From the NCBI GenBank assembly GCA_009773645.1, contig WSYB01000033.1, positions 1 through 62,376 of the forward strand: DNA of 62,376 bases, in the 5' to 3' direction. The translations under genes and the position numbers were made by a program. The notes under the pieces are model-generated. The model did not search any database. It was not told the DNA's origin and was given only the letters and a program-made list of their open reading frames with translations. Below are positions 1 through 62,376 of the stretch, one piece after another. The stretch is from Geobacteraceae bacterium. Lineage in GTDB: Bacteria; Desulfobacterota; Desulfuromonadia; Geobacterales; Geobacteraceae. The stretch's first letter is position 1. Each line of letters begins with the position of its first letter.

Positions 1-1
1 T

Positions 2-874
2 GTCTCAGCCGCGGAGGTGACCGGCGTCCATAAGGGGTCTACCGAGCTCTCTTTCATTCCCCGAGGGGTGAAAGGGGGGGATTTCGCTTTCGACATCGGC
101 ACCGCAGGTTCCACTCCGCTGGTGCTGCAAACCGTCATCCCGGCGCTGCTGTTCGCCGAAAGAAAGAGCACGGTGACCCTGACAGGGGGCACCCACGTCC
201 CGTTCAGCCCTTCCTTCCATTACCTGGCCGAAGTCTTTGCCCCTACGCTGAAAACGCTGGGGGTGGAGGTGCGACTTGCCATCGACTCCTACGGCTTCTA
301 TCCGCGGGGCGGGGGAAGGGTGAGGGCCGAGATTGTCCCGACAAAGGGGCTCAAACCGCTGCGGGTTGCGGAAAGGGGAAGGGTTATCAATGTCAGGGGG
401 TATTCCGCGGTGGGAAACCTCCCCCTTTCCATCGCCGAGCGCCAGCGCGATGCCGCACTGGAAAGGATCCATGGACGGCTGCTCCACTTCAAAGAGGGGA
501 TAGGGATAGAGCTCTTGCAGGCGCCGACCCCCGGCCAGGGGACGTTCCTCTTCCTGAGGGCGGAAGCGGAACACTCCGTGGCGGGGTTCACCGCCCTCGG
601 CGAACGGGGGAAGCGGGCCGAGGCGGTAGGGAGTGAGGCGGCGGCAGAGTTTCTCAACTATTATGCCACGGATGCGGCCCTCGATCCGCATCTGGCGGAC
701 CAGATAGTGCTCTACCTCTCCCTCTGCGAGGGGGAATCGGTGTTTTCAACCGCTTCAATCACCCCGCATCTCCTGACCAACCTGTGGGTGTTGGGGCTGT
801 TCCGGAAATTTCGGCATGACATTGATGGTGAGCCGGGAAATTCCGGCAAGATAAGGATGAATTTCCATTCCTGA
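2..874 (+). CDS. rtcA: RNA 3'-terminal phosphate cyclase, 5'-truncated by window edge
   Basis: RtcA uses ATP to convert RNA 3'-phosphate ends to 2',3'-cyclic phosphates, in the cytoplasm, as part of RNA repair. The reading frame is open from the first bases of the window, so the N-terminus (roughly 50 residues, from the family length of about 340) is missing. Family features visible are FDIGTAGSTPLVLQT near the start, GGTHVPFSPSFHYL, YPRGGGRV, and the C-terminal PHLLTN segment, whose His is the expected AMP-accepting residue. A start inside the window (GTG at 17) is unlikely because conserved sequence precedes it. Partners such as rtcB or rtcR would be upstream and are not visible. Confidence 0.93.
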   Translation, partial: VSAAEVTGVHKGSTELSFIPRGVKGGDFAFDIGTAGSTPLVLQTVIPALLFAERKSTVTLTGGTHVPFSPSFHYLAEVFAPTLKTLGVEVRLAIDSYGFYPRGGGRVRAEIVPTKGLKPLRVAERGRVINVRGYSAVGNLPLSIAERQRDAALERIHGRLLHFKEGIGIELLQAPTPGQGTFLFLRAEAEHSVAGFTALGERGKRAEAVGSEAAAEFLNYYATDAALDPHLADQIVLYLSLCEGESVFSTASITPHLLTNLWVLGLFRKFRHDIDGEPGNSGKIRMNFHS

Positions 875-941
875 CCTCCCGGAGTCTCACTGATCCACGC
901 GGTCTCTGCTCTTATCATATCTTTCAGAAGGGGGTCTTATC

Positions 942-1394
942 ATGCAGGGGTATGATCATGATTGGTTGTGCCGGCGGATTGTGGAAAAGATCGGCGATGC
1001 GATACTCTTCTCGGACCGGGAGGGGATCATCCGCCTCTGGAATGCCGGGGCAGAAATAATGTTCGGATTCAAGGCCGAAGAAGCCATCGGCCGGTCCCTC
1101 GATATCATTACACCCGAGAATCTACGTGCGCGCCACTGGGAAGGGTATTACAGGGTGATGGAAACGGGCGTATCGCGCTACGAAAAAGAGCTCCTCGCCG
1201 TTCCGGCACTCAGAAAGGACGGCGAGCGCATTTCCGTTGAGTTTTCCATGGCTCTCATCCGCAACGGGGCGGGTGAAATCCTGGGAGTTGCCGCTGTTGC
1301 CCGCAACGTGACGGCCCGCTGGCAGAGGGAGAAGTCTTTGAGAGAGCGCCTTGCGGCGCTGGAAGCGCAGGTTGGGGAAATGGAAAACAGATGA
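942..1394 (+). CDS. Stand-alone PAS domain protein
   Basis: A cytoplasmic protein of 150 residues that is essentially one PAS domain (about residues 10-130), including ILFSDREGIIRLWNAGAEIMFGF and a C-terminal PAC segment ending RNVTARWQREKSLRERL, followed by a short charged helix. There is no output domain, so it may be an adaptor or ligand/redox-sensing subunit of a separate kinase. The start is fixed by a GAAGGGGG ribosome site just before ATG 942. It converges with the multi-PAS kinase at 1445-3796. The ligand cannot be told from sequence. Confidence 0.85.
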   Translation: MQGYDHDWLCRRIVEKIGDAILFSDREGIIRLWNAGAEIMFGFKAEEAIGRSLDIITPENLRARHWEGYYRVMETGVSRYEKELLAVPALRKDGERISVEFSMALIRNGAGEILGVAAVARNVTARWQREKSLRERLAALEAQVGEMENR

Positions 1395-1444
1395 AGTAAA
1401 TCAGGGAAGGTATCTGTTCAAACAGAAAAACGTGTGTACACGTA

Positions 1445-3796
1445 TCATGGCAAGGAAAAGAAGAACGTCGCGCCTCTCCCCGGTTCTCCTTCCGCCCAGA
1501 TCCGTCCGCCGTGGCGCTGGATGATCCTTTGCACCGTAGCGAGGCCGATGCCGTGCCCTTTGAATTCGTCGGCGCCGTGGAGACGATGGAAAGGGGTGAA
1601 CAGGTTGTCTGCATACCTCATGTCAAAACCGGCTCCGTTGTCCCGGACGAAATAGACCGGTTTTCCTTCCGCTTCAACCCGGCCGAAGCCGATGACTGCC
1701 TCCTTTCGCTTGCCGGTGTATTTCCAGGCGTTGCCGAGGAGGTTCTCCAGGACAACCCTCAGCAGGTTCGCATCCCCATTGACCGTTATCCCTTCAGCGA
1801 TCCGGAACTCGACCCCGCGTCCGGGCTCGCTCAGACTCAGTTCCGCAGCAATCGCCCTGGCCATGCCGCTGAGATCGACCGTTTCCCTGTGCAGTTCACC
1901 GCGCGTCAGGTGGGAAAAGTTGAGGAGGGCCTCGATGAGTTTGGCCATGCGCAGGGTCCCGTCGTAGATCTCCCGAAGGTAGCCCCGGCATCGGTCATCG
2001 AGATTGCTGCCGCACAGTTCCAGGACTACCTGGCAGTAGCCGTTGATGTTCGTCAGGGGTTTGCGCAGGTCGTGGGAGACGGTGTAGCCGAATGCCTCCA
2101 GCTCGGCGTTGGCGGTCTCCAGTTCGGCGGCGCGGGATGAAAGGTTGGTGTGCAGGGTTTCGATCTGCTCCTCCATCCGCTTGCGTGCGGTGATATCGTT
2201 CAAGATGCTCAACAGGCACTCTTCACCGCCGATTTCGATGATCGTCGCCGAGTACAACCCCACGAAAACTTCGCCGCTCCTGTCACGGAAGCTGATCTCC
2301 CGGTCGCGCACTTCCCCCTTTTCACGGAGCGTTTGAATCACCCAGACGCGGTCATCCGGATTGACCCAGATGTTGAGGTCAATGGCGGAGCTGCCGATGA
2401 CCTCATCCCGCTTGTACTTGAAGGCCTTCTCAAAAGCTTCGTTGACTTCGATCAGCCTCCCTTCCTCCAGGGTGCTGCTGACGACGAGGAGACTCGGCGC
2501 GTACCGGAAAACCTTGGCGAATTTCTCTTCCGACCTGCGCAGCGCCTCTTCCGCCCTTTTGCGTTCTGTGATGTCGGTTATGATACAGACCATGCACGTG
2601 ACACCGCAGAGGTCGATGAGTTCGGCAGAGAGGAGGCCGACGAAGAGCCCGCCCGACCTGTTCCTGAAGCCCATTTCAAGGTCACGAAGCCTCCCCTGTT
2701 CCTGAAGAGTCCGGATCACCCTGGTTCGGTCCGCCGGGTTTTCCCAGAAATCGACTTCCGCCATGGTGCGGCCGAAGACCTCCCCCTGGCGATAACCGCA
2801 AGCCTGCTCGAACGCCTCGTTGACCTCGACATACTTTTCGTACGGCAACGTGACGATAATAAGGAGGCTCGGCACGGCCAGGAAGGCCTTGGAAAACTTC
2901 TCTTCCGATTCGCGCAGCGCCTCTTCGGCCATTTTACGCACGGTAATGTCGCGCCCTTCGGGCACCAGGAGAACCACATTGTCGTTTTCATCCTTCACCG
3001 GTGTGAGCGAGAAATCGACCCAGACGAGTTTGCCTTCGGGGGTCTTATGGGTGGCTTCGAATCGCACCTCTTCTCCCTGGGACGCCCTCCTGACGGCATC
3101 GCGCAGTTGCTCCTGCAATTCCGTTGAATGGGTCCACCAGGGGGTCTCCCAGAAGGGTTTGCCGAGTACTTCCCGTTGCGTATCTTTGGCGTGGGTGATT
3201 ATCGGTTCCAGCATGCGTAGCGGGAATGATTTGCCGATCTTTTCGGGTTCCCTGGCTTTGATCAGTTCGGCCGCCGACCGGTTCATCTTGATGAGGGTCC
3301 CGTCGGGCTTCATCAGACCCATCAGTTGGGATGCCTGTTCGAAGATGATGCGGAACAGCGCCTCACTCTCCTGTAGAGCCTCCTCCGCTAGTTTGCGTGC
3401 GGCAATATCTTCTACGACAACGATGAAATAGGCGGGATTACCGGGGTTCTTGCGTACCAGCGATACAGTCACATTTGCCCAGACGCTCGATCCGTTCTTG
3501 TGGAGATAGCGTTTTTCGAGCGAATAACTTCGCACCTCGTCAGCCAGTGCCCGTTGAAAATTTTCGACACTTGGCGCTATGTCATCGATATAGGTAATCT
3601 CCTTGAACGTCAGGTTACGCAGCTCTTCTTCGGTGTAACCGACTATATCGCACATTTTCCGGTTGGCCCGCAGCCAGCGCCCTTCCAGGTCGACATGGGC
3701 CATGCCGACCGCGGCCTGGTCGAACGTGGCGCGGAACCGTTCTTCGCTCTCCCGCAGCGCCAATTCCACCTCTTTATGTTCAGTTTTTTCAAACAT
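1445..3796 (-). CDS. Multi-PAS sensor histidine kinase
   Basis: A soluble sensor kinase of 783 residues with no obvious membrane segment. Four PAS/PAC units begin near RFRATFDQAAVGMAHV, LFRIIFEQASQLMGLM, KFSKAFLAVPSLLIIV and KFAKVFRYAPSLLVVS. They are followed by a HisKA dimerisation domain (VSHDLRKPLTNINGYC, phospho-accepting His) and a HATPase_c domain with N box LLGNAWKYT, G1 DNGAGFDM and G2 GHGIGLATV. The start at 3796 (MFEKTEHKE) is preferred over an in-frame ATG at 3823 because AAGGAGGAAGG lies between the two. No receiver domain or response regulator is adjacent, so it is an orphan kinase. Its catalytic half closely resembles that of the kinase at 4530-6104, suggesting paralogy. Confidence 0.92.
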   Translation of the reverse strand: MFEKTEHKEVELALRESEERFRATFDQAAVGMAHVDLEGRWLRANRKMCDIVGYTEEELRNLTFKEITYIDDIAPSVENFQRALADEVRSYSLEKRYLHKNGSSVWANVTVSLVRKNPGNPAYFIVVVEDIAARKLAEEALQESEALFRIIFEQASQLMGLMKPDGTLIKMNRSAAELIKAREPEKIGKSFPLRMLEPIITHAKDTQREVLGKPFWETPWWTHSTELQEQLRDAVRRASQGEEVRFEATHKTPEGKLVWVDFSLTPVKDENDNVVLLVPEGRDITVRKMAEEALRESEEKFSKAFLAVPSLLIIVTLPYEKYVEVNEAFEQACGYRQGEVFGRTMAEVDFWENPADRTRVIRTLQEQGRLRDLEMGFRNRSGGLFVGLLSAELIDLCGVTCMVCIITDITERKRAEEALRRSEEKFAKVFRYAPSLLVVSSTLEEGRLIEVNEAFEKAFKYKRDEVIGSSAIDLNIWVNPDDRVWVIQTLREKGEVRDREISFRDRSGEVFVGLYSATIIEIGGEECLLSILNDITARKRMEEQIETLHTNLSSRAAELETANAELEAFGYTVSHDLRKPLTNINGYCQVVLELCGSNLDDRCRGYLREIYDGTLRMAKLIEALLNFSHLTRGELHRETVDLSGMARAIAAELSLSEPGRGVEFRIAEGITVNGDANLLRVVLENLLGNAWKYTGKRKEAVIGFGRVEAEGKPVYFVRDNGAGFDMRYADNLFTPFHRLHGADEFKGHGIGLATVQRIIQRHGGRIWAEGEPGRGATFFFSLP

Positions 3797-3944
3797 GACC
3801 GTGTTCCTTCCTCCTTGTGGCATGAGCGGGGTCAGTCTTGACAGATTAACGGTGGGCGTGCACGGAAGTGATTTAATTTTACTATGGTTGTGGGGAGGGT
3901 CAAGGATGGCGGGTACGTAAAAGGAACGTAAATTTTATGACGGT

Positions 3945-3960
3945 CGTCACAATAATGACG
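3945..3960. promoter_or_regulatory. Palindromic operator candidate CGTCA-N6-TGACG
   Basis: The sequence CGTCACAATAATGACG has 5-bp inverted arms with a 6-bp centre. A second copy of the same design is at 4058-4075, and a related one lies just upstream of the second sensor kinase at 6130-6144. Occurrence near both paralogous kinases suggests a shared transcription factor. The factor is unknown. Confidence 0.4.
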
Positions 3961-4057
3961 ATTTCCTCCCCTTTAATGAAAAGCATTGATATAGTCTCGT
4001 TGAATTATCTTTTTGCATATAGCCGGTAATAGATAAGGGGTAGAAAGCCCTTTAAGA

Positions 4058-4075
4058 CCGTCATAATTGTGACGG
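4058..4075. promoter_or_regulatory. Palindromic operator candidate CCGTCA-N6-TGACGG
   Basis: CCGTCATAATTGTGACGG has 6-bp arms and is a near-perfect 18-bp palindrome. It lies between the divergent multi-PAS kinase and zinc-ribbon genes and matches the sites at 3945-3960 and 6130-6144. It could serve either gene. Confidence 0.45.
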
Positions 4076-4282
4076 TTCAGGGGGCGCGGCTCTCTTGCGA
4101 TGCGTGGCATTTTTGTAATTAAGCGCTATTAAGCAGGCATAACCAATTGAAATGCAACATTTAATTGTCCCCCGGCAGAGGGCAAAGGCGGATATTTTAT
4201 GACGGAAACCAACTTGGCACATTTGCTGAAGTTCCCAGATACATTCAGCATTTGAAACTCATTAATCCGGGGAGGTAACGAT

Positions 4283-4438
4283 ATGAGATGTCCCAGATGC
4301 AAAGGGAGAATGTACTCGGAGAGATTTTATGATTTTGTCAGGTCTTTTGATGCCTGGAAATGTACCAGTTGCGGTGACGTGGTTGATGAAGTCATCCTGA
4401 CAAACAGGGCAAGCAGCTGCAACCTTTTTCCGGGGTGA
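4283..4438 (+). CDS. Small zinc-ribbon protein, 51 aa
   Basis: A 51-residue protein starting at ATG 4283 behind a perfect GGGGAGGTAACG ribosome site and ending at TGA 4438. It has two CXXC knuckles, MRCPRC at residues 1-6 and CTSC at 27-30, which together would bind one zinc (rubredoxin/zinc-ribbon fold). The C-terminus is short and has one further Cys. A strong intrinsic terminator follows 28 bp downstream, so this is a complete one-gene transcription unit. Its function is unknown; possibilities include protein-protein or nucleic-acid contacts. Confidence 0.75.
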   Translation: MRCPRCKGRMYSERFYDFVRSFDAWKCTSCGDVVDEVILTNRASSCNLFPG

Positions 4439-4466
4439 AAACCTTGTTCGGTGAGATGTATCTGTG

Positions 4467-4496
4467 AAAAGAGGGGACTTCCCCTCTTTTTTATTT
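4467..4496 (+). terminator. Intrinsic terminator after the zinc-ribbon gene
   Basis: The arms AAAAGAGGGG and CCCCTCTTTT form a perfect 10-bp stem with an ACTT loop, followed by more T residues. The hairpin is symmetric enough to work in both directions and also separates the kinase ending at 4530. Confidence 0.9.
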
Positions 4497-4529
4497 GCGT
4501 TTCAACGATAAACAGAATGCGGCTGAACC

Positions 4530-6104
4530 TTACAATGTAAAGAAAAACGTTGCTCCTTTTCCTGCTTCCCCTTCGGCCCAGATCCGTCCTCCGTGGCGCT
4601 GAATGATCCGCTGCACCGTGGCCAGGCCGATGCCGGTCCCCTCGAATTCGCTTCGATCATGCAGGCGCTGGAATGCGCCGAACAGTCTGTGGGCCTCCCC
4701 CATGTCGAAACCGGCGCCGTTGTCGCGAACGAAATAAACCGGCTTCTCTTCCGATTCGGTCATTCCGAATTCTATGCTGGCCGATTCCTCTTTGCCGGTA
4801 TACTTCCAGGCGTTGCCGAGCAGATTCTCCATAACCACGCGCAGCAGGACCGTATCTCCGCAGCACTTCACCCCTTCCGCAATGGTGAAGGTAACCCGGC
4901 GGCCGGGCTGCCTCATCTGCAGGTCCGTTGCGACGGCCGATGCCATGTTGCTGAGATCGGACTCCTCACGATGCAGTTCCTGGCGGGTCACCTTGGAAAA
5001 TTTCAAGAGGGCGGCGATCAGTTTATCCATACGCCGGATTTCTTCATGAATGTAGTGGATGAATCGCTTGCTTTGTTCATCGAGCTTGTCGGCGCACAGC
5101 TCAGTCAGTACCTGGCAGGAGCCGTTGATGTTGCTCAAAGGTGCGCGCAGGTCGTGTGAGACGCTGTGGCTGAAGGCTTCCAGTTCCGCGTTGACGGCTT
5201 CCATTTCCCGGTTTGTTTCTTCAAGCTCCTGGTTGGCGACCTCCAGTTCCAGATTGGCCGCCTCCAGTTCCAGGTTGACTTCTTCCAGCTCATCAGCCTT
5301 TGCCGCAAGGCGCTCCTCGCTCAACTTCAGTTCCCGGAAGAGGAGGTCGTACGGCCTCGCCAGCCCGGTTTCGATCAAGGCCTTGTAGATGAGGTAAAAG
5401 GCGATGAGCTTGAAAAAATGCCCGGCCATGTTGCTGATGCCGTACACGTCGTTGTAGAGGGTAAATGCCAGCTCCGCGAGGACGAGGAGCACGATGGAGG
5501 CGGTGAGAAGGCGCACCACGTCCCGGTGAAACGCCCGGCGCTTGCGAAGCAAGAAGGCGAGAGAGGCGACGAGAAGAGCCGCGATGATGTATTCGCTGAC
5601 CTTTTTGAATAAGGTCAGCCCCACCCCTTCCACAAAACAGTCGGGGAATACCCGCCAGGTGAAGATGGAAAGGAGGAGGAGAGATACAGCCACAGTATAC
5701 CCCGCAACCGCGAAACGGGGGTTGAGCCTGCGGCCCAGGAAGAGCGGAGCCGCCAGCAGGGAGAAACCCTGGAGATAGCGGGCGGCGATCCAGAGCTGGG
5801 TAGGGAGGTTGGCGCCGAACCCGGGGAACACTCCCATGTTCTTGTAGGCCAGGGTATGCAGAAGATCGATCCCCCCGATGAAGAGATAGGCGATGCCGGT
5901 GAAGAGGAGGTAATTGTTGTCGAGGAAACGGTGCGAATTCCAGGCAATCATGAAAATTCCGCAGGCGACCACAATGGAGAATACTTCGACAAGGGTATGG
6001 AACAGGAGGTAGCTGTAGAGGCTGGTCAGGTAGAGGCCGATCAAAGCCGCCCCTCCCAAAAGAAATGTTGAAGTTTTACCATGAATAAGGGGTGGTTCAG
6101 TCAT
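4530..6104 (-). CDS. MASE3-type membrane sensor histidine kinase
   Basis: An inner-membrane kinase of 524 residues. The first 250 residues hold about seven hydrophobic segments and fit the MASE3 sensory domain (for example HTLVEVFSIVVACGIFMIAW and the IDLLHTLAYKNMGVF loop). A coiled-coil linker of repeated LEEVNLELEAANLELEVA-type heptads spans about 262-310. HisKA follows (SHSVSHDLRAPLSNI) and then HATPase_c (LLGNAWKYT, DNGAGFDM, GTGIGLATV). ATG 6104 has a GGAGAAAAGGAA ribosome site. There is no receiver or adjacent response regulator. The C-terminal half is paralogous to the kinase at 1445-3796. Confidence 0.92.
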   Translation of the reverse strand: MTEPPLIHGKTSTFLLGGAALIGLYLTSLYSYLLFHTLVEVFSIVVACGIFMIAWNSHRFLDNNYLLFTGIAYLFIGGIDLLHTLAYKNMGVFPGFGANLPTQLWIAARYLQGFSLLAAPLFLGRRLNPRFAVAGYTVAVSLLLLSIFTWRVFPDCFVEGVGLTLFKKVSEYIIAALLVASLAFLLRKRRAFHRDVVRLLTASIVLLVLAELAFTLYNDVYGISNMAGHFFKLIAFYLIYKALIETGLARPYDLLFRELKLSEERLAAKADELEEVNLELEAANLELEVANQELEETNREMEAVNAELEAFSHSVSHDLRAPLSNINGSCQVLTELCADKLDEQSKRFIHYIHEEIRRMDKLIAALLKFSKVTRQELHREESDLSNMASAVATDLQMRQPGRRVTFTIAEGVKCCGDTVLLRVVMENLLGNAWKYTGKEESASIEFGMTESEEKPVYFVRDNGAGFDMGEAHRLFGAFQRLHDRSEFEGTGIGLATVQRIIQRHGGRIWAEGEAGKGATFFFTL

Positions 6105-6129
6105 TTCCTTTTCTCCAAATCAGCAGCTG

Positions 6130-6144
6130 CGTCATAAATTGACG
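6130..6144. promoter_or_regulatory. Palindrome CGTCA-N5-TGACG upstream of the MASE3 kinase
   Basis: CGTCATAAATTGACG lies 26-40 bp upstream of the kinase start at 6104, a suitable place for an operator. It shares arms with the sites at 3945 and 4058, with a centre one base shorter. Confidence 0.4.
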
Positions 6145-6223
6145 TATGAAATGCTTAATTACGGCTAATTCTGGCGTGATGAGTCAATAACAAATTTCAA
6201 GGAAGTAACAATGATTGCCTCTC

Positions 6224-7177
6224 TCAACTCAGAGTTAATTCGGTGCCGGCTTTTCCCCCGGTACCCCGCTCGATATCTTCGATGGAAGCGATCACGGCCC
6301 TCTTCCCGCCGTTTTTCATGAACTGGACTGCCGCTTCGACCTTCGGTCCCATGGAGCCGGCTGGGAAATGCCCTTCATCCAGGTGATGGAGGGCCTCCTC
6401 GACGGTCATGGTGTCGATGAGTTTTTCCCCGGGCTCGCCGTAGTGGAGGAATGCCCCCGCCACATCGGTGGCGATGACAAGGATATCCACCCCGACTTCT
6501 TCGGCCAGCTTAGCGCTTGCCAGGTCCTTGTCGATGACGGCGTCCACCCCGTGGAAAGCCCGCCCATCCCGGATCACCGGTATCCCGCCACCACCGCAGC
6601 AGATGACGATGAATCCCATCTCAATGAGCTTTCCGATCTCTCGCTTTTCCACGATGGTGATGGGCCGGGGGGAAGCCACTACCCGCCGGTATCCCTTCGG
6701 GGTCTTGCGGGCCGGCCAGTGCGCCCGGGCCGCTTCTTCCGCTGAATAAACGGGGCCGATCGGTTTCGACGGGTCGTGAAAGGCAGGGTCCTCTTCATCC
6801 ACGACCACGTAACTTACGAGGCTCGCAATGAGCTGTTCGCTCGTTGGATCGAGCGCCAAAAGCTCGCTCTCCAGGGTCGATTCGATCATGTAGCCGAGCT
6901 GTCCCTGGGTCTGCGCCACAAGGATTTCCAGCGGGAGTTTCGGAACCGCATCGCAGCATTCCTGCTGGAGAAGAAGGTTCCCTACCTGGGGGCCGTTCCC
7001 GTGGGTGATGATGACCCGGTAGTTTCGGGAAAGCCTGGCAATCTGGCCCATGGGGACCTTGAGGTTTGCGAACTGCTCCTCGATCGTTCCCTCTTCTCCA
7101 TTCCGGATCAGGGCGTTGCCGCCGAGGGCCACGAGGAGGGTTTGTCTCTCCGATATGCCTTTTGTGCAGAGCGTCAT
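6224..7177 (-). CDS. arcC: Carbamate kinase
   Basis: A cytoplasmic kinase of 317 residues in the amino-acid-kinase fold. It interconverts carbamoyl phosphate plus ADP with ATP plus carbamate, typically the ATP-yielding last step of arginine or agmatine/allantoin breakdown. Family signatures are LLVALGGNALIRNGE, THGNGPQVGNLLLQ, VVASPRPITIVE and ICCGGGGIPVI. No arcA, arcB or transporter gene is adjacent, so its pathway role is unresolved; it may supply carbamoyl phosphate. The ribosome site before 7177 is weak. The 5' flank carries tandem heptamers (7191-7246). Confidence 0.95.
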   Translation of the reverse strand: MTLCTKGISERQTLLVALGGNALIRNGEEGTIEEQFANLKVPMGQIARLSRNYRVIITHGNGPQVGNLLLQQECCDAVPKLPLEILVAQTQGQLGYMIESTLESELLALDPTSEQLIASLVSYVVVDEEDPAFHDPSKPIGPVYSAEEAARAHWPARKTPKGYRRVVASPRPITIVEKREIGKLIEMGFIVICCGGGGIPVIRDGRAFHGVDAVIDKDLASAKLAEEVGVDILVIATDVAGAFLHYGEPGEKLIDTMTVEEALHHLDEGHFPAGSMGPKVEAAVQFMKNGGKRAVIASIEDIERGTGGKAGTELTLS

Positions 7178-7190
7178 GTCTCTCTCGTGG

Positions 7191-7246
7191 GATTCGGGAT
7201 TCGGGAATCGGGAATCGGTTTTAAACTTAGGACCTCGAACCTCGAA
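7191..7246. repeat. Tandem heptamer arrays (GATTCGG/GAATCGG and CCTCGAA)
   Basis: Four consecutive 7-mers GATTCGG, GATTCGG, GAATCGG, GAATCGG occupy 7191-7218, and two CCTCGAA copies occupy 7233-7246. They fill the gap between arcC and the SEC-C gene. Arrays of the same period lie at 37036, 37862 and 43412. Confidence 0.8.
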
Positions 7247-7252
7247 CCTTCT

Positions 7253-7735
<483 letters not shown>

Positions 7736-7894
7736 AAGAACTCCTTTGCAATACAGAAATTAACTCAATAAAATCATGGTAATGCCTTAATTTGTTTTCC
7801 TTTGCGCCTTGGCGTCTTTGCGTTAAAGAAAGGTTTACCGTAGTTGTTATTATTCGCTGCTTCAACTTTATTATGAATGATCTAAAAATTAACC

Positions 7895-8980
7895 TTACTG
7901 CCGGAAGGGGAAGAGAAACATCGCCCGGAGAAACGGGCGGGCGCGGTCGAGCTCCCCCGCGGCAAGTGCGGAAATCATTACCGGCCGCCGGAATTTTCGC
8001 AGGAAGCGCCTGGCGCCTGCATCGAGCACGGGATTGGGAAAACCGAGCCTGGGGGCCACGGCAGCGGACCCCACCCTGAATGCCCCCACGTAATCACGCA
8101 GCACCGGATTCAGCATTAGCCGCGTATCGGGCGCCAGAGCGCACCCCCCTCCGGTTTCACGACCGACGTAGATGATGAAATTCGGTACGGCCTCCCGGTT
8201 TTTCTCCAGCCTGCACAGGCGCTCAACCTCTGCGGAAACGTCCGGCAGCGCTCCGGTATGGGCAAAAAGAAGGGGCGAAAGATTGGTCTTGCCGATCATT
8301 GTCATCAGCTCGTCAATCCTGAAGGTCCTGGCGCAGGGGTGCAGGAACGCATCGGCAAGCCCCCCGTCAAAGGTTGCCTCATGGGAATCCCGTACATACC
8401 GGTAAAAACGTGAATCCTTGTCCGCTCTTTTTATCAGCCTCCTGACGGACGGGACATCCTTTATTCCCAGCAGTCGGAACGCCTTTCTGACCGATTCCGC
8501 CTCTCTTCGCCCACGGTTGCTGTAAACCATGAGACGCATGATTCCGCCTTTGGCGAGCCTCTTCTCCAGGGCGCGCAACCCTGCAAGGGGGTCCTCCAGG
8601 TGATGAATTACGCCAAATGAGTCGATGAATCCGTACTCTCCAAGGGCTTTCGAGTTATCGAGCAGGTCTCCGGCCTCCCAGGTGATATTGAAACAGCCGT
8701 GAAGAAGGGCATGGATTTTTGCCCGGCTGAGATTCCGCCGTGAAAGGTCGAGGGCGGTGATTTCGTCCTTCGGATTGGCAAGGCTGGTCGGATAGGGGGA
8801 AAAGCTGCCGCAGCCGGCAAGGAGAATCCGGTTCTTACCGGAAGGGGGGAGCTTACCGTTGAACCTTGCCCAGAGGCTTTCCCGGTTCAGCGCGTAGGTA
8901 TCGCATGGACGTACGGAGGCCAGGAGGCTGTAATGGGGATAGTGGTATTTCTCGTAATGGAGCCTTACCCGTTCGTTCAT
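7895..8980 (-). CDS. Class I SAM-dependent methyltransferase
   Basis: A 361-residue protein with a Rossmann-fold methyltransferase core. Motif I is ILLAGCGSFSPYPTSLA (about residues 52-68), followed by ITALDLSRRNLSRAK and the motif IV-like FIDSFGVIHHLEDP. The N-terminal HYEKYHYPHYSLLA segment recurs in a family of methyltransferases whose substrates are not well defined. The C-terminal 130 residues have no clear domain. The neighbours give no pathway hint, and the substrate is unknown. Confidence 0.85.
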   Translation of the reverse strand: MNERVRLHYEKYHYPHYSLLASVRPCDTYALNRESLWARFNGKLPPSGKNRILLAGCGSFSPYPTSLANPKDEITALDLSRRNLSRAKIHALLHGCFNITWEAGDLLDNSKALGEYGFIDSFGVIHHLEDPLAGLRALEKRLAKGGIMRLMVYSNRGRREAESVRKAFRLLGIKDVPSVRRLIKRADKDSRFYRYVRDSHEATFDGGLADAFLHPCARTFRIDELMTMIGKTNLSPLLFAHTGALPDVSAEVERLCRLEKNREAVPNFIIYVGRETGGGCALAPDTRLMLNPVLRDYVGAFRVGSAAVAPRLGFPNPVLDAGARRFLRKFRRPVMISALAAGELDRARPFLRAMFLFPFRQ

Positions 8981-9033
8981 TACCCCGCTGCCCGCTCCCG
9001 TCTGTGAAGATTGTCCTGTCTGTATCGTAATAC

Positions 9034-9312
9034 TCAGGCGGTTGTCACCCGGTATTTTTCGGAGGCGTGTTCCGCTGCAATGATACAGAGCTGCGGCGGT
9101 CCCCCCTTGAACGGATAGGTTCGCTCCCAGAGTCTCTTGTCGCGGGGGTCGCGGTAGAGCGTTGCCAAGCCGGAAGGATCGTCGGCAAGGTGTTCAAGCT
9201 GCGTCCCGGTAAGCCACTCGATCCGGTCGTATACCGCGTCACCCACCACCTTGCTCCCCAGATCAAGCCACATACCGATCAGTTCCGTTTCTTCGGGTTT
9301 CAGTTCTTTCAT
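9034..9312 (-). CDS. Imm27-like immunity protein (orphan)
   Basis: A 92-residue soluble protein beginning MKELKPEETELIGMWLDLG and continuing with DRIEWLTG, LYRDPRDKRLWERTYP and GGPPQLCII. I recall this pattern from the Imm27 family of polymorphic-toxin immunity proteins, which neutralise a cognate contact-dependent or secreted toxin. ATG 9312 has a GAGGAGGAAC ribosome site. No toxin gene is adjacent, so it would be an orphan immunity gene that might protect against toxins from neighbouring cells. The family call rests on remembered sequence pattern. Confidence 0.65.
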   Translation of the reverse strand: MKELKPEETELIGMWLDLGSKVVGDAVYDRIEWLTGTQLEHLADDPSGLATLYRDPRDKRLWERTYPFKGGPPQLCIIAAEHASEKYRVTTA

Positions 9313-9347
9313 TGTTCCTCCTCGCTTCTGCGGAAATCAGGGTTATG

Positions 9348-9393
9348 TGGAAACCAATAGTTTCTCATCCGGATCTTCCGGCTGGAAACGAAT
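9348..9393. repeat. Dispersed GTTTCC-type repeat, copy A
   Basis: This 46-bp segment (beginning TGGAAACCAATAGTTTC and ending TGGAAACGAAT) is nearly identical to the reverse complement of 36039-36083, with only a few mismatches. A partial third copy is at 21447-21475. The unit contains GTTTCC/GGAAAC inverted arms. Confidence 0.75.
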
Positions 9394-9422
9394 TACTGCA
9401 TGGGCGTTAGAGATTTTGCCTG

Positions 9423-9450
9423 TTGAATATTCCCGGTCCCGCTCTATACT
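9423..9450 (+). promoter_or_regulatory. Sigma-70 promoter candidate for the 61-aa gene
   Basis: TTGAAT (9423-9428), a 16-bp spacer, then TATACT (9445-9450). The predicted start of transcription near 9457 is about 65 bp before ATG 9523. Confidence 0.5.
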
Positions 9451-9522
9451 TTTTATAGGAAGGCATGACCTGCCGGCGCAAGACAACCGCAATGGTGATC
9501 TCATGAGCAAAAGGAGACAACT

Positions 9523-9708
9523 ATGACGCATATCGAGACTGCACGGGTAAATGAAATATTGGGGCTGCAAGTCGGCATAATTAAGGATTTTGCAGCTAAG
9601 CTGAATACAGACGACCTGGAACGGCTGGAAGCTGACCTGGTCGAGGTTGGAAAGGCGGTGAAAGAGCTCAGGAGCATTTTGGAAGGCCTTCCCCACAAAC
9701 ATCTGTAA
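9523..9708 (+). CDS. Small helical protein, 61 aa, unknown function
   Basis: A 61-residue, probably all-helical protein with regularly spaced Leu/Ile/Val (EILGLQVGIIKDFAAKL, LERLEADLVEVGKAVKEL), compatible with a coiled-coil hairpin. It starts at ATG 9523 with AAAGGAGACAAC upstream. A promoter candidate and a terminator flank it, so it is its own transcription unit. I recognise no family. Confidence 0.65.
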   Translation: MTHIETARVNEILGLQVGIIKDFAAKLNTDDLERLEADLVEVGKAVKELRSILEGLPHKHL

Positions 9709-9746
9709 TGCAGCAGGGCATGGAGCCTGTCGAACCCTGCCCTCTT

Positions 9747-9779
9747 CGGGGAGGCGGCCAATTTACGGCCGCCTCCCCG
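9747..9779. terminator. Bidirectional terminator between convergent genes
   Basis: CGGGGAGGCGGCC and GGCCGCCTCCCCG form a perfect 13-bp stem with loop AATTTAC, between a plus gene ending at 9708 and a minus gene ending at 9787. There is only a short T-rich tail on the plus side. Confidence 0.8.
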
Positions 9780-9786
9780 TTCTCTG

Positions 9787-10776
9787 CTATTTCCCGATCT
9801 TCAACACGATTTTTCCGAAGTGCTTGTCCTCTTCCATCATCCTGTGGGCATCGACGACCTGATCGATGGTGAACACCTTTTCGATGATCGGCACGATGGT
9901 CCGGTCGGCCAACTTGGGGAGAGCTCTTCTGGTGAATTCGGTGACGATCTCCCCTTTTTCGGATACCGGCCGCGAGCGGAGCACGGAGCCGATGATGCTC
10001 TGCCGCTTTACCATCATGAGGGCCAGATTGAGCTCGGCCTTGATGCCGCTGGTAACGCCGATGATCACCAGCTTCCCTTTGTAGGCGAGGGAATTCATGT
10101 TGGGGGCCAGGTATTTGGCCCCTATATGGTCGAGGATGAGGTCAACCCCCTTTTTGTAGGTGTATTCCTTGACGATTTCGGTGAAGTCCGGGGTCTCCTT
10201 GAAATCGATGACGAGGTCCGCCCCCACTTCCTTGACCCGCTCCAGCTTTTCCGGGGCGGCGGTGACTATAAGTTTCGAGTTGGGAGTGAGTGCCCGGCAG
10301 AGCTGGATGCCTGCGGTGTTGACGCCGCCGCCGCCGCCGTGGAGGATGGCGGTCTGCCCATCCCGGAACTCTCCGATCATGAAGATGTTGAGAAAGGCGG
10401 TGATGTAGGACTCGCAGACGCAGGCGGCCTCCTCGAAGCTCATGGAGTCGGGGATGGGCATCAGGTGGTTGGCGTAGGCGACGGCGTATTCCGCGTAGCC
10501 CCCCCCGCCGACCAGGGAGATGACCCGGTCTCCCACTTTCCAGCCGCTGACCCCGGAGCCCAGCTCATCGACCACCCCGGCTGCTTCAAGGCCGAGAATC
10601 TCAGAATCACCGGGCGGCGGCGGATATTTTCCTTCCCGCTGCACCAGGTCGGGACGGTTGACGGACGTCGCCATGACTTTGACCAGCACCTGGCCTTCGG
10701 CAGGTCGCGGTTTGTCAACCTCGCCGACCCTGAGCACCTCCAGACCGCCGAATCCTTCGAGCAGAACCGCTTTCAT
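9787..10776 (-). CDS. NAD(P)H:quinone oxidoreductase, PIG3/zeta-crystallin type
   Basis: A 329-residue zinc-free medium-chain dehydrogenase/reductase. The N-terminal GroES-like domain shows MKAVLLEGFGGLEVL and SVNRPDLVQREGKYPPPPG. The nucleotide-binding domain shows ILHGGGGGVNTAGIQL, with Gly enriched in the dinucleotide loop. The catalytic zinc ligands of alcohol dehydrogenases are absent. It probably reduces quinones or enones with NADPH in the cytoplasm. ATG 10776 follows AGGAGGAAATC. It is a single-gene unit ending at the shared terminator. Confidence 0.9.
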   Translation of the reverse strand: MKAVLLEGFGGLEVLRVGEVDKPRPAEGQVLVKVMATSVNRPDLVQREGKYPPPPGDSEILGLEAAGVVDELGSGVSGWKVGDRVISLVGGGGYAEYAVAYANHLMPIPDSMSFEEAACVCESYITAFLNIFMIGEFRDGQTAILHGGGGGVNTAGIQLCRALTPNSKLIVTAAPEKLERVKEVGADLVIDFKETPDFTEIVKEYTYKKGVDLILDHIGAKYLAPNMNSLAYKGKLVIIGVTSGIKAELNLALMMVKRQSIIGSVLRSRPVSEKGEIVTEFTRRALPKLADRTIVPIIEKVFTIDQVVDAHRMMEEDKHFGKIVLKIGK

Positions 10777-10977
10777 AAAGATTTCCTCCTATGGCTAGTT
10801 TATTCAACAGTTCATCATGAGAGTGAGAAATACAGTCATGTATACACAGGAAACGACAGGAAATCAACCGTAAATCCCTTGTTTTCATGTTCAATTAGTA
10901 TCAGCTGCCGCTTGGATGGACAGAACCCTTTTTACTGGTAAAATGTAGGTAGAACTTTTCTAAGAGGAGGACTCAAA

Positions 10978-11172
10978 ATGGCAAGGACACCTTGGGTTGA
11001 CAAAGATGTATGTATCAGTTGCGGACTCTGTATTAACAACGTGCCGGACGTGTTCCGCTTCGATGACGACGGCAAGGCGGAATGCTACGACCCGGACGGG
11101 GCATCCGAAGTGGATATCCAGAGCAACGCCATCGACGTCTGTCCGGTATCGTGCATCCTTTGGCAGGAGTAG
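10978..11172 (+). CDS. Single-cluster [4Fe-4S] ferredoxin
   Basis: A 64-residue ferredoxin. Three ligands lie in CISCGLC near residue 12 and the fourth in the C-terminal CPVSC motif, so one cluster is expected. An acidic surface (DVFRFDDDGKAECYDPDG) is typical of electron-carrier ferredoxins. The start has AAGAGGAGGACTC upstream. It may form a unit with the 89-aa gene at 11252, with a hairpin repeat in between. Its redox partner is unknown. Confidence 0.9.
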   Translation: MARTPWVDKDVCISCGLCINNVPDVFRFDDDGKAECYDPDGASEVDIQSNAIDVCPVSCILWQE

Positions 11173-11184
11173 GCTCTCATGTGT

Positions 11185-11209
11185 CCCCTCCCTTTCGTAA
11201 GGGGAGGGG
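11185..11209. repeat. Hairpin repeat CCCCTCCC...GGGGAGGGG
   Basis: CCCCTCCC, the loop TTTCGTAA, then GGGGAGGGG. There is no T-run, so it is more likely a dispersed palindromic element than a terminator, although it could stabilise the ferredoxin mRNA 3' end. Confidence 0.55.
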
Positions 11210-11251
11210 TGGAGGGATTTGGGTCGGGTAAATTCCGGGAAAGGGGATGAC

Positions 11252-11521
11252 ATGACGGAGAAGCTGAATGCAAAAAGGTTGGAGGAGCTTGGTGAGAGCG
11301 AGTATAGGGAGCTTGAAAGCGTTTATGGAAAACTCAAGGATTTAAGGGCATCCATTGCGCAGATGCACGATGATTTATTAAAGGAGGCGACGCCGCCTAC
11401 CTTTGATAAACTGGAGGCAATCTACCTGATGGTTGAGGATGTGTTCGCCGGTCTGGAGCGGTATCTCCTCCCCGAATGCGACCCCAACAGCGCCTTTGAG
11501 CCGGTGAGGCGCGAGGAATAG
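11252..11521 (+). CDS. Hypothetical helical protein, 89 aa
   Basis: Starts at ATG 11252 (MTEKLNAKRLEELGESEYRE) with AAAGGGGATGAC upstream; a TTG start 33 bp earlier is not needed. It is probably mostly helical and cytoplasmic (RELESVYGKLKDLRASIAQMHDDLLKEA). There is one Cys near the C-terminus and no signal or membrane segment. I recognise no family. It converges with the efflux operon that ends at 11537. Confidence 0.65.
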   Translation: MTEKLNAKRLEELGESEYRELESVYGKLKDLRASIAQMHDDLLKEATPPTFDKLEAIYLMVEDVFAGLERYLLPECDPNSAFEPVRREE

Positions 11522-11536
11522 GTATGGGCTGTAGTT

Positions 11537-12235
11537 TCAGGAATCACGTTTCGTTTCCTGTGCAATCACCCCATCCCTCACCTCAAATATTTTGTCAAAA
11601 CCTTCCACCATTCGGTGGTCATGGGTGACGACCAGAATGGCTGAATGGTTTTCAACTGCCAGTTTCTTCAAAAGGGCCATGACGTTTTTGCCGTTTTCCG
11701 TGTCCAAGGCTGCAGTCGGCTCATCGGCCAGGATTACCTTCGGTTTGTTAGCCAAGGCTCTTGCGATGGCCACTCGTTGCGCCTCACCGCCTGAAAGGGC
11801 GGTAGGGTAGTTGTTCAGCCGGTGCCCCAGATTGAGGGAGATGAGGAGTTCGGTCGCCCGATGTTTTGCTTCTGTCTTCGTCAGGTGGTTAATTTCCAGA
11901 GCAATCATGACGTTCTCCAGGGCGGTCAGGAAGGGTATCAGGTTATGCGCCTGGAAGATGAAACCAAGCTTTTCGCGGCGAATCCGTTTCAGGTCCAGGC
12001 CCGGAATCCATCCTTCATCGGCAATATTTGCGCCGTCAATGACCACCTTGCCGTGCGTCGGCTCATTGATCAGGCCGATGGAGGTAAGTAAGGTGGTTTT
12101 CCCGGACCCGGACGGTCCGAGAATTGCGACCAGTTCTCCGGGCTTGACCTGAAATGTGGCATCTGCGATGGCGGTTACCGCCGTCTCGCCCTTACCATAA
12201 ATTTTCGTGAGTTTTTCCACTTCAATTGCGTACAT
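11537..12235 (-). CDS. ABC exporter ATPase (LolD/MacB/DevA type)
   Basis: A 232-residue ATPase with Walker A GPSGSGKT, Q-loop FIFQAHNLIPFLT, signature SGGEAQRVAIARAL, Walker B VILADEP and the H-loop VVTHDHR. It belongs to the subfamily that works with FtsX-type permeases. It is the last gene of a tolC-hlyD-permease-ATPase operon preceded by tetR, so it likely powers a tripartite efflux pump spanning both membranes. Only 2 bp separate it from the permease gene. Confidence 0.92.
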   Translation of the reverse strand: MYAIEVEKLTKIYGKGETAVTAIADATFQVKPGELVAILGPSGSGKTTLLTSIGLINEPTHGKVVIDGANIADEGWIPGLDLKRIRREKLGFIFQAHNLIPFLTALENVMIALEINHLTKTEAKHRATELLISLNLGHRLNNYPTALSGGEAQRVAIARALANKPKVILADEPTAALDTENGKNVMALLKKLAVENHSAILVVTHDHRMVEGFDKIFEVRDGVIAQETKRDS

Positions 12236-12237
12236 GC

Positions 12238-13440
12238 TTATCCACCCAGTGCTTCCGCCGGTTCGACCTTGAGCGCCTTCCGTATCCCCACAAAGCTTGA
12301 AATCATGCAGATCGCCATGACAATGGCAAAGAGCGCTTGCAGGTCGAAAGGTTCCAGGACAATCCGGCGGGGGAATTTTTCATAGGTCAGCAGGATCAGG
12401 ACATACCCGATGCCGTAAGCGATGGCCCCCATAAGGAGCGACTGCTGGAGGATCATGCCGACAATCACCCGGTTTTGGGAGCCGATCAGTTTGAGGGTGG
12501 CAATGACCCTGATCTTGTCGATGGTCGAGGTGTAGATGATGAGGGAGATGATCACCGCCGAGATGACCAGGAGGATAATGCGGAAAAGTCCGAGCTGCAT
12601 CCGTGCCTTCTCGATCATCCCCTTGGTGAGGATCTTCGTTTGCTCTTCCACGGAGATTGGCCGGAAATGGTTCCAGCGGCTGATCCGCTCCTGGACCTCC
12701 TTAAGGTCCGCCCCTGGCGCCAGCCGCGCCACGACGGTGTTCACCGTGTGGGTTGATTCCGTGATGCCGGCGATGTTCTGTTGCAGGTATTTTGCCTGGG
12801 CCGGTGAAAGGGACTGAATGGCGGCCAGATTCGCTCCGATCCGCTCCCGGTCGTTCCTGATGGCGTAGTTGTCTTTCTTGAACTGGATATCCTGGGCATC
12901 GGCAAGACTCACATACGCCGCCGGGTCGCCACCGGACGAGACCACCTTCCCGGTGATTCCCACCACGGTGTAGTCATGGAGCCCCAGGTGAATCTTCTCG
13001 CCGATCTCCATCCGCATCGCCTTGGCAACCACAATTTCGTAATGCTTTTGGCGAATGCCGCGCCCCGCAATGATCCCTGGCGGTCCGCCGAAACCGTTCA
13101 GGTCATAACCGATGAGGAAAAAGCGGAACGGTTTCCCCTGCCGTTCGATCTGGATGGTCTGGAAGGAGAGGGGGGATGCCTCCGCCACGCCGGGCACCGC
13201 CCTTATGCGGTACTTGATGTCTTCCGGGATGCGCGAGGTCTCGGCAAACGGGCCGTTGGTGTCCTGCTGCACCACCCAGATGTCGGCCTTGGCGAAGTCG
13301 AGCACCGCCAGAGCATCGGCAAAGAGCCCCCGGTAGATCCCTCCCATGCTCATCACCACCCCGAGCAGCAGTCCCAGGCCGATGGAGGTGAGGATGAACC
13401 TGCCCCGGTGATAGCGTATGTCCCGAATGGCGAGATTCAT
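12238..13440 (-). CDS. FtsX/MacB-type ABC transporter permease
   Basis: A 400-residue inner-membrane protein with one N-terminal transmembrane helix (FILTSIGLGLLLGVVMSMGG), a periplasmic domain of about 230 residues, and three C-terminal helices (IILLVISAVIISLIIYTS, LLMGAIAYGIGYVLILL, ALFAIVMAICMISSFVGI). This is the MacB/DevC topology. Its start overlaps the adaptor gene by 4 bp, indicating coupled translation. The substrate is unknown; as the operon follows the arsenic island it may be general toxic-compound efflux. Confidence 0.9.
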   Translation of the reverse strand: MNLAIRDIRYHRGRFILTSIGLGLLLGVVMSMGGIYRGLFADALAVLDFAKADIWVVQQDTNGPFAETSRIPEDIKYRIRAVPGVAEASPLSFQTIQIERQGKPFRFFLIGYDLNGFGGPPGIIAGRGIRQKHYEIVVAKAMRMEIGEKIHLGLHDYTVVGITGKVVSSGGDPAAYVSLADAQDIQFKKDNYAIRNDRERIGANLAAIQSLSPAQAKYLQQNIAGITESTHTVNTVVARLAPGADLKEVQERISRWNHFRPISVEEQTKILTKGMIEKARMQLGLFRIILLVISAVIISLIIYTSTIDKIRVIATLKLIGSQNRVIVGMILQQSLLMGAIAYGIGYVLILLTYEKFPRRIVLEPFDLQALFAIVMAICMISSFVGIRKALKVEPAEALGG

Positions 13441-14597
13441 TGGGCTGTCCGTACTTTCATGCCGTCTTTGAATTTTGCCATCTCCGGCGGCGGTGCAACA
13501 GCGACCCGCTCGCCACCGTCGAGACCGGCGACAATTTCAGTAACGTTGCGGCGATCCTCGATGCCGATCGTCACCTGTTTGAATGTGAGCTTTCCGTTGG
13601 CCACGACCCAGACACCGCGTTTCTTGTCCTTGGTGACAATGGCGGCAGAGGGGAGAGCCGGGGCATCTTTCTTCATTTCCGTGACGATGTAAACGTCGGA
13701 CTGCTCACCCAGGCGGAAATTTTTCAGTGGCTGGGTGAAAGTCACGTCCACTTCCAGCTCTTCGGTTACCCGGTCGCTCTGGTGTCCCAGTCGGGCAACC
13801 TGGCCGGGGAACTGCTCGCCGGCCGTGGAACGAAGCGTGATCATGGCCTTCTTCCCGATCGATACCCCTTTCAACTGGGATTCGTCCACGTTGGCCTTGA
13901 CCCAGACGGTCCGGGGATCGGCCAGGGTGAAGATCGACATTCCCGAAGTCACCGTGGCACCCTTTTCCAGGTCCCGCGTAATGATGACCCCGTCCTGGGG
14001 AGCGTAGATGAGCGTATCGGCGACCTTACTTTTGGCAAAACCGAGGCCGGCACGACCGGCCTGCTGCTCCATCCGTACCGCGTCAATGGCGGCCCGGCAG
14101 CGTGCAACCTCTTCCCTGGCCACCTGGCAGGCGGTGTCATACTGTTCGGCCTCCAGCTTGGCGACCAGGTTCTTTTCCGCCAGCGTCTTGAACCGCTGGG
14201 CGTTTTTTTCCGCCAGGGCCAGGTTCGCCTTGGCCTTCTGCAGGTTGGCCTGTTCCACACTCAAACTGGCCGCGGACCTGCTCAGTCCGGCCTCAGACTG
14301 CCGCTGCTGATGGAAAACGTCGTCATTCTCCAACCTGGCGAGGAGCTGGCCCCGTTTCACTTGATCACCCTGATCGGCATACAACTCCGCGATCCTGCCG
14401 GTGATCTTGCTGGAGACGCCGACCACCACCTTGGCCTCCACCGTACCGTTGCCGTAGACCTGGGCGGTCAGATCATGCTTCTCAACGGTTACGACCTTCA
14501 CCCGCGGCGTCACCTTGAGCACGATGCCAACGGCCACGAGAACAATGGGCCAAATCAAATACTTTTTCTTTCTTGTCAAAGTTTTCAGCAGTTCCAT
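13437..14597 (-). CDS. Periplasmic membrane-fusion adaptor (HlyD/MacA type)
   Basis: A 386-residue adaptor with an N-terminal membrane anchor (YLIWPIVLVAVGIVLKVT), a biotinyl-lipoyl half motif (VSSKITGRIAELYADQGDQVKRG), a long coiled-coil hairpin (about residues 90-190) and the second half near LIYAPQDGVIITRDLEKG. It bridges the ABC permease and the TolC-type channel in the same operon. The start at 14597 has AAGGAGTGACG upstream. The family is certain; the substrate is not. Confidence 0.92.
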   Translation of the reverse strand: MELLKTLTRKKKYLIWPIVLVAVGIVLKVTPRVKVVTVEKHDLTAQVYGNGTVEAKVVVGVSSKITGRIAELYADQGDQVKRGQLLARLENDDVFHQQRQSEAGLSRSAASLSVEQANLQKAKANLALAEKNAQRFKTLAEKNLVAKLEAEQYDTACQVAREEVARCRAAIDAVRMEQQAGRAGLGFAKSKVADTLIYAPQDGVIITRDLEKGATVTSGMSIFTLADPRTVWVKANVDESQLKGVSIGKKAMITLRSTAGEQFPGQVARLGHQSDRVTEELEVDVTFTQPLKNFRLGEQSDVYIVTEMKKDAPALPSAAIVTKDKKRGVWVVANGKLTFKQVTIGIEDRRNVTEIVAGLDGGERVAVAPPPEMAKFKDGMKVRTAQ

Positions 14598-14621
14598 TCG
14601 TCACTCCTTAGCGGTTACGTC

Positions 14622-15881
14622 TCACTCTTTCCCCACTGCCCGGTCAAGCCGGGCCAGCGAGATGTAGTAATCGTACATGGCCTGGATATGGGCCGTCTGC
14701 GCATCAAGGGCCTGGGTTTGCGCATCGGTTACTTCGATGATGCTGCCGACCCCTTCATGATAGCGCCCCTCAGCCAGCGCCTGGCTTTCGTTAGTTGCCG
14801 CAACTTCCTTCTCGGTCGAGACCATACGGGCGGCTGCCTCATTTCCGCCAAGCCATGTGGATTCGACTTCCTTGATGATTTGCAGCTTGAGATTACTCTG
14901 TCGGGCTTCGATGGCGCTGATGTTTGCGTTGGCTTCACGTACCTGTTCGACTGAGGAAAAGCCCGAAAAGAGCGGCATGGTCAGGTTCAGGCCCATTCCC
15001 CAGACGTTGCCGCTGGGAGGAAAGTCCCGGTCAGCGTAGCCGATGCTGGCCGTACCGGAGAGGACCGGTAGATAGCCGCTTTTGGCTGATTTGAGATTGG
15101 CGGATGCAGCCGATTTCAGGGCCGTAAATTGTTGCAGTTCGGCACGGTTGCGTATGGCTTCCTGTTGAGCCTGGCTCCGTTCCGGCAAAGCGAGCGAAAC
15201 GGGAGATGGTTCGGTCAAGGTACGTTCTTCCAGGGATGCTATCCCCATGGCGTTGACAAGCTCTAACCGAGCGATCTCCCTGTTGTTCTCCGCACGGATC
15301 AGAGCCGTCTTGGCGGCAAACAGGTTAGCTTCGGCCCTGGCCACGTCCACCTTCGCCCTGATTCCCTGATTGGAGAACTCCTGCGCCTGTCGGTGGACCT
15401 CCGCCCGTGCCTTGACGGTTTCCCTGACTGCAACAACCTGTTTTTCAGCTGCAAGTAGAAGATAGAAGCCGCTTCTGACGCGTAGCGTCAAATCCTGCCG
15501 GGTGATGGTGAGAGCTTTGTCAGCGGCATCACGATTGCTGCGAGCCGCATCTACCGCCCCGGAGGTGCGACCGAAATCGTAGATGGTCTGCTTCAGGTAG
15601 AGGGCTTCTGTATTGACTTCCGTCGTTTTGATGTTCTGCAAGGCCGTGAGGTAGGAACGGCCCCTGCTCCAGTCGGCTGCAATACTGACCTGGGGGTAGT
15701 AGCTCGCCAATGCCTGGCCGGTTCTGGCTTCGGCACCGTTCAGGTTCTCCTTGGCCTCGATTATCTGCGGGTGGTTCTTCAGTGCTGTTGTCAGGGCCTC
15801 GTCGAGTGTCAGCGAGGGGGCTGCATAGAGAGGCTGAGTCGGAACAAGGAGAGCAATTAGGAATAGCACGAATTTTTTCAT
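14622..15881 (-). CDS. TolC-family outer-membrane efflux channel
   Basis: A 419-residue outer-membrane factor with signal peptide MKKFVLFLIALLVPTQPLYA and two internally repeated TolC units (SLTLDEALTTALKNHPQI, and later ALPERSQAQQEAIRNRAEL). It is the first gene of the efflux operon after tetR. On the minus strand a TATAAT hexamer (15921-15926) lies in the tetR-tolC gap without a well-spaced -35, so a separate promoter is possible but unproven. Confidence 0.93.
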   Translation of the reverse strand: MKKFVLFLIALLVPTQPLYAAPSLTLDEALTTALKNHPQIIEAKENLNGAEARTGQALASYYPQVSIAADWSRGRSYLTALQNIKTTEVNTEALYLKQTIYDFGRTSGAVDAARSNRDAADKALTITRQDLTLRVRSGFYLLLAAEKQVVAVRETVKARAEVHRQAQEFSNQGIRAKVDVARAEANLFAAKTALIRAENNREIARLELVNAMGIASLEERTLTEPSPVSLALPERSQAQQEAIRNRAELQQFTALKSAASANLKSAKSGYLPVLSGTASIGYADRDFPPSGNVWGMGLNLTMPLFSGFSSVEQVREANANISAIEARQSNLKLQIIKEVESTWLGGNEAAARMVSTEKEVAATNESQALAEGRYHEGVGSIIEVTDAQTQALDAQTAHIQAMYDYYISLARLDRAVGKE

Positions 15882-15950
15882 AGAGGTTCCAAGGATATGC
15901 AGTAAATTGAATGTTAAGTGATTATACGCTCACATTTGCGGCAAAAAAAA

Positions 15951-16541
15951 TCAACAAACAAGGCTCTTGAAATTTTGCCAGAGTTTTCCCGCCTCCGGTC
16001 GTATTTCAAAAGATGCGTTACTTATCGTCCAGCGCAGCGCGGTAAACTGGATCATGCCAAGGAGGGTCAGGGCCGTTTCTCTGGGAGACAACCCCGGCTT
16101 CAATTCACCTTCGGCAATCGCTGCGGCAATGACGCCCGTTATCGTTTCAATATAATTTCCGATGCGTAGCGCCAGCTTATCCGCAATATTTCGGTGGCCA
16201 AGGTGGACATCATCGGAGAAAACGAACCGTGGAATCCCCGGATGTTCTGCTATAAGAGAGATGTGGGAGAAAAAGATGGTCTCCAGCTTTTCCAGTGGTT
16301 TCCGGCTTCCGCCGGCGATGGTGGCTGCCTTGCCCATGACCGCACTGCCGATGAATTCCGCCAGGGCGGAATAAATCTCGTCTTTTCCGCCGAAGTGCCG
16401 GTAAATATTGGCCTCGCTCATCCCGGCCGAATCGGCGATTGCGGCAATAGTCAGCGCCCGCACACCTTTACTTCCCACAACCTCAAGGGCTGCCCGGACA
16501 ATTTCTTCCTTGCGAACGCGAGTACTTTTCTTTTCTAACAT
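15951..16541 (-). CDS. TetR-family repressor
   Basis: A 196-residue regulator starting at 16541 (MLEKKSTRVRKEEIVRAAL) with GGAGTGGCA upstream; an in-frame extension to 16661 would pass through the operator and run into the ccdA region, so it is rejected. The N-terminal helix-turn-helix is LTIAAIADSAGMSEANIYRHF, and the ligand-binding part is the C-terminal 130 residues. The palindrome at 16552-16569 directly upstream is the likely autoregulatory operator. It probably controls the efflux operon downstream; the inducer is unknown. Confidence 0.9.
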   Translation of the reverse strand: MLEKKSTRVRKEEIVRAALEVVGSKGVRALTIAAIADSAGMSEANIYRHFGGKDEIYSALAEFIGSAVMGKAATIAGGSRKPLEKLETIFFSHISLIAEHPGIPRFVFSDDVHLGHRNIADKLALRIGNYIETITGVIAAAIAEGELKPGLSPRETALTLLGMIQFTALRWTISNASFEIRPEAGKLWQNFKSLVC

Positions 16542-16551
16542 TGCCACTCCA

Positions 16552-16569
16552 TGCGAATATATATTCACA
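16552..16569. promoter_or_regulatory. TetR operator candidate, 18-bp palindrome
   Basis: TGCGAATATATATTCACA is palindromic apart from one base pair and lies 11 bp upstream of the tetR start. Its place between ccdA and tetR fits autorepression and would also control read-through into tolC-hlyD-permease-ATPase. Confidence 0.65.
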
Positions 16570-16626
16570 TAATATGCGCACTTCAACGCATGGTCAAGCA
16601 AATTTACGGAACGAAGAAAAGACGTC

Positions 16627-17313
16627 TTAAAATGCCTGCCAAAGAAACCAGGCTCCGGCAAGCGAGATTATGCAACCGCTCATCTTCCTGCCCCAGTTTG
16701 AAAGTTTTACCACACCACGAGTTTTGGCAAATGCTTCCACAAAACCGGTAACCGTCCCTGCAAAGAGCATCAGCAGGCAGTGGCCGATGGCGTAGGTGAA
16801 TAGCAGTGCCGTGCCATAGAGCACCTGCCCCTTTGTCGCCACGTAAGTCAGGATCACCACCAGTACCGGCGTGGCGCAGGGTGAAGATACGACACCGAAG
16901 AAAAGACCGAGGATGAAAGAGCCGACCACGCCTCCCTGTTTCGGCTTGAAGTCTCGCCTGATGGGGAGGCGAATCGCGTAGAACCCCATCATCTGTCCCC
17001 CCATCACCAGGGCCACGATACCGGCGGCAACATACCACCAGCCGCCGACGGTACCGAACATGGTCCCCAGAAGCCCGGCTGCGGCACCGAAGGCGGTAAA
17101 GGTGAGCGACAGTCCCAGAATAAACGAGAGCGAGTAGCGAAACGCCTTCCAGCGGTCACCATCGGCATACCCCCCGACGAAGCCTACCACCAGCGGAATG
17201 GTGGCCAGTACGCAGGGAGAGGCCGAGGAGAGAACCCCCGCCAGAAAGACGGCACCAAAGGCCACCAGCTGGTACAGCGTGATGATCTGCTCGATGTTGT
17301 CGAGGAAGGTCAC
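16627..17313 (-). CDS. ccdA: CcdA/DsbD-type thiol electron transporter
   Basis: A 228-residue inner-membrane protein with six hydrophobic segments and the paired signatures SSASPCVLATIP and SSPCATPVLVVIL, whose cysteines pass reducing equivalents from cytoplasmic thioredoxin to the periplasm. It overlaps the upstream periplasmic thioredoxin gene by 4 bp, its probable partner. This pair keeps CXXCH cysteines reduced for heme attachment, which fits the cytochromes of the arr operon. It is the last gene of the run that starts at acr3. Confidence 0.92.
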   Translation of the reverse strand: MTFLDNIEQIITLYQLVAFGAVFLAGVLSSASPCVLATIPLVVGFVGGYADGDRWKAFRYSLSFILGLSLTFTAFGAAAGLLGTMFGTVGGWWYVAAGIVALVMGGQMMGFYAIRLPIRRDFKPKQGGVVGSFILGLFFGVVSSPCATPVLVVILTYVATKGQVLYGTALLFTYAIGHCLLMLFAGTVTGFVEAFAKTRGVVKLSNWGRKMSGCIISLAGAWFLWQAF

Positions 17314-17693
17314 TTGAGCCCCGCCGCCTTCAGTTCCTTGACAATGTCCGCCTTGTCCATGAAGCCGATGTGGCGCTTTACTTCTTTCCCCTGGGCATTG
17401 AAGAATATCTGGGTCGGAATCATCTGGATGCGGAACTTTGGGACGGCAGCCTGGTTTTCATGGACGTCGATGAAGAGCACCGAAGCCCTGCTGCGATATT
17501 CCGCCGAAAGGGATTCGAGGATCGGCGCCATCTTCTTGCAGGGGATGCAGGTGCGGGCGCCCAGGTCGATGACCGTCGGTTTGCCGGAAGATAGGGCCTG
17601 CCGGACGTTTGTGTCGCTGGCCGAGGGGAGTTCAGCGTGCACGGCAGCGGCAAGCATCAGGGTAATGGCAAGAGCTGTTATGCACTGTTTCAT
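17310..17693 (-). CDS. Exported thioredoxin-like protein
   Basis: A 127-residue protein with signal peptide MKQCITALAITLMLAAAVHA and a thioredoxin fold carrying the active-site motif CIPC in GARTCIPCKKMAPIL; cis-Pro is in MIPTQIFF. It is translationally coupled (4-bp overlap) with ccdA, so it likely receives electrons from CcdA and reduces apocytochrome or other periplasmic thiols. A role in repairing arsenite-bound thiols is conceivable but not shown. Confidence 0.9.
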   Translation of the reverse strand: MKQCITALAITLMLAAAVHAELPSASDTNVRQALSSGKPTVIDLGARTCIPCKKMAPILESLSAEYRSRASVLFIDVHENQAAVPKFRIQMIPTQIFFNAQGKEVKRHIGFMDKADIVKELKAAGLK

Positions 17694-17755
17694 GGATGTT
17701 TCTTTCGAGGTTTTGATATTGGATCGTCAGGGATGACGCTCTACAGCATCCAGAT

Positions 17756-18199
17756 TCACGGAAGCAGCTCGATGTTGTCCCCCGGCCTTACCATCCCTCC
17801 GTGCACGACCCTGGCAAATATCCCTTCTTTCGGCATCACGCAGTCCCCTGCCTGATGGTAGATCGCGCAGCGGGTGTGGCACTCCTTGCCGATCTGGGTT
17901 ACTTCCAAAAGCGTCTCACCCACGGCCAGCCGGGTGCCGAGCGGGAGCGACGGCAGGTCGATCCCTTGCGTTGTTATGTTTTCGGCGAAGTCGCCGGTCG
18001 TGACGTCAAGGCCGAGGGCTCGCATTTTTTCGATGCTCTCAATGGCGAGCAGGCTCACCTGCCGGTGCCAGTCGCCGGCATGGGCGTCCCCGACAATGCC
18101 GTGGTTTTCCTGCAACTGCACCTGTTCGACCGGTGTTTTTCGTTCACCCTTGTTCAGGCTCATGCAGACCGCCACAACTGTTCCCTGTTGCATCTTCAT
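17756..18199 (-). CDS. MOSC-domain protein
   Basis: A 147-residue single MOSC domain (MOCO sulfurase C-terminal type): LQENHGIVGDAHAGDWHRQVSLLA, DFAENITTQGIDL, and the conserved Cys in GKECHTRCAIY. Such stand-alone proteins are found near molybdenum cofactor genes and are proposed to handle sulfur or carry the cofactor. The start overlaps moaA by 4 bp, placing it firmly in the Moco operon. Confidence 0.9.
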   Translation of the reverse strand: MKMQQGTVVAVCMSLNKGERKTPVEQVQLQENHGIVGDAHAGDWHRQVSLLAIESIEKMRALGLDVTTGDFAENITTQGIDLPSLPLGTRLAVGETLLEVTQIGKECHTRCAIYHQAGDCVMPKEGIFARVVHGGMVRPGDNIELLP

Positions 18200-19176
18200 C
18201 CTCCTATCCGGTCCATGTCAATCCGTCCTTTTTCGCCGCCGCCTTCGGTAAGCTGGTGCCGGTCCGGCTTTTCGGCAACTACCCGGCAGAGTGCATCGCG
18301 GAGGGCGGCATCGTCGCCACCGGCAAGCACGGGGCGGAGGTCGACGGTCCCGCAGTCGAAGAGACAGCTCTTGGCAATGCCTGTCGAAGTTACCCGGATA
18401 CGGTTGCAGTCGCCACAGAAATGACAGGAGACCGGGGTGATCACCCCAACCAGCCCGGCTGCTCCGGCAATTCGCTGGTAGCGCGCCGGCCCTGCCAGGT
18501 TTTCGGAAGCCTCGTCTGTCATCGCGAACCGGCGTGACAGCCGCGCCAGTATCTCTGCACCGGGCATTACGGTTGCTTCCCAACCCGGCTCCGCCAGGGT
18601 CGGCATGTACTCGATAAAGCGCACCCGGTAGGGGCGATCAAGTGTCAGGGCGGCAAACTCTTCAAGCTCGTCATCATTGACGCCGCGCATAACGACCACA
18701 TTTATCTTGATGAATCTGAACCCGGCAGACTCGGCAGCGGCGATCCCGGCCAGCACCTGACGGAGGTCCCCACCACGGGTAATCGCCGCGAAGGTTTCCG
18801 GTCGCAGGGAATCCAGGCTGATATTGAGGCTTTCCACTCCGGCATCGCGCAACGGAACCGCCATCTCGGGGAGCATCACGCCGTTGGTGGTGAGCACCAG
18901 TCGCCGCAGACCGGGAATCGCCGCCAGTCGCCGCAGAAAGTCGATGATCCCCCGCCGCACCAGTGGTTCGCCGCCGGTCACCCGGATTTTCTCCACGCCG
19001 ATGGCCACCGCAGCACGGGCGACCCGCAGCAGTTCCTCGTAGCTCAGGATATCGCCGTGGCCGACCTTGACCCTCCCCTCGGCCGGCATGCAGTATCGGC
19101 AGCGGAGGTTGCAGCGGTCGGTTACGGAGAGGCGGAGGTAGTTTATCCTGCGCCCGTGGGGATCAACCAGGGTCAT
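18196..19176 (-). CDS. moaA: GTP 3',8-cyclase MoaA
   Basis: A 326-residue radical-SAM enzyme that starts molybdenum cofactor synthesis by cyclising GTP. The N-terminal cluster motif is CNLRCRYC (residues 22-29), with GGEPLVRRG and ISLDSL of the SAM barrel. The C-terminal substrate cluster is in CHFCGDCNRIRVTSTG plus the later Cys in KSCLF. The expected C-terminal GG is present (DRIGG). It overlaps moeA and MOSC genes by 4 bp each. No moaC, moaD or moaE is in view, so other Moco genes must lie elsewhere. Confidence 0.96.
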   Translation of the reverse strand: MTLVDPHGRRINYLRLSVTDRCNLRCRYCMPAEGRVKVGHGDILSYEELLRVARAAVAIGVEKIRVTGGEPLVRRGIIDFLRRLAAIPGLRRLVLTTNGVMLPEMAVPLRDAGVESLNISLDSLRPETFAAITRGGDLRQVLAGIAAAESAGFRFIKINVVVMRGVNDDELEEFAALTLDRPYRVRFIEYMPTLAEPGWEATVMPGAEILARLSRRFAMTDEASENLAGPARYQRIAGAAGLVGVITPVSCHFCGDCNRIRVTSTGIAKSCLFDCGTVDLRPVLAGGDDAALRDALCRVVAEKPDRHQLTEGGGEKGRIDMDRIGG

Positions 19177-20387
19177 AGCAAAACCTCTCCCATCTCGAAT
19201 CCCCGATCCAGCAGAAGGACTTCCACTTCGTCCCCCGTGGCATGCAACGCCTCGGGGGCCAGGCGTATCAGGCCGTTCCCCTGAATCAGCGACGAGAGGC
19301 GGCCGGAACTCTGATTGCCGGTGGTTGATACGTAATAGCGGCCATCGTGTATCGACACAATCCCACGGACCAGGTGGGGGCGTTTTCCTTTGTTTGCCGC
19401 CGGCTCCTGCAGGACCGCCTTGACCGACGGCTGGAAAATCCGCCGGCGCCCCATGGTCTTGAGAATTGACGGCCGCACGAACAGCTCGAACGAGACCATG
19501 GCGGCAACCGGGTTTCCCGGCAGGGCGAAGACCGGCTTCCCCTGCAACATGGCGAAAGCCAGGGGCTTGCCCGGTTTCATGTTGACCTTCCAGAAGGTGA
19601 CGCTGCCGCCGAGTTTTTCAATCGCCACCTTGACGAAATCCCGGTCGCCGACCGATACGCCGCCGGTAATGACCAGCAGGTCCGCATTCAGGCCGGCCCT
19701 GATCTTGTCGCAGGTGGTGTCGAGGGTGTCCGGGGCAATCCCCAGCAGCACAGGGTCACCCCCCGCATCCAGCACCTGCGCGGCCAGGCTGTAGCTGTTA
19801 CTGTTGATGATCTTGCCCGGCGCCGGTGTCGAGCCGGGCTCCAGGAGCTCATCGCCCGTGGCCAGGATGGCGACCCGCGCGCGGCGGTAAACGGCCAGGG
19901 ATGTTGTGCCCATGGCCGAGAGCATGCCGATTTCCTGGGGTCTGATGGTAGCACCGGCAGGGATGACGACAGTGCCGTGCCGGATGTCCTCGCCTCGCTT
20001 GCGCACGTGCGAACCCGCCTTGACTGCAGAGGTGAGGCGTATCCATTCGCCGTTCTCCTCGACATCTTCGATGGGTACTACCGTATCGCAGCCGCCAGGG
20101 ACCGGCGCGCCGGTCATGATCCTGATCGCTTCACCGGCTTGTACGGGGACGGAGCGCGCCTCTCCCGCCGGCAGAAAGCCGGTCACCCGGAGACGGTCGT
20201 TGCTCAACGTTGCATGGGAGAATGCAAACCCGTCCATGGCGGAGTTGTCGGCCGCCGGAATGTCCCACGGGGCGATGTGGTCCTCAGGAGTTACCCTGTT
20301 CAACCCCTGGAACACGGAAACCTTTTCCGTTTCCAGTGGAGTGATGTATTCCAGGATGGTCCGTTGCGCTTCCTCAATGCTTACCAT
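19173..20387 (-). CDS. moeA: Molybdopterin molybdenumtransferase MoeA
   Basis: A 404-residue cytoplasmic enzyme that inserts molybdate into adenylated molybdopterin. It has the MoeA domain order: N-terminal domains, DNSAMDGFAF, the MoCF-binding core with ILATGDELLEPG and VITGGVSVGDRDFVK, the FALPGNPVAA loop, and a C-terminal beta domain. It sits between a ModE-like gene and moaA in one unit. The product would feed the bis-MGD cofactor of ArrA. Confidence 0.96.
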   Translation of the reverse strand: MVSIEEAQRTILEYITPLETEKVSVFQGLNRVTPEDHIAPWDIPAADNSAMDGFAFSHATLSNDRLRVTGFLPAGEARSVPVQAGEAIRIMTGAPVPGGCDTVVPIEDVEENGEWIRLTSAVKAGSHVRKRGEDIRHGTVVIPAGATIRPQEIGMLSAMGTTSLAVYRRARVAILATGDELLEPGSTPAPGKIINSNSYSLAAQVLDAGGDPVLLGIAPDTLDTTCDKIRAGLNADLLVITGGVSVGDRDFVKVAIEKLGGSVTFWKVNMKPGKPLAFAMLQGKPVFALPGNPVAAMVSFELFVRPSILKTMGRRRIFQPSVKAVLQEPAANKGKRPHLVRGIVSIHDGRYYVSTTGNQSSGRLSSLIQGNGLIRLAPEALHATGDEVEVLLLDRGFEMGEVLL

Positions 20388-20438
20388 ACGCAGTTTCCCT
20401 TACCTTATCGTATTGAGCAAAAAAAGCACGTCGGATGC

Positions 20439-20852
20439 TCAAAAGTCGAGTTCGATGAACTTGCGGTTCACCATGTCGTTGAATCCTTTTTGCAGGAGAT
20501 CGAATTTATCCAGGAGAACGGCAGCCTGGGGGGTAAGGGACGATTCGCCGCCGCCGGGACCCCCCTTCAGGCGATTTACGAGGGGGAAACCCAACCGCTT
20601 TTCCATGGCGTCGATGTAAGTCCACGCCTTGCGGTAGGGAATTCCCATCGCCTTCGTCGCCGCATTGATCGAACCGGTCATTTGTATCAATCGCAGCAGT
20701 TCTTCCCGTCCTTGGCCGAACACCGGCTCACCGTCGATCTCCAGCCAGATCTTGGAGCGGACTTGGAGCACTGAACCGGAGCCGCTCATTTCCGGCAGGG
20801 GCGTCTTGCCGGTGTCCGATTTTGCCACGAATGAAACCCCCTTGACGGTCAT
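20439..20852 (-). CDS. ModE-type HTH regulator without a molybdate-binding domain
   Basis: A 137-residue protein with the ModE N-terminal winged helix (GREELLRLIQMTGSINAATKAMGIPYRKAWTYIDAMEKRLGFPLV). The C-terminal TOBE/molbindin domains of full ModE are absent, as in many stand-alone LysR-type-HTH ModE proteins. It overlaps mobA by 4 bp. It may regulate the Moco genes or molybdate uptake; without molbindin, its response to molybdate is uncertain. Confidence 0.88.
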   Translation of the reverse strand: MTVKGVSFVAKSDTGKTPLPEMSGSGSVLQVRSKIWLEIDGEPVFGQGREELLRLIQMTGSINAATKAMGIPYRKAWTYIDAMEKRLGFPLVNRLKGGPGGGESSLTPQAAVLLDKFDLLQKGFNDMVNRKFIELDF

Positions 20853-21445
20853 AGTTCTCCTCCTATTTTTGCAAATTCTTCCGGGGTGTTGACGTTCAGA
20901 AAAGCCCTTCCATCCCCGTCGAACCGGGCAAGTTCTTCGTACGCTACATGCCTGACCCGGACCTGCGGATAATAAGCGTAGGCACAGAAGTCACCGCTAT
21001 CGAGGAGCGTCCTGATCGGTTCGAGACAGCTTTTCGAGTAGAGTGCGAAGAGCGGTTCATAACCGTGCGTTGTGCTCGGTACTACGGCATCGAAACCGTC
21101 CCTCAGGGAGCAGAGGTAGCGGAGAACCTCCCTGCTCGGAAATGGGAGGTCGCAGGAGGAAACGAAAACGTACTCCGTTTCCGCGTTATGGAGTCCGGTA
21201 TAGAGTCCACCCAGGGCGCTGCCGGGGTAGATGTCCGGCAAAACGGGGAGGCCGTAGCCGGCAAAGCGCTCCTCCCGGTTTCCTACCAGGATGACCCGGT
21301 CGAAGCTGTCCCTGAACGCATCCAGTACCCGTTCGAAGAGGGGTTTGCCGGAAACTTCCAGGAACGCCTTGTCCCTTCCCATGCGGCGGCTCTTCCCGCC
21401 GACCAGGATCACGCCGGTGATGTCATGTTGCAGATTTTCGAGCAT
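20849..21445 (-). CDS. mobA: Molybdenum cofactor guanylyltransferase MobA
   Basis: A 198-residue nucleotidyltransferase that adds GMP to Mo-molybdopterin to give the bis-MGD form used by DMSO-reductase-family enzymes such as ArrA. Signatures are GVILVGGKSRRMGRDKAFL at the N-terminus, PDIYPGSALGGLYTGL, and VSSCDLPFPS. The start at 21445 uses a CGAGGATCC ribosome site supplied by the repeat at 21447-21475. The link to bis-MGD makes it directly relevant to the divergent arr operon. Confidence 0.94.
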   Translation of the reverse strand: MLENLQHDITGVILVGGKSRRMGRDKAFLEVSGKPLFERVLDAFRDSFDRVILVGNREERFAGYGLPVLPDIYPGSALGGLYTGLHNAETEYVFVSSCDLPFPSREVLRYLCSLRDGFDAVVPSTTHGYEPLFALYSKSCLEPIRTLLDSGDFCAYAYYPQVRVRHVAYEELARFDGDGRAFLNVNTPEEFAKIGGEL

Positions 21446-21446
21446 G

Positions 21447-21475
21447 GATCCTCGTTTCCAATCTGGAAACTATTT
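21447..21475. repeat. GTTTCC-type repeat, partial copy C
   Basis: GGATCCTCGTTTCCAATCTG followed by GAAACTATTTATCC, matching one end of the longer copy at 36039-36098. It contains the palindrome GTTTCC-N5-GGAAAC. It overlaps the tatA stop and forms the mobA leader. Confidence 0.6.
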
Positions 21476-21652
21476 ATCCTTCTTCTCATTCTCATCGGGA
21501 TTTATAAGCTTGGGCTCTTCCTCGGCGGCCTTCTTGAAACTCCTGATCGCACCGCCGAGGGACGCTCCGAGTTGGGGGAGTTTCCCCGGACCAAAGATCA
21601 CCAGCATGATGACGAGAATGATGACGAGTTCCGGCATGCCGAATCCGAACAT
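21470..21652 (-). CDS. tatA: Twin-arginine translocase subunit TatA
   Basis: A 60-residue TatA/E protein: a short periplasmic N-terminus, a single transmembrane helix ([20 protein letters not shown]) with the FGPGKLP hinge, an amphipathic helix ([20 protein letters not shown]) and a charged tail. It starts behind AAAGGAGGAATCGG. Its position between acr3 and the Moco genes, opposite a Tat-dependent ArrA, suggests it helps export ArrA. TatC is not in the window. Confidence 0.93.
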
Positions 21653-21694
21653 CCGATTCCTCCTTTAGTTGTTTTTGCTGAGAGTTTGTAATGG

Positions 21695-21799
21695 TTATAC
21701 CAAATACGCATATCGATGTGCAACATCAATTTCCACACACTGTATCAGGGCTTCGGATGCGGGCGAAAGGTCGGTGCAGACCGGCATTTTCCTGAACAT
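21695..21799 (-). pseudogene. Universal stress protein relic, 34 codons
   Basis: An ATG at 21799 behind a perfect AAGGAGGAGACC site opens a 34-codon frame, MFRKMPVCTDLSPASEALIQ and 14 more residues, ending at TAA 21695. The beginning matches the N-terminus of UspA-family proteins (MFRKILVPTDFSPASEAL pattern), after which homology ends abruptly. It lies 16 bp after acr3. It looks like the stump left by deletion of a usp gene, with its translation signals intact. Confidence 0.6.
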
Positions 21800-21815
21800 G
21801 GTCTCCTCCTTGGCT

Positions 21816-22892
21816 CTATTTGACTTCGGTAAATCCATATACGCCGACGGAACCGAAATAACGGCGCTGGAACCAGAATGCCACGTTGACCAGCCCGATC
21901 ATAACCGGCACCTCCACCAGCGGGCCGATGACCGCCGCGAAGGCTGCGCCGGAATTGAGGCCAAAGACCGCCACGGCCACGGCGATGGCCAGTTCGAAGT
22001 TATTGCTGGCGGCGGTAAAGGCCAGCGTGGTGGTCTTGGAATAGTCGGCGCCCAGCCGTTTTCCCATCCAGAAAGAGACCAGGAACATCAGCACAAAGTA
22101 GATCAGCATCGGGATGGCGATCCGCACCACGTCCATCGGCAGTTGCACGATCAGGTTCCCCTTGAGGCTGAACATGACCACAATAGTGAAAAGGAGCGCG
22201 ATCAGGGTAATGGGGCCGATTCGCGGCACCACCTCCCGGTGGTAGCGCTCCACCCCCATCCTTTTGACGCCGATGAGGCGCGTCAGCGCTCCGGCGATGC
22301 ACGGGATGCCCAGGTAGATGAAGACGCTCTCCGCGATCTGGCGAATGCTCACTTCCACAAGGCTCCCAGTCAGGCCGAACAGAGGCGGCAGGACCGTGAT
22401 GAAGAACCAGGCGTAGACGCTATAGAAAAGGACCTGGAAGATGCTGTTGAAGGCGACCAGGCCGGCGGCGTACTCGGTGTTTCCCTTGGCCAGTTCATTC
22501 CAGACGATCACCATGGCGATGCAGCGGGCGAGGCCGATCATGATGAGGCCGACCATGTACTCCGGCTTGTCGGGGAGAAAGACGATGGCCAAGATGAACA
22601 TGAGGATCGGCCCGATGAGCCAGTTCTGCACCAGCGAAAGCCCCAGGATCTTCTTGTTGCGGAAGACTTCGGGCATCTCCTCGTACTTCACCTTGGCGAA
22701 GGGGGGGTACATCATCAGGATCAGGCCGGCGGCGATGGGGATGTTGGTGGTCCCGACCTGGAAGCGGTTGATGAATGCTTCCACGCCGGGGACGAACCAG
22801 CCGAGCCCAACTCCGAGAGCCATGGCGGCGAAGATCCAGAAAGTGAGCCAACGGTCGAGGAAAGAGAGTTTTTTTGAAATGCCTCCGGACAT
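21816..22892 (-). CDS. acr3: Arsenite efflux transporter Acr3
   Basis: A 358-residue inner-membrane protein of about ten transmembrane helices that exports arsenite using the proton-motive force. Family marks include the essential-Cys segment [18 protein letters not shown] and the [17 protein letters not shown] helix. A GGAGGCACC ribosome site precedes ATG 22892. It is the expected partner of ArrAB, since arsenate respiration makes arsenite. Regulation by the ArsR encoded upstream is likely. Confidence 0.95.
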
Positions 22893-22918
22893 GAATTGGT
22901 GCCTCCGTATGGTGGTTT

Positions 22919-22979
22919 TGTAGGGGCAACCCTATGTGGTTGCCCTGAATCAGGGCGGCCACGCAGGGCCGCCCCTACA
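22919..22979. repeat. Interspersed palindromic repeat (TGTAGGGGC...GCCCCTACA)
   Basis: A 61-bp imperfect palindrome with outer arms TGTAGGGGC and GCCCCTACA and inner GGTTGCCC and GGGCGGCC segments. This kind of element is widespread in bacterial intergenic regions. Here it lies in the leader between arsR and acr3 and could fold in the mRNA. Confidence 0.75.
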
Positions 22980-23051
22980 CATCGGCGGAGCGGCAGGAGT
23001 TATGGGTGCAGAGGAAAAGGACTATTTATCTTAATGGTCAAGACATTCTCC

Positions 23052-23079
23052 TTGCAATATCCGCTTGAACGGATATAAT
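23052..23079 (+). promoter_or_regulatory. Plus-strand sigma-70 promoter candidate antisense to arsR
   Basis: TTGCAA (23052-23057), a 16-bp spacer and a perfect TATAAT (23074-23079). It points toward arsR in the antisense direction and onward to the arr operon. The ArsR-type palindrome 23057-23076 overlaps both hexamers. No comparable sigma-70 promoter is evident in the 80 bp directly before the arr operon. Confidence 0.45.
23057..23076. promoter_or_regulatory. ArsR operator candidate 1
   Basis: ATATCCGCTTGAACGGATAT is a 20-bp palindrome with perfect 7-bp arms. It lies between the arsR stop and acr3 and shares arms with the site in the arsR promoter (23443-23462). It could control acr3, the antisense promoter, or both. 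Confidence 0.7.
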
Positions 23080-23093
23080 GGCGCAAAATTTTT

Positions 23094-23432
23094 TTAGGCG
23101 CAGCGATTCCCCTGTCCGAAACCAGCCAGCAGCTCACGGTCCGCCACTGATGTTCCGGTGTTGAGGAGTTGCTTTTTCAGGAGCGGGATTAACTCCTTCT
23201 GGTTTGCACTGCTGTCCCGTATGGAATAGTAGATCCAGAGCCCGCAACGGTGGTCGTTTACCCACCCGGCTTTCCTGAGATGGGCCAGGTGACGGGAAGT
23301 TGTCGACTGGGGTAGCTTCAAAGCCGCGATGATGTCGCAGACGCAGAGTTCCCCTTCGGACAGAAGAAGCGCCAGGATACGGAGTCGGGTTTCGTCCGCC
23401 AAAGCTTTATATAGTTGCACGTTTTGTTTCAT
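23094..23432 (-). CDS. arsR: ArsR-family arsenite-responsive repressor
   Basis: A 112-residue winged-helix repressor. The metalloid site ELCVCDII (Cys pair in the alpha3 helix, E. coli ArsR type) is intact, followed by the recognition helix LPQSTTSRHLAHLRKAGWV. Arsenite binding to the Cys residues releases DNA. Extra Cys residues lie in HRCGLW and at the C-terminal NRCA. No Shine-Dalgarno precedes ATG 23432 and the promoter -10 is only 7 bp away, so the mRNA is probably leaderless. It sits between acr3 and the divergent arr operon. Confidence 0.94.
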   Translation of the reverse strand: MKQNVQLYKALADETRLRILALLLSEGELCVCDIIAALKLPQSTTSRHLAHLRKAGWVNDHRCGLWIYYSIRDSSANQKELIPLLKKQLLNTGTSVADRELLAGFGQGNRCA

Positions 23433-23439
23433 GGGAAAA

Positions 23440-23468
23440 ACTATATCCGTTTAAAAGGATATGGTCAA
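23440..23468 (-). promoter_or_regulatory. arsR promoter
   Basis: On the minus strand TTGACC (23468-23463), a 17-bp spacer and TATAGT (23445-23440). Transcription should begin at or next to the A of the arsR ATG at 23432. The spacer holds the ArsR operator. Confidence 0.75.
23443..23462. promoter_or_regulatory. ArsR operator candidate 2
   Basis: ATATCCGTTTAAAAGGATAT has the same 20-bp length and ATATCC/GGATAT arms as 23057-23076. It fills the spacer of the arsR promoter and overlaps its -10, the standard place for autorepression. Confidence 0.75.
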
Positions 23469-23542
23469 GGACTTCTCAAGTGAATATCGAAGAGCCGCAT
23501 CAGGTGGCCGATTGTCAATTAATCATGAAGGAGGGAAAGCGG

Positions 23543-23854
23543 ATGAAAAATGCTCTGTTCTGGATTCCTGTGCTTGGAATATCTCTATGGCTGGGCGCCG
23601 CTCAGGCTGCTGTCGGTGGCGGCGACGTCACCCTGAAGAACAAGGGTGGCGATGTGATATTCAGCCATGGGGCGCATATTGATGGGGCGGGCCTCGAATG
23701 CGCCGCGTGCCATGACAAGCTCTATCTGAGCAAGGCCCAGCACAGGAAGGTCTCCATGAAGGAGATGCAGAAGGGTAAGTCGTGCGGCGCCTGCCACAAC
23801 GGCAAGAATGCCTTCAGTGTAAAAGGGAACTGTTCAAACTGTCATAAGAAATAA
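23543..23854 (+). CDS. Periplasmic triheme c-type cytochrome (c7-like)
   Basis: A 103-residue exported cytochrome. The signal peptide is MKNALFWIPVLGISLWLGAAQA. Three CXXCH motifs (CAACH, CGACH, CSNCH) and extra His residues (IFSHGAHIDG, QHRKVS) that can serve as distal ligands fit the c7/cytochrome c3 class with three bis-His hemes. The start at 23543 has GAAGGAGGGAAAG upstream; upstream in-frame ATGs lack one. It is the first gene of the arr operon, 19 bp before arrA. A likely role is carrying electrons to ArrAB, in place of the CymA tetraheme used in Shewanella. Confidence 0.9.
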   Translation: MKNALFWIPVLGISLWLGAAQAAVGGGDVTLKNKGGDVIFSHGAHIDGAGLECAACHDKLYLSKAQHRKVSMKEMQKGKSCGACHNGKNAFSVKGNCSNCHKK

Positions 23855-23873
23855 GATGCTATGGAGGAAGGAA

Positions 23874-26441
23874 ATGAAAATCAAACGGAGAGATTTTCTC
23901 AAGATTACCGCCGCCGCAGGCGCAGCAGCTACGGTCGGTCTGCCGAAGTTGAACGCCTTCGCCCAGACCGGCGCCGATAAAGCGGCGGTCGCCAACAACG
24001 GGGAGTGGGTGCCGTCAACTTGCCAGGGGTGCACCGCCTGGTGTCCCGTCGAGTTCCTGGTCCAGAATGGCAGGATCACCAAGGTGCGGGGCAACCAGCT
24101 CAGCAAGGCGAACGGCGGCTACGTCTGCCCCCGTGGCCATTTGATGATCCAGCAGGCCTACGACCCTGACCGGGTCAAGGTGCCCATGAAACGCACCAAC
24201 CCCCAGAAGGGGCGTGGCATCGATCCCAAATTCGTCCCCATCTCCTGGGACGAGGCCATGGACACCATCGCCGATAGGATGATGGAACTGCGCAAAGCCG
24301 GAGAGCCGGAGAAGCTGATGTACATGCGCGGCCGCTATTCTTCTACCGCCACCGACCTCCTCTACGGCACACTGCCCAAGGTCTTCGGCACCCCGAATTA
24401 CTTTTCCCACAGCGCCATCTGCGCCGAGGCCGAGAAGATGGGCCCCGGCTACACCCAGGGGTTCTTCGGTTACCGCGACTACGACCTGGCCAAGACCAGG
24501 TGTCTGGTGGTCTGGGGCTGTGATCCGCTCTCTTCCAACCGCCAGGTCCCCAATGCCATCGCCAAGTTCAGCGACATTCTCGATCTCGGCACGGTGATCG
24601 CCGTCGATCCCCGCATGAGCGCGTCGGTTGCCAAGGCCCAGGAGTGGCTCCCCATCAAGCCGGGCGAGGACGGCGCCCTGGCTGCGGCCCTTGCCCATGT
24701 GCTCCTGACCGAGGGGATGTGGAGCAAGGAGTTCGTCGGCGACTTCAAGGATGGCAAGAATCTGTTCAAGAGCGGCGCCGCTGTCGACGAGGCCGCTTTT
24801 GTGGAGAAGCAGACCCATGGCGTGGTCAAGTGGTGGAACCTGGAACTGAAAGACAAGACCCCGGCCTGGGCCGCCAGGAAGACCCTGATCCCCGCGGAGC
24901 AGATCATCCGCGTGGCACGTGCCATGGGGAAGGCCGGCTCTGCCTGTGCAGTCTGGATGGGACCCGGCGTAGCCATGACCCCCCGCGGCACCTACGCCTC
25001 CATGGCGGTCTACGCCCTGAACGGCATCCTCGGCTCCATCGAGACCGAGGGGGGGGTCTTCCAGAGCTCCAGTGTTCCCGTGGAAAAGTTCCCGGAAATC
25101 AAGGAGACCTTCATCGACGAACTGGCCAAGAAATCGGGCAAGGGGAAAAAGATCGACGGGCGCGGCGCCAAGGACATGCCGGCCATGATGGGGGGCAAGG
25201 CGGGGAGCGGCGTGGTCACCAACAATGTGGCCAACGGCCTGCTGAAGAATCCGGACGCCGTCAAGGTCTTCATAAGCTCCTGGAGCAACTTCAACTTCTC
25301 CTGCACCGGCGCCCAGCGTTGGGACAAGGCCATGGCCAAGGTTCCCTTCTTTGTCCACATGGTCACCAACGCCTCGGAGATGACCCAGTTTGCCGATATC
25401 GTGCTGCCGGCTACCTTTGCCCCCACCGAGAAGCTATCCATCATCACCAACATGGCCAACCTGCACGGACATATGTCGATCCAGCAGGCGGTGGCCAAGC
25501 CCCTCTGGCAGGTAAAGGCAGAAGAGACCGAGGTGATGTGGCTCCTGGCAGAAAAGCTGAAGGCCCGTGGCTTTGCCAATCTGTACGACTACTACGCCTC
25601 TTTCGAGGACCCCGAGACCAAGAAGAAGCCGACCGACGCCGCCGAGTTTGTCGAAATTGCCGCCAGGATCAGCAGCCAGAAGGTCTGGAACGGCAAGGAA
25701 AAACTGAAGGGGGACAAGCTTGCAGGTTGGACGGAGTTCCGCAAGAAGGGGATCTACAACTCCGAGACCTATCCCTACAAGAAAAACTGGGGCAAGTTGG
25801 ATCCGACCACCGGTAAGTTTGAAGGGAAGTTCAAGACCGAGACCAAGAAATTCGAGTTTTACAGCGAAACCATGAAGAAGGCATTCCAGGAACACGCCGA
25901 GAAACACAAGACCACCATCGACGACATCCTCAAGGCAAGCGGCTATGAGGCCCAGGGAGAACTGGCCTTCGTTCCCCACTACGAGTCCCCCAAACGCCAC
26001 GGCAGCGTGAAGGAGTACCCGTTCACCTTCATCGATTACAAGTCGCGTCTCAACCGCGAGGGGCGCTCTCAGAACGCCACCTGGTACCAGGAGTTCAAGA
26101 AGGTGGACGTGGGGGATGAAAGCTGGGGCGACGTGGTCAAGATCAACCCGGCAGACGGCAAGAAGCTCGGCATCAAGAGCGGCGACAAGGTGAAGATCAC
26201 GTCGACCACCGGTTCCATCGTCACTACGGCCAAGCTGTGGGAAGGGGTCCGTCCCGGCACGGCGGCCAAGTGCTACGGTCAGGGGCACTGGGCCTACGGC
26301 CGTGTGGCTGCCAAGGATTACGCCAAGGCCGAGCCGCGCGGCGGCAACAACAACGAGATACTCGTGGACGACTATGACCGCCTGAGCGGTTCCACCGCTC
26401 GTAACGGCGGCTTCACCGGCGTGAAGATCGAAAAAATCTAG
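23874..26441 (+). CDS. arrA: Respiratory arsenate reductase catalytic subunit ArrA
   Basis: An 855-residue bis-MGD molybdoenzyme that reduces arsenate to arsenite in the periplasm. It begins with a Tat signal (KRRDFLK, residues 4-10, then a hydrophobic stretch to AFAQ). The [4Fe-4S] ligands are C50, C53, C57 and C85 (CQGCTAWC ... YVCPRGH). A Cys in SHSAICAEAEK (about C183) is the expected Mo ligand. RGRYS, HSAICAEAEK and GYRDYD match the ArrA substrate region, and the C-terminus (RGGNNNE ... DRLSGSTARNGGFTG) is strongly ArrA-like. The start at 23874 follows GGAGGAAGGAA. The arsR, acr3 and arrB context separates it from polysulfide reductases. ArxA (arsenite oxidation) is the nearest alternative. 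Confidence 0.93.
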   Translation: MKIKRRDFLKITAAAGAAATVGLPKLNAFAQTGADKAAVANNGEWVPSTCQGCTAWCPVEFLVQNGRITKVRGNQLSKANGGYVCPRGHLMIQQAYDPDRVKVPMKRTNPQKGRGIDPKFVPISWDEAMDTIADRMMELRKAGEPEKLMYMRGRYSSTATDLLYGTLPKVFGTPNYFSHSAICAEAEKMGPGYTQGFFGYRDYDLAKTRCLVVWGCDPLSSNRQVPNAIAKFSDILDLGTVIAVDPRMSASVAKAQEWLPIKPGEDGALAAALAHVLLTEGMWSKEFVGDFKDGKNLFKSGAAVDEAAFVEKQTHGVVKWWNLELKDKTPAWAARKTLIPAEQIIRVARAMGKAGSACAVWMGPGVAMTPRGTYASMAVYALNGILGSIETEGGVFQSSSVPVEKFPEIKETFIDELAKKSGKGKKIDGRGAKDMPAMMGGKAGSGVVTNNVANGLLKNPDAVKVFISSWSNFNFSCTGAQRWDKAMAKVPFFVHMVTNASEMTQFADIVLPATFAPTEKLSIITNMANLHGHMSIQQAVAKPLWQVKAEETEVMWLLAEKLKARGFANLYDYYASFEDPETKKKPTDAAEFVEIAARISSQKVWNGKEKLKGDKLAGWTEFRKKGIYNSETYPYKKNWGKLDPTTGKFEGKFKTETKKFEFYSETMKKAFQEHAEKHKTTIDDILKASGYEAQGELAFVPHYESPKRHGSVKEYPFTFIDYKSRLNREGRSQNATWYQEFKKVDVGDESWGDVVKINPADGKKLGIKSGDKVKITSTTGSIVTTAKLWEGVRPGTAAKCYGQGHWAYGRVAAKDYAKAEPRGGNNNEILVDDYDRLSGSTARNGGFTGVKIEKI

Positions 26442-26455
26442 GGAGGTTTAGATAA

Positions 26456-27226
26456 ATGCCAAAGCAATACGGAATGGTCATAGACCTGCAGAGGTGCGTC
26501 GGCTGCGGAGCCTGCGCCCTGGCCTGCAAGACCGAAAACAATACCCAGGACCGCGCCAAGGGACAGACCTTCAACTGGGCCGACTTCATCTACAAGGAAG
26601 AGGGGAAGTTCCCCAACGTGAAATACACCGCCATGCCGGTGCTATGCAACCACTGCTCCGACGCCCCCTGCGTCAAGGCCTGTCCGGTGAAGCCCAAGTC
26701 GATGTTCAAGACCGCCGACGGCATTACCATGCACAACGAAGGGCGCTGCATCGGCTGTCGCCGCTGCCAGAAGGCTTGTCCCTATAGTTCCATGGACGTG
26801 GGGAAGGACAAGGCCGCCTACAGCGTCATCAGCGTCAATGACGGCGTCGCGGAGCCTCACCCCTTCTACCGCGACGGCAACGAGCTGATCAAGGGGTGCA
26901 CCGCCTCCGGCGCCGAGACGGCCAAGCAGGCAGGGGACGTCCCTCCCCATCGTCACGATTATTCCCATCATGATTACGCAAGCGTCCGCAAGAAGGGGGT
27001 CGCGGAGAAGTGCATCTTCTGCGAACATCGTGTGAAAAAGGGAGAGCTTCCCAACTGCGTGGTCGCCTGTCCGTCGAAGGCGCGCATCTTCGGCGACCTG
27101 AACGACGCATCGAGCGAGCCGGCCAAACTGCTGAAGAAGTACAAGGCGATGCGCCTCAAGGAAGAGAAGGGGACCAGCCCCAATGTGGCTTATGTCAGGA
27201 ACTTCCGGGGTGCAAAAAAGGCTTGA
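26456..27226 (+). CDS. arrB: Arsenate reductase iron-sulfur subunit ArrB
   Basis: A 256-residue four-cluster ferredoxin subunit. Cys groups are C14/17/20/24, C64/67/72/76, C98/101/104/108 and C186/189/201/205, giving four [4Fe-4S] sites. It has no signal peptide, so it should be co-exported with Tat-signalled ArrA. A His-rich loop (DVPPHRHDYSHHDY) between clusters is notable. No membrane anchor subunit (ArrC/NrfD type) follows, so the complex probably docks to a cytochrome, perhaps the triheme protein upstream. It starts 14 bp after arrA with GGGAGG upstream. Confidence 0.94.
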   Translation: MPKQYGMVIDLQRCVGCGACALACKTENNTQDRAKGQTFNWADFIYKEEGKFPNVKYTAMPVLCNHCSDAPCVKACPVKPKSMFKTADGITMHNEGRCIGCRRCQKACPYSSMDVGKDKAAYSVISVNDGVAEPHPFYRDGNELIKGCTASGAETAKQAGDVPPHRHDYSHHDYASVRKKGVAEKCIFCEHRVKKGELPNCVVACPSKARIFGDLNDASSEPAKLLKKYKAMRLKEEKGTSPNVAYVRNFRGAKKA

Positions 27227-27259
27227 ACGGCAGAGGCATAGTGTAACTGATGTCATGTC

Positions 27260-27290
27260 GGGGATGGGGGCTTTTCCCCATCCCCTTTTT
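27260..27290 (+). terminator. Terminator or attenuator between arrB and the chaperone gene
   Basis: GGGGATGGGG, the loop GCTTTT, then CCCCATCCCC and TTTTT: a perfect 10-bp stem with a T-run. It would limit read-through into the chaperone gene, setting a high reductase-to-chaperone ratio. Confidence 0.85.
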
Positions 27291-27334
27291 ACGCCCATGC
27301 GGCGAACGGCAACGCAAAGAGGTAGCGGCACATC

Positions 27335-27973
27335 ATGAGCGTCACGAATGAAATGACCCTTTATCACAATCTTGAAATCTCCTACCGGCTCCTCTCGGCT
27401 TCCCTCTACCAGCCCTCTTTTGAATGGGGCGACGCGGATATATTTGCACATCTGAAGGGGGCGCTGCAGGTGGTCGCTCCAGCGGCGGCCGCTGGAGCTG
27501 AAGCCATGGAAGGAGTGCTCCGGGCTGGCGGCGAGACCGAATTGACATTGGTCTATGCCCGACTTTTTGTCGGGCCGTTTTCTTTGGGTGCGCCTCCGTA
27601 CGGATCTTTCTATCTGGAGCCTGAAAAAAAGGTCATGGGGGAGACCACCGTGGCGGTGCAGGAGTTTTACCGCCAGGCGGGGCTCGCTCTGGACGAAGAC
27701 TTTACGGAACTCCACGATCATATGGCGGTGGAGCTGGAATTCATCTCATATCTTCTCCGGTCTGCCGTGTCGGAAGCGGCAGAGAGGGGGGAGGCGGCTT
27801 CTACCGAGTGGGTTGACAGGCGCAGGGAGTTTCTGCGACGGTTTCTCGTTGGATGGTACGGCGATTTTTGCGCCGCCATTCGCGAAGCTACGGATAACCC
27901 CTTTTACCTTGCCTATGCGGACTGTCTCGAAGCAGTGGTCGGGCGGGACCGGGAGTTACTGGGACTTAAATAA
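27335..27973 (+). CDS. arrD: TorD-family chaperone for ArrA
   Basis: A 212-residue all-helical cytoplasmic chaperone of the TorD/DmsD class that holds a Tat molybdoenzyme until its cofactor is inserted. Conserved segments are YARLFVGPFSLGAPPYGSFYLEPEKKVMG and DFTELHDHMAVELEFISYLL. Position after arrAB makes ArrA its client. It lies beyond a terminator-like hairpin, so expression may be lower than that of arrAB. Confidence 0.9.
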   Translation: MSVTNEMTLYHNLEISYRLLSASLYQPSFEWGDADIFAHLKGALQVVAPAAAAGAEAMEGVLRAGGETELTLVYARLFVGPFSLGAPPYGSFYLEPEKKVMGETTVAVQEFYRQAGLALDEDFTELHDHMAVELEFISYLLRSAVSEAAERGEAASTEWVDRRREFLRRFLVGWYGDFCAAIREATDNPFYLAYADCLEAVVGRDRELLGLK

Positions 27974-27998
27974 CACGAATTACCGGGAGTTGCCACCG

Positions 27999-28964
27999 AT
28001 GACAGTCGGTCGGATAATTGAAAAACTGGCGCCGAACACCGCTTCGGTACTCAAGCTGGACGCGTCCCGCTGTCTGAAGATGCGGCTTGGGGAGAGTGGT
28101 TGCTCCCGCTGCGCAACCATATGTCCCGTGGGCGCCATTGACCTGAGCGACGGCCTGAAGATCGGCAAGGAGCGATGCACCGGCTGCCTTACCTGCACCA
28201 CTGCCTGTCCCTCCGGGGCAATTGAGGCCCATGAAGACTTCAATAACATCCTGAGCGCCCTTGCCCGTCATTCCATGCCGGTATTCGTCGTCGGCTGTCG
28301 ATTGGCCGGTTCCCGTTCCCACAGGCAGCTTCCCTGTCTGGGAATGCTTTCGGCAGAGCATCTGGTCGGACTCTACGCAAGGGGGGGTGCCGTGGTTCAA
28401 CTGGCGGCGAATGCCTGCGACGGCTGTGCGGCGGGCGCCATGCGGGAGCGTCTGGCGATCCGGCTTCGCGAAACAGCCCGCACCACCCGCCTCCCTTTCG
28501 ACCGGCGCATCTTTTTGGTCACCAAGGCAGACGACATCCAATTTAACGAACCCGGCCTCGACCGGCGTTCCTTCTTCTCTTCACTGCGAAACCTGGCCGT
28601 GCAGGGGGTAACAACTGCGCTTGCCGCACCAGCCGGGGAAAAACGAGGTCTGTGCTACGGGGATAAGTCCCTGCCGCAACGGCGTGCCGTCCTCCTGGGG
28701 GCAATCGATTCCCTCCCACCTGAAAAAGCCCGCTCAGTACATGATGCCTTTACTTTCTCGGCGTCATTCAACGACTCCTGTGACGGTTGCCTCGGTTGCG
28801 TCAGGGCCTGTCCGACGGCGGCCATCTCCGAAACGGGCGATTCCACTCCTTCCTTCGATTCATCACGATGCACCGGCTGTAGACTTTGCACGGAGTTCTG
28901 TCTGTCGGGAGCCGTCGATATTGTGCCTTGTTCGGCTGCCGCACCATCATCAGCCGGCACCTGA
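27999..28964 (+). CDS. Polyferredoxin with two pairs of [4Fe-4S] motifs
   Basis: A 321-residue cytoplasmic iron-sulfur protein. One cluster pair is near the N-terminus (CSRCATICPVGAID and CTGCLTCTTACPSGAIE) and one near the C-terminus (CDGCLGCVRACPTAAIS and CTGCRLCTEFC). The 160-residue middle has extra Cys (VVGCRLAG, QLPCLGML, ACDGCAAGAM), as in CoB-CoM reductase or hydrogenase-associated proteins. I chose ATG 27999 (MTVGRIIEKL) after a GGGAG site; the longer open frame overlaps the chaperone gene. It is the last gene of the arr operon; possible roles are maturation or electron supply. It has no signal peptide. Confidence 0.85.
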   Translation: MTVGRIIEKLAPNTASVLKLDASRCLKMRLGESGCSRCATICPVGAIDLSDGLKIGKERCTGCLTCTTACPSGAIEAHEDFNNILSALARHSMPVFVVGCRLAGSRSHRQLPCLGMLSAEHLVGLYARGGAVVQLAANACDGCAAGAMRERLAIRLRETARTTRLPFDRRIFLVTKADDIQFNEPGLDRRSFFSSLRNLAVQGVTTALAAPAGEKRGLCYGDKSLPQRRAVLLGAIDSLPPEKARSVHDAFTFSASFNDSCDGCLGCVRACPTAAISETGDSTPSFDSSRCTGCRLCTEFCLSGAVDIVPCSAAAPSSAGT

Positions 28965-29004
28965 CGTCGCTCTTGCGCCAACATCGGCGGCGCGTCATCA
29001 TCTT

Positions 29005-31197
29005 TCAGACAGCAATGTACGACGATTCACCAGACACATTATCCTGCGGGTCTGCGGCCGTCACGGTAATACTTCCGACCCTGAAGGCATCCATTTCCTT
29101 CTGGAGAATTCCTGTCTGGTCTGAAAGGAAGTTAACTGCCGTATCGAGGATCTTGGTTGCGTCGAGATTCTTTCCGGTCGATTTCTCTATTTTATTGACT
29201 GCCTGAACAATTCTGTTACTGGACTCGGACTGAATAGCGCACGCTGACTTGATGTTGTTGATCATCCAGGTAATGTTTTCCGTGGACCTGGCGATTGTGC
29301 CGCTCACTTTTGCCTGTTCTCTGGTGGATATGCAGACCTGACCGGCAAATCCCGACATTCGCTCGACTGTGACTGCAATAAAATCACTGGCTTTTGCCTG
29401 CTCTTTCGTCGCACTTCCGATCTGCCGGACCATCAAGGAAACCTTTTCCATAGCCTCGTTGATCATTCTGCTCCCCCCAGACTGCTCCACAGCGGCGCGG
29501 GCAATTGTGTCCATCCTGTCGGTCGAGCTCTTCACCCCGGCAACAATCTTTTCAAGCGCCTCTCCCGATTTTCTGGAAAGGAGGGATCCTTCCTCAATGC
29601 TCTTCTCCGCGGAGTCTATCGCCTGCACAGCCCTTTCGGTCTCCTGCTGGACCCCTTTGATCAATTGCGTGATCTCTCCTGTAGAGCTCTTGGTTCTTTC
29701 GGCAAGCTCTTTGATTTCGTCGGCAACGACCGCAAACCCTTTGCCGTGTTCTCCGGCCTGGGCGGCAATAATGGCGGCATTGAGGGCCAGCAGGTTTGTC
29801 TGTCCGGTCAAATCGTCTATGACTTTGATAATGGCGCCGATGTTTTCGGCTTTTTCGGACAGGGCGGTGATTACGTCAGCGGTAATCAAGGAAGAACTAC
29901 GAATTTCATCCATCCCGGCGATGGTGGCTTCCACTGAGTCTTTGCCTGTCTCGGCATCCTTCAGGACTTCTTTGGCGATTGCCGCTGTTTCCCGTGAGTT
30001 TCTTTCGATCTCCTTGATGGAGGAGTCCATCTGGGAAACAGAGGACGCAGTGGTGGTGGAAGTGTCCATGAGAGCCGAGGCGCTATCGCTGATCTGCTTT
30101 ATTGCCGACGCTATCTCGGCAATGGAAGAGCTGACCTCTTCTACGGATTCAACCAGGGATTCCATATTGACAGCTACTTCTTCCACGCTTGCAGCCATTT
30201 CCAGTATGGAAGAAGATGTTTCCGAAGCTGAAACGGAAAGACTGTCAACTCCTTGCGCCACTTCCGCCACTGACGTATTGATAGCCTGTACGGCCAGTGC
30301 GGTTTCTTTAATATCTGCTGCCTGGAAATCGGCAGTCTCCATTACAGTCTTCGATGCCTGAAAGATGTTCCCGGATACCCCGGCAAGGTCCCGCGCCGAG
30401 GCATTGATCCTGTTTACCATGTTGCCCAGGCTTCCCACCATTTTATTGAGGGAGGCGGAGAGTTCGCCGATCTCATCACTGGAATTTACCTCAATGGTCT
30501 CGGAAAGGTTTCCTTCCGCCACCGATTGAGCGAATATGACCCCTTGCCGCAGTGGTTTGGTGACCGATCTTGCCACCACAGTTATGGTGAAGAGGACGAT
30601 GAGGAAAAGTGCCGCACTGATGCCGCCCGCCAGAATAATCTTTTGTCGGATGACCGCTCCCGTTACGGTTTCACGTTCTTCAATTTCAAGCCGCAGGGTG
30701 TCGACGGTATTTCCAACCTGTTCGATGAAGCGGTCGTAGCGCATCTTCTGGATGGTCTTTGTCAGCTCACGGGCCTTTTCGCGATTTGCCCGGCGTGCCG
30801 CGGGTATCTGCTCGTTTTCCATGGTGTCGGCAAATTCCTGCCAGGTCGCTTGGGCATCCTGGACCGCTACCTTCTTTTCTTCCGAGTCCATCTTCATTGT
30901 GATGGCGGCGAATTTTTCGTTGATGTCGGATGTGAGTTGCTGAAGATTGCCGAGGATCTGCTGCTGCTCATCGCTGCTGGTTTCAGCGATCAGGTTGATC
31001 AGTTCGGCCCTGACCTGGTTCAGGTCGGACTTCAGGAGGGCGATCTGTTCGATTGAGTCTTTGGAATTTTTGATGTTCGAATAAATTTTGCTGCCGATTT
31101 TTACCTCGTTGATGGTGTAGTACCCCATGCCAAGCGAGATAAGAAAGCCGAGAAAGACCACCAAAATGAGGGAGAGCATCTTGGTGGTGATTTTCAT
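29005..31197 (-). CDS. Methyl-accepting chemotaxis protein 1
   Basis: A receptor of about 730 residues: N-terminal helix ([21 protein letters not shown]), a helical periplasmic sensor of about 150 residues, second helix ([22 protein letters not shown]), HAMP, and a long cytoplasmic signalling hairpin. The tip reads [31 protein letters not shown], a class differing from the AIEAARAG tip of receptor 2. The start at 31197 (MKITTKML) has only a weak ribosome site; the longer frame to 31278 runs through the upstream terminator. It follows the PstS-like gene on the same strand, and that pairing suggests the binding protein is its ligand carrier. Confidence 0.88.
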
Positions 31198-31260
31198 CCG
31201 ACCAGCAAAATTCAAGCTATGTTTGAGTCTCAAGGGGAGCACTCCTACGGAAAAGGTTAA

Positions 31261-31285
31261 GCACCGCATGGCGGCCATGCGGTGC
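31261..31285 (-). terminator. Hairpin terminator after PstS-like gene 1
   Basis: GCACCGCATGG, CGG loop, CCATGCGGTGC: a perfect 11-bp stem in the gap between the binding-protein stop (31302) and the chemoreceptor start, with TTAACCTTTT after it on the minus strand. Confidence 0.6.
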
Positions 31286-31301
31286 TGATGGGGCGGGAAA
31301 T

Positions 31302-32126
31302 CTAATTTCCCTTACGCACCGGTACGAAATTCCTGGATACGATGGCCTGCCCTTCGGCTGAAATAATGAAGCTGATAAACTCCTTTACTTCTCCTTTCGG
31401 CACCCCTTTGGTCACCAGGTTCAGCGGCCTGGAGATCAGGTATGCGCCGGAGCGGGTGTTTTTGTCGTCGGGACTGACGCCGTTCACGGAAATAGACTTT
31501 ACTTTCCCCCTGATGTCGGCCGGAAGGGTAGCGTAGAGGCCGAGGCTGACGGTACAGACGGCATTTTCATCCTTTGCGACCTCAACGATCTGTTCGCGGG
31601 GGAGGTCGATCTGCTTGAACTTGGCGTGCGGGGCACCGTCGAGGACATGTTCCTGGAACATCTCGATCGTGGCCCGTTTCCCATCCAGAATTTCGGTGTT
31701 AGGTACGATAGGGGCGTTCTTTCCCCCCACTTCCTGCCAGTTCCTGATCTTTCCGGTGAAAATTCCCTTGAGCTGCTCCTTGGTCAGATTCTTGATCGGA
31801 TTGTTTTTATGAATGAAGACCGCCACGGCATCATAACCAATGGTCGTCGAGGAGAGCTTTTCCTTCTTCTCCTCAGGTTTGAGCGGCCTGGAGGCCCCCG
31901 CCAGAACTACCTTGCCTTCGATCAGGGCTTTTACCCCCTTACCGGAACCGGGAATGTCCACGGAAGCGAACTTTTTCCCGCTTTTCTTTTCGAAAGCCTC
32001 CACCGCCCCAGCCTTCAAAACGCCGGTGCCGATGGTTGACGAGCCACTGTAGGTGATTTCTGCCAGTGCGGTGTGGGGAAGGACAATGAGGACAGCAAAC
32101 AGCGTGAAGAACAGATTTTTAAACAT
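31302..32126 (-). CDS. PstS-like periplasmic binding protein 1
   Basis: A 274-residue exported protein starting at [22 protein letters not shown] behind CAGGAGGCAATC; a longer frame to 32225 adds no conserved sequence. It has the phosphate-binding-protein pattern: [44 protein letters not shown] and [21 protein letters not shown]. No PstC, PstA or PstB gene is nearby, so it is unlikely to serve an adjacent importer. It lies upstream of receptor 1 and divergent from PstS-like gene 2. The ligand may be phosphate, arsenate or another oxyanion. Confidence 0.88.
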
Positions 32127-32471
32127 TGATTGCCTCCTGTTGCAGAAAATATCGCAGAGATTGATACGGCTGGCCGGGAAGATGATAAAAACTGAGACCG
32201 CCACCTGCGGCGCTTCAAGTGACATGGAGAAAACGCCCGCTGAAACGAATCACTTTCCGGTAAGTTATACAGCTTCAGCTCAGTCATTGGCAAGGGAAAA
32301 AGGGGAGTCATGCAGCCCGTTTTTTTTGTCTGCAATCTCAGGGTTTGAAGGTGCGGGCGATCACCCTCAAATCCCGGCAATTCAATGCGAACGAATTAAT
32401 GTTATCGTGCTAAAGATTTCCCGGAGAACGCCGAAAAATGACTTATAGATAATACATTTGAGGAGGATAAA
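32127..32471. other. 345-bp regulatory gap between divergent binding-protein genes
   Basis: No coding sequence is visible. It contains the sigma-28 promoter (32411-32437) for the plus-strand genes. No matching sigma-28 site was found for the minus-strand gene, and no convincing sigma-70 site either. A run of T residues near 32312 follows a GC-rich stretch without a good hairpin. Confidence 0.6.
32411..32437 (+). promoter_or_regulatory. Sigma-28 (FliA) promoter for PstS-like gene 2
   Basis: TAAAGATT (32411-32418), an exact 11-bp spacer, then GCCGAAAA (32430-32437), one mismatch in each half from TAAAGTTT-N11-GCCGATAA. The predicted transcript starts near 32444, 28 bp before ATG 32472. Sigma-28 drives late flagellar and chemotaxis genes. 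Confidence 0.75.
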
Positions 32472-33275
32472 ATGAGCAAAAAGGGACTGACTTCATCCGT
32501 TATGCAGCGGAAAACGACCTTGTTTGCGGCAGCTTTGCTGCTGTTGGGAGCCGCCCAGGTCGCCCAGGCCGAAACCGTGAAACTCCACGGTTCCACAACC
32601 GTCCAGAAGAGGATCATGGAGCCGGGCAAGGAGGCACTGAAAAAAGCGGCCGGCATTGACCTGGTGCTGGTGGGCAACGGCACCGGCAATGGTCTGGAAG
32701 ATCTGGTAAGCGGGAAGTGCGACGCTTCCATGGCTTCGGAAGAGCTGGCCGACGCAGTCGCCAGCATGAAGGACGCCAGCGGCAAGGAGGCGGCTGCCGA
32801 TCTTGTGCCCCACGTCATTACGACGGATGTCATCAAGGTTATCGTCCATCCGTCCAACACCGTGACCAAATTATCCAAGGAGCAACTGAAAGGGCTGCAC
32901 AACGGTTCCATTGCAAACTGGAAAGAAGTGGGCGGTCCCGACCAGGGGGTAATCGTCATCACGTCGCATCTTGGTTCGGCGACGAGAAAGGTTTTCCAGA
33001 AAACGGTCATGGACGGCGCCAAGTACGTTGACGGTGCCATCGAAGTGGAAACGACCCGCAAGGAAATCGACAATGTTTCCCAGTTCCCGGAAGCGATCGG
33101 CGCAGTCAGCATGGGTTTCATCAACCTCCCCGGCAACAGGGAGAAGGTGAAAATTGTCGAAACGCAGGAAATAAGCCGCCCGCTCATGCTGATCACAAAG
33201 GGTGAGGCATCCCCGGGGGTGAAAAAGGTCGTCGACTTTTTCAAGGGTGAAGGGAAAAAGCACATAAAGGATTAG
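32472..33275 (+). CDS. PstS-like periplasmic binding protein 2
   Basis: A 267-residue exported protein with a signal peptide ending AAQVAQA (cleavage about residue 33). Binding-lobe motifs are KLHGSTTVQKRIMEPG, VGNGTGNGLEDLVSGKCDASMASEEL and SKEQLKGLHNGSIANWKEVGG. It is diverged from gene 1. The start follows GAGGAGGATAAA and the gene lies 28 bp from a predicted sigma-28 start site, so expression is probably tied to motility. Receptor 2 follows 85 bp downstream. It may present a bound oxyanion to that receptor. Confidence 0.88.
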   Translation: MSKKGLTSSVMQRKTTLFAAALLLLGAAQVAQAETVKLHGSTTVQKRIMEPGKEALKKAAGIDLVLVGNGTGNGLEDLVSGKCDASMASEELADAVASMKDASGKEAAADLVPHVITTDVIKVIVHPSNTVTKLSKEQLKGLHNGSIANWKEVGGPDQGVIVITSHLGSATRKVFQKTVMDGAKYVDGAIEVETTRKEIDNVSQFPEAIGAVSMGFINLPGNREKVKIVETQEISRPLMLITKGEASPGVKKVVDFFKGEGKKHIKD

Positions 33276-33292
33276 CCGAGGATGCAGATAGT

Positions 33293-33324
33293 GAAGGGAG
33301 GACGGTTGTTGCCGTGCTCCCTTC
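33293..33324 (+). terminator. Hairpin between binding protein 2 and receptor 2
   Basis: GAAGGGAGGACGG and CCGTGCTCCCTTC pair over 13 bp with one mismatch around TTGTTG. The following tract is only weakly T-rich, so partial attenuation is more likely than full termination. Confidence 0.5.
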
Positions 33325-33360
33325 GCCTCTGTTTGTCAAAACATAAAAGCGAGAGAACGT

Positions 33361-35928
33361 ATGACCATCAAGACAAAGCTTTTTGCAAACATGATGCTGA
33401 CCATCATCGGTATCCTGGTCATCGGCGGCTTCAGCCTCGCAGGGATGAAATTCGTGCAAAGCAAGCTCTCGGTCCTCACTGAACAGTCAACCCCCTACCA
33501 GTTGAAAACGATAGAGCTTCAGCGGGCTTTGCAGGAACATACCTCGAACCTGATCAAGCTCGCCACGTCAACCTCGATGGCTGATTTCAATGCCACCAGG
33601 AGCGACGCCGAGAAAACTCTCGCCGACGTAAAAACCGCGTCGGGTGAACTCGCCGGCTTTAAGTCGTCCGGGGAAGGCAATAACAACTCCTCAGTCCAGG
33701 AACTGGAAGGGATCACCACGGAGCTGTTCAAGACTACCCAGGAGCGGCTGCAGGCCGAGGCAGCCGGCAAAGCGGCCGATGCCCTGACGAAAAAGAAGCT
33801 GCAGGACATTGCCGGACGGCTGCGGGAGATGGATGGCGCCATGAAGACCGTTCAAAAAAGCTCCATGCACCAGCTTTCGTCCTCCAACGACAGCGTCAAG
33901 ACCATCACCCAGAAGGTGAAAAACACCCAGGCGGCGACCAGTACCCTCAATGACGTAAAAATTGCCATCCTGGAAATTTCCGCCGCCGACACCAAAACGG
34001 CGCTCACCGTCGCAAAAAGCCATTTTACGGTTGCTGCACGGCTTGTCACGCAAAGCAATCTCGTAAAGGCCGACAAGTCCGGCACCGTTGCGAAAGAACT
34101 GACCGAGGGCGTTGAAGAGATCACCAAGCGGGTAACTGCTCCACAGGGGCTGCTGGAACTTAAAACATCTTTGTTGATAACCCCTGACGAAGAGACTAAG
34201 AAGAAATTTACCCAGGCGGTCGCCCAGGTCAATCAAAAGCTGGCGCAACTGACGGTTATCATGGGGGACACGGTCGAAAAGGCGGCCGAAGATTTTGCCT
34301 CGGAGGATAAAAAATTCGACAGTTCGCTGAAGGGGGCAAACTCGGCCGGCGACATCATGGCGTCAACCAGTGAACTGATTGCCCTTGGTTCGGACGTCAG
34401 CAGGCTGATAAACGAGCTTTTCAGCGCCGCGACCGTCCAGCAGCTGGACGTCATCAAGGGACAGCTCATCCTCAAATTCGAGAGTGCCGCTGCCGTGCAG
34501 AGAAGGGTTGCAGCGTACAAGTCGGCCTCCGGTAAAGCGGGTCAGGTCGGGAAGTTCAACAGCGTGGCCGGGTCCCTGAACGATATCAGGGGCCTCCTGC
34601 TGGTGAAGGACGGGGCTGCAGAGAAGCTTGCCCATATCATCAGGGTCAAGGCACAGGCGCAGGCACTCAACGACAAACTGAAAGATCTGGTTGCCAAGCA
34701 GCGTGAGGAAGGGAAGAAGGGAGTGACCTCGGCCCAGGCGGAACAGGAAAAGGCCGTAAAATCGGTCAATCGGGTTTTCAGAACCAACATAACGTCGGTA
34801 GCTATCATTGCCCTCGTCGTGCTGGTTTTGGGCGTCGTGTTCAGCTTCGGACTGGTCAAATCCATTACCAGCCCCATCAAGGAATTAATCGATATCTCCG
34901 AGAAGTTCGGCAACGGCGATTTTACCAGCAGCCTTGACGAAAAGCGCAAGGACGAGTTTGGCGCGCTGGCCGTTCATTTCAACCAGGCAACCGCCAAACT
35001 GAAGGATATAACATCCCAGATTCGGGAGGCCATCGGCAACCTTGCCCAGAATTCCAACACCCTCACGGCGACCGCCGAGGAGCTGAGTGTGGGGGCGCGG
35101 CAACAGGCGACCCAGACCGACCAGTCCGCCTCGGCCATGACGGAAATGACCCAGACAATCCAGGATGTGGCCCATAACGCCCATGAGGCGGCAGCTGAAA
35201 CGAAAAATGCCCTTGATTTGGCGGCAAACGGGCAGAAAATCGTCAGCGAGACGGTTCAGGGCATGGAGGAAATTGCCGCGGCTGTCCGGGAAACAGCGGA
35301 AACCATCAGGCTCCTCGGCGAAAACTCGGCAAAGATCGGCTCGGTGGTTGATGTCATCAACGAAATCGCCGACCAGACCAATCTCCTCGCCCTTAACGCT
35401 GCAATTGAGGCGGCCCGTGCCGGTGATGCCGGTATGGGGTTTGCCGTGGTCGCCGATGAAGTCCGCAAGCTGGCGGAAAAGACAGGCGAGTCAACCAAGG
35501 AAATTGCCGAAATGGTGGCGCAGATTCAGGCAAACACACAGAGATCGGTCAAGGCGATGGAAAAGGGAACCGTCAAGGTTGTAGAGGGGACGCAGCGTGC
35601 GAATGAGGCCAACCGCTCCCTCGAATCGATCGTCCAGGCATCTACCAGAGGTGTCGACATGGTGCAGACCATTGCCACTGCGGCGGAAGAGCAGTCGGCA
35701 GTGGCTGCCGGAGTTTCCACGAGCATGGAACAAATAGCCGCAATTACCCGTGCAGCGGAATCGTCCACCAGCGGGATAACCCATGCCGCCGAGGAGCTCA
35801 ACCTACTCGCTGACGGCCTTAACCGCATGGCGGAATGGTTCAAGATGGAAAGCACCTCGCAGAATGTCCTGAAATTGCCCCCCCAGGTTGAGCGTATTGC
35901 CGCGACCCGCACCGTGAAGCGAATATAG
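33361..35928 (+). CDS. Methyl-accepting chemotaxis protein 2, large periplasmic domain
   Basis: An 855-residue receptor. The first membrane helix is at about 8-30 ([21 protein letters not shown]) and the second at about 477-500 ([20 protein letters not shown]), leaving a very long helical periplasmic region of about 440 residues. HAMP follows ([21 protein letters not shown]), then the signalling hairpin with tip [36 protein letters not shown]. There is no C-terminal CheR-tethering pentapeptide. The periplasmic size allows docking of a binding protein such as the PstS-like product just upstream. The ribosome site before ATG 33361 is modest. Confidence 0.92.
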
Positions 35929-36701
35929 AGACGAAGGATTCCTTTATGAGGAGCTGATGAAATTGCCGGATTTTCAGGGAGTAAACAAGGGGTGCAGATC
36001 GCACCCCTTTTGGTGTGTGATACAAGAATTCGTTTTATTTCGTTTCCATCCGGAAACTCCGGATGAGAAACTATTGGTTTCCAATTTGGAAACGAGGATT
36101 TTTTCGTTCTGGCAAGGAAATCAAGGGATTGCGCGGAGGCGTACATCGGTACGCCGCACCCCACGACGGCCTTGTGCCTGGCGCGGATCGCCTCCATGTC
36201 CCCCTTCAGAAAGCCGATGTGGCGCTCGCACTCCGCATTTTTCAGATAGCTCTCCACCAGCTTCGCCATGTAGGCGTTATATTTCCTGGTGGAGCCTCCG
36301 TGGGCGTAGTTCCTGCCGGGGAAGCGGCGAATGTCGCCGTTGAACTCCGGGGAGATGTGGTAGAGCTCGTGGCAGATGGTGATCAGCTTCTCCGTTAAGG
36401 TAAGATTGAGAAACCTGGGGACAAGGAAGTAGATGACATAGAGCATCTCCCTCCCCTGGTGGGTGACGGTCGGCATGGCGCAGGTGATGGTCCGCCTGCC
36501 GCGCCGGACTTCCGTGGTGAGCGCGCCCCCCGCAAAACGGAGCGGATGGATCTTGGCATAGGTGCCGTGTACGCCGCCGCTGCGGGTGGAGGCGACGCAG
36601 ACCAGGACTCTGGCGGGGTCGATATGACTCAGCTCTTCCACCCGGCAGACGATATCGGCGATCAGCCGTTCCAGCTCAGCAGTCAGGTTGAGGGTGGTCA
36701 T
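35526..36701 (-). CDS. Putative metallopeptidase with repeat-derived tail
   Basis: The open frame is 391 codons. The first ~225 residues look genuine: a zinc-site-like motif [17 protein letters not shown] followed by [24 protein letters not shown]. Near residue 195 the frame enters a dispersed repeat (36039-36098). It then crosses the terminator of receptor 2 and overlaps that gene antisense by about 400 bp, where the translation has no family character. The native C-terminus appears to have been lost by repeat insertion. The product may be a longer hybrid protein or inactive. Substrate unknown. Confidence 0.6.
35987..36009 (+). terminator. Intrinsic terminator of receptor 2
   Basis: AAGGGGTGC, the loop AGATC, GCACCCCTT, then TTTGG: a 9-bp perfect stem about 60 bp after the receptor stop. 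Confidence 0.8.
36039..36098. repeat. Dispersed GTTTCC-type repeat, copy B
   Basis: This carries TTCGTTTCCATCCGGAAAC and then the reverse complement of copy A (9348-9393), continuing through GGTTTCCAATTTGGAAACG. Two nested GTTTCC/GGAAAC palindromes are visible. It interrupts the 3' part of the metallopeptidase frame. Confidence 0.75.
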
Positions 36702-36719
36702 GATTCAGTCGTTCATTTT

Positions 36720-37013
36720 TCACTTTTCACCAATTTTCTTGGTTTTGTGGCAGAAAAGGCAGCGCATGGGGCCTCCGCCGGGCTTTGCCGGATGATCGTG
36801 GGGAAACGGGATCTTTACCCCGTCATGGCACGGGGCGCAGAGGGGGTCTACCTCACTCTTCTTCTTTCCGGCCTGCAGCATATCGTAGAACTGGCGGTGG
36901 GTTTCGTCGTAGGGGACCTTCGTGGTCTTCTCCTCGCCGGAGATGATATAGAAGACAAGCAGAACAGCCAGGGCCAGGGCGATAAACATCCAGTCTTTCT
37001 TGCCGATTTTCAT
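36720..37013 (-). CDS. Membrane-anchored diheme cytochrome c
   Basis: A 97-residue protein with an uncleaved N-terminal anchor (WMFIALALAVLLVFYIISG) and two heme sites, CAPCH and CLFCH, in a small periplasmic domain with extra His (PFPHDHPAKP). The start at 37013 (ATG after AAGGAGGTTTTTG) replaces an in-frame TTG one codon upstream. It lies at the end of a minus-strand group with the activase/dehydratase-like pair, separated from it by heptamer repeats. It could pass electrons between the quinone pool and a periplasmic partner. Confidence 0.85.
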   Translation of the reverse strand: MKIGKKDWMFIALALAVLLVFYIISGEEKTTKVPYDETHRQFYDMLQAGKKKSEVDPLCAPCHDGVKIPFPHDHPAKPGGGPMRCLFCHKTKKIGEK

Positions 37014-37035
37014 CAAAAACCTCCTTTTAAATACA

Positions 37036-37105
37036 GGGACTGGGGACTGGGGACCGGTAAAGGCCTCTGTTAATCCCTAGCACCCGGTCCCTAATCCCCA
37101 GTCCC
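37036..37105. repeat. Inverted tandem heptamers (GGGACTG / CAGTCCC)
   Basis: GGGACTG, GGGACTG, GGGACCG at 37036-37056 face CGGTCCC, TAATCCC, CAGTCCC at 37085-37105. The period is exactly 7 on both sides, and the arms can pair into a hairpin. The right arm encodes the last residues and stop codon of the activase gene. Confidence 0.8.
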
Positions 37106-37921
37106 CAAAAGAGCGCAGCCTATGGCGCCGTTGTGCTGGGGGTGCGCCGGAACGATTACGGGAAGCCCCGTCTCTTTTTCCAGGAGTCTTACCAGTGCCC
37201 CGTTCAGCGCCACACCACCGCTCAGCACCAGATGATCCGAGGGAAAGCGCCTGAGCATGGGAAGGACCCGTTTTACCAGGGTCTGGTTGACCCCGGCGCA
37301 GAGCCGCGCTATGGGATAGCCGCGCAGGATTTGTCCGATCAGCTCCGATTCTCCGAAGATGCCGCAGGTGGCGTCCAGCTTTACCGGTTCTTCCCAGTGG
37401 GAGGAGAGTTCATCGAGGCTTACCTCCAGAATCACCGCCATGTTTTCCAGATAACGGCCGCTTGAGGCGGCGCATTTGTCGTTCATGACGAAGTCGGAAA
37501 GCCTTCCGTTCCGTATCAGCGCCACCTTGGTGTCCTGCCCCCCCATGTCCAGCATGGTGAAGTCCTTGAGAGCTGTCTGAAAGAGGGCTCCGGCCACATG
37601 GGCCCGTATCTCGGAGATAACCCGCGCCCCGCGCATGTTCAGGGTATTGCGTCCATAACCGGTGACCACCAGGGGAGCATCCTCAAGTTCTTCCGCGGTG
37701 AACAGACCGGTCCCTGCAAGGTCGAGGGAGAGCTCATCTCCAACGACCTTACCGAACCGTTTGTAAAAGGCAATGGTATCATAATCGGCCAGCCGGACTA
37801 ATGTCCCGCCACCCATGGCCGCAAACTTCGCCTTTCTGCTCCCCAGGTCGATGCCTATTTTGAGGTTCGAGGTTCGAGGTTCGAGGTTCGAAGTTTTTAT
37901 TTCCCGTTTACTATTCACCAT
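37091..37921 (-). CDS. BadF/HgdC-type ATP-dependent activase
   Basis: A 276-residue ASKHA ATPase that would drive an electron from its [4Fe-4S] cluster into a dehydratase-type partner. Signatures are KIGIDLGSRKAKF, MLDMGGQDTKVALI and LVLSGGVALNGALV. Cluster ligands are C150 in MNDKCAASSGRYLE and C186 in DATCGIFGESE. Residues before KIGIDLG (about 20) are encoded by tandem GAGGTTC heptamers, and the final GTGD plus stop by another heptamer array, so both natural ends seem replaced. It is 7 bp downstream of its HgdB-like partner gene. Confidence 0.9.
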   Translation of the reverse strand: MVNSKREIKTSNLEPRTSNLKIGIDLGSRKAKFAAMGGGTLVRLADYDTIAFYKRFGKVVGDELSLDLAGTGLFTAEELEDAPLVVTGYGRNTLNMRGARVISEIRAHVAGALFQTALKDFTMLDMGGQDTKVALIRNGRLSDFVMNDKCAASSGRYLENMAVILEVSLDELSSHWEEPVKLDATCGIFGESELIGQILRGYPIARLCAGVNQTLVKRVLPMLRRFPSDHLVLSGGVALNGALVRLLEKETGLPVIVPAHPQHNGAIGCALLGTGD

Positions 37922-37931
37922 TTACCATTCA
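37862..37931. repeat. Tandem heptamers GAGGTTC x4 and ACCATTY-type array
   Basis: Four exact GAGGTTC units occupy 37862-37889, followed by GAAGTTT. After a short gap, ACTATTC, ACCATTT, ACCATTC, ACC (about 37910-37931) also repeat with period 7. The arrays form the 5' end of the activase gene. Confidence 0.8.
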
Positions 37932-38912
37932 CCGCCTTTCAGCGAGCATTTCCAGAAATCCCTCGATCCTGATTTTCGTACGGGCGTCCAGGGGGGACGG
38001 CTTGTCCCCTTCAAGGGTGAGCACCGGGAGTGGGAGTTTTTTGCGGATGATCATGTCCTCGATTTGCCTGAAGCAGAAAGACTGGACGTAATGAATGACG
38101 GCGTCCACTCTTCTCCTCTCCGTTTCCGGGAGGATGTCGGAAAGGCGGTGGAAAATGTCGTAGGGGTAGGTATAGGAACGGTACTGCTCCACCAGATCGG
38201 GAAGAAGATAGGGCATGGCGAATTGTCGCTGGGTCTCGTTGAACACCACCCGTGCACCATGTGACTCCAGGAACGGGTAGAGGCCGTCGAAGATGGGGGG
38301 GACGCCGATATAGGCAAGCCGCAGCCGGTCTTTGAATGGGGGACGGGAGCGGACCTTCTGCAGAAAATCATCGACCTCCGCCTCAAAACGATCGGGGTCG
38401 CCGTTCATGTCGGAAGTCGCCACCTGGAAATAGTGGTTTTCCTGACCCGAAACCAGGTTCTCCTCCCAGGTGAGCCGGTCGATTTCCCGAACCTTTCCCC
38501 TGATCCCGTCCAGCCGCGCCTTTGCCTCCCGGACCTCTTCCCATGTTACGCCGAAATGGCGCATGAGTTTCTCGATCTCGAAACGGAGGCTTGTCGCATC
38601 CCGGTCATGGGGATAGGCGAAGGGGGCTATGGTTATTCCTTGCAGAGAAAGGACTTCCATGAGCGCTTTGGTGTAGCTGCAATCCCCCTCGGTGACCGCC
38701 ACCATTTCCTTTATGCCGCTTTCTATCATGACGGCATAAATTCCCTTGATCCAGCCGCAGATGTTTCTGGGGAAGCCTGCTATCTCGGCTTCTTCTGTCA
38801 ACCGGTGGCTGTCTTTGCTGGTGATGAAAACGTTGTTCAGATCAACCGGCTTCTTTCCCGCCGCAATGATGACTTCCAGCGGTATGGTTGTGGTAAAACC
38901 GACTCTGTTCAA
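37929..38912 (-). CDS. HgdB/2-hydroxyacyl-CoA-dehydratase-like iron-sulfur protein
   Basis: A 327-residue protein of the HgdB/FldB/YjiM family. Three Cys (C52 in RNICGWIKG, C78 in EGDCSYTKA, C280 in QSFCFRQIED) match the usual three cluster ligands, so one [4Fe-4S] site per subunit is expected. Only one such subunit is encoded, whereas classical dehydratases are heterodimers; this resembles the YjiM/YjiL arrangement or small double-cubane-type reductases. The activase gene lies directly downstream. The substrate is unknown, and with no CoA-transferase nearby it need not be an acyl-CoA. Confidence 0.88.
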   Translation of the reverse strand: MNRVGFTTTIPLEVIIAAGKKPVDLNNVFITSKDSHRLTEEAEIAGFPRNICGWIKGIYAVMIESGIKEMVAVTEGDCSYTKALMEVLSLQGITIAPFAYPHDRDATSLRFEIEKLMRHFGVTWEEVREAKARLDGIRGKVREIDRLTWEENLVSGQENHYFQVATSDMNGDPDRFEAEVDDFLQKVRSRPPFKDRLRLAYIGVPPIFDGLYPFLESHGARVVFNETQRQFAMPYLLPDLVEQYRSYTYPYDIFHRLSDILPETERRRVDAVIHYVQSFCFRQIEDMIIRKKLPLPVLTLEGDKPSPLDARTKIRIEGFLEMLAERR

Positions 38913-38916
38913 GGAT

Positions 38917-39258
38917 TTATTCCGACTTGATAAAGATAAAATAGATCAGCGCGCCGCCGATCACCAGCCCGCCGAAAGCGAAGGGGAGGGTTGAACTGAG
39001 GGTGAGTTCATTACCCTCCTCCCCATGGAGGGTAAAGCGGACCAGAAGCATGATGGATATGGCGGCAAAGAGGAACGCCAGGACCGGTTTTGACCGTTTG
39101 ACCACCGCATAGAAGAAGAGGACCAGGAACAACCCGATAAACACCGGGCTTTCCATGGCGGACTTGAATGTCAGATTTTTCATGAAATTGACGATGTTTT
39201 CCGTCTCAAAGGGGGACATCCATTCTTTTGCCTTGCCGAGCATTTCCCGTTTTTCCAT
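38917..39258 (-). CDS. Small inner-membrane protein, 113 aa
   Basis: Starts at 39258 (MEKREMLGKAKEWMSPFE) with GCGGAGGACCC upstream. Three hydrophobic segments are visible (VFIGLFLVLFFYAVV, VLAFLFAAISIMLLVRF, FAFGGLVIGGALIYFIF), with a soluble N-terminal helix of about 40 residues. It lies 4 bp before the HgdB-like gene and is the first gene of that operon. I recognise no family. It might anchor the iron-sulfur pair to the membrane. Confidence 0.7.
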   Translation of the reverse strand: MEKREMLGKAKEWMSPFETENIVNFMKNLTFKSAMESPVFIGLFLVLFFYAVVKRSKPVLAFLFAAISIMLLVRFTLHGEEGNELTLSSTLPFAFGGLVIGGALIYFIFIKSE

Positions 39259-39425
39259 GGGTCCTCCGCTTTTCAATATCTGTATTCAATAGCAAATTTT
39301 GCTGCAAAATTAAAGCAGGATTATCAAGGAGGGCGATGAGCAAATGCCTTGACATCGCCCAGAGCATAAAATACTATATTCTATTTTCGTAACGACAACA
39401 AGCAAATGTACTCTATACAGGGGAG

Positions 39426-40277
39426 ATGGGAATTACATTGGCCTGGAAAGCTATTGGCATATTCGATTCGGGAGTAGGCGGACTGACCGTTCTGAAGGAG
39501 GTGGTAAAGACCCTTCCCCAGGAAGACACCATTTACTTCGGTGATACGGCCCGCTTTCCTTACGGCACCAAGTCGCCGGAGACCGTTATCCGTTACAGCC
39601 TTGAAATCGCCTCGTTTCTCGTAAAACGCGACATCAAGCTCCTCGTGGTGGCCTGCAACACCGCATCGGCCGTTTCTTTGGAGGCTCTGCAAAATGAGCT
39701 CTCCATTCCCATTGTCGGGGTCATCGAGCCGGGAGCCCGCCGGGCCGTCGCTACGACACGAAGCGGCAAGGTGGGGGTCATCGGGACCGAGGGGACCATT
39801 AAGAGCAGCGCCTATGCCAAGGCGATCAAGAGGATGAACCAGGAGGTGGAGGTGATTACCCGCGCCTGTCCCATGTTCGTACCCCTGGCCGAAGAGGGGT
39901 GGGTGGACAACGAGGTCGCCCGGCTCACGGCACGGACCTATCTGCAGGGGCTCACAGAGGAAGGGGTTGATACGCTGGTCCTCGGCTGCACCCATTACCC
40001 GCTGCTGAAAGGTGTCATCGCCGACGTCATGGGTAACGGTGTGAAGCTTGTGGATTCTGCCGAGGAAACTGCCCGTGCCGTGGCCGAGATCCTCCGCAAC
40101 AACGGCTTGCTGCGCCCGTCTTCGGAAAAGGGGAACCATCACTATTTCGTTACCGATGTGCCGGCCGGGTTTATCAGGATCGGCAACCGCCTCCTCGGCG
40201 AGAAGCTGGGGGACGTCTACCAGGTGAGCCTGGATGATAACCGGGAGAGCGAGGAGCCGAAGGGTGAAGCGGAATAA
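39426..40277 (+). CDS. murI: Glutamate racemase
   Basis: A 283-residue cytoplasmic racemase that makes D-glutamate for peptidoglycan. It has IGIFDSGVGGLTVLKEV, YFGDTARFPYG, and the two catalytic Cys in VVACNTASA and LGCTHYPLL, all intact. The start at 39426 (ATGGGAATT) follows CAGGGGAG. The 3' end overlaps the GerMN-domain gene by 14 bp, so the two are coupled. Confidence 0.96.
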   Translation: MGITLAWKAIGIFDSGVGGLTVLKEVVKTLPQEDTIYFGDTARFPYGTKSPETVIRYSLEIASFLVKRDIKLLVVACNTASAVSLEALQNELSIPIVGVIEPGARRAVATTRSGKVGVIGTEGTIKSSAYAKAIKRMNQEVEVITRACPMFVPLAEEGWVDNEVARLTARTYLQGLTEEGVDTLVLGCTHYPLLKGVIADVMGNGVKLVDSAEETARAVAEILRNNGLLRPSSEKGNHHYFVTDVPAGFIRIGNRLLGEKLGDVYQVSLDDNRESEEPKGEAE

Positions 40278-40866
40278 CAGGCCGCGCCGGAGGATGGCGC
40301 TTCTCATTGTTGCATTTATCGTATTCGCGGCAATTATTGGCGCTCTCATAATGCAGAAGTATGAGAAAAGCCGTCTTACCTCTCCTGTCCCGCCGCAGCC
40401 CCGGCAGGCGGGGACCTTTTTGGCGACCCTGTTCTTTGCCTCCCCCGACGGCGGAGGGCTGGTGCGCGAGGGGCGTGAGATCGACGCCTGCGGGGAGACT
40501 GCGGGATGTGTGGAAGCGGTTATAGATGAGTTGGTAAACGGCCCGCTGGGGGAACTGGCGCCGACCCTCCCGCCGAATACAACCATTCGCGGCGTTCAGG
40601 TGGCCGGAGACAAAGCGGTCATCGATCTGGACAAAGGGTTTGAGGAGGGGCTTCCTGCCGGGAGTTCCGCAGAGATGACGGCCGTCTATTCCATCGTTGA
40701 TACCGTTGCCGTTAATTTTCCCCAGATCAAAAATGTAACATTTTTGATAGAAGGGAAGCCGGTTGAAACCCTGAAGGGGCACCTGGACCTGCGGCAGCCG
40801 CTTGCGCCCGATTTTTCGCTGGAAAAGGGTCTTAAAAATCCTGCCACAGAGACACAGAGGCACTGA
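40264..40866 (+). CDS. GerMN-domain membrane protein
   Basis: A 200-residue protein starting at GTG 40264 behind GAGGAGCCGAAG. A signal anchor (MALLIVAFIVFAAIIGALIM) precedes a GerMN domain (about 60-180: FLATLFFASPDGGGLVREGREID, VIDELVNGPLGELAPTLPPNT, NVTFLIEGKPVETLKGHLDL). GerMN domains occur in cell-envelope proteins of spore formers and of many non-spore bacteria; the molecular role is unclear. The final NPATETQRH is encoded by the 19-bp inverted repeat at 40842. Confidence 0.85.
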   Translation: MKRNNRPRRRMALLIVAFIVFAAIIGALIMQKYEKSRLTSPVPPQPRQAGTFLATLFFASPDGGGLVREGREIDACGETAGCVEAVIDELVNGPLGELAPTLPPNTTIRGVQVAGDKAVIDLDKGFEEGLPAGSSAEMTAVYSIVDTVAVNFPQIKNVTFLIEGKPVETLKGHLDLRQPLAPDFSLEKGLKNPATETQRH

Positions 40867-40974
40867 GAAAGGCAAAAGGCCTTAACCACCAAGCCACGGA
40901 CGACACCCTGGCCTTTGTGGTGGGAAAATGGACCGTACCGGCTATCTGGGTTTTTCCTCTGTGTCTCTGTGGCA
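40842..40974. repeat. Inverted-repeat element with 19-bp perfect ends
   Basis: TGCCACAGAGACACAGAGG (40842-40860) is exactly complementary to CCTCTGTGTCTCTGTGGCA (40956-40974), with further partial pairing inside (AACCACCAA against TTTGTGGTGG). The CCACAGAGACACAGAGG core is a common bacterial interspersed motif. The element reaches from inside the GerMN gene to 25 bp before metH. Confidence 0.8.
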
Positions 40975-40998
40975 AATTTGCGATGAGGGTTATATTGA

Positions 40999-43410
40999 AT
41001 GAAACAGCCATTTCTGCAGGCGATAAGAGAACGGGTGCTGGTCCTGGACGGAGCCATGGGGACCATGCTCCAGGAGCGTGGCTTAAAGCCTGGGCAGTCG
41101 CCGGAGGAACTGAACCTCACCATGCCGGAGGTGGTGGCCGGGGTGCACCGGGAATACATGGAGTCGGGTGCGGACATCATCGTCACCAACACTTTTGGCG
41201 GTAACCGCGAAAAGCTTTCCCATTATGGTCTGGAAGGAAGGATCGAAGAAATCAACGCCCGTGGCGTTGCCATTGCCAGAGAGGTTGCCGGCGAGAGTGC
41301 CTATGTGGCGGCTTCCCTGGGCCCAACCGGTAAGTTTGTCGAGCCGATCGGTGACCTCTCCTTTGACGAAATGACGGCAATCTTCCGGGAACAAGTCGCA
41401 CCCATCATTGCGGCGGGGGCGGATCTCTTCACACTGGAGACCTTTCTCGATATCAAGGAGGCACGGGCCGCGGTCATTGCCATCCGTGAGATTTCGGCTT
41501 CAATCCCGATCATAGCCATGCTGACCTTTGATGACAAGGGGAGAAGCGTACTCGGCACGCCGCCGGAGGCTGCCGCGATTACGCTTGAGGCTGCCGGTGC
41601 CGATATCGTCGGCTCCAACTGCGGTCTGGGCGTGGACGGCATCTATGACATACTCGCTGCCATGCGCCGGGTCACCCGTCTGCCGCTCATCTCCCAGGCC
41701 AATGCCGGGCTTCCGCAGCTCAAGGACGGCAAGACCGTCTTCCCCGGAACGCCGGAGGAGATGACCGCTTATCACGACCGGATGCTGGAACTCGGCGTCC
41801 GCGTTATCGGCGGCTGCTGCGGCACTACTCCGGCCCATATCAGCGCGATCCGGGATGCGCTTGCGGCGAAGGACCAGTCATACCGGGTGTGCGGCCCTCC
41901 TGCCGGGGTAACCTTTCTCTCCAGCCGCAGCGGATTTGCGGCGATCGGCGGGGGCAATCCGGTGGCGGTTATCGGCGAGCGGATCAACCCCACAGGTAAA
42001 AAGGCCTTTGTTGCGGAGCTCAGGGAGGGGAAGGTTTCCTATATCCGCCGTGAGGCCATGGAACAGGTGGCTGCCGGTGCGACGCTCCTGGATATAAATG
42101 TGGGTGCGCCCGGCATAGACGAGCCTGCAGCCATGGAGCGGGCGGTTTTTTGTGTGGCCGGCGCAGTGACGGTGCCGCTGGTGCTTGATTCGTCCAGCCC
42201 CGAGGCGTTGGAACGGGGTCTCAAGGCTGCCGACGGCAAGGTGCTGGTCAATTCGGTAAACGGAGAAGAAAAGAGCCTGGCGCGCGTACTGCCGCTGGTG
42301 AAAAAATACGGGGCCGCGGTTGTCGGCCTGACCCTGGACGAAAAGGGGATCCCGCCAACCGGCGACGAGCGGTGCGCCGTTGCGGTACGGATCCTCGCCG
42401 CGGCAAGAGAAGCGGGGATCCCTTCCGAGAATGTCATCGTCGATTGTCTTACCCTCACGGTCAGTGCCGAGCAGAGGCGGGCCATGGAGACGCTCAAGGC
42501 GGTGAAACTGGTAAAAGAGCAGCTTGGCCTCGGGACGGTGCTGGGGGTGAGCAACATCTCTTTCGGCCTCCCCTGCCGCCCCCTCATTTCCTCGACCTTT
42601 TTTGCCATGGCCATGGCGGCGGGGCTTGATGCGGCAATTATCAACCCCAAGGAAAAGGCGATGATGGACGCCCTGCGGTCGGCGATGGTGCTTCTGAACA
42701 GGGACCCGAATGCGGCCGCGTATATTGATGCCTACAAGGGGGAGGTGGCCGCTGCGGCTCAATCTCCGCTTGAAGAGCCGCACGATACCAAAAGCCGGCT
42801 TGCCAGAGCCATCATTGACGGCGACCGGGAAAACGTCGTTGCCATCGTGGAGGAGGCGCTCAGGGAAGGACTTTCCCCATTGCAGATCAGCAATGAAGGG
42901 CTGCTCCCCGGCCTGGAAGAGGTGGGGAGGCGCTTTGAGAAGAACATCTTTTTTCTCCCCCAGGTCATGCAGGCCGCCGATACCATGCAGGCCGCCTTCA
43001 GCCGCCTGAAGGAAGAGATGAAGGGGAAGCCCTTCGAGAGCCGGGGAAAAATTCTCATGGCCACCGTGGAGGGGGACATCCATGATATCGGTAAAAACAT
43101 AGTCTGCACCCTCCTGGAAAACCACGGCTTTGAGGTGATCGACCTGGGGAAAAACGTCCCGGCCGAGCGGATATTGGCCGAGGCGCAGGCGCAGAAGGTC
43201 GATGCGGTCGGCCTTTCGGCGCTGATGACCACCACCATGGCCGAGATGGAAAATGTCATTGCCAAGCTGAAAGAACACGGGGTGAAGACCTTCACCATGG
43301 TCGGCGGGGCTGTGGTGACTAAGGACTACGCAGACATGATCGGCGCCGATCTCTATGCGAAAGACGCCATGGAGGCGGTCGCCATGATCAGGAAACTGCT
43401 GCAAAAATAA
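40999..43410 (+). CDS. metH: Cobalamin-dependent methionine synthase, short form
   Basis: An 803-residue cytoplasmic enzyme that transfers a methyl group from methyltetrahydrofolate to homocysteine via cobalamin. Domain order: homocysteine domain (residues 1-290, zinc ligands in SNCGLG and GGCCGTTPAH), pterin domain (about 320-580, VIGERINPTGKK), the B12 cap, and a B12 domain with EGDIHDIGKNI (ligand His) and GLSALMTTTMAEME. The C-terminal SAM-dependent reactivation domain of E. coli MetH (about 1227 residues) is missing, so reactivation must come from another protein. No cobalamin riboswitch was seen upstream. Confidence 0.95.
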   Translation: MKQPFLQAIRERVLVLDGAMGTMLQERGLKPGQSPEELNLTMPEVVAGVHREYMESGADIIVTNTFGGNREKLSHYGLEGRIEEINARGVAIAREVAGESAYVAASLGPTGKFVEPIGDLSFDEMTAIFREQVAPIIAAGADLFTLETFLDIKEARAAVIAIREISASIPIIAMLTFDDKGRSVLGTPPEAAAITLEAAGADIVGSNCGLGVDGIYDILAAMRRVTRLPLISQANAGLPQLKDGKTVFPGTPEEMTAYHDRMLELGVRVIGGCCGTTPAHISAIRDALAAKDQSYRVCGPPAGVTFLSSRSGFAAIGGGNPVAVIGERINPTGKKAFVAELREGKVSYIRREAMEQVAAGATLLDINVGAPGIDEPAAMERAVFCVAGAVTVPLVLDSSSPEALERGLKAADGKVLVNSVNGEEKSLARVLPLVKKYGAAVVGLTLDEKGIPPTGDERCAVAVRILAAAREAGIPSENVIVDCLTLTVSAEQRRAMETLKAVKLVKEQLGLGTVLGVSNISFGLPCRPLISSTFFAMAMAAGLDAAIINPKEKAMMDALRSAMVLLNRDPNAAAYIDAYKGEVAAAAQSPLEEPHDTKSRLARAIIDGDRENVVAIVEEALREGLSPLQISNEGLLPGLEEVGRRFEKNIFFLPQVMQAADTMQAAFSRLKEEMKGKPFESRGKILMATVEGDIHDIGKNIVCTLLENHGFEVIDLGKNVPAERILAEAQAQKVDAVGLSALMTTTMAEMENVIAKLKEHGVKTFTMVGGAVVTKDYADMIGADLYAKDAMEAVAMIRKLLQK

Positions 43411-43411
43411 T

Positions 43412-43482
43412 GTTCTACGTTCTACGTTCTACGTTACAACCCCGAATCTTAAACCTTGAACGTAGAACCTAGAACCTAGAAC
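43412..43482. repeat. Inverted tandem heptamers GTTCTAC / GTAGAAC
   Basis: GTTCTAC three times (43412-43432) faces GTAGAAC, CTAGAAC, CTAGAAC (43462-43482). The arms can form a long hairpin directly after the metH stop, so it may also act in termination. Confidence 0.8.
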
Positions 43483-43559
43483 CCGGTATTTATTGTTGCA
43501 ACTATTTGATTCATGTGATATTTACAGATTGTACGTCATTTGGCGGACAGGAAACGGAA

Positions 43560-43985
43560 ATGGTTGTAGGGTTCAATCACAATATCATGTACAAGGGGGA
43601 GATTTTCCATATCCAGACCGAGGACAGCGGCGTCACTAACCCCCATATCATAACCCTCCTTTATCGCGGCGGCACGATCATCTCTTCGAAAAAGACCGGC
43701 TATGCCGATATCATCAAGATTGAAAATCTTGATAAAGTGGTGGAGGAGCTGATGAAGGAGCAGCACAAGGAGATGCTGCGCCGCCTTAAAGCCGGTGAGT
43801 TTGACGACCGGGCTTTCGGTTCCCCCCCAGCCTCTCCCCCTCAGGATGCAAATGGAAGGGTGTCATTGCCTGTCTCCCCCCCTGTGCCGATCTCTTCGCA
43901 AAAAACCTCCGCTGAGGTTCCAAAGCCTGCGCAGTCCCTTGATGAAATAATATTGGATTGTCTCACCGATGGTGAGGACAAATAG
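43560..43985 (+). CDS. Conserved hypothetical protein, 141 aa
   Basis: Starts at ATG 43560 (MVVGFNHNIMYKGEIFHIQTEDSG) with ACAGGAAACGGAA upstream. The N-terminal ~75 residues form a compact domain (PHIITLLYRGGTIISSKKTGYADII), then a helix (VVEELMKEQHKEMLRRLKAG) and a Pro/Ser-rich linker. The front domain pattern recurs in delta-proteobacterial proteins of unknown role, as far as I recall. No signal peptide is present. It precedes the split transketolase genes. Confidence 0.7.
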   Translation: MVVGFNHNIMYKGEIFHIQTEDSGVTNPHIITLLYRGGTIISSKKTGYADIIKIENLDKVVEELMKEQHKEMLRRLKAGEFDDRAFGSPPASPPQDANGRVSLPVSPPVPISSQKTSAEVPKPAQSLDEIILDCLTDGEDK

Positions 43986-44017
43986 CAAAAATATCCAACA
44001 ACCGGAAAGGAACGTTT

Positions 44018-44851
44018 TTGGTGAAAGAGACTATTGCCGAATTGGAAGAAAAGGCCAGGGAATTGCGCGTCTCTGTTATAAAGACGCTGCACAGATCACA
44101 ATCGGGGCATACCGGTGGTTCCCTCTCGTCCATTGACATGATTACCGCCCTCTATTTTCATAAGATGCGCCATGACCCGAGAAATCCCCTGTGGGAGGAG
44201 CGGGACCGTTTTATCCTCTGCAAGGGGCATGCGGCCCCGGCCCAGTATGTGGCTTTGGCCGCCGCCGGGTATTTCCCCAAGGAAGACCTGATGATGCTGC
44301 GCCGTCTCGGAAGCCACCTTCAGGGGCATCCGGACAGCAAATCCACGCCGGGGGTCGAGGTTTGCACCGGTTCCCTCGGGCAGGGGCTCTCCATGGCCAA
44401 CGGCATGGCTCTCGGTCTTAAGTTGGACGGTAAGGGTTGCAGGGTTTACGCCCTGCTGGGAGACGGGGAACTCCAGGAGGGACAGGTCTGGGAGGCGGCC
44501 ATGGCTGCGGCCCATTACAGGCTCGACAATCTCTGCGCCCTGATTGACGCTAATTCCCTGCAGATTGACGGTGAAGTGGCGAAGGTCATGAACGTCGCTC
44601 CCATCGCCGATAAATTCCGGGCCTTCGGCTGGCGTACCCTGGAGATCGACGGCCACGACATGGGGGAGATCGTCGCCGCCCTTGATAATGCGGAGACGAT
44701 CAAGGGGGCGCCGACCGTTATAGTTGCCAGGACGGTCAAGGGGAAAGGTGTTTCCTTCTTTGAGAACAAGGCCGCCTACCACGGCGTTACCCCCAGCGAT
44801 GAGGAGTTGCCCAGGGCGCTGGAGTGCCTGGGAGAACAATGCAACTTATGA
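44018..44851 (+). CDS. Transketolase, N-terminal (TPP pyrophosphate) subunit
   Basis: A 277-residue half-transketolase. It has the thiamine-diphosphate motif GDGELQEGQVWEAAMAAAHY, the LSQGHAA-type segment ILCKGHAAPAQYVALAAAG and GSLGQGLSMANGMALG. With the next gene it forms an alpha2beta2 enzyme of the non-oxidative pentose phosphate path. The start is TTG 44018 or GTG 44021 after GGAAAGGAAC; sequence alone does not separate them. Confidence 0.93.
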   Translation: MVKETIAELEEKARELRVSVIKTLHRSQSGHTGGSLSSIDMITALYFHKMRHDPRNPLWEERDRFILCKGHAAPAQYVALAAAGYFPKEDLMMLRRLGSHLQGHPDSKSTPGVEVCTGSLGQGLSMANGMALGLKLDGKGCRVYALLGDGELQEGQVWEAAMAAAHYRLDNLCALIDANSLQIDGEVAKVMNVAPIADKFRAFGWRTLEIDGHDMGEIVAALDNAETIKGAPTVIVARTVKGKGVSFFENKAAYHGVTPSDEELPRALECLGEQCNL

Positions 44852-44873
44852 CGAAAACGAAAGGAATTTCGAT

Positions 44874-45815
44874 ATGAGCAACATGATCGCCACCAGAGAT
44901 GCGTACGGCGAGACCCTGGCAGAGCTGGGGGGGGAGAATAAGGACATTGTGGTGCTGGATGCGGACCTCTCCGGTTCCACCAAGACAGGGGTATTTGCGA
45001 AAAAATTCCCCGAGCGCTTCTTTAATATGGGGATTGCCGAGGCCAACATGGTCGGCACCGCCGCCGGTCTGGCCGCCGCCGGCAAGATTCCGTTCGTCTC
45101 CACTTTTGCCATCTTCGCCGCGGGACGGGCGTGGGAGCAGATCCGCCAGTCGGTTGCCTATCCCAAGGCCAATGTGAAGATCGTACCGACCCACGGGGGG
45201 ATAACCGTAGGAGAAGACGGCGGTTCCCACCAGTCGGTGGAGGATATCGCCATCATGAGGGCAATCCCGAACATGACGGTCATTGTGCCGGCCGACGGCC
45301 CGGAGACGAAGCTGGCGATCAGGGCCGCCGCCGCTCATAAGGGGCCGGTCTATATCAGGCTTGGCCGCAACAAGGTTCCCACCGTCTTTGATGATGGGTA
45401 TCGTTTCGAGATAGGGAAGGGGGTGGAGGTGGCAGCCGGCACTGACCTGACCTTCGTTACCACCGGCCTCATGACCGCCCAGGCGGTCACCGCCGCCGGC
45501 CTTCTGAAGAAAGAAGGGGTTTCGGCCCGGGTGGTTCATATCGCCACCATAAAACCTCTCGACCAGGAGATAATCCTGAAGGCCGCCAGGGAGACCGGCG
45601 CCATAGTGACCGCCGAGGAACATTCCGTCATCGGCGGTCTGGGGGGAGCGGTGGCTGAGCTGTTGAGCGAAAAGCATCCGGTAACCGTCAAAAGGGTCGG
45701 CATCAATGACCGTTTCGGCACTTCCGGCAAGGCCGAGGAGCTTCTGAAATATTTCGGCCTCACACCTCAAGACCTTGTGGAAGCGGCGCGGGAGACTCTG
45801 GCCGGGAAAAGGTGA
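44874..45815 (+). CDS. Transketolase, C-terminal (pyrimidine-binding) subunit
   Basis: A 313-residue second half of transketolase. It starts at ATG 44874 (MSNMIATRDAYGETLAELG) after CGAAAGGAATTTC. The catalytic Glu is in FNMGIAEANMVGTAAGLAAAG, followed by HGGITVGEDGGSHQSVEDIA and the C-terminal domain TVKRVGINDRFGTSGKAEELL. It lies 22 bp from the first subunit gene. Both halves look intact, so the split is an organisation common in bacteria and archaea rather than damage. Confidence 0.94.
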   Translation: MSNMIATRDAYGETLAELGGENKDIVVLDADLSGSTKTGVFAKKFPERFFNMGIAEANMVGTAAGLAAAGKIPFVSTFAIFAAGRAWEQIRQSVAYPKANVKIVPTHGGITVGEDGGSHQSVEDIAIMRAIPNMTVIVPADGPETKLAIRAAAAHKGPVYIRLGRNKVPTVFDDGYRFEIGKGVEVAAGTDLTFVTTGLMTAQAVTAAGLLKKEGVSARVVHIATIKPLDQEIILKAARETGAIVTAEEHSVIGGLGGAVAELLSEKHPVTVKRVGINDRFGTSGKAEELLKYFGLTPQDLVEAARETLAGKR

Positions 45816-45831
45816 GTCCGGGCAAAAGGGT

Positions 45832-46356
45832 GTGACTATCAGAATCCTGAAATCATCGAAAGGGTTTACCTATCTCGCCGCCCTGATGATCGTGGTGATC
45901 ATGGGGATCATGCTGGGCGTCATCGGTCAGAGCTGGCAGAGGACCATGAAACGGGAGCGGGAAGAGGAGCTCCTGTTTCGCGGCAACCAGATTAGGGATG
46001 CGATTGTCCGCTGGAACACAAAGAGACCCGGACAGCATCCCCCGACGCCGCTCCGGGACCTGAAGGACCTCTTGAAGGACCCCCGTTCCATGGCCAATGT
46101 CCGGTATCTGCGGAGACTGTACAAGGACCCCGTCACCGGTAAAGATTTCGAAGTCATAAGAGATCCGGTAAAGGGGGTCATCGGGGTCCGCAGTACCAGT
46201 GAGGACAAGCCCCTGAGGGAAAGCTTCCAATCACTACTTCCCGTTACGGACCAGGAATTGGAAAAATTGTACCTGTCGTTTGAGAAGAAGGAAAAATACA
46301 GCGATTGGGCATTTGTGTTCGGCCAGCTGCCTCCGAGGGGAACCGTGATACAGTGA
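45832..46356 (+). CDS. Type II secretion/type IV pilin-like pseudopilin, atypical
   Basis: A 174-residue protein starting at GTG 45832 with CAAAAGGGT upstream. After a short basic leader (ILKSSKG) a prepilin cleavage site G|FTYLAALMIVVIMGIMLGVIG leads into the hydrophobic helix. Then comes QSWQRTMKREREEELLFRGNQIRDAIVRW, typical of GspG/PulG-like proteins. The usual Glu at mature position 5 is Ala. It is alone, with no gsp or pil genes nearby, so it may be a minor pseudopilin for a system encoded elsewhere. Confidence 0.8.
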   Translation: MTIRILKSSKGFTYLAALMIVVIMGIMLGVIGQSWQRTMKREREEELLFRGNQIRDAIVRWNTKRPGQHPPTPLRDLKDLLKDPRSMANVRYLRRLYKDPVTGKDFEVIRDPVKGVIGVRSTSEDKPLRESFQSLLPVTDQELEKLYLSFEKKEKYSDWAFVFGQLPPRGTVIQ

Positions 46357-46460
46357 TAAAAGCCTCCTCGCCGTTTCCAGGATGAAGCCGACGGACAGCG
46401 GTCTGATTCGCTGAGGGATCCCCATACATTCATCGTACAGCCCGACTCAATGGAGGCCGG

Positions 46461-47975
46461 TTGGTATTCAAGAGCCTGACAACGAGGGTCATCGTAATAT
46501 CCATAAGCCTTCTGGCTTTCGGCATCAGTGCGTATGCTTTTGTCAACCTTAACAGGGAGCGGAACCAGCTCATTAACTCTGCCCGCGAGAGCACCGAGCT
46601 TCTGCTGCATACCATCGAAAGAAGTATCTACAACTCGATGCGGATCGGCAATACCGAGGACGTGCAGATAATTCTGGAGATGGTCGGGCAGAGTCACAAA
46701 TTGCTGGGGGTGCGCATCTTTCATCCCCATGGGATCGTGCTCAAATCGTCCCACCCTGATGAAGTCGGCAAGCCTGTAGATGATAGAGACTACAATCTTT
46801 TCATAAATAACAAGAAAGAGGGGATATTCAATGTAACCGGGCAGGGCGAGGTTATCAAGATGCTGAAGCCCATTTATAATGATGAACCGTGTCACATCTG
46901 CCATGGGCACAAGACCCGTATAATAGGGGTGCTGAACGTCGATTATTCGCTGGTTGATACCAGGAAGCAGATGGTAGAGGCGACCAAGCTTTTTGTCTTT
47001 TCCACGGTAGCGATAATCTTATTTCTTTCGGTGACCATTTCCCTGGTCATGCTCAAGTTTGTGAGAAAACCGCTGAAGCTTATCGTGGAAAACATGGCAC
47101 GCGTGGAAAAGGGCGATTTGACGGTACGGATGACTTACGGAGCGAAGGACGAGGTGGGGCGTCTCATTGCCAGCTTCGATTCGATGGTTGACCGGCTTGA
47201 TATCGCCAAGAAGGAGCTTGAGCAGTATCACTTCCAGCAGATGGAAAGGGCGGATCGACTCGCCTCTGTAGGAGAAATGGCGGCAGGTATTGCCCATGAG
47301 ATCAAAAATCCGCTGACCGGTATAGCCGCTGCAATCACCATCATAAAGGACGATTTTGCAGCTTCCGACGCCCGCATGGAAATTTTGAACGAAGTCCTGG
47401 AACAGGTCAAGCGCCTGGATAAGACGGTAAACGATCTCCTCTTTTTTGGCAAGCCGACCCTGCCGGAACCGACATATACCAACATTAACAGCATCTTGAA
47501 AAAAACCGTCATGTTCGCTTCCCAGCACCGTGGCGGGAAAAACATTGAAAAAAGACTCGAACTGCAGGAAGATCTTCCGCCGGCTTATGTGGATCCCAAA
47601 CAGATCCAGCAGGTCTTTCTGAACCTGATTCTGAACGCGATCCAGGCAATGGACGTCAACGGGTTGCTTACCGTTGGGACCTCTCTGGTGGAAGCGGAAG
47701 GCAGACCATGGGTTCGAATCAGGATTGCCGATACCGGTCCGGGGATCCCGGCGCAAATCCTGGAGAAAATATTTACCCCGTTCTTTACCACCAAGGCCCA
47801 GGGAACCGGGCTTGGCCTGGCCATCTGCCATAAGCTGGTAATCCAGCATGGAGGTAAAATATCAGTGGCAAGCGAAGATGGGAAGGGGACAGAGTTTACC
47901 GTAGACCTGCCGGCTTCGGCAGTTCCGGAAGTTTCCGGCGATACAAATGGAATGGACGACCCTATTCTGGTTTAA
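46461..47975 (+). CDS. Heme-binding membrane sensor histidine kinase
   Basis: A 504-residue kinase starting at TTG 46461 right after TGGAGGCCGG. It has an N-terminal helix (VIVISISLLAFGISAYAFV), a periplasmic sensor of about 160 residues, a second helix (FVFSTVAIILFLSVTISLVML), HAMP, HisKA (GIAHEIKNPLTGI) and HATPase_c (NLILNAIQAMD, IADTGPGIP, GTGLGLAI). The periplasmic part contains CHICH (144-148), a c-type heme site, in DEPCHICHGHKTRIIGVL. A redox or gas-sensing role is likely. The response regulator gene follows 9 bp later. Confidence 0.93.
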   Translation: MVFKSLTTRVIVISISLLAFGISAYAFVNLNRERNQLINSARESTELLLHTIERSIYNSMRIGNTEDVQIILEMVGQSHKLLGVRIFHPHGIVLKSSHPDEVGKPVDDRDYNLFINNKKEGIFNVTGQGEVIKMLKPIYNDEPCHICHGHKTRIIGVLNVDYSLVDTRKQMVEATKLFVFSTVAIILFLSVTISLVMLKFVRKPLKLIVENMARVEKGDLTVRMTYGAKDEVGRLIASFDSMVDRLDIAKKELEQYHFQQMERADRLASVGEMAAGIAHEIKNPLTGIAAAITIIKDDFAASDARMEILNEVLEQVKRLDKTVNDLLFFGKPTLPEPTYTNINSILKKTVMFASQHRGGKNIEKRLELQEDLPPAYVDPKQIQQVFLNLILNAIQAMDVNGLLTVGTSLVEAEGRPWVRIRIADTGPGIPAQILEKIFTPFFTTKAQGTGLGLAICHKLVIQHGGKISVASEDGKGTEFTVDLPASAVPEVSGDTNGMDDPILV

Positions 47976-47984
47976 GGAGCACCC

Positions 47985-49355
47985 ATGAGAAAAATAAAAA
48001 TACTGGTCGTGGACGATGAACATCTAATCCGCTGGTCTCTCGAACAGAATCTTAAGAAGCAGGGATATGACGTACTGACTGCCGGTAATGGGGAAGATGC
48101 GTTGAAGCTTGCCCGTGAAGAACAACCAGATCTGGTTTTGCTTGATATCCAGCTGCCTGGAATGAACGGCCTGGAAGTCCTGGAGAAGATCAAGGAGATC
48201 GATGATGATATCATCGTCATCATGGTAACGGCTCACGGCGGGCTGGAAACGGCAGTCAACGCCATGCGGCTGGGGGCGTATGATTATATAAATAAGCCTT
48301 TTAATCTTGATGAGATGGCAATAGTCATAAAAAAGGCCCTGGAGACTTCCGATTTGCGCCGCGAAGTTGCGAGCCTGCGCAGTGAACACAAAAAATATGG
48401 CCCACCGAAAATTATCGGGGTCAGTAAACACATGCATAATGTTTTAGATATGATGCAGAAGGTGGCCAAGAGCGAGGCGTCAACGGTACTTATCCAGGGG
48501 GAATCAGGGACCGGCAAGGAACTGGTAGCAAAGTGGATACACTATGAGTCGAGCCGCGCAGACAAGCCGTTTGTAGCCATTAACTGCGCCGCGGTTCCTG
48601 CCACGCTTCTTGAGAGTGAACTGTTCGGTCATGAAAAAGGGTCTTTTACGGATGCCAAGGTGACAAAAAAAGGTCTTTTTGAACTGGCTGACGGCGGCAC
48701 GGTATTTCTCGATGAAATTGGCGACATGGATGTGGGAATGCAGGCAAAACTTCTGCGGTTCCTGGAAGACAGGACATTCAGGCGAATCGGCGGGACTAAA
48801 CCTATTTCGGTTGATGTCCGCATCATATCCGCCACCAACAAGGACCTCCTTAAAGCGATAGAGGATAAAACGTTCAGGAACGATCTTTATTACCGCCTCC
48901 AGGTTATTCCCATCTTTTTGCCGGCCCTCAGGGAGCGCAAAGAAGATATTATTCTCCTGGCAAATCATTTCATTGAACATTTTAACAGGGAATTTATCAA
49001 ACACGTCAAGGGTATTTCCAGCATGGCTGAAAAAATGCTTGTGGAATACCATTGGCCCGGCAATATCCGCGAACTGAAAAACGTCGTAGAGCGAGCTATC
49101 ATCCTGGGGAACGATGAAACGCTTCTGCTTGAGCATCTGCCGCTGGAAATTGTAGCAAAAAGCTCAGCGTCCTGCGCACCTTTGACGACTTTTAAACTGC
49201 CACCCGAAGGTGTGGATATTGAGGAGGTCGAAAAGGAGCTTATCCGCCAGGCCTTGGAGAATAGCGATTGGAACCAGTCCAAGGCCGCCAAGAAATTGAA
49301 CCTGGGGATAGATGCTTTCCGCTATCGTATGAAAAAATTTGGTTTTCTTAAATAG
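47985..49355 (+). CDS. NtrC-family sigma-54 response regulator with GSFTDA loop
   Basis: A 456-residue regulator: receiver domain with phospho-acceptor D54 (LVLLDIQLPG), AAA+ domain with Walker A GESGTGKE (172-179), Walker B-like GGTVFLDEIGDM and R-finger region FRNDLYYRL, and a Fis-type helix-turn-helix (NQSKAAKKLNLGIDAFRYRMKKF). The sigma-54-contact loop, normally GAFTGA, reads GSFTDA (219-224). It is coupled to the heme kinase upstream. A sigma-54 promoter lies about 280 bp downstream, before the NHL/cytochrome genes, a natural target. Confidence 0.94.
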   Translation: MRKIKILVVDDEHLIRWSLEQNLKKQGYDVLTAGNGEDALKLAREEQPDLVLLDIQLPGMNGLEVLEKIKEIDDDIIVIMVTAHGGLETAVNAMRLGAYDYINKPFNLDEMAIVIKKALETSDLRREVASLRSEHKKYGPPKIIGVSKHMHNVLDMMQKVAKSEASTVLIQGESGTGKELVAKWIHYESSRADKPFVAINCAAVPATLLESELFGHEKGSFTDAKVTKKGLFELADGGTVFLDEIGDMDVGMQAKLLRFLEDRTFRRIGGTKPISVDVRIISATNKDLLKAIEDKTFRNDLYYRLQVIPIFLPALRERKEDIILLANHFIEHFNREFIKHVKGISSMAEKMLVEYHWPGNIRELKNVVERAIILGNDETLLLEHLPLEIVAKSSASCAPLTTFKLPPEGVDIEEVEKELIRQALENSDWNQSKAAKKLNLGIDAFRYRMKKFGFLK

Positions 49356-49744
49356 TTTACATCCGTACTTTCCGGATTTAAATTATTAATAAGTCACGGA
49401 TTCTCACTAAAACGTTAACGCACGCCAAGAAATATATTTAGTTGTTTTAAGCGGTTAGAAATTAGATGAGTTTCTCTTTTGACTTTTTATCTGATCCATC
49501 ATAAGCTGCAAAATCATGGGCCGCTTTGGTAATACGCTGGGGATAGCTTACAGGGTCTCATTAGCTTAATCCACGCCATTTAACATATACTGAGAAAACT
49601 AATCTGAAAAAATGAAAATCCGCCACCTGGTTGGGCACCCATGTTGCAGATAAATTATACCAAGCGACATCAACTGAATCAGATGGGGTCGCCAGACCCA
49701 GGGAATAACAGCAAAAATCTCCAATAAATTCGGAGGGATATAAA
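49356..49744. other. 389-bp regulatory gap upstream of the NHL/cytochrome genes
   Basis: AT-rich and without a supported gene. It contains the sigma-54 promoter at 49631-49648. A weak ATCCG/CGGAT hairpin follows the regulator stop. The region between could hold activator binding sites, but no clear inverted repeat stands out. Confidence 0.65.
49631..49648 (+). promoter_or_regulatory. Sigma-54 promoter
   Basis: TTGGGCACCCATGTTGCA matches (T)GGCAC-N5-TTGC(A/T): the invariant GG (49634-49635) and GC (49646-49647) are separated by exactly 10 bp. Transcription would start near 49659, about 86 bp before ATG 49745. Confidence 0.75.
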
Positions 49745-52459
49745 ATGGTACCACGCATTGGAAGAAGATTCGCAAGATTGGTCATCTCGCTGGCAATCCT
49801 GGTCATTTCACTGCCAGTGATAGCGTTCGCCGCGGTACCAGTGGTGAAAGTATTAAGCCCGGTATCGCAGGGGATTCGCACTCCCTTGAGAATCGCCCTT
49901 GACCCTGCGGGGAACTATTATGTGGCCGACCCGGGCAATGGCGGGGTGTTGAAATATAATGCCGTCGGGAAGCTGGTGCAAGTCATAAAGACGGCCGGCG
50001 CTCCCCAAGGGGTTGCAGTGGCATCAAATGGCAACATTCTTGTCAGCCAGGGTAACTTTGTTGCAGAATTGGACAGCAATGGTAACGAAGTACGCAAGTT
50101 GGGGAGTGGTGTGAGTCAGTTCAGTTTTGCCAACGGTATTGCGGTTGACAGCGCCGGGTATATTTATGTTGCAGACAGTGTCGCAAATCGTGTTAAGGTA
50201 TTCAATGCCGGCGGGACGTATGTTAACGAGTTTGGTGTCGGCCTGCTTTCGATGCCTACCGGCATAGCCTATGAGAAGGTGTCCGACCAGCTTGCGGTTG
50301 TTGACACGCTAAATGGCAGGATTCAGTTTTTCAACAGTGCCAGTGGCGCTTACAGTTTTGTTAAAACAATCGGCACTTCGATTGGTGCCGGCCCATTGCT
50401 GTTTACCGTACCACTGGGAGTTGCCTTCGAGTACAGCAAGGACGTGATCCCGGTTCTCGCAAGAATTTATGTGGTGGACGCATATCAGAGCAGTGTTCAG
50501 TCAATCAACGCAGCAGGCAATACTTTTCTCAGGTATATTGGAGACTACGGTTCGGCCAACGGCCAACTCGTGGTCCCTTCCGACGTTGCCTTTGACCAGG
50601 CAACCGGTCGGCTGATTGTTGTTAACGGCTTGGGGAACCTGACCGTATACGGCATCGACGGCGGCACAGGCCCGGGAGTTATAAATACTACACCTCTTAC
50701 ACTCACTATCGATAGCTTCCCGCAGAATGTGAGCGTTTCAAATATTACAATCACCGGTACCTGTGATGCGGGCGCAACGGTTGCCGTAAGGACGGATACC
50801 GCCGCAACTGCCGGAGTGGTCAGCTATACATCGGGAGGAACCAGGTGGAGCAGCGTCATTTCAGGGCTGCCTCTTGGTCTTACCAACTTTACCGTTGAGG
50901 CCAAGTTGCCGGCAAGGAATCCTGCCGCCCTGACGGGAAGCGTTGTATATACGCAGCCGTCGGCGGCGAATTTCACGGTTAATTCCTGGCCCGAGATTAC
51001 AAATACGACACCCTATACCTTTACGGGAACTAAAGATGCGGCTGCAACTCTTTCGGTTCCTGGCGGGACCTGCACGCAGACTGCGTCCTGGAGCTGTTCG
51101 GTGCCGCTGAGCGAAGGTCTCAACAATGTGACCTTTAATGTTGCAGGAGCAACCGGTGCCGTCATTCCGATCAAGCTGGACACAACGGCACCGACCTTAC
51201 AGATGTCAGCCATTGCAGATCAAAGCTCCACCAGCACCCAGGTACAGAATGTGACCGGCAAGGTTACTGACGCCAACTTGGACAAGGTAACTATTTCTCT
51301 GAACGGCAAGCCGGCCCTGGCACTGGCTGTCACCAACGGCGTATTCAGCTACCCGGTAACCCTGGATAATTCCTACAATGCCAGTATTGACAATAATGTA
51401 ACGGTGGTGGCTACGGACAAGATGGGCCGTACTGCCTCTGCTACCATAATAATCAAGTTTGACTCAAATGCGCCGAAAATAACTGTAAGTGCCCCGGCTG
51501 ACGGGTCAATTACCAAGTTAAACTCTGTGTCGGTGAGTGGTAGTGTGGATAGAACGTCGACATGTACGGTTGCAGGAGTACCTGCAATTCCTACCGGCCT
51601 GAACTGGACTGCGACGGTTAATCTTGCCGCAGGACTCAATACTATCAACATAACCTGTACTGACCAGCTCAACAAGGTTTCAAACGAGAAGAGGACGATC
51701 TTCTCCGATGCCGTCAACCCGGATGTGGCAGTTACTACGGTTCCTTCACGGGACTTCTCCACCAAGCAATCCAGCGCGGTCATCTCCGGTACCGTTGGCA
51801 TTGGCGTCACGGCGCTTTCCAGCACGGTGAACGGTGTTACCAGGTCGCAGCCGATAACCGGCGGGACCTTCAGCTTTAACGTTGACTTCACACAGGAAGG
51901 TCCCTCCGCGGTACTGCTTTCCGCCGTTGACAACGGGGGCAAAACCAGCACAACGACGAGAACGGTTATCTATGACGTAACACCGCCGAGTCTGACGGTT
52001 AATCCTCCGGCTTTACTTCCGACCACTTCCCTGTCCGGAACGGTTGAAGCCGGTGCGTCTGTGGTTATTACCGATGTGAATAGTCAAACGGTGGGCACGG
52101 TAACGGTAACTAACAAAACGTGGAGCGCAGACCTCGGCGCGAGCTACACCAGCCAGGGACTGTTTGCACTTAGGGTCACTGCCACGGACGTCGCCGGAAA
52201 TACCGTATCTAAATATGGTGTTGCACCTGATGGAGACATCAACGGCAGTGGCGCTGTCACTGGGGATGATGCTGCAATATGTCTTGATATAGTTACACAA
52301 AAGATATTGCCGACAAATCCTAGCATGCCATTCTACATTGCCCACGGTGATATAGGGCCGCTGCTGGACGGGAAGCCGAATCCGAACGGCCAGATTGACC
52401 TGGTTGATTGCGTGCTGATTCTCAGGAAGCCGATTTCTGCACCGCCGGTATGGTGGTAA
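49745..52459 (+). CDS. Secreted NHL-repeat, Ig-like, dockerin-like protein
   Basis: A 904-residue exported protein. The signal peptide is at about 1-29 (LVISLAILVISLPVIAFA). Residues 35-310 hold NHL/beta-propeller repeats (GIAVDSAGYIYVADSVANRVKVF). Residues 315-820 hold tandem bacterial Ig-like modules (LTIDSFPQNVSVSNITITGTC, TAPTLQMSAIADQS, NAPKITVSAPADGS, TPPSLTVNPP). The C-terminus has two calcium-loop, dockerin-like segments (DGDINGSGAVTGDDAAI; NPNGQIDLVDCVLILR). The start follows GGAGGGATATAAA. It leads the locus with giant cytochromes and may be an extracellular scaffold; no cohesin is visible. Confidence 0.88.
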   Translation: MVPRIGRRFARLVISLAILVISLPVIAFAAVPVVKVLSPVSQGIRTPLRIALDPAGNYYVADPGNGGVLKYNAVGKLVQVIKTAGAPQGVAVASNGNILVSQGNFVAELDSNGNEVRKLGSGVSQFSFANGIAVDSAGYIYVADSVANRVKVFNAGGTYVNEFGVGLLSMPTGIAYEKVSDQLAVVDTLNGRIQFFNSASGAYSFVKTIGTSIGAGPLLFTVPLGVAFEYSKDVIPVLARIYVVDAYQSSVQSINAAGNTFLRYIGDYGSANGQLVVPSDVAFDQATGRLIVVNGLGNLTVYGIDGGTGPGVINTTPLTLTIDSFPQNVSVSNITITGTCDAGATVAVRTDTAATAGVVSYTSGGTRWSSVISGLPLGLTNFTVEAKLPARNPAALTGSVVYTQPSAANFTVNSWPEITNTTPYTFTGTKDAAATLSVPGGTCTQTASWSCSVPLSEGLNNVTFNVAGATGAVIPIKLDTTAPTLQMSAIADQSSTSTQVQNVTGKVTDANLDKVTISLNGKPALALAVTNGVFSYPVTLDNSYNASIDNNVTVVATDKMGRTASATIIIKFDSNAPKITVSAPADGSITKLNSVSVSGSVDRTSTCTVAGVPAIPTGLNWTATVNLAAGLNTINITCTDQLNKVSNEKRTIFSDAVNPDVAVTTVPSRDFSTKQSSAVISGTVGIGVTALSSTVNGVTRSQPITGGTFSFNVDFTQEGPSAVLLSAVDNGGKTSTTTRTVIYDVTPPSLTVNPPALLPTTSLSGTVEAGASVVITDVNSQTVGTVTVTNKTWSADLGASYTSQGLFALRVTATDVAGNTVSKYGVAPDGDINGSGAVTGDDAAICLDIVTQKILPTNPSMPFYIAHGDIGPLLDGKPNPNGQIDLVDCVLILRKPISAPPVWW

Positions 52460-52544
52460 ACAAAGTGGAATTATCGCACAGCATGAGCGTAGTCAAAATG
52501 GTTGAGAATACAGTTGAAATTACATGCTTTTTTAGGAGCGTGCT

Positions 52545-55500
52545 ATGAACAGATCGGTAGTCAATTTGTTGGTTGTCGCGATGGTGCTTATGTTGACGCC
52601 ATATACGGTGTTTGCGCAAGACACACACTCTGCTGGCGGTGGTTATGGGTGCGGATCATGCCACTCAACCCATAAGTCGCTTGGGACGTTGGGTTTATAT
52701 GATAATACTTGTTTATCCTGCCATAAGCCGGGGAGTGTTAAACAAGGCGGTCGCAGAATCCAACCGTTCAGTTACGGGGACATGGCCGACCCATATGGGA
52801 CTTTGCCCGACGCTAAATACCAGACATCGCATAAATGGACCGGTCCCGATGAGGTTCCTGCCGCCGGGGCACTTCCACCAACAAATGTCAGGCTGTCGGA
52901 TACGTCGACCCCTGTTAAAGCGGGTATGCTCGGTTCGATTTCATGTGCACGATGCCACCAGATTAACGGCTCTAAGGAGTCCTCTGTTAACTCAGCACCG
53001 TACCTTCGTGCTCTGAATGATAACGACCAGATGTGTCTCGATTGCCATAAGCCGCGGAGCACGTCGGATGTTGCTAAGGGGACTCATCCGGTGAACATCA
53101 ATTATACCAGCGTCTCAAAGGCAAAACCTGCCGAGTATAACTCCCGGCCGGTCAACAGCAATCCTTCCAACCCTACATCCGCGATGCGACTCAACAATGG
53201 GGTGGTTCTCTGCTCCACATGCCACGGTATCCATTATACAGACTCCAACAGCCGTACATATGATAATTTCTCCAGCGCAGTATTCGGCAGGCTGTCAACC
53301 TCCGAGGGGAATCTGCTGAGAACGGATCTGCACGGCAACACGGCCGCAGATTTGAATATCTGTACCAACTGCCATAGAACCTATGACAAGGATGCTAATC
53401 CAAATGGTAAGGTAGCCAACCATAACGGGAATAAGCTTCCCAAAAAGCCTCAGAATATTCAGTGCGCCGACTGTCATGGCGGTCATGTGGATTATGTTGG
53501 GGCTAATCCGCCCGCCAACGAAGCAACTCCGAACGTTTATTTGATTAACCGTTACATGAACGTCTCTTCCCCTACAGGAAGCTTCAGAACAATACGAAAT
53601 GGGAAAGCCATAATACAGTCTACTCCGCTTGCCCAGCAGAACTGGTATAAAGATGTTAACGGTGTGTGTGCGTCATGCCATCCTACCTTGCCGCAGTCGA
53701 TATCCCAGCACGTCCCCTCCACTGATACATCTGTTTGTGCCGGTTGCCATACCCACGCCCAGGGCTTCTCCGCATCCTGTACCGGTTGTCACGGCATGCC
53801 TCCCGTAGCAAATGTTGCAGGCGGTGCAGCCAACGGTTATGCCAACTCACCGTACAATTATTCCGCATCGTTGGTGTTCAAGAATGAGTCGACGACTCCG
53901 CACGCATCCCATGCGACCGGAACGGGCAATTACTATAACTTTGCCTGCGACGAGTGCCACAAAGGGAACACTCATGCAAACGGGCAATTCCAGCAGGTCT
54001 TCATAGTCAAGACCGGTATCATAGCGTCAACTGGCGGTGCGATTCCGGCATATGTCGGGACTGGAAGCGGCACATGTAACACTACTTACTGTCACAGCGA
54101 CGGGGCAGGGAGCTACAAGTCTCCGACCTGGGCTCTTCAGAAGGACACAATAATAAACAAGCCTGGCGAATGTAGTGCATGTCACAATTTGCCTGCGACC
54201 TCAACGTCGCATCCTAAGCACGTAGCAGGCGGGACAACGGGCAAGTCATATTTATGCGCAAACTGCCACGGCGCAACGGTCAATGCGGCCAATGCCATCA
54301 TTGATAAGACCAAGCACGTCAATGGGACAAAGGAACTGGCCTACTCCGGCACGTTAGGTTCCACGTCAATAATAGGTTGTACCTCATGCCACAATGACGG
54401 CAAGGGCGGCGCACCGCTTATCCCACCTCAATGGGGTGTGGCATCGACCGGCGCGTGCGATGCCTGCCACGCCACGAATGCTCTTAGCACCGCCGGCCAT
54501 GCGGCCCACCTTTCCCTTACCTACGGGCCGGTCTTAAATACTCAGGTTCGTCCGGCTAACTGTCAGAACTGCCATACCTATACAACGGATGTTGCTGCAA
54601 CCCATGTGAACGGCACGAAGGAAGTAGTTTATACAAACTGTACCCCCTGCCACCCCAACGGTCAGCCGACATGGGTGGGAGGCCAACAGACGACCAATAG
54701 CTGGTGTAACAGCTGCCACACCGGCACCCTTTCCGTGATTAAAGGCATCACGGCTCCCAATACCAGCCTTTCAACCACGAAAGGTCACGAGAGCAAGGCG
54801 GGCATAACCGGCTGTACAACCTGCCACGATGCCAGTGCAGCGCATATAATCCCGGCAACCAAGTACAGACTGGTAACGGCGCTGCGGCCAAATACCGACA
54901 TAAATAATCCGTGTAACAACTGCCACAACAACAACACGCCAGTACCGGTTGCCAATGTGAAATTCAAGAACATGAGTACTCATGTCACGGCCAAAGGTGG
55001 CGGCCAGACCATGGAATGCTGGCAGTGCCATGACCTCCACGGCACCACTAACAATTCGATGATCAAAACTAAGATTACGTATCTGAACGCGACAACCTCA
55101 AACTGGACCGTCAGCTTCACCAACAGGTCAACGGGAATGGTTAATCGCGTGACCAATCGCGGCCTGTGCCAGGTATGTCATAAGACCACCAAGTATTACG
55201 TTAAAGGAGTGCCTGAAAACAACCACCCGACAGGAAACTGCTTCACCTGCCATCCCCATAACGCCAAAGGTGGCGCATTCAAACCCGCCGGCGGCTGCGA
55301 TGTTTGTCACGGTTATCCGCCCGTGCCGAAGAGCGCAATCCGCGGTCCGGCCTCTTCCGGACCCTATAAAGGCACATTCGGCACATTAAACAACTACACC
55401 AGTGCCAAGTTCGAAGATTACTCCGGTGGCGGCGGTGCACACCTGAATCACGTGGCAACATACGCCAAGGCCACGGACGGCTGGTCAAACTGCAATATCT

Positions 55501-55745
55501 GCCACGATAACGGCAACAGCCACAGAACGGTAACGCCGAATTCTAAGGATTGGCGCAGCGGCACGGATGGTGTTATCGGTAATGTGACGGTGGTCTTGGA
55601 CCCGAGATATAAATTCAACAACACCGGTTTTATACGTTACTCCGGCGCCAAGCTGGTAAACAAACCTGCGGTCAACAAGACCGGCAGTTGTATCAACGTC
55701 GGGTGCCATTTCCAACCCACTCCAAGCTGGAGCAATGACAGATAA
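52545..55745 (+). CDS. Large multiheme c-type cytochrome, 27 heme sites
   Basis: A 1066-residue exported cytochrome with signal peptide NLLVVAMVLMLTPYTVFA. I count 25 CXXCH motifs plus two CX4CH motifs (CNTTYCH and, near the C-terminus, CINVGCH). Many extra His residues (THVNG, HPTGNC, GHAAH) suit bis-His ligation. The C-terminal 400 residues are paralogous to the end of the 56984-61537 product (GGAFKPAGGCDVCHGYPPVP, NYTSAKFEDYSGGGGAH). It lies 85 bp after the NHL gene without an obvious own promoter. The expected place is the outer surface or outside the cell, acting in long-range electron transfer. Confidence 0.93.
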   Translation: MNRSVVNLLVVAMVLMLTPYTVFAQDTHSAGGGYGCGSCHSTHKSLGTLGLYDNTCLSCHKPGSVKQGGRRIQPFSYGDMADPYGTLPDAKYQTSHKWTGPDEVPAAGALPPTNVRLSDTSTPVKAGMLGSISCARCHQINGSKESSVNSAPYLRALNDNDQMCLDCHKPRSTSDVAKGTHPVNINYTSVSKAKPAEYNSRPVNSNPSNPTSAMRLNNGVVLCSTCHGIHYTDSNSRTYDNFSSAVFGRLSTSEGNLLRTDLHGNTAADLNICTNCHRTYDKDANPNGKVANHNGNKLPKKPQNIQCADCHGGHVDYVGANPPANEATPNVYLINRYMNVSSPTGSFRTIRNGKAIIQSTPLAQQNWYKDVNGVCASCHPTLPQSISQHVPSTDTSVCAGCHTHAQGFSASCTGCHGMPPVANVAGGAANGYANSPYNYSASLVFKNESTTPHASHATGTGNYYNFACDECHKGNTHANGQFQQVFIVKTGIIASTGGAIPAYVGTGSGTCNTTYCHSDGAGSYKSPTWALQKDTIINKPGECSACHNLPATSTSHPKHVAGGTTGKSYLCANCHGATVNAANAIIDKTKHVNGTKELAYSGTLGSTSIIGCTSCHNDGKGGAPLIPPQWGVASTGACDACHATNALSTAGHAAHLSLTYGPVLNTQVRPANCQNCHTYTTDVAATHVNGTKEVVYTNCTPCHPNGQPTWVGGQQTTNSWCNSCHTGTLSVIKGITAPNTSLSTTKGHESKAGITGCTTCHDASAAHIIPATKYRLVTALRPNTDINNPCNNCHNNNTPVPVANVKFKNMSTHVTAKGGGQTMECWQCHDLHGTTNNSMIKTKITYLNATTSNWTVSFTNRSTGMVNRVTNRGLCQVCHKTTKYYVKGVPENNHPTGNCFTCHPHNAKGGAFKPAGGCDVCHGYPPVPKSAIRGPASSGPYKGTFGTLNNYTSAKFEDYSGGGGAHLNHVATYAKATDGWSNCNICHDNGNSHRTVTPNSKDWRSGTDGVIGNVTVVLDPRYKFNNTGFIRYSGAKLVNKPAVNKTGSCINVGCHFQPTPSWSNDR

Positions 55746-55758
55746 CGAGTCAGAAACG

Positions 55759-55779
55759 GGGGGCGGTAACTCCGCCCCC
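55759..55779 (+). terminator. GC-rich hairpin after the 27-heme-site cytochrome
   Basis: GGGGGCGG, the loop TAACT, CCGCCCCC. There is no T-run, so it may protect the mRNA end more than terminate. Confidence 0.5.
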
Positions 55780-55846
55780 TTGAAAAAACCCTGCAGTATT
55801 TTTCTGATTGCGAACGTGTTTGTGCATATAAACTAAACTGGTAATG

Positions 55847-55883
55847 AACCCATATGCATTTAATGTTTATGGGTTATTTTTTT
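55847..55883 (+). terminator. Intrinsic terminator
   Basis: AACCCATA pairs with TATGGGTT (55868-55875) across a 13-base loop and is followed by A and seven T residues. It is the likely end of the NHL/cytochrome transcript. Confidence 0.75.
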
Positions 55884-55884
55884 C

Positions 55885-55905
55885 GGGGATTTAGCTCAGC
55901 CGGTT
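55885..55905 (+). other. tRNA 5'-end-like fragment
   Basis: GGGGATTTAGCTCAGCCGGTT looks like the acceptor strand and D-arm of a tRNA (TAGCTCAGCCGG agrees with the conserved D-arm block), but what follows cannot form the rest of a tRNA. It may be a remnant from recombination or integration, or chance. Confidence 0.3.
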
Positions 55906-56090
55906 TCCACATATTAAAACCTTTTTGCACCTCTAGATCTCTTCATCCTGTAACGAGCCAAATTATTTATATCTATAAAATATTAGACATAATTAACACT
56001 AAATAATATCTGGACGGCTCAACTTGGTGTTCAGATTGCACAATCATTACAATACCAGTTTATTAAACCATATGATCGCAAGGGTGATTC

Positions 56091-56210
56091 GTGTCTTTAT
56101 TAGAGTTAAATCAATGGCTTAAGCATGGTGCAAATGAGGAATTAAATATACTGGGATTCCGTCAATTCGCTATACGTTGCCGTCTTTTTGCGAAGCGAAT
56201 TCCTGACTGA
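56091..56210 (+). CDS. Doubtful small ORF, 39 codons
   Basis: GTG 56091 follows AAGGGTGATTC and opens a frame reading MSLLELNQWLKHGANEELNI and onward to TGA 56208. Composition is protein-like, but no family is recognised. It could be a real microprotein, the stump of a decayed gene, or chance. Confidence 0.25.
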   Translation: MSLLELNQWLKHGANEELNILGFRQFAIRCRLFAKRIPD

Positions 56211-56343
56211 AGCTTATATATTGTATATTGACTGCAGAGCTATTTCGACTAAAGAAAACGAGAAGATTTACGATACGTTTAATAGAGTGTTTAGATAAAA
56301 GGTTTGAACTATTAACCTGTTTTATCAATCAAGGGAGAATGAC

Positions 56344-57006
56344 ATGGCTAGACAATTTGGCGCAGGAAAGAGAATGGGAGCGGTGCTGTATGGGTTGATT
56401 ACTCTGGCAATTGTTTTCGTTGTTGCAGGTCCTGTGCAGGCCGCGCCTCAGTACAATTTTACCTGCAGCTCCTGCCACGGGATGCCGCCTCTGGACTCGG
56501 CCACAAGGGACACCAGTAACGGCGCGTTTCAGGGGAACCACCAGACCCATCAACCGGCCGGCGCCCAGATACAAAACTGCGCCGTATGTCACAATGCCGC
56601 TGGCTATACAAACAGCCACCTGAACGGCCAGATCAGCTTACAGGCCAACATCAACAGCTCGCCGGCGACCGGTCAGTACAAGGTGGACGGAGCAGCGGTG
56701 GCGTTCAAGAACCAGACCTCGGTACCGAAGCTCGGCACCTGCTCCAACGTCAACTGCCATTTTGAGGATATTTCGCCGACCTGGGGGTCGGCAAACTTCA
56801 GCACAACAATCGACTGTTCGCAGTGTCACACAACCCCCGGCAGTTCAGCGGCACATACCAAGCATGATGCATATTACAGCTGGGCAAGCAACGGCTGTAT
56901 CAAATGCCATCCCGACTACAAGACCGGCCTGAAATTCTCCCACGCCACCAGCGCCGGCAACCGCGGTATCAGTGTAACCCTCAGTGAAGGCGGTTATGGC
57001 CTATAG
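56344..57006 (+). CDS. N-terminal segment of a giant cytochrome, cut by a frameshift
   Basis: A 220-residue exported segment. The signal peptide (about 1-36) ends GPVQAA; then come CSSCHGMPP, CAVCH, CSNVNCH (CX4CH), CSQCH and CIKCH, five heme sites. The frame stops at TAG 57004 immediately after EGGYGL. Removing one C at 57000-57001 joins it smoothly to the next frame (GGYG-YSAPNTAANWG), giving a single protein of about 1730 residues. The start follows AAGGGAGAATGAC. It is nearly identical to the start of the gene at 61722. The short product alone would still be exportable. Confidence 0.85.
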   Translation: MARQFGAGKRMGAVLYGLITLAIVFVVAGPVQAAPQYNFTCSSCHGMPPLDSATRDTSNGAFQGNHQTHQPAGAQIQNCAVCHNAAGYTNSHLNGQISLQANINSSPATGQYKVDGAAVAFKNQTSVPKLGTCSNVNCHFEDISPTWGSANFSTTIDCSQCHTTPGSSAAHTKHDAYYSWASNGCIKCHPDYKTGLKFSHATSAGNRGISVTLSEGGYGL

Positions 57007-60000
57007 CGCTCCCAACACGGCAGCGAACTGGGGGAGCACCCTTACCTGTCTCGGCTGCCACAAGGGTGATTCTGCCTCCGGCGCCGCCATGGCCACTTAC
57101 AGCCACGGCAAGCACGTCAACCCTGCGATCAGCACCAGCATCGGCTGCGTCAAGTGTCATGCGGCGACCGTTTCCGACAACGCCACCGTGAGCAGCAAAG
57201 TTGACCACGTTGATAAATTCGTCACTGTAAAATTCAATAACAGCACCACTGCGGTGAACGGCGTCTATAACGGCGTCAACGCCTCCACCGCAGCATATAA
57301 AAAGACTCCCGGTTCGTCAGTCGGGAACTGCCAGAACGTATACTGCCACAGTAACGGTACTACTGCGACGGCTCCATTCGTCACCATGTCAACTGCCAGG
57401 TGGGGCGGTGCACTGGGCGCCAATTGTACCGGATGTCACGGCGGCGACAACACCCGTCCGGTCAACCGGCAGATGGCCAGTGGCAAGCACGCCAAGCACA
57501 TAGCCGCCGGCTCCGGCAATTACTCCTTTGGCTGCGCCGACTGCCACAATGGCACCGCTTCCGGCAACACCGCCATTTCCACTCCGGCCAACCATGTCAA
57601 CTACAAAATTGATGTAGCCATGAGCACAACTTACGGTGGCAGCTACTCCGCCAGCGGTCACAAGCCCGGCGCTGCTGTAGGCACCTGCTCCACAGTATAC
57701 TGTCACAGCGACGGCAAGGCTACTGCACCGACTTACAAAACAGTAGCGTGGGATGCAGCCGCACTGAACTGTGCCGGCTGCCACGGCGACGCCGCCAGCA
57801 ACACCCTGTCCGGCAAGCACCAGGCGCACGTGAACAACGCCGGCGTAATCGGCACCAACTTTGGCTGCGTCGACTGCCACGCGCTCACCGTCTCCAACAA
57901 CACCACCATCAGCAGTGCAGCGAAGCACGTTAACAAATTCCGTGACTACTCCGGCGCCAAGGCGCGCGGCAGCGCCAACTACGTGACCACGACCGGCGTC
58001 TGCTCCAACCTTTACTGCCACAGTGACGGCAAGGGCATTTCCAAGTCCATGGCGGCTGCCGGCTGGAACTCCGCCGCCCTCCTCGATTGCAAAGGGTGCC
58101 ATGGTTCCGCAGGGGCCCCGGCCTTTGTTTCCAAGGCAGGCGAGCCTAACTATACATCCGGCACTGCCGGGTCCGCTACCGCCAACAGCCACGAGAAGCA
58201 CGTCGGCGGGGCGGCAGACTGTATCAAGTGCCACACCAAAACTACCGCCACCGGCACCTCTATCATCGCCGGTTCACCGGAGCACGTGGACGGCAACATC
58301 GACGCCCGGTTCTCCAAGGTATCTTCCTTCACCAACTTCTCCGGCGCCTATAACAAAACCAGCAAGACCTGTTCGGCTACTTACTGCCATGCCGGCTCTA
58401 CTCCGCAGTGGGGCGCCAATGGCACCCTCAACTGTGCCTCCTGCCACAAGGCCGACAGCACACTGCCCGGCAAGCACAACAAGCATTACGAGAGCGCGAC
58501 CGTTGCCGGCAGCTATACGGCAACCCCGGGCAACAACGGCACGGCCGGCCAGTACCAGTTCCAGTGCAGTTCCTGTCATGGCTTGAGCATCAGCAACCAC
58601 GCCAGCGGGCCGGTAAGCGCCAGCGCCGCCGGTGAGATATTCTTCGGTTACTCCGCAGCCGGCAAGCGCGGAACCTACACCTACGGAGGCACCGTCACCC
58701 TCGACGGCTCTCTCAACTGGACGAACGGCGCCTGCGCCAACACCTACTGCCACAGTAACGGCGCCGGGGCAGCCGGCAATAACACTACCTTCACTTGGTC
58801 TGCCGCCAGCCCGACCCTCGGCTGCGCCGACTGCCATGGTAATGCTACCAGTGCAGGTGCACAAGCCTTGTCGGGACGCCATGACAAGCACGTGAACAAT
58901 GCCGCATACCTTGGCACCAACTTCGGCTGCGCCGACTGCCATGCCAAGACGGTCAGCAGCAACACCGCCATAGCCGACAAGACCAGGCACGTCAACAAGT
59001 TCAAAGACTACTCAGGTGTGCGCGCCGGCAGGAACGCGAACTGCTCCAACATTTACTGCCACAGTAACGGCAAGGCGGGTACTGCGGTTGCAGCCAATGC
59101 TACACCGCCTGCGTGGACCTCGACACCGAATCCGCTTTCCTGTAAATCCTGCCATGGGATCAATACCGGCGGGTTCACCAGCCAGTTCGGCGAGCCGAAC
59201 TATGCATCCGGCACGGCCGGTTCAGCAACAGCCAACAGCCACCAAAAACACGTAAGTGGGGCAGTTGACTGCGTCAAGTGCCATGCCAAGACTACTGCCA
59301 GCGGCACGAGCATCATCGCCGGTTCCGTTGATCACGTAGACGGCAATATCGACGCACGGTTCTCCAAGGTATCTTCCTTCACCAACTTCTCCGGCGCCTT
59401 TAACAAGACCAGCAAGACCTGTTCAGCAACTTATTGTCATGGTGGTTCGAGTCCGCAATGGGGTGCCAGCGGCTCGCTCAATTGTGCCTCCTGCCATGCT
59501 AACCAAGGTGCAGGAACCCAGGCTGCTACGTTAAACGGTGCACACAGCAAGCACAGCGACTGGGAGACTTCCAAGTACAATTATGCTTGTGAAATCTGCC
59601 ACTCCATTAAAGCAACGACACCTGCGCAGCATGCGGCTGGACCTGTGACAGCTAACCAGGCTGCGGAAGTTGTATTCTATAACGGCGCGTTTACTAACTG
59701 GACAAGCACCTCGTACGGTGACGAAACCGCCAAGAAATACCGTTACCGTGCTCTGAATGCGAGCCCTTACGGTGCAGCGGTGCCAGCACCTACTTACAGC
59801 GTAGGCGGAACATCTGCCGGTACTGATAACGGCTTCAGTTGGACCGCAGGCACCTGCTCCGCCGTCTGGTGTCACTCAAACGCCAACCCGCAGGGTGGCA
59901 CCAACAGTTACCAGGCGTCGCTTGCCTGGTCTGCCGGCAGCCTCGCCTGTACCGCTTGCCACGGTGGTACCACCGGCACCGGCGGCACCGGTCTGTCTGC

Positions 60001-61537
60001 GATTCACGGCAAACACATCAGTGGCGGCGCCGGCTTCGGCTACACCTGCGACAAGTGCCACGTGAACACTACCGCAGCCGGGAGCAACGGCACCCTGAAC
60101 GCCACCACCGGCATCCAGTATCACGTAAACGCCACCAAGGATGTCAACTTCGACTCTTACAACCCCGGAGCCGGTTATGCAAGCCTGACCTGCTCAACCG
60201 TCTACTGCCATAGCGATGGCAAGGGCACCTATGCGGCGAACGTCCGGTGGGATAACGCTTCCTCCGGTGCCTGCGGTTCCTGTCACGCCACTACGCCAGG
60301 CATCGGTGGCCTCGCTCTGATCAGCTCCAATGCCCACTTCGAACACTTCAGTTCTTCCTACGGTCCCAAGCTGAGCAAGGCCACCGTGGCAGGTTGCCAG
60401 AGTTGTCACACCTATACTGCCGAGAACGCAGCATCCCACGTGAACAAGACACTCGAAGCTCCGCTGGCCAACTGTGCGACCAGCTGCCACAGACAGATGG
60501 CCTCGATCCAGTGGGACAACAACAAGGTAAGCTGCGAAAGCTGTCATACCGGTACTTTGTCGATCATCAGCGGAATTACAGCTCCAGGCAAGGCAAGCTT
60601 TGCCGGTTATGGCCATGGCAAGATAGCAGGGGGCTTATTGGGCAAGAACTGTATCGATTGTCACGACCGCACCTCGCGCCACATCTCCGGTACACTGGGA
60701 GATTCCAACCGCGTCCTGTCAGGGATGGGCACCGGCGATGCCACGCAGGCGTGTACCTACTGCCATAACGACGCGGCAAAAGTTACCAACCCGCTGTTCC
60801 GCAACATGAGCACCCACTTCCTGGTTTTGGACGGTCCCCAGGCCATGCTTTGTCAGCAGTGTCATGACCCGCACGGTGCAACCGGCAACCTCTCCATGAT
60901 TTCAGGAAAGATCAAGTATGGCACGTACTCAGCGACCATATCCTATACCAACATTTCAACGGGTATGATCAATACCCAGAACAACCGTGGCCTCTGCCAG
61001 GTTTGTCACTCGCAGACCAGGTTCTTCAAATCCGGCATTGCTGAGTCGGGTCATCCAACGAAGAACTGTTTCAGTTGCCACTTCCACAACGGAAAGGGAG
61101 GCGCCTTCAAGCCTTCTGGTGGCTGCGACGCATGCCACGGCTATCCGCCGGTACCGCGGCAGACTGTAACTGCCTTCACCTTCGGGCGTCTTGGCAACTA
61201 CACCAGCGCCAAGTTCGAAGATTACTCCGGCGGTGGTGGCGCCCATGTGGTGGAAGCTCACGTACCGAAGGCCGCCAAGGCTTCTGACGGCTGGGCACCG
61301 TGTACCAGCTGCCACAACAGCGGCGATTCAGCGCACACGATGATTACGCCGATCAGAAGCAACGTCAGCAACGTGAGCGTTTCTCTGAAGCAGAATTACA
61401 AGAAGTTCAAAACGGCACAATTCATTACATACAGCGGTGCCAAGCTTGTCAATCCGCCAGCGGTCAATAAGACCGGCAGCTGCTACAACATAAGCTGTCA
61501 CTTCAAACCGTCACCGGATTGGAGCACCGAAAGATAA
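56984..61537 (+). CDS. Giant multiheme cytochrome, main segment (39 heme sites)
   Basis: The frame can begin at GTG 56984 or ATG 56996 but has no signal peptide of its own, so it needs the preceding segment for export. I count 28 CXXCH, ten CX4CH (such as CQNVYCH, CSTVYCH, CSAVWCH) and one CX3CH (CATSCH, codons 60473-60490). The CX4CH sites recur regularly, each introducing a module of two or three CXXCH sites. Two 102-residue modules are near-duplicates. The last 400 residues are paralogous to the cytochrome at 52545-55745. If read through, the combined protein has 44 heme sites. Confidence 0.88.
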   Translation: MKAVMAYSAPNTAANWGSTLTCLGCHKGDSASGAAMATYSHGKHVNPAISTSIGCVKCHAATVSDNATVSSKVDHVDKFVTVKFNNSTTAVNGVYNGVNASTAAYKKTPGSSVGNCQNVYCHSNGTTATAPFVTMSTARWGGALGANCTGCHGGDNTRPVNRQMASGKHAKHIAAGSGNYSFGCADCHNGTASGNTAISTPANHVNYKIDVAMSTTYGGSYSASGHKPGAAVGTCSTVYCHSDGKATAPTYKTVAWDAAALNCAGCHGDAASNTLSGKHQAHVNNAGVIGTNFGCVDCHALTVSNNTTISSAAKHVNKFRDYSGAKARGSANYVTTTGVCSNLYCHSDGKGISKSMAAAGWNSAALLDCKGCHGSAGAPAFVSKAGEPNYTSGTAGSATANSHEKHVGGAADCIKCHTKTTATGTSIIAGSPEHVDGNIDARFSKVSSFTNFSGAYNKTSKTCSATYCHAGSTPQWGANGTLNCASCHKADSTLPGKHNKHYESATVAGSYTATPGNNGTAGQYQFQCSSCHGLSISNHASGPVSASAAGEIFFGYSAAGKRGTYTYGGTVTLDGSLNWTNGACANTYCHSNGAGAAGNNTTFTWSAASPTLGCADCHGNATSAGAQALSGRHDKHVNNAAYLGTNFGCADCHAKTVSSNTAIADKTRHVNKFKDYSGVRAGRNANCSNIYCHSNGKAGTAVAANATPPAWTSTPNPLSCKSCHGINTGGFTSQFGEPNYASGTAGSATANSHQKHVSGAVDCVKCHAKTTASGTSIIAGSVDHVDGNIDARFSKVSSFTNFSGAFNKTSKTCSATYCHGGSSPQWGASGSLNCASCHANQGAGTQAATLNGAHSKHSDWETSKYNYACEICHSIKATTPAQHAAGPVTANQAAEVVFYNGAFTNWTSTSYGDETAKKYRYRALNASPYGAAVPAPTYSVGGTSAGTDNGFSWTAGTCSAVWCHSNANPQGGTNSYQASLAWSAGSLACTACHGGTTGTGGTGLSAIHGKHISGGAGFGYTCDKCHVNTTAAGSNGTLNATTGIQYHVNATKDVNFDSYNPGAGYASLTCSTVYCHSDGKGTYAANVRWDNASSGACGSCHATTPGIGGLALISSNAHFEHFSSSYGPKLSKATVAGCQSCHTYTAENAASHVNKTLEAPLANCATSCHRQMASIQWDNNKVSCESCHTGTLSIISGITAPGKASFAGYGHGKIAGGLLGKNCIDCHDRTSRHISGTLGDSNRVLSGMGTGDATQACTYCHNDAAKVTNPLFRNMSTHFLVLDGPQAMLCQQCHDPHGATGNLSMISGKIKYGTYSATISYTNISTGMINTQNNRGLCQVCHSQTRFFKSGIAESGHPTKNCFSCHFHNGKGGAFKPSGGCDACHGYPPVPRQTVTAFTFGRLGNYTSAKFEDYSGGGGAHVVEAHVPKAAKASDGWAPCTSCHNSGDSAHTMITPIRSNVSNVSVSLKQNYKKFKTAQFITYSGAKLVNPPAVNKTGSCYNISCHFKPSPDWSTER
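56992..57007 (+). other. Frameshift point joining the two cytochrome frames
   Basis: The sequence reads GGT TAT GGC CTA TAG C in the first frame; the downstream frame is reached by skipping one base (GGC, then TAT AGC). The excess base is a C in the GGCC run. This may be a mutation, a sequence error, or, less likely, a programmed +1 shift at the CTA TAG codon pair. Confidence 0.8.
58142..58447 (+). repeat. Internal duplicated heme module, copy 1
   Basis: A 306-bp, 102-residue module (EPNYTSGTAGSATANSHEKH to LNCASCH) that closely matches 59192-59497, with only scattered changes and identical length. It contains one CX4CH and two CXXCH sites. Confidence 0.85.
59192..59497 (+). repeat. Internal duplicated heme module, copy 2
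   Basis: The second copy of the 102-residue module (EPNYASGTAGSATANSHQKH to LNCASCH). It includes a 22-residue block identical to copy 1 (HVDGNIDARFSKVSSFTNFS and two more). Confidence 0.85.
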
Positions 61538-61546
61538 ACAACCGAT

Positions 61547-61570
61547 GGAGGGGCGGCCTGCCGCCCCTCC
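61547..61570 (+). terminator. Hairpin after the giant cytochrome
   Basis: GGAGGGGCGG, CCTG loop, CCGCCCCTCC, a perfect 10-bp stem 10 bp after the stop. It lacks a T-run. Confidence 0.6.
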
Positions 61571-61620
61571 GCACCAAGACCGTAATGTGCATTGAATTCA
61601 ATTAATAACAAATTCTTAAG

Positions 61621-61649
61621 TTGACGTTGTAAAGGTCAGAATGTAGAAT
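61621..61649 (+). promoter_or_regulatory. Sigma-70 promoter for the last cytochrome gene
   Basis: TTGACG (61621-61626), a 17-bp spacer and TAGAAT (61644-61649). The start of transcription would be near 61657, with a leader of about 65 bases before ATG 61722. It means the second tandem copy can be expressed on its own. Confidence 0.65.
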
Positions 61650-61721
61650 TCTAGCACCAGTGTGCTTTTCCAACTGATAACATTGAACGGACGGTTCTCA
61701 GATATGAATAAGGAGTCGACA

Positions 61722-62376
61722 ATGAAGAGATGTCACATAGTGAGAGAGAACAAGCTTGCAATAGTAGCGATGCTGCTCTCACTGGCACTAACGTTCATTG
61801 CATCCGGTCCGGCCCAGGCCGCGCCCCAGTACAATCTCACCTGCAGCTCGTGCCACGGCATGCCGCCGCTTGATGCGCTGACCAGGGACATCAGCAGCGG
61901 CGCCTTCCAGGGGAACCACCAGACACATCAGCCTGCAAATGCTCAACCGGCCAACTGTACCCTTTGCCATAACAGCGCAGGCTTTACCACCAGCCATGAA
62001 AACGGCCAGATCGGCTTCCAGGCCAACATCAACAGCTCGCCGGCGACCGGTCAGTACAAGGTGAGTGGAGTTGCGGTGGCGTTCAAGAACCAGACCACGG
62101 TGCCGAAACTCGGCACCTGCTTCGGCGTCAATTGCCACTTTGAGAGTATATCGCCGACATGGGGGTCGGCAAACTTCAGCACAACAACCGACTGTTCGCA
62201 ATGTCACACGACCCCCGGCAGTTCAGCGGCACATACCAAGCACGATACATATTACAGCTGGGCAAGCAACGGCTGTGTCAAATGCCATCCCGACTACAAG
62301 ACCGGCCTGAAATTCTCCCACGCCACCAGCGCCGGCAACCGCGGTATCAGTGTAACCCTCAGTGAAGGCGGTTATG
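61722..62376 (+). CDS. Second tandem giant cytochrome, 3'-truncated by window edge
   Basis: Starts at ATG 61722 (MKRCHIVRENKLAIVAMLLS) after AAGGAGTCGAC; the in-frame ATG at 61704 precedes that site. A signal peptide ends GPAQAA. Visible heme sites are CSSCH, CTLCH, CFGVNCH (CX4CH), CSQCH and CVKCH, in the same order and spacing as in the gene at 56344. The last ~165 bp are almost identical in DNA to 56836-57000. The window ends at GGTTATG, just before the base position where the first copy is frameshifted. Confidence 0.9.
   Translation, partial: MKRCHIVRENKLAIVAMLLSLALTFIASGPAQAAPQYNLTCSSCHGMPPLDALTRDISSGAFQGNHQTHQPANAQPANCTLCHNSAGFTTSHENGQIGFQANINSSPATGQYKVSGVAVAFKNQTTVPKLGTCFGVNCHFESISPTWGSANFSTTTDCSQCHTTPGSSAAHTKHDTYYSWASNGCVKCHPDYKTGLKFSHATSAGNRGISVTLSEGGY

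What the first reader, a model, noticed from the sequence alone, without database searches (positions are those of the whole stretch)
29005..35928. Two orphan PstS-like proteins paired with two chemoreceptors: candidate oxyanion-taxis module
Each chemoreceptor gene follows a PstS-like periplasmic protein gene on the same strand, the two pairs being divergent. No PstCAB transporter is present, and the block directly follows the arr operon. Periplasmic binding proteins that present ligands to chemoreceptors are known, as are As(III)-binding proteins with sensor kinases (AioX/AioS); a PstS-type arsenate or phosphate carrier for chemotaxis would be new to me. Arsenate as ligand is inferred only from context and its similarity to phosphate.
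Basis: partly seen in the sequence, partly recalled or inferred. Interest (0 to 1): 0.8.

Follow-up and report, generated by a model that had tools for sequence, protein, structure and literature searches.

The report
Arsenic-linked binding-protein and chemoreceptor pairs
Two small secreted binding proteins, each encoded beside its own chemoreceptor, recur next to arsenic-respiration and arsenic-resistance genes in related bacteria and once in another phylum, so they probably let the cell sense an arsenic oxyanion, though the ligand itself has not been tested.

Summary
In detail: two divergent pairs, each a secreted PBP_like_2 protein followed by a chemoreceptor, directly beyond the arr cluster, without Pst transporter genes. 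Binding-protein-fed chemoreceptors, even PstS-fed phosphate taxis (CtpL), are known. PBP2 orthologues occur in 14 of 141 genomes of the order, followed by MCP2 in 13 of the 13 where the contig goes on. In 10 of 14 an arsR, arsC, acr3 or arrA lies within 10 kb, against 1 of 20 loci of paralogous binding proteins. One Nitrospirota genome carries acr3-arsR/PBP2-MCP2-arrX-arrX-arrS-arrR-arrA; nine other Nitrospirota carriers show no arsenic gene nearby. In some genomes the pair follows a TtrA-like molybdoenzyme, a type implicated in arsenate respiration elsewhere. The modelled MCP2 sensor domain best matches TorS, which binds the periplasmic protein TorT. PBP2 lacks the PstS phosphate-clamp arginine and PBP1's loop is rebuilt, so 'phosphate carrier' is doubtful. 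MCP1 has a divergent signalling tip and may feed another pathway. Best reading: transporter-free sensing of an arsenic oxyanion, probably arsenate. The pairs belong to a larger family of PBP_like_2-chemoreceptor pairs with unknown ligands.

The parts
29005..31278 (-). MCP1: chemoreceptor, 4HB periplasmic domain, HAMP, MCP signalling domain; divergent tip [16 protein letters not shown]; likely start 31197
   Evidence: orthologue beside the PBP1 orthologue in G009, G028, G011
31302..32126 (-). PBP1: secreted PBP_like_2 protein upstream of MCP1 (ORF open to 32225)
   Evidence: closest solved chains are PstS-type phosphate-binding proteins
32127..32471 (.). 345-bp intergenic region between the divergent pairs; no ArsR-type palindrome found
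32472..33275 (+). PBP2: secreted PBP_like_2 protein upstream of MCP2, highly conserved orthologous group
33361..35928 (+). MCP2: chemoreceptor with about 440-residue all-helical periplasmic domain resembling TorS; canonical signalling tip
21816..22892 (-). acr3 arsenite efflux transporter (context)
   Evidence: TIGR00832, 453 bits, cut-off 282.8
23094..23432 (-). arsR-type regulator (context)
   Evidence: NF033788, 95.3 bits, cut-off 55
23480..23854 (+). triheme c7-type cytochrome (context)
   Evidence: TIGR04257
23856..26441 (+). arrA respiratory arsenate reductase catalytic subunit (context)
   Evidence: NF041714 1015.8 bits, cut-off 1600 not reached; next-best model 278 bits; 0 of 141 genomes of the order reach that cut-off
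26456..27226 (+). arrB iron-sulfur subunit (context)
   Evidence: NF041715 245.3 bits, cut-off 450
27335..27973 (+). TorD/DmsD-like chaperone (context)
   Evidence: PF02613; NF003442 below cut-off

Best explanation
PBP2 and PBP1 are secreted, transporter-free sensor proteins that bind an arsenic oxyanion in the periplasm, most likely arsenate, the substrate of the adjacent reductase. Ligand-loaded PBP2 docks on the TorS-like helical domain of MCP2, and PBP1 on the four-helix domain of MCP1. This changes the activity of a CheA-linked array and so steers the cell, or for MCP1 possibly another Che output, with respect to a respirable but toxic oxyanion. Shown: gene pairs, domains, conserved pairing, association with arsenic loci (ten genomes of the order, one of another phylum), TorS-like model. 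Inferred: arsenic as ligand, arsenate rather than arsenite, complex formation, taxis as output.
For: Pairing: 23 of 23 PBP2 orthologues (67% identity or more) whose contig goes on are followed by an MCP2 orthologue: 13 in the order, 10 in Nitrospirota. Arsenic context: arsR, arsC, acr3 or arrA within 10 kb in 10 of 14 carriers of the order, in several arrangements, against 1 of 20 paralogue loci; Fisher p 7e-5, or 0.003 with carriers counted once per genus. A Nitrospirota genome (G662, L307) has PBP2-MCP2 inside an acr3-arsR/arrXSR-arrA locus. Genome-wide, arrA or the TtrA-like enzyme occurs in 10 of 14 carriers and 31 of 127 others, p 7e-4. PBP1: in the five genomes with an orthologue of 75% or more, or a 62% contig-end fragment (58 relatives searched), an arrA or TtrA-like gene lies within about 12 kb. 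MCP2 sensor model: TorS Z 18.0 over 270 of 273 residues. [quoted passage not shown] Two flagellin-type ORFs are in the genome.
Against: Nine of ten Nitrospirota carriers show no arsenic gene near the pair by these queries, and in two of six (G143, G146) the ArrA search gave neither arrA nor a TtrA-like orthologue. Of the order's 14 carriers G017 has no arsenic gene near, G009 only the TtrA-like enzyme, G023 and G078 end with their contigs. In four carriers (G083, G106, G107, G662) arrXSR, the known arsenate-sensing set, is already beside the pair. Two further PBP1 homologues (50-51%, G014 and G019) stand without MCP or arsenic genes. In a draw of 395 genomes of the window's phylum only the window's own passed 1e-60 at over 50% identity. 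No ArsR-type palindrome lies upstream of PBP2 in the window. The pocket cannot be read as an arsenate site from sequence. The tests are not corrected for relatedness.
Confidence: 0.5

Rival explanations
1. The pairs sense arsenite, the toxic product of arsenate reduction, for example as a repellent or alarm signal.
For: Association is as much with ars resistance genes (arsR, arsC, acr3) as with arrA, for example G056, G082, G094. In Agrobacterium GW4 an MCP encoded in an arsenic island binds As(III) and not As(V) (PMC5335332, passages). PBP2 has an acidic residue (E90) and no PstS arginine at the aligned pocket positions, compatible with a neutral hydroxylated ligand (inference).
Against: No cysteine position is conserved across PBP2 orthologues, unlike Cys106 listed in the AioX pocket. 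Taxis to arsenite has less obvious use for an arsenate respirer (inference).
Confidence: 0.2
2. The pairs sense phosphate or another oxyanion (tetrathionate, selenate, antimonate), and arsenic loci are where such sensors are useful or were carried along.
For: Closest solved chains are phosphate-binding proteins. In six genomes (PBP2 in G001, G009, G028, G051; PBP1 in G009, G028, G011, G049) the linked molybdoenzyme is TtrA-like, substrate unproven. Nine of ten Nitrospirota pairs have no arsenic neighbours.
Against: PstS arginine absent from PBP2 and loop rebuilt in PBP1; NCBIfam PstS cut-offs not reached; no PstA or PstC near. TtrA-like loci themselves carry arsR, arsC or acr3 in 6 of 12 genomes.
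Confidence: 0.2
3. The receptors are not for taxis: at least MCP1 feeds an alternative Che pathway (gene expression, matrix or pili).
For: MCP1's tip reads [16 protein letters not shown] where most tips matched in this genome, MCP2's included, read [10 protein letters not shown]; tip to C terminus is 263 residues against 182 in MCP2. Geobacter has several Che clusters, some thought not to serve motility (PMC2577667, abstract and part 3 of section 3 read).
Against: MCP2 has a canonical tip; the array to which either belongs was not determined.
Confidence: 0.3
4. Passenger genes: the pairs landed in arsenic islands by chance and have unrelated ligands.
For: The PBP_like_2-MCP family is large in the order, mostly without arsenic genes (15 of 20 control loci have an MCP2-type neighbour).
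Against: 10 of 14 against 1 of 20, with several different gene orders, and one case in a second phylum.
Confidence: 0.12

Closest known systems
CtpL with PstS, Pseudomonas aeruginosa (PMC4926252, passages)
   Same: PstS-fold binding protein loads an oxyanion and stimulates a chemoreceptor.
   Different: There PstS is the Pst transporter's own subunit; here each binding protein is encoded beside its receptor with no transporter, and PBP2 lacks the PstS arginine.
TorS with TorT (TMAO respiration)
   Same: MCP2's modelled sensor domain matches TorS over nearly the whole domain (Z 18.0, 270 of 273 residues, 13% identity); periplasmic protein paired with a receptor for an anaerobic electron acceptor.
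   Different: Output is an MCP, not a histidine kinase; the binding protein is PstS-like, not TorT-like (TorT's class recalled).
AioX/ArxX/ArrX with AioS/ArxS/ArrS (PMC5908839, passages)
   Same: Transporter-free sensor protein encoded with an arsenic molybdoenzyme; an ArrX homologue lies beside PBP2-MCP2 in G083, G106, G107 and G662.
   Different: PhnD-type protein and kinase; PBP1 and PBP2 belong to another family, and no ArrX homologue is in the window.
Mcp of Agrobacterium tumefaciens GW4 (PMC5335332, passages)
   Same: Chemoreceptor gene in an arsenic island.
   Different: Its sensor domain binds As(III) directly; the authors state that As(V) taxis implies a different system.
Other PBP_like_2-MCP pairs (for example L171, L170, L172 in this genome)
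   Same: Same architecture; L171's MCP shares the long sensor domain (30% identity).
   Different: Pocket motifs differ strongly; arsenic genes near 1 of 20 control loci.

Membership tests
PstS (Pst phosphate transporter binding protein) | Type II PBP of the PBP_like_2/PstS group | tested here: met
   PF12849 over cut-off; phmmer and Foldseek best hits are PstS-type chains; PBP2 model is poor, pLDDT 60.5
PstS (Pst phosphate transporter binding protein) | Curated PstS score | tested here: not met
   TIGR02136 163.2 and 118.3 bits against 206.6; TIGR00975 about 25 against 205; the genome's own PstS reaches 417 on TIGR00975
PstS (Pst phosphate transporter binding protein) | Encoded with pstCAB | tested here: not met
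   No PstA or PstC homologue in the window or 27 other neighbourhood sequences; own pst operon on another contig
PstS (Pst phosphate transporter binding protein) | PBP2: pocket arginine before the GSGT loop (Arg135 of E. coli, numbering recalled) | tested here: not met
   Own PstS HRSDGSGT; PBP2 TSHLGSAT
PstS (Pst phosphate transporter binding protein) | PBP1: the same arginine | tested here: inconclusive
   Loop reads [11 protein letters not shown] with a two-residue insertion that holds an Arg; alignment there is uncertain; GASRPL is kept
Binding-protein-dependent chemoreceptor (CtpL-PstS type) | MCP with periplasmic domain, HAMP and signalling domain | tested here: met
Binding-protein-dependent chemoreceptor (CtpL-PstS type) | Cognate secreted binding protein, conserved pairing | tested here: met
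Binding-protein-dependent chemoreceptor (CtpL-PstS type) | Physical complex of loaded binding protein with the sensor domain | not testable with these tools
   single-chain models only
TorS-type sensor domain | Fold of the periplasmic domain | tested here: met
   Z 18.0, rmsd 3.1, 270 aligned; next unrelated row 14.4, McpZ 14.2; a shared fold does not prove function
TorS/TorT system | Histidine kinase output | tested here: not met
   MCPsignal domain, no kinase domain in Pfam
AioX/ArrX/ArxX family | PhnD-like sequence relationship | tested here: not met
   ArrX of L073 matches PhnD models; tblastn of it finds nothing in the window at 1e-5
HBM-type chemoreceptor domain (McpS, CtpL; membership of CtpL recalled) | Fold | tested here: inconclusive
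   McpS 13.6, below TorS and within the range common for helical bundles

The most novel reading that the evidence does not exclude
PBP2-MCP2 is the first dedicated arsenic (probably arsenate) chemosensory pair: a transporter-free PstS-derived sensor protein with a TorS-like receptor, exchanged between phyla and joined to either of two kinds of arsenate reductase, letting cells navigate toward respirable arsenate at concentrations too low for direct receptor binding. It is one specialised clade of a large family of PBP_like_2-chemoreceptor pairs whose ligands are unknown.
Probability: 0.42. Interest if true: 0.75.

Novelty: new variant of a known kind. Interest (0 to 1): 0.6.

Why it matters
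Arsenate respiration mobilises arsenic into groundwater (general knowledge). How such bacteria find arsenate is open: the GW4 study saw As(V) taxis in all its strains and inferred another, unknown system (PMC5335332, passages). A search of the open-access library for six arsenate-taxis phrases returned no paper; it is a phrase search only, and did not return even that study. The pairs give concrete candidate genes. They also point to a broad family of binding-protein-fed chemoreceptors in metal-reducing bacteria, for which searches turned up no describing paper.

Tried and rejected
As(III)-binding cysteines: most PBP2 orthologues have one cysteine in the aligned mature part, but at either of two positions (GSTTC or GKCD), and G094 at neither; not used as evidence.

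Arg196 (TTRKEI) as an arsenic marker: present in 21 of 21 PBP2 orthologues aligned (67% or more) and 3 of 3 PBP1 orthologues, absent from 32 of 32 control proteins (Lys in 4), but also present in 3 of 5 sister proteins of 46-57% identity whose loci show no arsenic genes. It marks the clade, not the ligand. The broken or partial copies of G028, G082 and G106 were left out of that alignment; G126 (47%) was counted with the sisters.

ArsR-type palindromes upstream of PBP2: found in 3 of 19 upstream regions (G056, G082, G107), two of them shared with the divergent arsC; none in the window. Base-shuffled regions gave a hit in 190 of 3800 at the same three mismatches; the G082 and G107 sites have none. 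Too patchy to claim ArsR control.

PBP2 structure: model too weak (pLDDT 60.5) to place the pocket. HBM and McpZ were considered for MCP2; both rank below TorS in VIA-align, while Foldseek puts McpZ first. ArrA against ArxA was not tested; no tree was made.

Literature: the Geobacter chemotaxis review PMC8396549 (passages) and the 2008 Geobacter Che paper have no PstS hit by term search. PMC9602780 and PMC3834237 were seen as passages. Papers not cited by passage or section here were seen only as search listings.
Full report
WHAT IS THERE. Behind acr3, arsR, a triheme cytochrome, arrA, arrB, a TorD-like chaperone and a 4Fe-4S protein stand two divergent pairs: PBP1 then MCP1 on the minus strand, PBP2 then MCP2 on the plus strand. 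Both small proteins are PBP_like_2 proteins, both large ones chemoreceptors. PBP1 and PBP2 share 32% identity over 241 aligned positions.

NOT ALONE IN THE GENOME. Twelve PBP_like_2 matches occur in this genome, 11 over the family's cut-off. Besides the two here, three stand directly upstream of a chemoreceptor gene (L170, L171, L172) and two upstream of a sensor kinase gene (L167, L168); one is the PstS of a pstSCAB operon (L165) and another a second PstS-like protein near a phoU-like gene (L166, by eye). So the architecture is a recurrent theme, and the finding is one case of it.

CONSERVED UNITS. Within the order (141 genomes held) 14 genomes have a PBP2 orthologue of 77% identity or more, whole or in part; a fifteenth match (G126) has 47%. 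MCP2 follows in 13 of 13 where the contig goes on; in G082 it ends inside PBP2, and in G056 PBP2 is split over two contig ends. PBP1 orthologues of 75-82% occur in G009, G028 and G011 with MCP1 downstream, and a 62% fragment at a contig end in G049; two homologues of 50-51% (G014, G019) have no MCP or arsenic genes beside them (58 relatives searched). Ten Nitrospirota genomes carry PBP2 orthologues of 67-81% identity, each followed by MCP2; in a draw of 295 genomes of that phylum 8 passed E 1e-60, 6 of them at 67% or more. In a draw of 395 genomes of the window's own phylum 3 passed, the window's genome and two at 46-48%. PBP2 is much more conserved than the MCP2 sensor domain (67-87% against 39-62% to the window). 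Such identity across phyla suggests horizontal transfer (inference; no tree was made).

ARSENIC CONTEXT. Counting arsR, arsC, acr3 or arrA within 10 kb of PBP2: window, G001, G028 (arsR only), G051, G056, G082, G083, G094, G106 and G107, that is 10 of 14. Of the other four, G009 has only the TtrA-like enzyme, G017 has none, and G023 and G078 are cut by contig ends. The arrangements differ: divergent arsC-acr3 or arsR beside PBP2, arrXSR-arrAB downstream of MCP2, or TtrB-TtrA-PBP2-MCP2 in series. As control I took 20 loci of paralogous PBP_like_2 proteins (34-40% identity to PBP2) with up to 10 kb on each side, some shorter at contig ends: 15 of 20 have a full-length MCP2-type receptor gene beside them, 1 of 20 has an arsenic gene (a partial acr3 match about 9 kb away, L282; a 25% match to ArrA in L292 was not counted). 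Fisher p is 7e-5, or 0.003 with carriers counted once per genus and controls as they are. Genome-wide, arrA (30 genomes by my reading, partial genes included) or the TtrA-like enzyme (12) occurs in 10 of 14 carriers and 31 of 127 other genomes, p 7e-4. None of these tests corrects for relatedness. In Nitrospirota, one of ten carriers (G662) has acr3-arsR diverging from PBP2-MCP2-arrX-arrX-arrS-arrR-arrA; the other nine show no arsenic gene nearby by the same queries, though L310 has weak TtrB- and TorD-like matches (28-29%). Of six Nitrospirota carriers searched for ArrA, G142 and G145 have arrA; among the loci returned, G141 and G144 have a TtrA-like orthologue (66%; G141 also a 39% ArrA relative), G143 and G146 neither.

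THE TTRA-LIKE NEIGHBOUR. The roughly 1,080-residue enzyme beside the pairs in G001, G009, G028 and G051, and near PBP1 in G011 and G049, scores 494 bits on the TtrA model (cut-off 1,750) and 121 on ArrA in the G009 copy. It has arsR, arsC or acr3 nearby in 6 of 12 genomes (G001, G011, G028, G039, G049, G051). Ttr-type enzymes are assigned to arsenate respiration in Pyrobaculum aerophilum, and in Melioribacter roseus ttrA rose with arsenate but not significantly (PMC7331816, PMC5492636, passages). Its substrate here is unknown.

POCKETS. Against the genome's own PstS (motifs GSGGG, GASDKFL, HRSDGSGT), PBP2 reads NGTGNG, MASEEL, TSHLGSATR; PBP1 reads [23 protein letters not shown]. The arginine before the GSGT loop is gone from PBP2, which keeps an acidic residue where PstS has Asp. 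In PBP1 the loop is rebuilt with an insertion that itself holds an Arg, so loss there is uncertain. Most paralogues paired with receptors have quite different motifs (for example GAGGAPTEN, AAAAGLS). So the family has diversified, and PstS homology alone does not name the ligand.

RECEPTORS. The modelled MCP2 periplasmic domain (18 sequences, mean pLDDT 82.3, pTM 0.54) is all helical. Foldseek ranks McpZ first and TorS:TorT complexes next; VIA-align puts TorS first, Z 18.0 over 270 of 273 residues, with the first unrelated row at 14.4 and McpZ at 14.2. That tool's notes give a typical best Z of 14 for helical models without a clear match, so the margin is what counts. MCP1 has a 4HB domain and a signalling tip unlike the canonical one of MCP2; three other receptors of the genome (L187, L192, L196) have a similar tip. 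Its array is unknown. Two flagellin-type ORFs are present.

MECHANISM AND LIMITS. By analogy with CtpL-PstS (passages of PMC4926252), TorS-TorT and AioX/ArrX (passages of PMC5908839), the simplest mechanism is ligand-loaded binding protein docking on the receptor. Shown here: genes, pairing, context, fold resemblance. Not shown: binding, complex, output. Arsenate is preferred because the linked enzymes are arsenate reductases or candidates, but arsenite, phosphate or another oxyanion remain open. A search for six arsenate-taxis phrases in the open-access library returned no paper; subscription papers are not covered.

Noticed in passing
L146:13442-16690 (G009), L153:14458-17691 (G001), L155/L156 (G051), L157 (G011), L252 (G039), L256 (G049): A TtrA-like molybdoenzyme of about 1,080 residues, with a TtrB-like subunit, lies among arsR, arsC or acr3 genes in 6 of 12 genomes of the order that have it: a candidate arsenate (or antimonate) reductase outside the Arr clade.
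   Followed up: partly
L171 (G000:C60), L170 (G000:C9), L172 (G000:C35), L167 (G000:C36), L168 (G000:C28); control loci L280-L294: A large family of PBP_like_2 proteins encoded directly before chemoreceptors (some in tandems of two or three) or before sensor kinases, with diverse pocket motifs and unknown ligands.
   Followed up: partly
window 23057-23076 and 23443-23462: Two ATATCCG-N6-CGGATAT-like palindromes flank arsR (0.07 matches expected by chance); the same box recurs beside arsR, arsC, acr3 or arrX genes in several relatives, so it is probably the ArsR operator.
   Followed up: partly
window 29005-31278: MCP1 has the tip [16 protein letters not shown] instead of [11 protein letters not shown]; a similar tip occurs in L187, L192 and L196 of this genome, suggesting a separate signalling array.
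   Followed up: partly
L148/L149 (G028): The TtrA-like genes, PBP1, PBP2, MCP1 and several neighbours are broken in frame in this assembly; sequencing error or decay was not distinguished.
   Followed up: no
window 17756-21445: Molybdenum-cofactor genes (moaA over its cut-off, a moeA-like gene below full-length cut-offs) stand upstream of the acr3-arsR-arr block, and homologues of the window's moeA gene also lie near TtrA-like loci in G011, G017 and G039.
   Followed up: no
L264 (G142:C46): A Nitrospirota arrA, 84% identical to the window's, has an MCP2-type receptor gene (38% identity) directly upstream, a further receptor-arr association.
   Followed up: no
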